From: a virus
Strand: one strand, 5' to 3'
IMG/VR virus record: IMGVR_UViG_3300028025_001349
Location: 1-21,512 of that record
DNA: 21,512 bases
This document shows, piece after piece, positions 1-21,512 of the stretch. Numbering within the stretch: the first letter of the stretch is position 1; every line of letters begins with the position of its first letter. The notes beneath the pieces are model-generated. The model ran no database searches, was not told the DNA's origin, and saw only the letters and a program-made list of their open reading frames with translations. Position numbers and translations under genes: made by a program.

Positions 1-144
1 ATTGAAGTGTATGAAAACTATCAAGATTCGTTGAGAAAGAATCGTATTCTAACTCAACAAAGATATGAAATGGAATTTGGTCTGCGTTCTGCGCAGAAAT
101 CTTTGGGTAAGGCATTAGCAATGAAAGGTGATACTGATGAGTAA
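1..144 (+). CDS. C-terminal fragment of an unknown protein (truncated by window edge)
   Basis: Frame 1 is open from the first base to a TAA at 142-144 and encodes the last 47 residues of a protein that starts outside the window. The visible part is charged and probably helical, rich in Gln, Arg, Lys and Glu, with no motif I recognise. The stop overlaps the start of the next gene by 8 bases, the tight coupling typical of this block, which supports it being a real gene end. Its function cannot be judged from this piece. Confidence 0.6.
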   Translation: MEVYENYQDSLRKNRILTQQRYEMEFGLRSAQKSLGKALAMKGDTDE

Positions 145-577
145 AGAATATATTGATATGTTAAAACAAGAACGACAAGTTCTACTTGATCGTTACGATC
201 CTTACAGTGAGGGTACTGGGCATTTCAATACTGCTGTTAGCGTATTGACTGCTCGTATTGAAGAGTTGGAATCACCAACTAAATTAAAAGAAGGTTCAGT
301 GTGGGTATTAGTTGAAGCAATTCAATCATATCGTATGCGTTACATGGTCGAAGCACCAGCAACTAATCCAGAATATGCCATGGATGATGTTACAATGGAA
401 GACGCAAAAGAGTTTTCACAACTGGCACTTCCAGAAGTTATTACTAGCCATCGTGTTCTTACTGAAGAAGAAGCACTCACTCTTTGTGATGAAGATAATG
501 ATTATACTAATGGTTGGACTAAAGACCAAAAGATTAATGCATTCTTCACCAAAGAGGGACAGGGAAGAGGATTCTAA
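137..577 (+). CDS. Hypothetical protein, 146 aa
   Basis: I do not recognise this protein. The frame is open from a GTG at 128, but the ATG at 137 is the better start because an AAGGTG Shine-Dalgarno-like sequence sits about 6 bases upstream and the ATG overlaps the previous stop. It is a soluble, acidic protein with a helical N-terminal region (roughly residues 1-48, rich in Glu, Lys and Arg), no membrane segment and no cysteine cluster. It ends just before the DexA-like exonuclease, sharing one base (TAATG), so the two are probably translated together. A role in phage DNA metabolism is only a guess from position. Confidence 0.75.
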   Translation: MSKEYIDMLKQERQVLLDRYDPYSEGTGHFNTAVSVLTARIEELESPTKLKEGSVWVLVEAIQSYRMRYMVEAPATNPEYAMDDVTMEDAKEFSQLALPEVITSHRVLTEEEALTLCDEDNDYTNGWTKDQKINAFFTKEGQGRGF

Positions 578-1146
578 TGTTTATGTTCGATGTTGAAACA
601 CTGGGAGTAGAATCCAACTGCGTGGTTCTCTCTGCAGCTATGGTTCACTTTGATCCAGAGAAACGACCAACCTATCAAGACTTGTTGGACAATGCATGCT
701 TTGTAAAGTTCGATGTCAAGGAACAGATGGGTGTTGGTCGTACTGCATCTAAATCTACACTTGAGTGGTGGAAAGGTCAGCACGAATATGTTCGTAAGAC
801 TTCTCTTGATCCATCTCGTGAAGACATGACTGTGGAAAATGGAATGCAAAAGTTCTATGATTACATGAAACAATTCCCAAATGCTGATAAACAAACTATG
901 TGGGCACGAGGTTCATTAGACCAGATGGCAATTGATTCGCTTGCTGTTAAATTTGCCTTGCAAGAGATTACAGGGTATAATATGTGGAGAGATGTCAGAA
1001 CTGCAGTTGACATTATGTTTGGAACTACAAATGGCTATGTAGAAGTGGATCATCCTCTCTTCAAACGACATGAAGTTATCAAGCATCATCCTGTTCACGA
1101 CTGCGCACTTGACGCAATGCAACTTATGTATGGAAAACAAGTTTAA
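577..1146 (+). CDS. dexA: DexA-like 3'-5' exonuclease (DEDDh type)
   Basis: This 189-residue protein has the layout of a DEDDh 3'-5' exonuclease of the RNase T/DexA type. The first motif is FDVET at residues 4-8 (D5, E7), a middle Asp lies at D115 (SLDQMAID), and the last motif is H170 with D175, five residues apart as expected for the general-base His and final metal ligand. T4 DexA is a 3'-5' DNA exonuclease encoded among early genes. The start overlaps the preceding TAA by one base and the stop overlaps the polymerase start the same way. The symbol is by family resemblance; another DEDDh exonuclease of this group is the main alternative. A promoter-like sequence lies inside the gene at 953-981. 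Confidence 0.8.
   Translation: MFMFDVETLGVESNCVVLSAAMVHFDPEKRPTYQDLLDNACFVKFDVKEQMGVGRTASKSTLEWWKGQHEYVRKTSLDPSREDMTVENGMQKFYDYMKQFPNADKQTMWARGSLDQMAIDSLAVKFALQEITGYNMWRDVRTAVDIMFGTTNGYVEVDHPLFKRHEVIKHHPVHDCALDAMQLMYGKQV
953..981 (+). promoter_or_regulatory. Promoter-like site inside the dexA-like gene, upstream of polymerase
   Basis: TTGCCT at 953-958 and TATAAT at 976-981 are separated by exactly 17 bases. The left part reads TTGCCTTGCAA, identical for 11 bases to the site at 4186 and with the same distance to TATAAT. Transcription would start near 988, giving a leader of about 160 bases before the polymerase gene. Confidence 0.5.
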
Positions 1147-3641
1147 TGGAATTTTACACCAGCGTCCACCCAGTGGGCGACAAGATCCTCGTTAGAGGGT
1201 ATCAAAATGGCAGGGCATATCAGCGTAAGGTAGATTTCTATCCTACGCTTTTTGTCACTTCTAAGGTTGAATCAAAATGGAAGACTCTGGAAGATACATT
1301 CGTTGATGAAATAAAACCTGGAGGTATTCGTGAGACTCGAGACTTCATCAAACGCTATGATGGTGTTGAAGGATTCCCAGTTTACGGTAACACCAACTAC
1401 GCATATCAATACATCAGTGACACCTACGAAGACGATGTCAACTGGGATATGGAACAGATTAAAGTTTACACCATTGACATTGAGACTGAAACTGAGAATG
1501 GATTCCCAGATATTAAGTCTGCCAATGAAGAGGTTCTGCTAATCACTGTCAAGGATCTTCAGTCCAAGAAAGTTATTACCTTTGCTCAAACAAAGTATGG
1601 CGAGTATAAATCTACTCGTTCAGATGTTACGATGGTCAACTGTCGTGACGAACAGCACATGCTCAAAGAGTTTATGATTTGGTGGCAAGGTAATTATCCA
1701 GATGTCATCACTGGTTGGAACACTGACTTCTTTGATAATGTTTATTTGATACATCGTATTCAGCGAGAGTTGGGTGACACATTTGCCAACAAGATTAGTC
1801 CTTGGGGTTATGTCAATCAACGCAAGACTTTCATTAAAGGTAATGAAGAGATTCACTATGACATTCTAGGTATTTCTCAGCTGGACTATCTGGAACTTTA
1901 CAAGAAATATACATATACAAAGCAAGAGTCATATCGTTTGGATTACATCGCTGGTGAAGAACTCGGTGATGCCAAGAAAGAGAATCCAGGAAATGACTTC
2001 AAAGACTTCTACACCAATCACTGGGATATGTTTGTTGAGTATAACATTCATGACGTAGAGTTGGTTGATAAATTAGAAGACAAGATGCGTCTGCTTGAGT
2101 TGCACCTGACCATGGCATACAATGCGAAGATTAATCCTGAAGATGTTTACTCACAAGTCCGTATGTGGGACACTATCATTTATAATCACCTGCGTAAGAA
2201 AGGTATTGTGATTCCAGCGAAGGCATACTCTGGTAAAGATGCTCAGTTCGAAGGTGCTTATGTTAAAGATCCGATGATTGGTATGCACAAGTGGGTTGTT
2301 TCCTTTGACTTGAACAGTCTGTATCCTCACTTGATTATGCAGTATAACATCAGTCCAGAAACTCTAACATCAGAGAAGTTGTCAGTCACTGTTGACAAGT
2401 TACTCAACAAAGAGATTGACACAGACTATCTCAAACGAAGAGACCTTGCCATGACTGCCAACGGCTGGACATATCGCAAAGACATCAAAGGGTTTATGCC
2501 TGAGTTGATGGAAGAGATGTATATCAATCGTTCCAAGTTTAAGAAACAGATGTTGAAAGTCGAACAGGAATACCAAAACGATAAGACAAAGGTACACCTG
2601 TTGAAAGATATCTCTCGTCTTAATAATCTGCAGATGGCAATGAAGATTGCTCTTAACTCTGCTTATGGTGCGATGGGTAATCAATACTTCCGTTACTTTG
2701 ATATTAGAATGGCAGAGGGTATCACGACTTCTGGTCAACTGTCCATTCGTTGGATGGCGAACAAGTTGAATGCATTCCTCAACAAGACTCTCAAGACAGA
2801 GGGTAAAGACTTTGTTATTGCGATTGACACTGACTCAATCTATCTTACACTTGAACATCTCATTGAGAAAGTTTGCGAAGGTAAGAACACTGAGCAGAAG
2901 ATCAAGTACATGGATAAGATTTGCGAAGATGTGTTTCAACCATTCATTGATCAAGGCTACACCGAACTATCAGATTACATGAATGCGTATAGTCAGAAGA
3001 TGGTTATGAAGCGAGAGGTTCTTGCCGATAAAGCCATCTGGACTGCAAAGAAAAGATATGTCATTAATGTTCACAACTCGGAAGGAGTTCAGTTTGCGAA
3101 ACCTAAGATCAAAGTTATGGGTCTTGAGATGGTCAAGTCATCTACACCTGCGGTTATTCGTGACAAGTTGCGTGATTCACTTCAAGTTATCCTCGCAGGG
3201 GATCAAAAAGATCTACATACATATGTTATGGAGTTTAGAAAAGAGTTTGATAAATTACCGATTCAAGAGATTGCTTTCCCACGAGGTGTGAATGGATTGA
3301 AGCAGTATGCAGGCAGTCCAATTTATACAAAGGGTACACCAATTCATGTTCGTGGTTCATTGCTGTTCAATCATCACTGCAAGCGTCTAGGTATTGATAA
3401 GAAGTATCAGCCAATTCGTGATGGAGATAAAATTAAATTTGTGTATGCTCGTACACCGAATCCTTTTAATGAAGATGTGATTGCATTCCCTCAGGTTCTT
3501 CCAAAAGAGTTTAAAATGGAAGCATACATAGATTATGACAAGATGTTTGAAAAGGTATTTCTTGATGCTCTTCAGATTGTCATTGAACCACTAGGTTGGA
3601 AGACGCAAGAAGAAAGTTCATTGGAGGATTTCTTTGGCTAA
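1146..3641 (+). CDS. 43: Family-B DNA polymerase, T4 gp43 type
   Basis: This is the replicative DNA polymerase with proofreading. The 831 residues contain the exonuclease motifs DIETE (D111, E113), WNTDFFD (191-197) and YNIHD (299-303). They are followed by polymerase motif A FDLNSLYP (387-394), motif B ending in NSAYGAMGN (504-512) and motif C DTDS (561-564). All catalytic acidic residues are present. It is slightly shorter than T4 gp43 (898 aa). The ATG overlaps the exonuclease stop (TAATG). The C-terminus is SLEDFFG, in the position where T4/RB69 gp43 carries its sliding-clamp-binding peptide. The last codons also hold the GGAGG ribosome-binding site of the next gene. Confidence 0.97.
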   Translation: MEFYTSVHPVGDKILVRGYQNGRAYQRKVDFYPTLFVTSKVESKWKTLEDTFVDEIKPGGIRETRDFIKRYDGVEGFPVYGNTNYAYQYISDTYEDDVNWDMEQIKVYTIDIETETENGFPDIKSANEEVLLITVKDLQSKKVITFAQTKYGEYKSTRSDVTMVNCRDEQHMLKEFMIWWQGNYPDVITGWNTDFFDNVYLIHRIQRELGDTFANKISPWGYVNQRKTFIKGNEEIHYDILGISQLDYLELYKKYTYTKQESYRLDYIAGEELGDAKKENPGNDFKDFYTNHWDMFVEYNIHDVELVDKLEDKMRLLELHLTMAYNAKINPEDVYSQVRMWDTIIYNHLRKKGIVIPAKAYSGKDAQFEGAYVKDPMIGMHKWVVSFDLNSLYPHLIMQYNISPETLTSEKLSVTVDKLLNKEIDTDYLKRRDLAMTANGWTYRKDIKGFMPELMEEMYINRSKFKKQMLKVEQEYQNDKTKVHLLKDISRLNNLQMAMKIALNSAYGAMGNQYFRYFDIRMAEGITTSGQLSIRWMANKLNAFLNKTLKTEGKDFVIAIDTDSIYLTLEHLIEKVCEGKNTEQKIKYMDKICEDVFQPFIDQGYTELSDYMNAYSQKMVMKREVLADKAIWTAKKRYVINVHNSEGVQFAKPKIKVMGLEMVKSSTPAVIRDKLRDSLQVILAGDQKDLHTYVMEFRKEFDKLPIQEIAFPRGVNGLKQYAGSPIYTKGTPIHVRGSLLFNHHCKRLGIDKKYQPIRDGDKIKFVYARTPNPFNEDVIAFPQVLPKEFKMEAYIDYDKMFEKVFLDALQIVIEPLGWKTQEESSLEDFFG
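3623..3636 (+). promoter_or_regulatory. Ribosome-binding site deciding a TTG start
   Basis: GGAGG at 3623-3627 is followed by six bases and then TTG at 3634. This near-ideal spacing, with no ATG nearby, supports TTG as the start of the hydroxylase-like gene and places the site inside the last codons of the polymerase. Confidence 0.65.
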
Positions 3642-4185
3642 TATTAGAGTTATTAAAACTGGTATCAATGTATCAAAGATACTGAAACAGTTGCAACAAT
3701 ACCCAGAAGACTGGGGTGCTCAGAAAAACATTGAGGGTGTTCATGACTTAGTGGATGAGTTAGGATTCCCAGCAGTGTCTGCTGGTGTATTGCAATTAGT
3801 TATGGGTGGTGTTCATTCTATGGATGAATATGTTGGAGATACAGAATTGTGTATTCCAACTCCTGCAATGCGTAAACATACTGAAGTTATTAGGTTCTTG
3901 CAACGAAACTTCAAACGATTTAGTCGTTGTGGGTTTTTATCATTACCAGTCGGTGGAGAAGTTGGGCAACATATTGATGTGGGTAGTTATTACCTAACCA
4001 GAGATAGATACCATCTTGCAATACAAGGATCCTATGTTTATACTGTTGGTGGAGAATCTTTAAAGATTAATGCTGGCGATCTAATATGGTTCAATAATAA
4101 ACTACCACATGGAACCAAAAATGTTGGTGATGTTGTAAGAATTACATTTGTGTTTGATGTTCCACATTCCAAGAACAATCCATAG
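3634..4185 (+). CDS. Aspartyl/asparaginyl beta-hydroxylase-like 2OG-Fe(II) oxygenase
   Basis: This 183-residue protein resembles the Asp/Asn beta-hydroxylase family of 2-oxoglutarate- and Fe(II)-dependent oxygenases. The iron ligands are H113 and D115 (GQHID) and H159 (LPHGT), and R169 is the likely 2-oxoglutarate-binding Arg. RYHLAIQG (125-132) and GDLIWFNN (148-155) are typical of the fold. The start is a TTG supported by GGAGG six bases upstream, overlapping the polymerase stop by 8 bases. Substrates of phage members are largely unknown; a host or phage protein side chain is the family-based expectation. It is only distantly related to the TET/JBP enzyme further on. The gene ends the polymerase cluster, and a promoter-like site follows directly. 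Confidence 0.8.
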   Translation: MANIRVIKTGINVSKILKQLQQYPEDWGAQKNIEGVHDLVDELGFPAVSAGVLQLVMGGVHSMDEYVGDTELCIPTPAMRKHTEVIRFLQRNFKRFSRCGFLSLPVGGEVGQHIDVGSYYLTRDRYHLAIQGSYVYTVGGESLKINAGDLIWFNNKLPHGTKNVGDVVRITFVFDVPHSKNNP

Positions 4186-4214
4186 TTGCCTTGCAACAAA
4201 ACTTACTGTATAAT
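4186..4214 (+). promoter_or_regulatory. Promoter-like site before the thioredoxin gene
   Basis: TTGCCT (4186-4191) and TATAAT (4209-4214) are exactly 17 bases apart in one of the few real intergenic gaps of the first block. The 11 bases TTGCCTTGCAA recur at 953. A small perfect dyad, GTTGC-CTT-GCAAC (4185-4197), covers the -35 region and could bind a dimeric regulator. Transcription would be expected near 4221, only about 5 bases before the ATG, which would leave the AGGAGA (4215-4220) largely outside the message. The exact start site is therefore uncertain. Confidence 0.55.
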
Positions 4215-4225
4215 AGGAGATATAA

Positions 4226-4477
4226 ATGAAGCTGTTAAAATTTTATGCTGAGTGGTGTGGTCCATGCAAAGGACTTACTATGATTATCAATGGCGCAAAA
4301 GATAAGATTAATATTCCAATTGAAGAATATGATATTGATAATGAAATGTTTATGGCACAAGATTACAAAGTTCGATCTGTTCCAACTCTTGTTTTAGTTG
4401 ATGATAAAAATCAAGAAATCAAACGAAGTGTTGGTTTACTCACTGAAGAGAAATTACTAGAATTCCTGAAAGGTTAA
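4226..4477 (+). CDS. Thioredoxin/glutaredoxin-like protein
   Basis: This is a short thioredoxin-fold protein of 83 residues with the active site WCGPC at residues 10-14 and the cis-proline region SVPTLVL (about 51-57). It is shorter than bacterial thioredoxins (about 105-110 aa), mainly because the N-terminal strand and helix are missing, which is common for phage versions. T4-type phages use such proteins to reduce their ribonucleotide reductase, but no reductase is in this window, so the partner is unknown. AGGAGA lies six bases upstream of the ATG. The gene is followed after one base by uvsX. Confidence 0.88.
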   Translation: MKLLKFYAEWCGPCKGLTMIINGAKDKINIPIEEYDIDNEMFMAQDYKVRSVPTLVLVDDKNQEIKRSVGLLTEEKLLEFLKG

Positions 4478-4478
4478 T

Positions 4479-5555
4479 ATGGCAAGCATACTAGACAAAA
4501 TTAAAAAGAATACAACTATCAAAGACTCTGCGATTCTATCTGAATCAAAGTTCTTTAAGAAGAAGGATATGATTCCTACTTCTGTTCCAATCATCAATGT
4601 GGCTTTATCAGGTCGTCTTGATGGTGGACTCACTCCAGGAATTACAATGTGGGCTGGTCCAAGTAAACACTTTAAGACTGCATTCAGTTTGTTAATGGCT
4701 AAGTCCTACATGGACAAGTATGAAGATGCAGCATTGTTGTTCTATGATTCAGAGTTCGGTACTCCGCAGTCTTACTTCGATACATTTGGTATTGATACAA
4801 AGCGAGTTGTTCATACTCCATTGACTGATGTGGAACAATTGAAGTTTGATATTATGCAACAGCTGTCCAATGTAGAGCGTGGTGATCATTTGATTATCGT
4901 TATTGACTCCATTGGTAATCTGGCTTCTAAGAAAGAAGTTGAAGATGCCATGGAAGGTAAGTCTGTTGCAGATATGTCAAGAGCAAAACAGATGAAGTCA
5001 TTGTTCCGTATGGTAACTCCACACTTAAACCTTAAAGACATTCCACTCGTTGTAGTGAACCATACATATATGGAGATCGGAATGTTTCCGAAAGCCATCG
5101 TTGGTGGTGGCACTGGTGCAATGTACTCAGCTGATAACGTATACATTCTTGGTCGCCAGCAAGAAAAAGAAGGTACTGAGATTGTAGGTTACAATTTTAT
5201 TATCAACGTAGAGAAGAGTCGTTATGTTAAAGAAAAATCTAAGATACCTGTTAGCGTATCTTTTGATGGTGGTCTTAGTAAGTGGAGCGGTTTGCTCGAT
5301 CTTGCTCTTGAATCCAAGCATGTGGTCAAACCAAGTAACGGATGGTATTCCAAGTGTGACCCTGAGACTGGCGAAGTAGAAGCCAAGAAATATCGTCTCA
5401 AAGAAACTGATGATAAAGACTTTTGGTTATCGATTCTTACAAGTAAATCATTCTATGATTTTGTAAAGAACAAATACTCAATTGGTCAGGGTGGACAAAT
5501 GATGCAAGAAGATGAACTTGATAAAGCATTAGAGGAATTAGAATTCGATGAGTAA
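4479..5555 (+). CDS. uvsX: UvsX, RecA-like recombinase
   Basis: This 358-residue protein is the phage strand-exchange recombinase. The Walker A motif is GPSKHFKT at residues 60-67, the characteristic UvsX variant of the RecA P-loop. Walker B is LIIVIDSIG around residues 138-146. A Gly-rich segment, GGGTGAMYSADN (about 209-220), corresponds to DNA-binding loop L2. The C-terminus is acidic (EELEFDE), as in T4 UvsX. UvsX loads on ssDNA with UvsY and drives recombination-dependent replication. It lies directly upstream of the gp40-position gene and gp41, the T4 order. Its stop overlaps the next ATG by 8 bases. Confidence 0.95.
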   Translation: MASILDKIKKNTTIKDSAILSESKFFKKKDMIPTSVPIINVALSGRLDGGLTPGITMWAGPSKHFKTAFSLLMAKSYMDKYEDAALLFYDSEFGTPQSYFDTFGIDTKRVVHTPLTDVEQLKFDIMQQLSNVERGDHLIIVIDSIGNLASKKEVEDAMEGKSVADMSRAKQMKSLFRMVTPHLNLKDIPLVVVNHTYMEIGMFPKAIVGGGTGAMYSADNVYILGRQQEKEGTEIVGYNFIINVEKSRYVKEKSKIPVSVSFDGGLSKWSGLLDLALESKHVVKPSNGWYSKCDPETGEVEAKKYRLKETDDKDFWLSILTSKSFYDFVKNKYSIGQGGQMMQEDELDKALEELEFDE

Positions 5556-5880
5556 ACCTTATATTGTAGTTGAGTCCAAATACAGTGGACATGATGCGAT
5601 AAAGTTGACAGAATACCCATGGGAGGGTATAATCTATACATACGGTAAGATTGAGTTTGAAGAAGACGAAGCAAACTCGACCTTACATTTAAAATTTGAT
5701 TATGAAATTCTTGATAACAACGGCAAGGGATTTACTGATAACGCACCATTTGAAAAATACATTGGTAAGATATTGGAAGAATTGCTTCATGAAGGTATCC
5801 AAGAAAACAATTTAACATATACAGGCGGAACAGAAATTGATGCGAATAGAACAAAAGATTCTGAGCAATCTGATATTTGA
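5548..5880 (+). CDS. Small protein in the gp40 position (possible head-vertex chaperone)
   Basis: This 110-residue acidic protein lies between uvsX and gp41, exactly where T4 carries gene 40 (about 114 aa), the chaperone involved in starting the head vertex. The size and position match, and it has the soluble alpha/beta composition expected, but I cannot confirm the family from residues alone. A GAGGAA sequence lies about 10 bases before the ATG, inside the end of uvsX. The last 41 bases overlap the gp41 gene in a different frame. A perfect sigma70-type promoter sequence (5605-5633) lies within its coding region. Confidence 0.7.
   Translation: MSKPYIVVESKYSGHDAIKLTEYPWEGIIYTYGKIEFEEDEANSTLHLKFDYEILDNNGKGFTDNAPFEKYIGKILEELLHEGIQENNLTYTGGTEIDANRTKDSEQSDI
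5605..5633 (+). promoter_or_regulatory. Perfect consensus sigma70-type promoter inside the gp40-position gene
   Basis: TTGACA (5605-5610), 17 bases, then TATAAT (5628-5633), preceded by GGG. It lies in coding sequence where it reads LT...II, so the match is not forced by a protein motif shared with the other sites. Predicted transcription from about 5640 would serve gp41 (start 5840) and possibly the modification cassette. Confidence 0.6.
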
Positions 5881-7231
5881 TGAGAATTATTGTCGTAAAG
5901 TAATTCCATTTATCAAGAAAGAATATTTTGCAGATCGTAAAGAAGTAATCTTGGCAGACGAGATTGTTTCTTTCTTCACGAAGTATAACAAACCAGCATC
6001 CAAAGAAATCCTACAGATTGAAATTAGTAATAGGAAAGACCTCAACGATAAAGAGTTATCTGAAATTGGCGACTTTATCGGCACATTGAGTCAGGAACCA
6101 GTCAATGAAGACTGGATGTTAGAACATACTGAAAAGTTTTGTAAAGATAGGGCAGTTTATAATGGAGTTCTCTCAGCAATCAGAATCATTGACGGCAACG
6201 ACAAGCAACACACGAAAGACGCTATTCCATCTATTCTTTCTGATGCTCTTGCCGTTTCATTTGATAATCATATTGGTCACGACTATCTTGATGACCACAA
6301 TGAAAGGTATGATTTTTATCACAGGGTGGAAGAGAAGATTGCATTCGACCTTGACATGTTCAATAAAATCACTAAGGGTGGACTATCAAAGAAAACACTT
6401 AATATCTGTCTTGCTGGCACTGGTGTTGGTAAGTCTTTGTTTATGTGTCACGTGGGTGCTGGTTGTTTAGTCCAAGGTAAAAATGTGTTATACATAACTA
6501 TGGAAATGGCAGAAGAGCGCATCGCTGAAAGGATTGATGCGAATCTTCTTAACCTAACCATGGATGAACTAAAAGTTATTGACAGGGATATCTACGAAAG
6601 TCGTATTGCCAAGATTACAGCTAAGACTAAAGGTAAACTAATTGTCAAAGAATATCCAACTGCTGGTGCTCACTCTGGTCACTTCCGTGCTTTGCTGGAA
6701 GAACTAAAGTTGAAACGAGAATTTAAACCTGACATTATTTTCATTGACTATCTCAATATTTGTGCGAGTCAGCGAATGAAGCAAGGTGGCTCAATTAACT
6801 CTTATACATATATTAAGAGCATTGCAGAAGAACTAAGAGGATTGGCAGTTGAGTATAATGTTCCTATTGTATCAGCCACTCAAACTACTCGATCTGGATT
6901 CACAAACTCGGATCCAGGACTTGAAGATACCTCTGAATCTTTTGGTTTGCCAGCGACAGCTGACTTTATGTTTGCTTTGGTCAGCAATGAAGAGTTAGAA
7001 GGTTTGAATCAGATTATTGTTAAACAGTTGAAGAATCGCTATAACGATCCAGGATTCTATAAGAGATTTGTTATTGGAGTTGATCGAGCGAAAATGAAAC
7101 TGTATGATGTAGAAGCATCGGCACAAACGCTAAGTGATTCAGGAAAGCATGATGACGATGAACCAGTATTTGATAAAAGTAATTTTGGTCGTAGACAAAA
7201 AGCAGAATCATTCGAAGGATTTAAATTTTAG
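5840..7231 (+). CDS. 41: Replicative DNA helicase, gp41 (DnaB family)
   Basis: This 463-residue protein is the hexameric 5'-3' replicative helicase. The N-terminal helical region (about 1-150) is followed by a RecA-type core with Walker A AGTGVGKS (192-199), the YITMEM segment (218-223) and Walker B IIFIDYL (about 291-297). Later come the SATQTTRS sensor-like segment and an Arg-containing C-terminal core. I chose the ATG at 5840 over an in-frame TTG at 5837; AGGCGGA lies about 10 bases upstream. The gene overlaps the previous one by 41 bases. The C-terminus, SFEGFKF, resembles the clamp-binding-like tails of the polymerase and TET/JBP enzyme. The next gene follows after nine bases that contain AGGAGA. 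Confidence 0.95.
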   Translation: MRIEQKILSNLIFDENYCRKVIPFIKKEYFADRKEVILADEIVSFFTKYNKPASKEILQIEISNRKDLNDKELSEIGDFIGTLSQEPVNEDWMLEHTEKFCKDRAVYNGVLSAIRIIDGNDKQHTKDAIPSILSDALAVSFDNHIGHDYLDDHNERYDFYHRVEEKIAFDLDMFNKITKGGLSKKTLNICLAGTGVGKSLFMCHVGAGCLVQGKNVLYITMEMAEERIAERIDANLLNLTMDELKVIDRDIYESRIAKITAKTKGKLIVKEYPTAGAHSGHFRALLEELKLKREFKPDIIFIDYLNICASQRMKQGGSINSYTYIKSIAEELRGLAVEYNVPIVSATQTTRSGFTNSDPGLEDTSESFGLPATADFMFALVSNEELEGLNQIIVKQLKNRYNDPGFYKRFVIGVDRAKMKLYDVEASAQTLSDSGKHDDDEPVFDKSNFGRRQKAESFEGFKF

Positions 7232-7240
7232 GAGAAAGTT

Positions 7241-8602
7241 ATGGTGAAGATAATTGTAGCAGATAATAAAATCAATTGTGAACATCTTATTGGACAGTTT
7301 GTCGATGAGAGTCACTATGATCATTTACTTGAAGAAGACTGTGATGTTTACATGCCAGCCAACTGCGATCTAGCAACTCAAGCTGAGTGCGAACAAGAGT
7401 GTTCTTCTTGCGATATCGGTGCAGATGAAAGACGAATTGTTTTAAAGTTCCGCAAGAACTACTTCAGTAAAGAACAACAAGATGCAGCGTATGCTGGTCT
7501 CCGTGAAGCTGCAACTGAAACACAGAATCGTGGTGCTGCAGCTGGTCCACGAAATGAGAAGTTGGGTAATCGTGAATGGGTCACTGAATACGAATCAGAC
7601 ATCATTGAATACTTCTTGGATCCAAAGGCATCACTGGATGGAGATCCAATTGATGTTATTAAATCCAAGCACGAAGGTAAGACTGATAAACCATCCACAC
7701 GAAATAATGTTTGGGGTATTCAAGCAGTTAAGAAAGACGGATTCGTTTTCAATGAGTGGGTAGAAAGAGTTCGTAAGTTAGATGCAACTGAAATGATTTC
7801 AGAAGCAAGACGAATCGAGAAAGCATATGTTTGTGCAACTACCTATGCCAATGGTGTTATGTCTGGTATTGCTGGATGGTTCGATCGTTATCCTCGCATT
7901 CCTTATGGTCGTGCAACATCTTATACTGCGAGAAATCCAGAGAAGTTTGCCATGGCATATCCATTCCTCCAGCAACTTGCTGTAGGTTTCAAAGAGTTAC
8001 TACCATGGCGATATAATAATCAGATGGAAGCAGCAAAGAAACTAGATCCTGCTTTCTTAGTTCCTGGAACTCCATTCACTACTATCACTGTGAACAAAAC
8101 ATTCCGCACTGCTGCACATAGAGATGCTGGTGATTTGAAAACTGGTTTGAGTAATCTCTTGGTTCTTTCCAATAATGGTAACTACTCTGGTGGTTATTTG
8201 ATTGCTCCAGAATATCGTGTTGCCGTAAATGTAAGACCTGGAGATTTGTTACTCATTAACAATCATGATGTTATCCATGGCAATACACCAATCGTATTAA
8301 ACGATGCAACAGCAGAGCGTGTATCATTGGTATGTTACTTCCGTGAGAAGATGGCTGAGTTGGGATCTAAAGAGTATGAAGATTGTCGTTATGACTTTGT
8401 TGAGCAACGTAGACTTAACAAAGAACATCCAGACCAAAAGTATGAAGATGGTTCACAACGACATCTTTGGAATGGTGTCAGTCCTTCAATGTGGGATTCT
8501 CAAGAGTGGTATGAATATCTTGAGAGCAAACTTGGTCGTGAAACTTTAATGAAGTATCATCCAGATGCGCAAGAGGCAAATTCACTTGAAGGATTCTTCT
8601 AA
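7241..8602 (+). CDS. TET/JBP-type 2OG-Fe(II) DNA base dioxygenase
   Basis: This 453-residue protein has the signature core of the TET/JBP dioxygenases, which oxidise the 5-methyl group of thymine or 5-methylcytosine in DNA. Iron ligands are H293 and D295 in TAAHRDAGD and H346 in HGNTP; R360 (AERVSL) should bind 2-oxoglutarate. GGYLIAPEYRVAVN (317-330) and RPGDLLLIN (332-340) match the family. The N-terminal 60 residues carry an unusual cysteine cluster (C34, C42, C50, C54, C57), possibly a zinc site. The C-terminus is SLEGFF, like the polymerase tail. AGGAGA precedes the ATG. Genes downstream encode the kinase and transferase that phages pair with hydroxymethylated bases. Thymine versus methylcytosine is undecided; no C5-methyltransferase is in the window. 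Confidence 0.85.
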   Translation: MVKIIVADNKINCEHLIGQFVDESHYDHLLEEDCDVYMPANCDLATQAECEQECSSCDIGADERRIVLKFRKNYFSKEQQDAAYAGLREAATETQNRGAAAGPRNEKLGNREWVTEYESDIIEYFLDPKASLDGDPIDVIKSKHEGKTDKPSTRNNVWGIQAVKKDGFVFNEWVERVRKLDATEMISEARRIEKAYVCATTYANGVMSGIAGWFDRYPRIPYGRATSYTARNPEKFAMAYPFLQQLAVGFKELLPWRYNNQMEAAKKLDPAFLVPGTPFTTITVNKTFRTAAHRDAGDLKTGLSNLLVLSNNGNYSGGYLIAPEYRVAVNVRPGDLLLINNHDVIHGNTPIVLNDATAERVSLVCYFREKMAELGSKEYEDCRYDFVEQRRLNKEHPDQKYEDGSQRHLWNGVSPSMWDSQEWYEYLESKLGRETLMKYHPDAQEANSLEGFF

Positions 8603-9294
8603 TGTGTTCAGTAATTGGAGCAATTATTAAAGAACCTCGTGCAGAGGATTTCTTAATGCTTCATCGTGTGTTCCTTGAGTCTAAGATTCGAGGGATGCAC
8701 GCTACTGGAATCTCCTATGTTAAACATGGAAAGATTATCACTGAGAAGCGACCAGTACCTGCCGATGAATTCCCATTTAACTTTCCAAGTTATGTGAATG
8801 AAGATGGTAGTCTTTATATGATTGGGCACTGTCGTTACAGTACCAGTGATTTAGAATTCAATCAACCAATTGCCAATGAGAATCTTTCGGTAGTCCACAA
8901 CGGAGTTATCACTCAAGAGTTACCTGAGAAGTGGAAAGAACTTTATGGCTATGATTGTGAAACTAAAAACGATACTGAATTGATTTTACACACTGCAGAA
9001 GATTGCATTAGTCCATTGATTCGTTGGAAAGATTCTAGTCTTGCAGTGATTGAGTTGCATGTTGATAAAGTTATTAGATTTTATCGCAATGGTAAGCGTC
9101 CATTATATTTGACATCTATCTCAAATGGGTGTATAATTACTTCTACTGCTGATGTTCCAAAACGTGCAGAAGTTCCAGGATTCCCGATTAATACTTTGAT
9201 GAACCATTACATTACATTTGATGACCAACTTGCAATGACTATTGAAAAAGAAGTCATTGAAGATGCGGTGGACTTACAATATGAACTTTGTTAA
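8602..9294 (+). CDS. Class-II glutamine amidotransferase (Ntn-hydrolase) domain protein
   Basis: This 230-residue protein is a stand-alone glutaminase domain of the GlmS/PurF type. Cys2 becomes the N-terminal nucleophile after Met removal (MCSVIG), which fixes the start. Substrate-binding residues of the family are present: R78 in HCRYST, N100-G101 in HNGVI and D124 in NDTEL. There is no attached synthase domain, so it should supply ammonia to, or modify, a partner encoded elsewhere. Its place inside the modification cassette suggests amidation or amination of a base adduct or donor; this is inference. The ATG overlaps the TET/JBP stop by one base, and GAAGGA lies upstream. A perfect sigma70-type promoter sequence lies inside at 9109-9137. 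Confidence 0.85.
   Translation: MCSVIGAIIKEPRAEDFLMLHRVFLESKIRGMHATGISYVKHGKIITEKRPVPADEFPFNFPSYVNEDGSLYMIGHCRYSTSDLEFNQPIANENLSVVHNGVITQELPEKWKELYGYDCETKNDTELILHTAEDCISPLIRWKDSSLAVIELHVDKVIRFYRNGKRPLYLTSISNGCIITSTADVPKRAEVPGFPINTLMNHYITFDDQLAMTIEKEVIEDAVDLQYELC
9109..9137 (+). promoter_or_regulatory. Perfect consensus sigma70-type promoter inside the amidotransferase gene
   Basis: TTGACA (9109-9114), 17 bases, then TATAAT (9132-9137), preceded by GGGTG. Expected transcription from about 9144 would serve the GNAT, transferase and kinase genes, uncoupling the second half of the cassette from the TET/JBP gene. Confidence 0.6.
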
Positions 9295-9922
9295 TTCAAC
9301 GAGAGTTGAAGAGTTAATTAAAACTAGCCCAGCTGGTAAGAACACCAAGTTCTTATCGGCTGCACATTCATTGTGGTATCGCTTTCATAACTATGACAAA
9401 GCACCTCCACTTGCGTATGAAGTTAATGGTGAAGTTGTTTCGTTAATCTTTGCCACATTCAATCGTGATAGTTATAGTAATCTTTACGAGATTGTTACAC
9501 TTGAAGGTAATGAAGGTAAGGGTTACGCATCGAAGTGTTGGGATGCATGGATTGATTATGCAGTTAAAGAAAGAAAGATGACTCGACTAAAGATGTCTTG
9601 CACTCCTTCTTCAGTTACGTGGCACTACAAGAATGGTTTGATTTGGTGGGCAGTTGATCCAACAGGTTCACTTCGTTCAGACCAACCACTGTTTCCAACA
9701 AGAGCAGAACAGATTGCGTATCGTGACTTTGCCATTGTGAATCCACTTCAAGCACTACCACCATACAAAGCAAGAGATCAATTTCGTGCTGAGGGTTTGG
9801 AAGCATACAAGTGGGGTGAGAAGAAGAAAGCCAAAACTCAAACAGCAATTGATGCAGTTGGCAAAGCATGGTTACGTGAAGCATTAATGGAACAACCATC
9901 ACTTGAAGAGTTTTTATTATAA
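9281..9922 (+). CDS. GNAT-like N-acyltransferase
   Basis: This protein of about 213 residues has a GNAT-type acetyl-CoA-binding segment, EGNEGKGYASKCWDAW (75-90), following a beta-rich half (AYEVNGEVVSLIF, 45-57). The frame is open from 9242, but the ATG at 9281 has GGTGGA about 8 bases upstream and gives a sensible N-terminus; the ATG at 9263 is an alternative. It overlaps the amidotransferase gene by 14 bases and the next gene by one (TAATG). GNAT proteins recur in phage base-hypermodification clusters, where they may acylate an amino group added to the base; that role is inferred from context. The C-terminus is SLEEFLL, like the polymerase tail. A host-protein acetyltransferase is possible. 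Confidence 0.7.
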   Translation: MNFVNSTRVEELIKTSPAGKNTKFLSAAHSLWYRFHNYDKAPPLAYEVNGEVVSLIFATFNRDSYSNLYEIVTLEGNEGKGYASKCWDAWIDYAVKERKMTRLKMSCTPSSVTWHYKNGLIWWAVDPTGSLRSDQPLFPTRAEQIAYRDFAIVNPLQALPPYKARDQFRAEGLEAYKWGEKKKAKTQTAIDAVGKAWLREALMEQPSLEEFLL

Positions 9923-10941
9923 TGGATTACAGATTAGAACAAAATCGTAGGGAAGCGTTCATTCGCTGGTATGCATGGTCATTGAAGTATGATGATTGTG
10001 ATCCAGCAGTATGGGCAACGAACTATCTAAACAAAAGATACGAACATAACGATGAACAGAAGTTGTGGTTGTGCTGGTTGTATGGTAATACATACTATCT
10101 TCCAACTGCTTGGATTCTCATGAATGAGTTTCCAGACTTCGAGTTGGCAACAGTTGATCGTATCACTCAATGGAACACTGTCAACTATAAACGATTAAGA
10201 TATCAGACTGATACAAAGTGGAACAAGGGACATCTCCCTGCGATGTTTGCTTCTTATCAGCAATTCATTGGCGATAAGACACAACGAGAAAAACTGGAAG
10301 AATACTATGGACAATCTGAGGAAGAGAACTTTAATAATCTCTGGACAGGCATTAAGTCTGGGCTGCATAAGTTTGGTCGTTATTCCACTTGGTTTTATCT
10401 TCAGCATCTTAAGCATACTGCTGGTGTGCGTATCACTCCTACTAGCCTCATGTTGGATGATTACGATGGCTCTCGCTCTCATCGTAATGGATTACTTCTC
10501 GCCCTTGGGAGGGATAACGATATGGATAGAAAACTCACTGGAGTCGATTATTCAAATCTGGAAGCACAAGCGAGGGAAATTCTCAGTGAAACGAAAGCGA
10601 GATTCCCAGAATTGGACTCCCAAATAGATTACTTTACAATGGAAACCTGTTTGTGTTCTTTCAAGAAGATCTTCAGAAAGAGTCATGGAAGGTATCTTGG
10701 ATACTATCTTGATAGACAAGCAGAAGAAATTATGCAGTGTGAGAAAGATGGATGGTATGGTATTGATTGGAATGTTCTATGGCAGTCAAGAGAAGAAACT
10801 ATTGACTTGAGATTAGACCATAGACATGGTATTGATAAAGAGAAATTTACATCATTCCTTAACACTGGCAAAATGCAGAATATGGAATGGATGTTTGATG
10901 ATGAAGAACCTATATTAAATGGATTGGAGATGTTTACATGA
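9922..10941 (+). CDS. Amino-acid:DNA transferase-type protein (glutamyl/putrescinyl-thymine pyrophosphorylase family)
   Basis: This 339-residue, probably helical protein resembles the alpha-glutamyl/putrescinyl-thymine pyrophosphorylase family, called amino-acid:DNA transferases in hypermodifying phages. These act on a phosphorylated hydroxymethyl base and attach an amino acid or amine. Recognisable segments are WLYGNTYYLPTAW (52-64), NEFPDFE (68-74), KWNKGHLPAMF (99-109), DDYDGSRSHRNGLLLALG (179-196) and ETCLCSFKKIF (241-251). I identify it by overall sequence pattern and by its TET/JBP and kinase neighbours, not by a single catalytic motif. It starts one base inside the GNAT stop and ends overlapping the next ATG (ATGA). 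The tail GLEMFT is a weaker version of the clamp-like peptide. Confidence 0.75.
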   Translation: MDYRLEQNRREAFIRWYAWSLKYDDCDPAVWATNYLNKRYEHNDEQKLWLCWLYGNTYYLPTAWILMNEFPDFELATVDRITQWNTVNYKRLRYQTDTKWNKGHLPAMFASYQQFIGDKTQREKLEEYYGQSEEENFNNLWTGIKSGLHKFGRYSTWFYLQHLKHTAGVRITPTSLMLDDYDGSRSHRNGLLLALGRDNDMDRKLTGVDYSNLEAQAREILSETKARFPELDSQIDYFTMETCLCSFKKIFRKSHGRYLGYYLDRQAEEIMQCEKDGWYGIDWNVLWQSREETIDLRLDHRHGIDKEKFTSFLNTGKMQNMEWMFDDEEPILNGLEMFT

Positions 10942-11348
10942 GCAATATTACAATTGATAGCAATGGAAACTTTGGTATTGGAACTGTGAGCCCAAATGGT
11001 AGTATTACAGTTTCTACCACTAGTGGAACAAGTGCTGTATCTTCTAGCAGTTTATCATTCGGTGGATTCGACATGGAAGATTTTCTTGATACACATTCGT
11101 TCAATAAGATTACAGTTGAACATAAGGTTGCGGAGTTCGAGTTAGCCAAGTTAAGAGAAACTGTACCAACCTATGCAGATGAGATTAAAGAAAACTTGTC
11201 CAAGAATCTTGCACGGGATATAATTAAGAAAGCAACATTTACTAAGAAGCATAGTATTGATAGCGATACTCATCACTTTCTAGGAAGAGTGTGGGTATTT
11301 ACTGAAGGTGAATTAAAGGATCTAATTAATGAGGCTCGCAATGCGTAA
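10938..11348 (+). CDS. Small protein with a tail-fibre-like GNFGIGT motif, unknown function
   Basis: I do not recognise this 136-residue protein as a whole. Residues 6-23 read like the NGNVGIGTTSP motif that marks many phage tail-fibre and collar proteins (here SNGNFGIGTVSPNG). A Ser/Thr-rich linker follows (24-43), and then a charged, mostly helical domain (about 55-136). The ATG overlaps the transferase stop, so it is cotranslated with the modification cassette although its N-terminus looks virion-like. It could be a structural protein displaced among early genes, or a domain that has borrowed the motif. The end overlaps the start of the kinase gene. Confidence 0.75.
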   Translation: MSNITIDSNGNFGIGTVSPNGSITVSTTSGTSAVSSSSLSFGGFDMEDFLDTHSFNKITVEHKVAEFELAKLRETVPTYADEIKENLSKNLARDIIKKATFTKKHSIDSDTHHFLGRVWVFTEGELKDLINEARNA

Positions 11349-11883
11349 GATTATCGCTGTTGGTGGACAACCTGGAACTGGTAAGACTACTCTGTTCCGT
11401 AAGTTTATGGAAGGTAAGACTTGGGAGAAAGTCGAACCAAAGAAGATGCTACCTGCACTTTATTCTAAAGAACTAGACTTATACATTCTCGGTAAATATG
11501 AGGATGGTGAAACCTTCGCTGGAACAGATCGTCTTTCAATGGCAGTCCAGCCGATTGTTCAGGAGTTCGTCAAAGAAACCACCTCCAATATTCTGTTCGA
11601 AGGAGATCGAATCTTTAATCAATCTTTCTTGGAATTCGTTATGAATACACAAGGTGTTGATTTACAAGTAGTTTATTTGAAAGTACCTGATTCCACACTA
11701 AAAGAACGCTACATCGAGCGAGGATCCGACCAGTCTGAGACTTTCCTAAAAGGTCGTGCGACTAAATATAGTAATCTACTATCAAACTTTGAACTGATGC
11801 CCTATATTACCGAGTTTAGCAACACTAACTTAGAGGAGCAGGGAAAGGTACTCGCATTCTTGGAGAATAATTTCAAGATGTAA
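11341..11883 (+). CDS. P-loop kinase, 5-hydroxymethyl-pyrimidine DNA kinase type
   Basis: This 180-residue P-loop kinase has Walker A GGQPGTGKTT at 8-17, a distinctive GKYEDGETFAGTDRLSM segment (51-67) and EGDRIFN (87-93). A lid-like RYIERGSDQ segment lies near 123-131. The GTDRLSM pattern, as I recall it, belongs to phage kinases linked to base hypermodification, where the hydroxymethyl of 5-hydroxymethyl-dU in DNA is phosphorylated to make a leaving group. An in-frame ATG at 11329 exists; I prefer 11341 because GAGG lies six bases upstream and the protein then begins directly at the P-loop strand. With the TET/JBP enzyme and transferase it completes the expected oxidise-phosphorylate-replace order. 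A free-nucleotide kinase is the alternative. Confidence 0.78.
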   Translation: MRKIIAVGGQPGTGKTTLFRKFMEGKTWEKVEPKKMLPALYSKELDLYILGKYEDGETFAGTDRLSMAVQPIVQEFVKETTSNILFEGDRIFNQSFLEFVMNTQGVDLQVVYLKVPDSTLKERYIERGSDQSETFLKGRATKYSNLLSNFELMPYITEFSNTNLEEQGKVLAFLENNFKM

Positions 11884-11908
11884 AATGCCTTTCTGGGATG
11901 TAAAATGT
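11878..11908 (+). repeat. Short direct repeat GATGTAAAATG, two copies
   Basis: The 11 bases GATGTAAAATG occur at 11878-11888 and 11898-11908, 20 bases apart. The first copy carries the stop of the kinase gene and the second the start codon of the next gene. It may be a small duplication that created or moved the translation start. Confidence 0.5.
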
Positions 11909-12633
11909 CATGCAATTTTGAATTCCTAGAAAACGCTAATTACGATTGGATGGACTTACTCAACTTTTACGAGCGACCATTCAGAGCGAAATATATACCA
12001 TCAAAAGTGTGGAAAGACCTAGACAACTATCGCAATGATAGTAAGGGTCTTTCAAACTACTTTAAAAAGTGGAGAACTAAGATCGAGTTCCTTCCACAAA
12101 AATCCAAAGCAAAACTATACGACTGTTATGTAGCTGTTGGTGGTGAATATGGACCAGATGAAAGACAGTGTTGTTTACAGATATACACTACAACTTTCGA
12201 TAGGTTTCCATTCAATGAAACCACATGGAACAAATTTAAGTACCGACTAATACAGACACACATGCATGAGATAATACACTTCATGCAGTTCGATAGAAGA
12301 GGTGACGAGTGGTCAAACTACATCGTTCCTTACAAGAAAGTAAAACATGAAAAGAAGAACATTGAGAGAAGATATCTCTCCGAGTTCGATGAAATTCAGG
12401 CATATGCCCACTGTGTGTTACTTGATTTCAAAGTCTACAAACCAAATCTTTCCACAGAAGAACTAATCAATAGAGCCAAATACTCTAAAGATTCTTCCAC
12501 ACTCAACTACATCCTCAAAGCATTCAATTACGACTATCGTAATAACGCTGCAATTCCTAAGTTAATGCAGCAGATCGCCAAGTGGGATCGTAAGTACCAA
12601 AGAACTATCCGAGCATCTCGTCGTCCTAAATAA
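11905..12633 (+). CDS. Zincin-like protein with HExxH motif
   Basis: This 242-residue protein carries HEIIH at residues 121-125 in a helix (THMHEIIHFMQF), the zinc-binding motif of metallopeptidases. E160 or E163 in YLSEFDEIQAYAHC could be the third ligand, as in gluzincin-like proteins. No signal peptide or membrane segment is visible, so it should act in the cytoplasm or in the virion. I cannot assign a family. The C-terminus is basic (RTIRASRRPK). The start is the ATG at 11905, 21 bases after the kinase; no strong ribosome-binding site precedes it (GGGATG only). Its stop codon lies inside the CCTAAATAA element at 12625-12633. Confidence 0.75.
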   Translation: MSCNFEFLENANYDWMDLLNFYERPFRAKYIPSKVWKDLDNYRNDSKGLSNYFKKWRTKIEFLPQKSKAKLYDCYVAVGGEYGPDERQCCLQIYTTTFDRFPFNETTWNKFKYRLIQTHMHEIIHFMQFDRRGDEWSNYIVPYKKVKHEKKNIERRYLSEFDEIQAYAHCVLLDFKVYKPNLSTEELINRAKYSKDSSTLNYILKAFNYDYRNNAAIPKLMQQIAKWDRKYQRTIRASRRPK

Positions 12634-12655
12634 TCCTTACTGGGATCTTTTTAGG
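12625..12655 (+). terminator. Stem-loop at the end of the zincin-like gene
   Basis: CCTAAA (12625-12630) pairs with TTTAGG (12650-12655), and inside it ATCC (12633-12636) pairs with GGAT (12643-12646) around a TTACTG loop. A run of five T lies in the 3' arm rather than after it, so this is not a classical terminator. It may attenuate, protect a 3' end or regulate the next GTG start, whose AGGG ribosome-binding site (12653-12656) lies at its base. Confidence 0.45.
12626..12633 (+). promoter_or_regulatory. CTAAATAA, possible late promoter element
   Basis: CTAAATAA, preceded by C, resembles the T4-type late -10 element TATAAATA. It lies 29 bases before the GTG of the first gene of the putative late block. 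The same nine bases CCTAAATAA recur in the gap at 17240-17248. Confidence 0.4.
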
Positions 12656-12662
12656 GTATTTC

Positions 12663-13574
12663 GTGACTGCAAACACCGTATTATCAGACATTAATGAAAT
12701 TTATACAGGCTATGTTTTAGCTGGTAATAAATGGTTCGATCCGTCTGCTAAATTACAATACGATCAGCGTGTGAAGCAAGCCAAACCAGAAGAAGTAGCA
12801 GACGCTGAAGGTAAAGCCAGAGCAATGGCAGAACAATTTATTGTCTGGGCAAAGCAGAATAAGTATAAAGGATTTATCAGTAAAGTTTGGTGGACTGCTC
12901 GACCTAACTCTATGACATCAGCAGTTGGTAGATTCGTAGACCAGAAAAAGAATCCAACTGATATATTGGTTAAATTTAATGATGGTCCAGCAGATGGGTT
13001 TTTAGGATTATCTGCTAAAGCAACTCAAGGATCAGGTGATATTGGATTTAAAAATCCAGGTGTGGGAACTATTGATACTAATCTTACTATGTCTTTAGCA
13101 AATGACTATAAGTTATTACTACAAGATACTATCGCTAGATTTAACTTACCACAATCTGCGACTGAACGAAAGATTTTTATTAGAACAAATCCTGACATTA
13201 AAAAGCAGACCGAAGAAATTGGTGTGAATATGATGGCAGAGATGAGAGATAAATTATTAGAGAGAATGTTAAAGTTTAAACAACAAGAGTTGTTAAAATA
13301 TCTTCTCTCTGATTGGATGGATGCTGAGGTACAGTATCCACCATATATTAAAGTAACAGGGCAGGGTAAGAAAGAACCTTATGCTGCAACAGTGATGGAT
13401 CCAGTGAAAAACGAGAAATTAGATGCGTTATCAAAGTATCCCATCACTCTGGAAAAAGTAGGCAACGAATCGATTGGCGTAAAAGCTGGTGATAAAAAGA
13501 TTATGAAGATTCGTTTTAAATTCGAGTCAGAAAAGATGGCATCATCTTTAAAACTCTCAGGGGATCCATGGTAA
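12663..13574 (+). CDS. Nuclease-like protein, paralogue of the next gene
   Basis: This 303-residue protein starts at a GTG with TAGGG six bases upstream. It shares a pattern with the following protein: a helix with E12 (NEIYTGYVLAGN), a WWT segment (76-78), then PTDILV (98-103, D100), GLSAK (115-119, S117, K119) and NPG (131-133). The order E...D...SxK resembles PD-(D/E)xK nucleases with Ser in the place of the usual acidic residue; catalysis is therefore uncertain. The C-terminal half is helical and Lys-rich. No capsid-targeting-like N-terminus is visible, unlike the next gene. It opens the putative late block, behind a CTAAATAA element. Nuclease function is inferred only from the pattern. 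Confidence 0.7.
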   Translation: MTANTVLSDINEIYTGYVLAGNKWFDPSAKLQYDQRVKQAKPEEVADAEGKARAMAEQFIVWAKQNKYKGFISKVWWTARPNSMTSAVGRFVDQKKNPTDILVKFNDGPADGFLGLSAKATQGSGDIGFKNPGVGTIDTNLTMSLANDYKLLLQDTIARFNLPQSATERKIFIRTNPDIKKQTEEIGVNMMAEMRDKLLERMLKFKQQELLKYLLSDWMDAEVQYPPYIKVTGQGKKEPYAATVMDPVKNEKLDALSKYPITLEKVGNESIGVKAGDKKIMKIRFKFESEKMASSLKLSGDPW

Positions 13575-13578
13575 ACAT

Positions 13579-14805
13579 ATGTTAAATTTCAAATCATTTC
13601 TTAAAGAAGAAACTAATCTAATACTCGAGAGAGCATTGTCACAAGACTTAGAGTCTGATGATAAAGGTAAACTCCACGAGTTGCTTTTGGCAAAACATCT
13701 TCACGCAAATAAACAACTACCTGAACATCATCGTTCTGAATCAGAAAACGAAGAGCATGCTGGTACACCAGTTCAAGTTCACGATCGTCTAAAGAAAAAG
13801 ATTGGTGATGCTGCATACAATGAAATTGATTCTCACGCAGAACAAACTGCAAATGAATTAAAGAAACATCTTCAAGATCAAGGGCACATCGGTAATGGTG
13901 TTCATATTGGTAATGTTCATTGGACTTCAAATGCAGATAAAGCCAATGTTGCAGGTGACCACGAGAAGACTGTTGGTGTTAAAGATGTAAACTCAAACGC
14001 AGACTTGATTGTCACTCTTCACGATAAAGATGGTAAAACAGTAGGACACCATGGCATCTCTGCTAAGTATGGCTCCAATGAACCAAACTATCGTAATCCT
14101 GGACTAGACTCCATGGAAAAAACAGCAGGTCTACAATCTGGTTCATTAAAAGCACTAACTGATAATCACCATAAACATATGGAAGCGTTGGGTTACAATG
14201 GCTCTGCTGATCAAAGAAATATTCAATACAAGATCGACAAGATGGGTATTGATAAAGCAAGAGCAGAACATGGAAAGCACCAAGCAATTCTTGATAGTGG
14301 TAAAACATTAAGCAAGAAGAATAAAACAATGCACGAGCATCTTGGTAAATTTATTGAAGCACACGATACATTAAAGAGTCCTAAGAAACAAGCTGCATTT
14401 GTTCAACAAGCTGCAGCAAGAGCAGCTGGCGCAGAGTCATCTTCTTTGGTTGCTAAACAAGCAGTTGCTAAACACTTCGCTGAAGGTTTGGGTAAGAGAT
14501 CAGATGAAGAGTTACGACAAGTTATTCGTGACCATGTTTCTGCACCTACTCATATTCCACATACTGTTGCTCACAGTAAAGTTAAAAATGACGGATCTGC
14601 TGAGTCAGTTATTAAGCCATCTCATTCTATCGCAGACGAACATATCTCTAAGGTTAAAGATCTACAGGTTGTTCATCAGGGAACAACTGCAGTTATTAGA
14701 GGCACACACTCAGAGACTGGTAAGCCAGTTCGTGTAGCTACATTTACATCAAAGAGTTCTTCTGGACCACACAAGAGTCTAGTAGGCACATTTAGCCTCA
14801 AATAA
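13579..14805 (+). CDS. Nuclease-like protein with capsid-targeting-like N-terminus
   Basis: This 408-residue, His-rich protein begins MLNFKSFLKEE, similar in form to the T4 capsid-targeting sequence (MKTYQEFIAEA) found on internal head proteins. The N-terminal half shares the pattern of the preceding protein: E34 in KLHELLLAKHL, HWT (114-116), NADLIV (140-145, D142), GISAK (159-163, S161, K163) and NPG (173-175). This may be a PD-(D/E)xK-like core with Ser in the usual acidic position. The second half is Ala-, Lys- and His-rich and not recognised. The ATG at 13579 follows the previous stop after four bases; its ribosome-binding site is weak. If packaged and injected, it could act on host DNA, but this is speculative. 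Confidence 0.72.
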   Translation: MLNFKSFLKEETNLILERALSQDLESDDKGKLHELLLAKHLHANKQLPEHHRSESENEEHAGTPVQVHDRLKKKIGDAAYNEIDSHAEQTANELKKHLQDQGHIGNGVHIGNVHWTSNADKANVAGDHEKTVGVKDVNSNADLIVTLHDKDGKTVGHHGISAKYGSNEPNYRNPGLDSMEKTAGLQSGSLKALTDNHHKHMEALGYNGSADQRNIQYKIDKMGIDKARAEHGKHQAILDSGKTLSKKNKTMHEHLGKFIEAHDTLKSPKKQAAFVQQAAARAAGAESSSLVAKQAVAKHFAEGLGKRSDEELRQVIRDHVSAPTHIPHTVAHSKVKNDGSAESVIKPSHSIADEHISKVKDLQVVHQGTTAVIRGTHSETGKPVRVATFTSKSSSGPHKSLVGTFSLK

Positions 14806-14829
14806 TCCCCTCAAATTTGTAGGGTTATT
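14801..14829 (+). terminator. Imperfect stem-loop after the nuclease-like gene
   Basis: AATAATCCC (14801-14809) pairs with GGGTTATT (14822-14829) with one bulged T and a 12-base loop. No T-run follows, so terminator activity is doubtful. The region CCTCAAATAATCC...TAGGGT resembles the hairpin at 12625 and may be a diverged copy of the same element. Confidence 0.4.
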
Positions 14830-14831
14830 GC

Positions 14832-14860
14832 TTGACAATTATTGCAACTTAGGGTATAAT
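14832..14860 (+). promoter_or_regulatory. Perfect consensus sigma70-type promoter in an intergenic gap
   Basis: TTGACA (14832-14837), 17 bases, then TATAAT (14855-14860). This is the only perfect consensus copy that lies between genes. The predicted start of transcription (about 14867) falls on the ATG of the next gene, which has no ribosome-binding site, so a leaderless message is possible. Confidence 0.7.
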
Positions 14861-14866
14861 AGTAAT

Positions 14867-16651
14867 ATGATGCTAGGATTTAGAGACTTTTTAACTGAAG
14901 GTGCACCAGCCGAAGAAGGTGCGAAACTTAAACACATTACTCACGCTGAGGATCGTCCACTGTTCCATGGAGCAGACGGATTCAATCATGCGTATAATGC
15001 CCTTCATGCTGCACACTATCATACTAAACAAGGTACAAACTCTAACAAGTTGACAATGAAATATGATGGCTCACCATCTATCGTTTATGGTCATCATCCA
15101 GAGAATGGTAAATTCTTTGTTGCGTCAAAGTCTGCGTTTAATAAAAATCCAAAGTTAAATTATACACCTGAAGATATCGAAAAGAATCATGGACATGCTC
15201 CAGGTCTTGTAGAAAAACTTAAAGCAGGTTTAGAACATCTACCAAAGGTTGCTCCAAAACAAGGTGTTTATCAAGGTGATGTTATGTATACACATAACGA
15301 CTTAAAAAAAGAAGGAAGCAAAACTTCTTTCACACCAAACACTATCACTTATACTGCATCTGGTGACAAAGCCCACGCAATCAATAAGTCAAAGATGGGT
15401 GTAGTTACTCATACCAAATATGAAGGCACTAACCTTAGCAACATGCATGCAACAGGTAATGTTTCTGAAGGCGAGTTTGGTTCTCATCCAGATATGTTCC
15501 ACCATACTGCCAGTTACGATGCTGCAGGTGCAAAATATTCTCCACAGTCTCAACAGAAAGTTCTTGGTGAATTATCCAAAGCCAAAACTATTCATGAGAA
15601 GCATGGTGCTAAAATGTATAAAGCGATTCATCCAGAGCACAGTGGTGAATCAGGACACCTAGCAACTTATATCAATCAAACAGTTCGTACTGGTGAAACT
15701 CCTTCCACTGATGGTTTCAAAGACCATGTGTCAGGACAGTTAAAGAAGAAGTTCGATAAGATTAAAACTCCTGCCAAAAAGCAAGAGATTATGAACAACG
15801 CTGGTGCTCAGCTGGCTCATATCGACAAGAACAAAGAACACTACGACAATCTACTAAAGATGCATGGTCATCTTGCCAATGCCAAGAATGAATTGGTTAA
15901 GACTCTAGAGTCTAATGAAGGTTCTTATGAACATGCCATCGGTGGAGTTGCTTCGAAGCCAGAAGGTTTCGTATACAATCATACTCACAATGGTGTCACA
16001 GAGCCAACCAAGTTGGTGAATCGTGCAGAGTTTGCTCGCCAGAATCTGTTGAAGTCTCGTGGTGAACCGAAACCAGCAGGTGATGTGCACCATGTTATGG
16101 CATATGGTCGTATGAATCCTCCAACTGCTGGTCATGAAGAAGTTGTTAAGACTATCAAAGACAAAGCAAAAGAAGTTGGTGGTGGTCACACTCTGATTCT
16201 TTCTCACTCTCACAATACAAAAGATGGTAAGAATCCTCTGGATCCAGAAACCAAATTAAAGCATGCACGAAATGCATTTCCTGGAACTAACATTGAAGTT
16301 GCTTCCAAAGATAAGCCAACTGTACTGCAGCATGCAGCTGATCTACATGCCAAGGGTGTGACACATCTACACTTTGTTGGTGGTTCGGATCGTAAACCAA
16401 TGTATGACTTGCTTAAGAAATACAATGGTGTTGCTGGTGCTCATGGTCACTACAACTTTAAAGACATCACATTTAGTTCATCAGGTGAACGAGATGAAAA
16501 CGCTAAGGGTGTTGCTGGTATCTCTGGTACTAAACTAAGAGAGTTAGCATCATCAGGTAAGAAAGCAGAATTTCATTCTCATCTATCTTCACAGATGAAA
16601 CCAGAACACAAAGACGAATTATACAACGATCTTCGTAAGGCTATGAAATGA
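14867..16651 (+). CDS. KxDG nucleotidyltransferase fused to an NMNAT-like domain
   Basis: This 594-residue protein combines two enzyme-like domains. The N-terminal one has K65-YDG (motif I of ATP/NAD-dependent ligases and capping enzymes), QGDVMY (136-141, possible motif III) and EGFVYN (366-371, motif IV-like). The C-terminal one has GRMNPPTAGH (414-423) and GISGTKLR (551-558), the signatures of nicotinamide-nucleotide and related adenylyltransferases. The N-terminus, MLGFRDFLTEGAP, resembles a capsid-targeting sequence with LTE-G, a plausible gp21-type protease site. The frame is open from a TTG at 14828, but that stretch is the promoter; ATG 14867 or 14870 is the likely start. Nucleic-acid ligation or NAD chemistry is plausible; the substrate is unknown. 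Confidence 0.8.
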   Translation: MMLGFRDFLTEGAPAEEGAKLKHITHAEDRPLFHGADGFNHAYNALHAAHYHTKQGTNSNKLTMKYDGSPSIVYGHHPENGKFFVASKSAFNKNPKLNYTPEDIEKNHGHAPGLVEKLKAGLEHLPKVAPKQGVYQGDVMYTHNDLKKEGSKTSFTPNTITYTASGDKAHAINKSKMGVVTHTKYEGTNLSNMHATGNVSEGEFGSHPDMFHHTASYDAAGAKYSPQSQQKVLGELSKAKTIHEKHGAKMYKAIHPEHSGESGHLATYINQTVRTGETPSTDGFKDHVSGQLKKKFDKIKTPAKKQEIMNNAGAQLAHIDKNKEHYDNLLKMHGHLANAKNELVKTLESNEGSYEHAIGGVASKPEGFVYNHTHNGVTEPTKLVNRAEFARQNLLKSRGEPKPAGDVHHVMAYGRMNPPTAGHEEVVKTIKDKAKEVGGGHTLILSHSHNTKDGKNPLDPETKLKHARNAFPGTNIEVASKDKPTVLQHAADLHAKGVTHLHFVGGSDRKPMYDLLKKYNGVAGAHGHYNFKDITFSSSGERDENAKGVAGISGTKLRELASSGKKAEFHSHLSSQMKPEHKDELYNDLRKAMK

Positions 16652-16995
16652 AGAAACTTATTCTAATTTTAGCAGTAGCATTATCTGGTTGTGCAGTAAT
16701 CTTTCCTAAGCCACATGACCCAGTTATGTTTGGTCAAGCAATTGATGTTAAAGTAGGACTAAGTAAGATTAGCTGTGAAGATAAGTCCAACTGGCAACCA
16801 GTATTGGACAAAGTAGAAACTCTCAAAGTTTACTCTGCTGAACGAGGTGATCCTCAATCGGATGCATTTGGTAAGATGGAAGAAGCATTAAAGAAAGCCA
16901 AAGATAGCAAGAGTAATACATTCTGCGAGAGCATTGTTAAACTTAATAGAACGAGAGTCGATGTAACCATCGATGCTTGGAAAGGTAGAAAATGA
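16648..16995 (+). CDS. Predicted lipoprotein, 115 aa
   Basis: The N-terminus is a lipoprotein signal: KK, a hydrophobic stretch and the lipobox LSGC with C15 as the lipidated residue. The mature part of about 100 residues is soluble and contains two more Cys (C39 and C93 approximately) that could form a disulphide in the periplasm. It overlaps the preceding stop (ATGA) and ends the same way, so it is translated with its neighbours. Phage lipoproteins of this size can be outer-membrane spanins or superinfection-exclusion proteins; no inner-membrane spanin partner is visible beside it, so neither role can be assigned. It points to a Gram-negative host. Confidence 0.8.
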   Translation: MKKLILILAVALSGCAVIFPKPHDPVMFGQAIDVKVGLSKISCEDKSNWQPVLDKVETLKVYSAERGDPQSDAFGKMEEALKKAKDSKSNTFCESIVKLNRTRVDVTIDAWKGRK

Positions 16996-17228
16996 GTATC
17001 CTCAATGAATTAAGAGAACAGGCTGGACTTGGTGGTCCAGCAGCATCATTGGCAAACGAACTCCTAGTGATCCACGAGAACTATGCTCAGGGACAGTTAA
17101 CCTCCGAAGAGTACGCATTCCTTCTACAAGAGATCGCCGATATCCGTGCTCAACAAGAACTAGCCTCAGACGAGATCGCTTGTCGTTGGATTGTTGCTGC
17201 AGCGTCGGCTCTACTATCCGCTATGTAA
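16992..17228 (+). CDS. Small conserved-looking protein, 78 aa, unknown
   Basis: I do not recognise this protein. It is helical and acidic, with a short nonpolar C-terminal stretch, WIVAAASALLSAM (66-78), which is too short to be a convincing membrane segment but could be a buried or amphipathic helix. The ATG overlaps the lipoprotein stop (ATGA). It ends before a genuine 38-base gap that contains a CTAAATAA element. Its position suggests a virion-related or lysis-related role, without direct evidence. Confidence 0.7.
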   Translation: MSILNELREQAGLGGPAASLANELLVIHENYAQGQLTSEEYAFLLQEIADIRAQQELASDEIACRWIVAAASALLSAM

Positions 17229-17240
17229 GGATATAAACTC

Positions 17241-17261
17241 CTAAATAAGTATGTACTACTT
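17241..17261 (+). promoter_or_regulatory. CTAAATAA element with small hairpin, possible late promoter
   Basis: CTAAATAA (17241-17248), preceded by C, matches the element at 12626. It overlaps a perfect 5-bp hairpin, AAGTA (17247-17251) with TACTT (17257-17261). It lies in the 38-base gap before the NMNAT-like mosaic gene. Similarity to the T4-type late TATAAATA element is the basis for calling it a promoter. Confidence 0.4.
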
Positions 17262-17266
17262 TATAG

Positions 17267-18907
17267 ATGGATCGTATGAAAGATTATAGACAATTAATAA
17301 AAGAATTACCCTCAACTACATTAGTATGTGCACTTGGAGATTTCGATCCTCCGACTACGGCACACGAGTTGTTGGTTAAAACTGTCAACAGACTGGCAGA
17401 GCAAAAGAATACTGACCACGTCATCTACGCATCCACTAAAGATAGTTTGATTCAGGAAGAGAAGAAGGAACAATACCTAAAGTTAATGTTCCCTAAGACT
17501 AAGTTCAAGTCTGTGAACGAGTCTAAGATTAATAATCTCCTTGAAGAACTATGTAAGAAATACAAGAAAATTGTAATCGTGGCTGGAAGCGAACAAGTTA
17601 CTGCACTAAAGAAACTTGTTAAAGAAAACACTCCCATCCAAATTATTGCGATTAACGAGAAGAATCCTGACGCTAACTATGCTAAAATGAAGCAGTTGGC
17701 AGTTAAAGGATTATACGAAGAATTTAAAAAGAAGTTGCCAAGCACTGTACGTGAACTTGATGGTCGTCGTCTAATGAATGATGTTCGCCATGGACTAGGT
17801 TTAGAACCAGTTAAAGAGCAACTTGTTTTAGTTAAAGATAAACTGCGTGAACAATATTTCCGTGGTGAGATTTTTAACGAAGGTGATATTGTAGAATCAA
17901 ATGGTGAACAATTTACTATTGTTAAACGTGGTTCAAATCATTTATTGTTAAAAGAAGAATCTGGCAAACTTGTTTCTAAGTGGATTCAAGATGTTAAACC
18001 AATGGAAGACAAAACAATGAACGAAGGTGTTATACAACCAAATGGTACTGACAAGTTAGAACCATCAACTTCAGATACTGGCGCAAAAGCAGAGACTAAA
18101 CCAAAAGGTAAAGTTAAAGGGTTCATGACATTCTATAACTTTGATACTAAAGATCCTGTTAAAGAAGAATTAGATCCTGTAGCCAAAGAAAGAATGAAAG
18201 CCCAGTTGGCTCTCAAACACGCTAAAGAAAAAGAAACTCTTGCTGCTAAACATACACAAGAAAAAGAAAAACTTCAAACAGAAGAATTAGAAGAAGCCAA
18301 GAAAAAACAAGTTTGCCCAGAGTGCGGTGAACGTGAGTGTCAATGCGATGCCGAAACAGATAAAACTTCTTACAACCAACCATTTGATCCATTCTTCAAA
18401 GAAGATTTAACTGAAGAAGAAATTGATGAGATAGTAAACTCTGTTACAGATGAAGACATTGAAGATCTGTATGAAGAAGACGAACTTGTTTTAGTCTATG
18501 ATGACGATGGTGAAGAGATTCCACCACTAGAAGAAGAAGCAAAATATGATCTAATGGAAGTTCTTTCTCGCACTGAAAGAATGAGAGGTAAGATGCGTCT
18601 CCGTAAGACTGCTGCTAAACGAGGTCGTTCAACTAAGATTGCATTAAAACGATTCTCAAACCCAGAAACTATCAATAAACGAGCAAGAAGATTAGCAATT
18701 AAACTAATGAAGAAGCGCATGCTTCGTGGTCGTGATCCTTCTAAAGTCTCTGTTGGTGAAAAAGAACGAATCGAAAAAACAATGGCAAAGAGAAAAGATG
18801 TTATCAATCGTGTTGCCCAAAGATTAGTTTCTCGTGTTCGTAAAGTAGAGAAGTCTAGAATGTCACATGGTAAAGTTACTAAAGGTAACATGCCTAGCGT
18901 ATTTTAA
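17267..18907 (+). CDS. NMNAT-like mosaic protein with Zn-knuckle-like and basic C-terminal regions
   Basis: This 546-residue protein has four regions. Residues 18-180 form an NMNAT-like nucleotidyltransferase domain with GDFDPPTTAH (24-33). Residues 204-247 form a small beta domain (NEGDIVE...FTIVKRG). A Cys cluster lies at 350-360 (CPECGERECQC), followed by a strongly acidic stretch. The last 110 residues are very basic (KRARRLAIKLMKKR) and could bind DNA or the head core. The longest frame starts at ATG 17267; starting at ATG 17276 the protein begins MKDYRQLIKEL, close to the T4 capsid-targeting sequence, so 17276 may be the true start. Neither start has a strong ribosome-binding site. It is probably a virion protein. 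Confidence 0.78.
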   Translation: MDRMKDYRQLIKELPSTTLVCALGDFDPPTTAHELLVKTVNRLAEQKNTDHVIYASTKDSLIQEEKKEQYLKLMFPKTKFKSVNESKINNLLEELCKKYKKIVIVAGSEQVTALKKLVKENTPIQIIAINEKNPDANYAKMKQLAVKGLYEEFKKKLPSTVRELDGRRLMNDVRHGLGLEPVKEQLVLVKDKLREQYFRGEIFNEGDIVESNGEQFTIVKRGSNHLLLKEESGKLVSKWIQDVKPMEDKTMNEGVIQPNGTDKLEPSTSDTGAKAETKPKGKVKGFMTFYNFDTKDPVKEELDPVAKERMKAQLALKHAKEKETLAAKHTQEKEKLQTEELEEAKKKQVCPECGERECQCDAETDKTSYNQPFDPFFKEDLTEEEIDEIVNSVTDEDIEDLYEEDELVLVYDDDGEEIPPLEEEAKYDLMEVLSRTERMRGKMRLRKTAAKRGRSTKIALKRFSNPETINKRARRLAIKLMKKRMLRGRDPSKVSVGEKERIEKTMAKRKDVINRVAQRLVSRVRKVEKSRMSHGKVTKGNMPSVF

Positions 18908-18916
18908 GGAATGGAA

Positions 18917-19531
18917 ATGAAAACATTTATCGATCACCTAGAAGAAACATGCAACTGCTGGAAAGGTTACAAGCGTAAACCTGGAACTGCACCATGTGCT
19001 GAAGGTTCTTGTATCAAAGAAGGTAAGCGTGGATTGTGGGATAACATTCATGCTAAACAAAAACGAATCAAAGCTGGTTCTGGTGAAAAGATGCGCACAC
19101 CTGGAAGCGAAGGTTCTCCAACTGATGCAGCATTGAAGGCATCTCAGAATGAAGAAGTTGAAGCACAGTTTGATCTAATTGAATCCGTCATTGAAGAAAT
19201 GGCAATGTTACATAATCTAGACCCAGAATACATCTGGGAAAAGTTTGAGCAGTTTAGCGATGAAGAGTTGTTAGAGTATGCAGTTGATGCCAAAGGACAC
19301 AAGTCTTCAACTGGTGGTCTGACTCAAAAGGGTCGTGACGCATACAATGCTAAGGGTGCTAATCTAAAAGCACCAGTGACAACTCCTCCATCTAAATTAA
19401 AAGCTGGTAGCAAAGCAGCAAATCGTAGAAAGTCTTTCTGTGCACGAATGGGTGGCATGGAAGGTCCAATGAAGAAACCAAATGGCGAACCAAGTCGTAA
19501 AGCACTCGCACTTAGAAAGTGGAACTGCTAA
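18917..19531 (+). CDS. DUF6321-like protein with capsid-targeting-like N-terminus
   Basis: This protein of 204 residues has two conserved-looking parts. One is a Cys-rich N-terminal stretch (CNCWKGYKRKPGTAPC, then SC). The other is a C-terminal basic domain with GLTQKGRDAYNAKG and RRKSFCARMGGMEGPM, ending in ALRKWNC, which I recall from phage proteins named DUF6321. The frame also has an ATG at 18911, but TAAGGA (18905-18910) touches it directly and sits six bases before the ATG at 18917, so 18917 is the better start. The protein then begins MKTFIDHLEE, very like the T4 capsid-targeting sequence MKTYQEFIAEA. The biochemical function is unknown. Confidence 0.78.
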   Translation: MKTFIDHLEETCNCWKGYKRKPGTAPCAEGSCIKEGKRGLWDNIHAKQKRIKAGSGEKMRTPGSEGSPTDAALKASQNEEVEAQFDLIESVIEEMAMLHNLDPEYIWEKFEQFSDEELLEYAVDAKGHKSSTGGLTQKGRDAYNAKGANLKAPVTTPPSKLKAGSKAANRRKSFCARMGGMEGPMKKPNGEPSRKALALRKWNC

Positions 19532-20016
19532 TGGCACTCAAACACATAATCAAACATACTGAGACTGAGATTGTCTTTAAATGTTACATTACAGAATCTG
19601 CTGGAGGAAACATAGATTTGTCTTTGCAAAACGACATGACTAAATCAACTCAAGTATATGTAACACCAGATAGCTTTCCAGATGAAACTAGTGGTGCATT
19701 AGTTCAATATACTGGTTCAAGAGTTTATATTACTGGTATTTGGTGGGGACTAAAGGCTGCGAAACAATTAGACCTCACAAGAATTGTGAATCCAACTGGT
19801 CCAGTTCTCCATAGTCATTACTATTTGATCAATTCTGGTTATTATGATTATGCTCACAGTGGAATCGCAGACAGAGTTTATGCTAATAGAGATATTCGTT
19901 TGGCATTCGATGGTCCAGGACATTGCATTATTCGCCTAAGAAAAGAAGGATGGAATCCAAAAGTTGAGACTGCTGTATTTGGTCCATATGATGATGTAAC
20001 TCAAGTAGGAAGTTAA
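19531..20016 (+). CDS. Beta-rich protein, possible virion component, 161 aa
   Basis: I do not recognise this protein. It appears beta-rich, with many aromatic and Thr/Ser residues (KCYITESAGG, VQYTGSRVYITGIWW, HSHYYLINSGYYDYAHSG), a composition usual for small virion or decoration proteins. The frame is open from a GTG at 19519, but the ATG at 19531 overlaps the preceding TAA in the TAATG arrangement used throughout the window, so I place the start there. No enzyme motif, signal peptide or membrane segment is visible. It is followed after two bases by the Dps-like gene. Confidence 0.7.
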   Translation: MALKHIIKHTETEIVFKCYITESAGGNIDLSLQNDMTKSTQVYVTPDSFPDETSGALVQYTGSRVYITGIWWGLKAAKQLDLTRIVNPTGPVLHSHYYLINSGYYDYAHSGIADRVYANRDIRLAFDGPGHCIIRLRKEGWNPKVETAVFGPYDDVTQVGS

Positions 20017-20018
20017 AA

Positions 20019-20465
20019 ATGAATGAAACAATACTAGAAGCAAAGATCTGCCTAAGCAATACATTTTTGATGTATTTCAAGGCACATTCTTATCACTGGA
20101 ATATAGAAGGAAGAGACTTTCCTCAACTGCATGACTTCTTCGGTGAGTTGTATGAAGAACTATATGGCGCAGTGGATCCATTTGCTGAGAATATTCGTAA
20201 AATGCAAGAGTATGCTCCACGAAACCTAGACGAGATTTATGTTCATAAGTCTATCGATGCAGGTAATGTTGGAACTAATGCAGAGACAATGCTGGCTGAT
20301 TTGCTTGCTGCAAACAACGAAAGCATCGTTCGCCTAAATAAGTTATTCGATCTACTAACTGTTGCAAAAGAGCAAGGTTTTGCTGATTTTGTGGCAGCTA
20401 GATTAGATGCACATAAGAAACATGGCTGGATGTTAAGATCCATCCTAAAAACTACTGGGGAATAA
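20019..20465 (+). CDS. Dps-like ferritin family protein
   Basis: This 148-residue four-helix protein has the Dps signature. The ferroxidase ligands of the family are conserved: H26 (YHWNIEG), H38 (LHDFF), D53 and E57 (DPFAENIR), with the 12- and 4-residue spacings seen in bacterial Dps, so iron oxidation is plausible. Dps proteins form dodecamers that bind DNA and detoxify iron and peroxide. The N-terminus lacks the Lys-rich tail that some Dps use to bind DNA. It lies among putative virion genes and could act in packaged or injected DNA protection, or in the infected cell; the sequence does not decide. The length is slightly below the usual 155-170 residues. Confidence 0.85.
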   Translation: MNETILEAKICLSNTFLMYFKAHSYHWNIEGRDFPQLHDFFGELYEELYGAVDPFAENIRKMQEYAPRNLDEIYVHKSIDAGNVGTNAETMLADLLAANNESIVRLNKLFDLLTVAKEQGFADFVAARLDAHKKHGWMLRSILKTTGE

Positions 20466-20466
20466 G

Positions 20467-21512
20467 ATGGAATTTAAATCATTTATGGAAGCGTTGAAGG
20501 GTAAACAACATAAGATCGACAAGAACAAGAATGGTAAAGTCGATGCTCATGACTTCGAACTTCTTCGTAAAGAAGAAGCTGAACATTTAGAAGAAGCTAC
20601 TGTGAAGTCACAAAAATACTCTTGGGGTACTATGAAGACTGTTCATCATGGTTCTGATTTCTCTATTCCTCTACACCCAGAACACCATCAAGCCATTGCT
20701 AAGTTGAAAGACCAGCAAGAGCATAAGTTTAAAACTGAAGATGGTAAACACTGGACTGCTAAACGATCTGGTGAAGATGTTCATTTCCAAAGCGCAAATG
20801 ATGGTCCAAAGACAACAGTTAAACATTCAACTATGTCTGAAGAAGTTGAAGCTGTAGATGAAATTCATCGCATGAAAACTAAACTGAATGCTTTAGATAA
20901 CATCAGCAATAAATCAGTTGCTCGTCAGAAACTAAGCAACCTAATGAAATCTGGTAAAGCCAGAGGTGCTTTGATTGCCAATAAGATGAGAACTTTAAAC
21001 ATGGGTGATGAATTAGATCAAGAAGATCTAGATGCATTACATGAAGTTCTATCTAAGGATGCTAAGGCTGGTGATTGGATTTCTGATTTTGTACATTCAA
21101 CTAATCCTAAGTTTGATGGTAAGTCTAAGAAAGAGCGTATCAATATGGCTCTTGGTGCTTACTATAATACACATAAGAAAAAAGATGGTATTAGCGAAGG
21201 TAATGGTTACGATGACAATCGTCGTGGCTTTGGTAAACCTCCTCGTGAAGATGATGAGTACCATGTTCCAGATCCAACAGTTAAGAAAACAAAATTGAAA
21301 AAAGAAGAAGTTGAGCAGATTGAAGAGAAGTCTGAACAGGCTAAACAAAATAAGACAATGAAGAATATGATGGACGCATCTCGTGGTGCTCGTTATAAAC
21401 TTAACAACCCAGTTCCAGATGCGGATCCAGAACACAAAACTGCTCAAGCACATAATAAAGCAATTGGTCGTGCTTTGCGCAATGAGGACAATATGACTAC
21501 GAAAAAAGATAA
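20467..21512 (+). CDS. Virion-like protein with EF-hand-like loop (truncated at window end)
   Basis: The frame opened by ATG 20467 runs without a stop to the end of the window, giving at least 348 residues. The N-terminus, MEFKSFMEALKGK, resembles the other capsid-targeting-like starts but is one residue shorter to its acidic position. Residues 18-29, DKNKNGKVDAHD, fit a calcium-binding EF-hand loop (D-x-N-x-N-G-x-x-D-x-x-D). The rest is charged and His-rich, with a DFVHSTNPKFDGKSKKERI segment (about 204-222). The ATG follows the Dps stop after one base. A head-internal or scaffold-like structural role is likely from its company, but the family is not recognised. Confidence 0.75.
   Translation, partial: MEFKSFMEALKGKQHKIDKNKNGKVDAHDFELLRKEEAEHLEEATVKSQKYSWGTMKTVHHGSDFSIPLHPEHHQAIAKLKDQQEHKFKTEDGKHWTAKRSGEDVHFQSANDGPKTTVKHSTMSEEVEAVDEIHRMKTKLNALDNISNKSVARQKLSNLMKSGKARGALIANKMRTLNMGDELDQEDLDALHEVLSKDAKAGDWISDFVHSTNPKFDGKSKKERINMALGAYYNTHKKKDGISEGNGYDDNRRGFGKPPREDDEYHVPDPTVKKTKLKKEEVEQIEEKSEQAKQNKTMKNMMDASRGARYKLNNPVPDADPEHKTAQAHNKAIGRALRNEDNMTTKKD

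Follow-up and report, generated by a model that had tools for sequence, protein, structure and literature searches.

Gene content of the window and its C-terminal tails

The window, by which we mean the whole 21.5 kb stretch of DNA analyzed here, is a fragment from IMG/VR that belongs to a T4-like phage. Its genes, in order from the left, specify a DexA-like exonuclease, a gp43-type polymerase, a cupin/hydroxylase-like protein, a thioredoxin-like protein, and UvsX. Rightward of UvsX follow a gp41 helicase, a TET/JBP oxygenase, a glutamine amidotransferase, a GNAT protein, an amino acid:DNA transferase (ADDT), a small protein, and a P-loop kinase. The genes discussed below are:

1146..3641, + strand: family B DNA polymerase, gp43 type (PF00136/PF03104, phrog_262)
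5837..7231, + strand: gp41-type replicative helicase (PF03796, phrog_19)
7241..8602, + strand: TET/JBP 2OG-Fe(II) dioxygenase, presumed base hydroxylase (PF12851, E 1e-26)
8602..9294, + strand: class II glutamine amidotransferase-like protein (PF13522)
9281..9922, + strand: GNAT acetyltransferase-like protein (weak PF00583 match)
9922..10941, + strand: ADDT (PF18724, E 2.8e-22, 80 bits against a cut-off of 26.2)
11341..11883, + strand: P-loop nucleotide kinase of the hypermodification cluster (PF18751, E 3e-10)

The GNAT gene probably starts at the ATG at 9281 rather than at the TTG at 9242. The TET/JBP protein contains the family signature HxD...H...R, and the residues concerned (H293, D295, H346, and R360) are invariant in 21 homologues. 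The virus is uncultured, and we infer from its gene content that its DNA bases are modified.

Five of the proteins end in short tails that the first-pass annotation had described as nearly identical:

3618-3638, + strand: polymerase tail SLEDFFG (...EESSLEDFFG*), PIP-like L-x-x-F-F
7208-7228, + strand: helicase tail SFEGFKF (...AESFEGFKF*)
8582-8599, + strand: TET/JBP tail SLEGFF (...ANSLEGFF*)
9899-9919, + strand: GNAT tail SLEEFLL (...QPSLEEFLL*)
10921-10938, + strand: ADDT tail GLEMFT (...LNGLEMFT*), a weaker form

All five are present on the + strand, but their likeness is unequal. The polymerase, TET, and GNAT tails are close to one another and fit the T4 clamp-binding type, with L-x-x-aromatic at the extreme C-terminus. 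The ADDT tail is a weaker variant; ADDTs of relatives end GLEEFF, GLEAFFV, GLENFL, or GLEAFA. The helicase tail has an aromatic spacing unlike that of the other four. Because other T4-like phages (S-B43, S-SKS1, and Sinorhizobium phage phiN3) have helicases with the same tail, this tail is not specific to the modification set. It is probably a general feature of T4-type helicases, separate from the modification system, and we set the helicase aside as a member of the set.

Two pathway proteins have no clamp-type tail: the glutamine amidotransferase-like protein ends DLQYELC, and the kinase ends KVLAFLENNFKM and similar. In an AlphaFold model of the TET protein (mean pLDDT 74.5), the tail is predicted as a short helix-like end past the domain (pLDDT about 68). 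This modeled shape is consistent with a clamp tail, but is no evidence for one.

Conservation of the tails in different gene contexts

We found that each tail is conserved. The survey of homologues covered 80 related contigs plus 24 that are more distant. The polymerase motif was kept in 41/42 homologues and the TET motif L-[ED]-x-F-F in 102/103, at identities down to about 45%. The GNAT motif L-[ED]-x-F-[LF] was kept in all 71 homologues, and L-[EDG]-x-F of the ADDT in all 67. TET tails differ in residues while following the same pattern (SLEGFF, SLEEFFG, TIEDFFG, GLDEFFG, TLDEFFG, TLDSFFS), and the final two Phe are invariant across 21 homologues.

Such conservation might also arise from translational coupling. 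Just ahead of an overlapping gene, a Shine-Dalgarno-like GAG/GAA-GGA together with an A+T-rich spacer could by accident encode Glu-x-Phe-Phe. GAAGGA does lie at Shine-Dalgarno distance in the TET tail, and 87 of the 102 motif-bearing TET loci overlap or abut the next gene, as do most GNAT and ADDT genes. However, the polymerase tail was unaltered in loci that have no overlapping cupin gene (L023, L066, L068, L070, and L078). In 13 TET loci the next start lies 3-14 nt past the stop codon and the tail is still present. TET tails were also retained beside different downstream genes (L066, L075, L079, L080, L135, and the phages DLP6 and C48C1). Few GNAT and ADDT loci have a truly distant next gene, because overlapping TTG starts are used at many of them and were not counted in the scan. 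The first-pass annotation had named loss of the tail in the absence of an overlapping gene as grounds against clamp binding; tails persisted without a coupled next gene, and we saw no set of homologues that behaved in this way.

The codons point in the same direction. Those for the tail Ser (TCA/TCG/TCT) and Leu (CTT/TTG/TTA) vary synonymously. The pN/pS of the tails is only partly informative, because the tails were compared without re-registering and differ by a single residue at the end. In addition, the NLLSMM tails of Ackermannviridae, described below, follow the same logic with neither F nor GGA content. Based on context, codons, and cross-lineage evidence we rejected a ribosome-binding-site by-product, which we consider very improbable.

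Restriction to these proteins and co-variation with the polymerase tail

We found that tails of this type are largely restricted to the polymerase and the modification enzymes. Three near-full relatives of the same family were scanned for [STG][LIF][DE]xF no more than two residues from the C-terminus. Four proteins were found in each genome, compared with 0.08-0.22 expected (P 1e-6 to 8e-5). These were exactly the polymerase, TET, GNAT, and ADDT in two of the genomes, and the polymerase, helicase, TET, and ADDT in the third.

We also ordered all ORFs of a genome by C-terminal similarity to that genome's own polymerase. In relatives G001 and G002 (229 and 262 ORFs), TET ranked first and GNAT second, and in G003 TET again ranked first. 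The ADDT ranked about 28th of 229 and is therefore the weakest of the accepted members. As a control, the same procedure in T4 placed gp55 first and gp33 second among 267 ORFs by similarity to gp43.

Co-variation with the phage's own polymerase tail is the strongest evidence for reading these sequences as clamp tails, because it comes from phages outside those from which the idea was formed. In C48C1 the polymerase ends TLEDFFG, the TET SLEEFFV, and an N6-adenine methyltransferase STLDAFFG. In DLP6 the polymerase ends TLDSFFA and the TET TLGDFFV. Loci L148 and L151 have polymerase tails TLEDFFG/TLEEFFG and TET tails SLEEFF/SLEDFF; the gene after TET encodes a TET-associated glycosyltransferase ending NSLEDFF (with a PF20691 match in L151). 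The Cr30 polymerase ends DLSSLFD, and a weak TAGT match in that phage ends DLSKLF. Ackermannviridae have a different tail type throughout: VNLLSMMG or VNLLAMMG on the polymerase, VNLMSLMK or VNLLSMLG on the ADDT, NVLAMML, NLLAMLL, or SLLGLL on the HMUD2 kinase, and ANLLNMM on HMUDK_hel (both 5-hmdU kinases). In Cygsa01 the polymerase ends SVMDFFS, two kinases SVLDLF and NVFDLF, and the ADDT NDLMGFFQ.

We tested this relationship with every TET, ADDT, HMUD2, and HMUDK_hel of seven genomes that do not belong to the window's family (15 enzymes, with no members added post hoc). The summed log rank of the 15 enzymes was -60.2, a value reached in 0/1,000,000 random draws, compared with a null mean of -12.8; the lineages are not fully independent, as two are Ackermannviridae. 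Ackermannviridae enzymes scored 19-35 against the polymerase tail of their own lineage and 5-13 against those of other lineages. Among TET-bearing lineages own and foreign polymerase tails scored alike, the tails being too similar, and the clean swap contrast is limited to Ackermannviridae versus Cr30 versus FF-type lineages. For DLP6, the annotated polymerase gene was used in both the own/foreign comparison and the rank test.

The motifs are short, and unrelated proteins also match, including a baseplate hub ending GIDDFF and a tail tube ending SLLGILQ. A chance likeness of short hydrophobic-acidic C-termini might thus be considered. The rank test, the excess in the pattern scan, and the conservation of each enzyme's tail in more than 60 loci argue against it, and we regard chance as extremely improbable.

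Phages presumed to have another replisome serve as negative controls, and their enzymes are without the tail, as the proposal would have it. No polymerase-type tail was found on the TETs of HTVC112P, P12024L, and S-CBWM1 or on the ADDTs of Montesquieu and VioletZ. HTVC112P, P12024L, Montesquieu, and VioletZ are presumed to have no gp43/gp45-type replisome, and a search of S-CBWM1 for a family B polymerase found none. In the Nonlabens phage P12024L, the TAGT ends NQLEIF and a methyltransferase QQTLF, both resembling the bacterial beta-clamp-binding motif QLxLF (PMC11139829); TAGT relatives end NQTQLF and NQTTLF, similar to the same motif. Several other enzymes do not follow the pattern. A prediction fixed beforehand for S-B43 was not supported: CmoX ends KEVLSKL and CmoY SGQGTLPL. 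S-B43 has a split polymerase gene whose C-terminal end did not turn up in the 200 kb read, so this phage provides no own-tail reference. The Cr30 ADDT and TET ranked low against their own polymerase (117/266 and 32/266). The T4 alpha- and beta-glucosyltransferases have no polymerase-like C-terminus, the former ranking 51/266. Polymerase-like tails are thus not universal in DNA-modifying T4-like phages, being absent from both T4 glucosyltransferases and from S-B43 CmoX.

The gp45 clamp as predicted partner

T4 gp43, gp55, and gp33 each bind gp45 through the C-terminus, and these ends can stand in for one another (PMC2988020). In the T4 genome these proteins end SLDFLFG, SLDFLYEAND, and TLDFLL. 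Like the tails in the window, they are hydrophobic-acidic, flexible S/T-L-D/E-x-F-like C-termini common to several proteins of one phage. The carriers differ: in T4 they are the polymerase and late transcription factors, and in the window they are DNA base-modification enzymes.

The window itself has no gp45 gene; the clamp gene lies in longer relatives. In G001-G004 and G006 the encoded gp45-type clamp matches the T4 and RB69 clamps of known structure (E about 1e-27 to 1e-24). Among the pocket residues given for RB69 (PMC3012046), the family's gp45 keeps I107 and F109, and R32 is replaced by I, Y39 by M, V217 by Y, and W199 by S. Positions 32, 39, and 217 are hydrophobic in the family and Trp199 is lost. 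The PIP consensus for the gp45 pocket, hxxaa (PMC3012046), is satisfied by L-E-D-F-F and by L-E-G-F-F.

We suggest that the tails of the polymerase, TET/JBP, GNAT, and, less certainly, ADDT proteins are likely gp45-binding short linear motifs akin to those of gp43, gp55, and gp33, through which the enzymes would act on new DNA. However, the tails might instead bind another shared hub, such as the clamp loader, the single-stranded DNA-binding protein, or another part of the replisome. Their binding to gp45 is itself a prediction, and in VPALA three modification proteins end STAKRLW, unlike the tail of the VPALA polymerase, and no gp45 was detected in that phage. A shared tail can therefore belong to a hub different from the one that the polymerase binds. 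On the other side, gp43-type tails are known to bind gp45 (PMC2988020, PMC3012046), and the tails match the polymerase tail type lineage by lineage. We consider a hub other than gp45 unlikely.

Binding to gp45 also has a precedent among DNA-modifying enzymes. T4 alpha-glucosyltransferase binds gp45 (PMC13216743, PMC6024577); the interaction (Sommer 2004) was confirmed by pull-down, and in vitro the beta-glucosyltransferase did not bind (PMC13216743). Clamp-bound DNA modification is therefore not new in concept, although the first-pass annotation knew of no clamp-tethered hypermodification system. The tethering proposed there is supported in part: the helicase tail is a general one, a precedent exists, and T4-like phages that modify their DNA do not uniformly carry such tails. 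The persistence of the tails in uncoupled contexts and their co-variation in unrelated phages speak for putative tethering of the modification enzymes. Like the window enzymes as we propose them, alpha-glucosyltransferase modifies phage DNA and associates with the clamp of its phage. It differs in being a single enzyme acting on hmC with a C-terminus that is not polymerase-like, so such a tail is not the sole route to gp45. In addition, the alpha/beta share in T4 in vivo is ascribed mainly to expression and not to gp45 binding.

Other systems share parts of this arrangement. The ViI-like pathways of thymidine hypermodification (5-hmdU DNA kinase and ADDT; PF18747, PF18723, PF18724) have the ADDT family in common with the window, and enzymes of Ackermannviridae also bear their own polymerase's tail type. 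The window differs in its TET/JBP oxygenase and its polymerase tail type. A link between ViI-like pathways and the clamp was not found in the open-access literature searched. DNMT1 is a DNA-modifying enzyme with a PCNA-binding region and is coupled to replication (PMC4575159); it is eukaryotic and unrelated, its PCNA-binding region lies within an N-terminal regulatory part, and the likeness is an analogy only. The beta-clamp motif QLxLF is likewise a short linear clamp-binding peptide; its clamp and consensus differ, and it is absent from the window. In the open-access literature we found no paper that connects phage hypermodification enzymes, T4 alpha-glucosyltransferase apart, with PIP or clamp motifs, nor did we find there the multi-enzyme version described here, with tails readable from sequence and common to unrelated phages.

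The polymerase-type tails shared by modification enzymes suggest that the DNA may be modified at the clamp during copying. The flexible tail would dock each enzyme in the hydrophobic pocket of the phage gp45, so that the catalytic domains could work freely behind the fork on the newly made duplex. Oxidation of a base from 5-methyl to hydroxymethyl would fall to TET/JBP, the kinase and ADDT would then attach a larger group (hypermodification), and the GNAT protein would act on it as well. The benefit may be that new DNA is masked quickly and completely against host nucleases.

A more general rule is in our judgment somewhat favored. Enzymes that modify polymerized DNA may carry the binding peptide for the clamp, of whatever kind, with which the phage DNA is copied (FF of the gp45 type, NLLSMM in Ackermannviridae, or beta-clamp QLEIF/QTTLF in P12024L-like phages). 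These peptides would have been gained independently by TET/JBP, ADDT, 5-hmdU kinases, GNAT, TAGT glycosyltransferases, and methyltransferases. Since each tail is short and its removal would leave the active site intact, the idea is directly testable.

Little is understood of how phages achieve rapid and complete base modification after replication when the pathway has several steps. Were clamp tethering a general device, it would explain how the enzymes reach new DNA ahead of host nucleases, and a match to the phage's own polymerase tail would be a sequence handle for finding unknown DNA-modifying enzymes. The interaction of T4 alpha-glucosyltransferase with gp45 would then be one case of a wider design.

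Polymerase-like tails in Cygsa01 and ChubbyThor

We found two small proteins, neither with an assigned function, whose C-terminal tails match that of the polymerase of the respective phage.

L181:1399-1710, minus strand: Cygsa01 protein, 103 aa, tail NSLLDFF
L169:6711-6926, minus strand: ChubbyThor protein, 71 aa, tail VNLLSLMRK

Both are candidates for gp33-like late transcription factors. The large terminase subunit of Cygsa01 (L175:1-1710) ends in GGSLDDFFNN, which resembles the clamp tails. Going by the peptide, packaging could be linked to the clamp; the likeness could also be due to chance.

Tails in S-B43 and in Nonlabens phage P12024L

L242:4016-6298 (minus strand), L242:47774-48589 and L245:44793-45062 (minus strand): S-B43 polymerase, gp33-like protein and CmoY
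L247:2676-4071, L272 and L273: TET-associated glycosyltransferase and adjoining methyltransferase, P12024L and relatives

In S-B43, the gene for the polymerase is either split or cut short. The gp33-like protein ends in AKLPL and CmoY, a ligase acting on DNA, in GTLPL. In P12024L and relatives, the glycosyltransferases end in NQLEIF, NQTQLF or NQTTLF and the methyltransferase in QQTLF; these tails are similar to bacterial beta-clamp-binding motifs.

Helicase, GNAT and small gene of the window

Ends nearly identical to the helicase tail SFEGFKF (7208-7228) were found in cyanophage and Sinorhizobium phage helicases (L242, L243, L244). This tail is perhaps an interaction motif of its own. For the GNAT (9242-9922), ATG 9281 is the more likely start than the upstream TTG 9242, because of the homologue starts. 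The small gene 3' of the ADDT (10938-11348) has a Gly/Thr/Ser-rich N-terminus that varies strongly among close relatives and a C-terminal part that is conserved among them.

A common tail in Vibrio phage VPALA

Three proteins of VPALA (L157:3920-7112) terminate in an identical STAKRLW: the ADDT, HMUDK_hel and one annotated as a DNA methyltransferase. The tail of the VPALA polymerase differs from it, and no T4-type clamp was detected in this phage. Might STAKRLW be a common tail serving some other hub?
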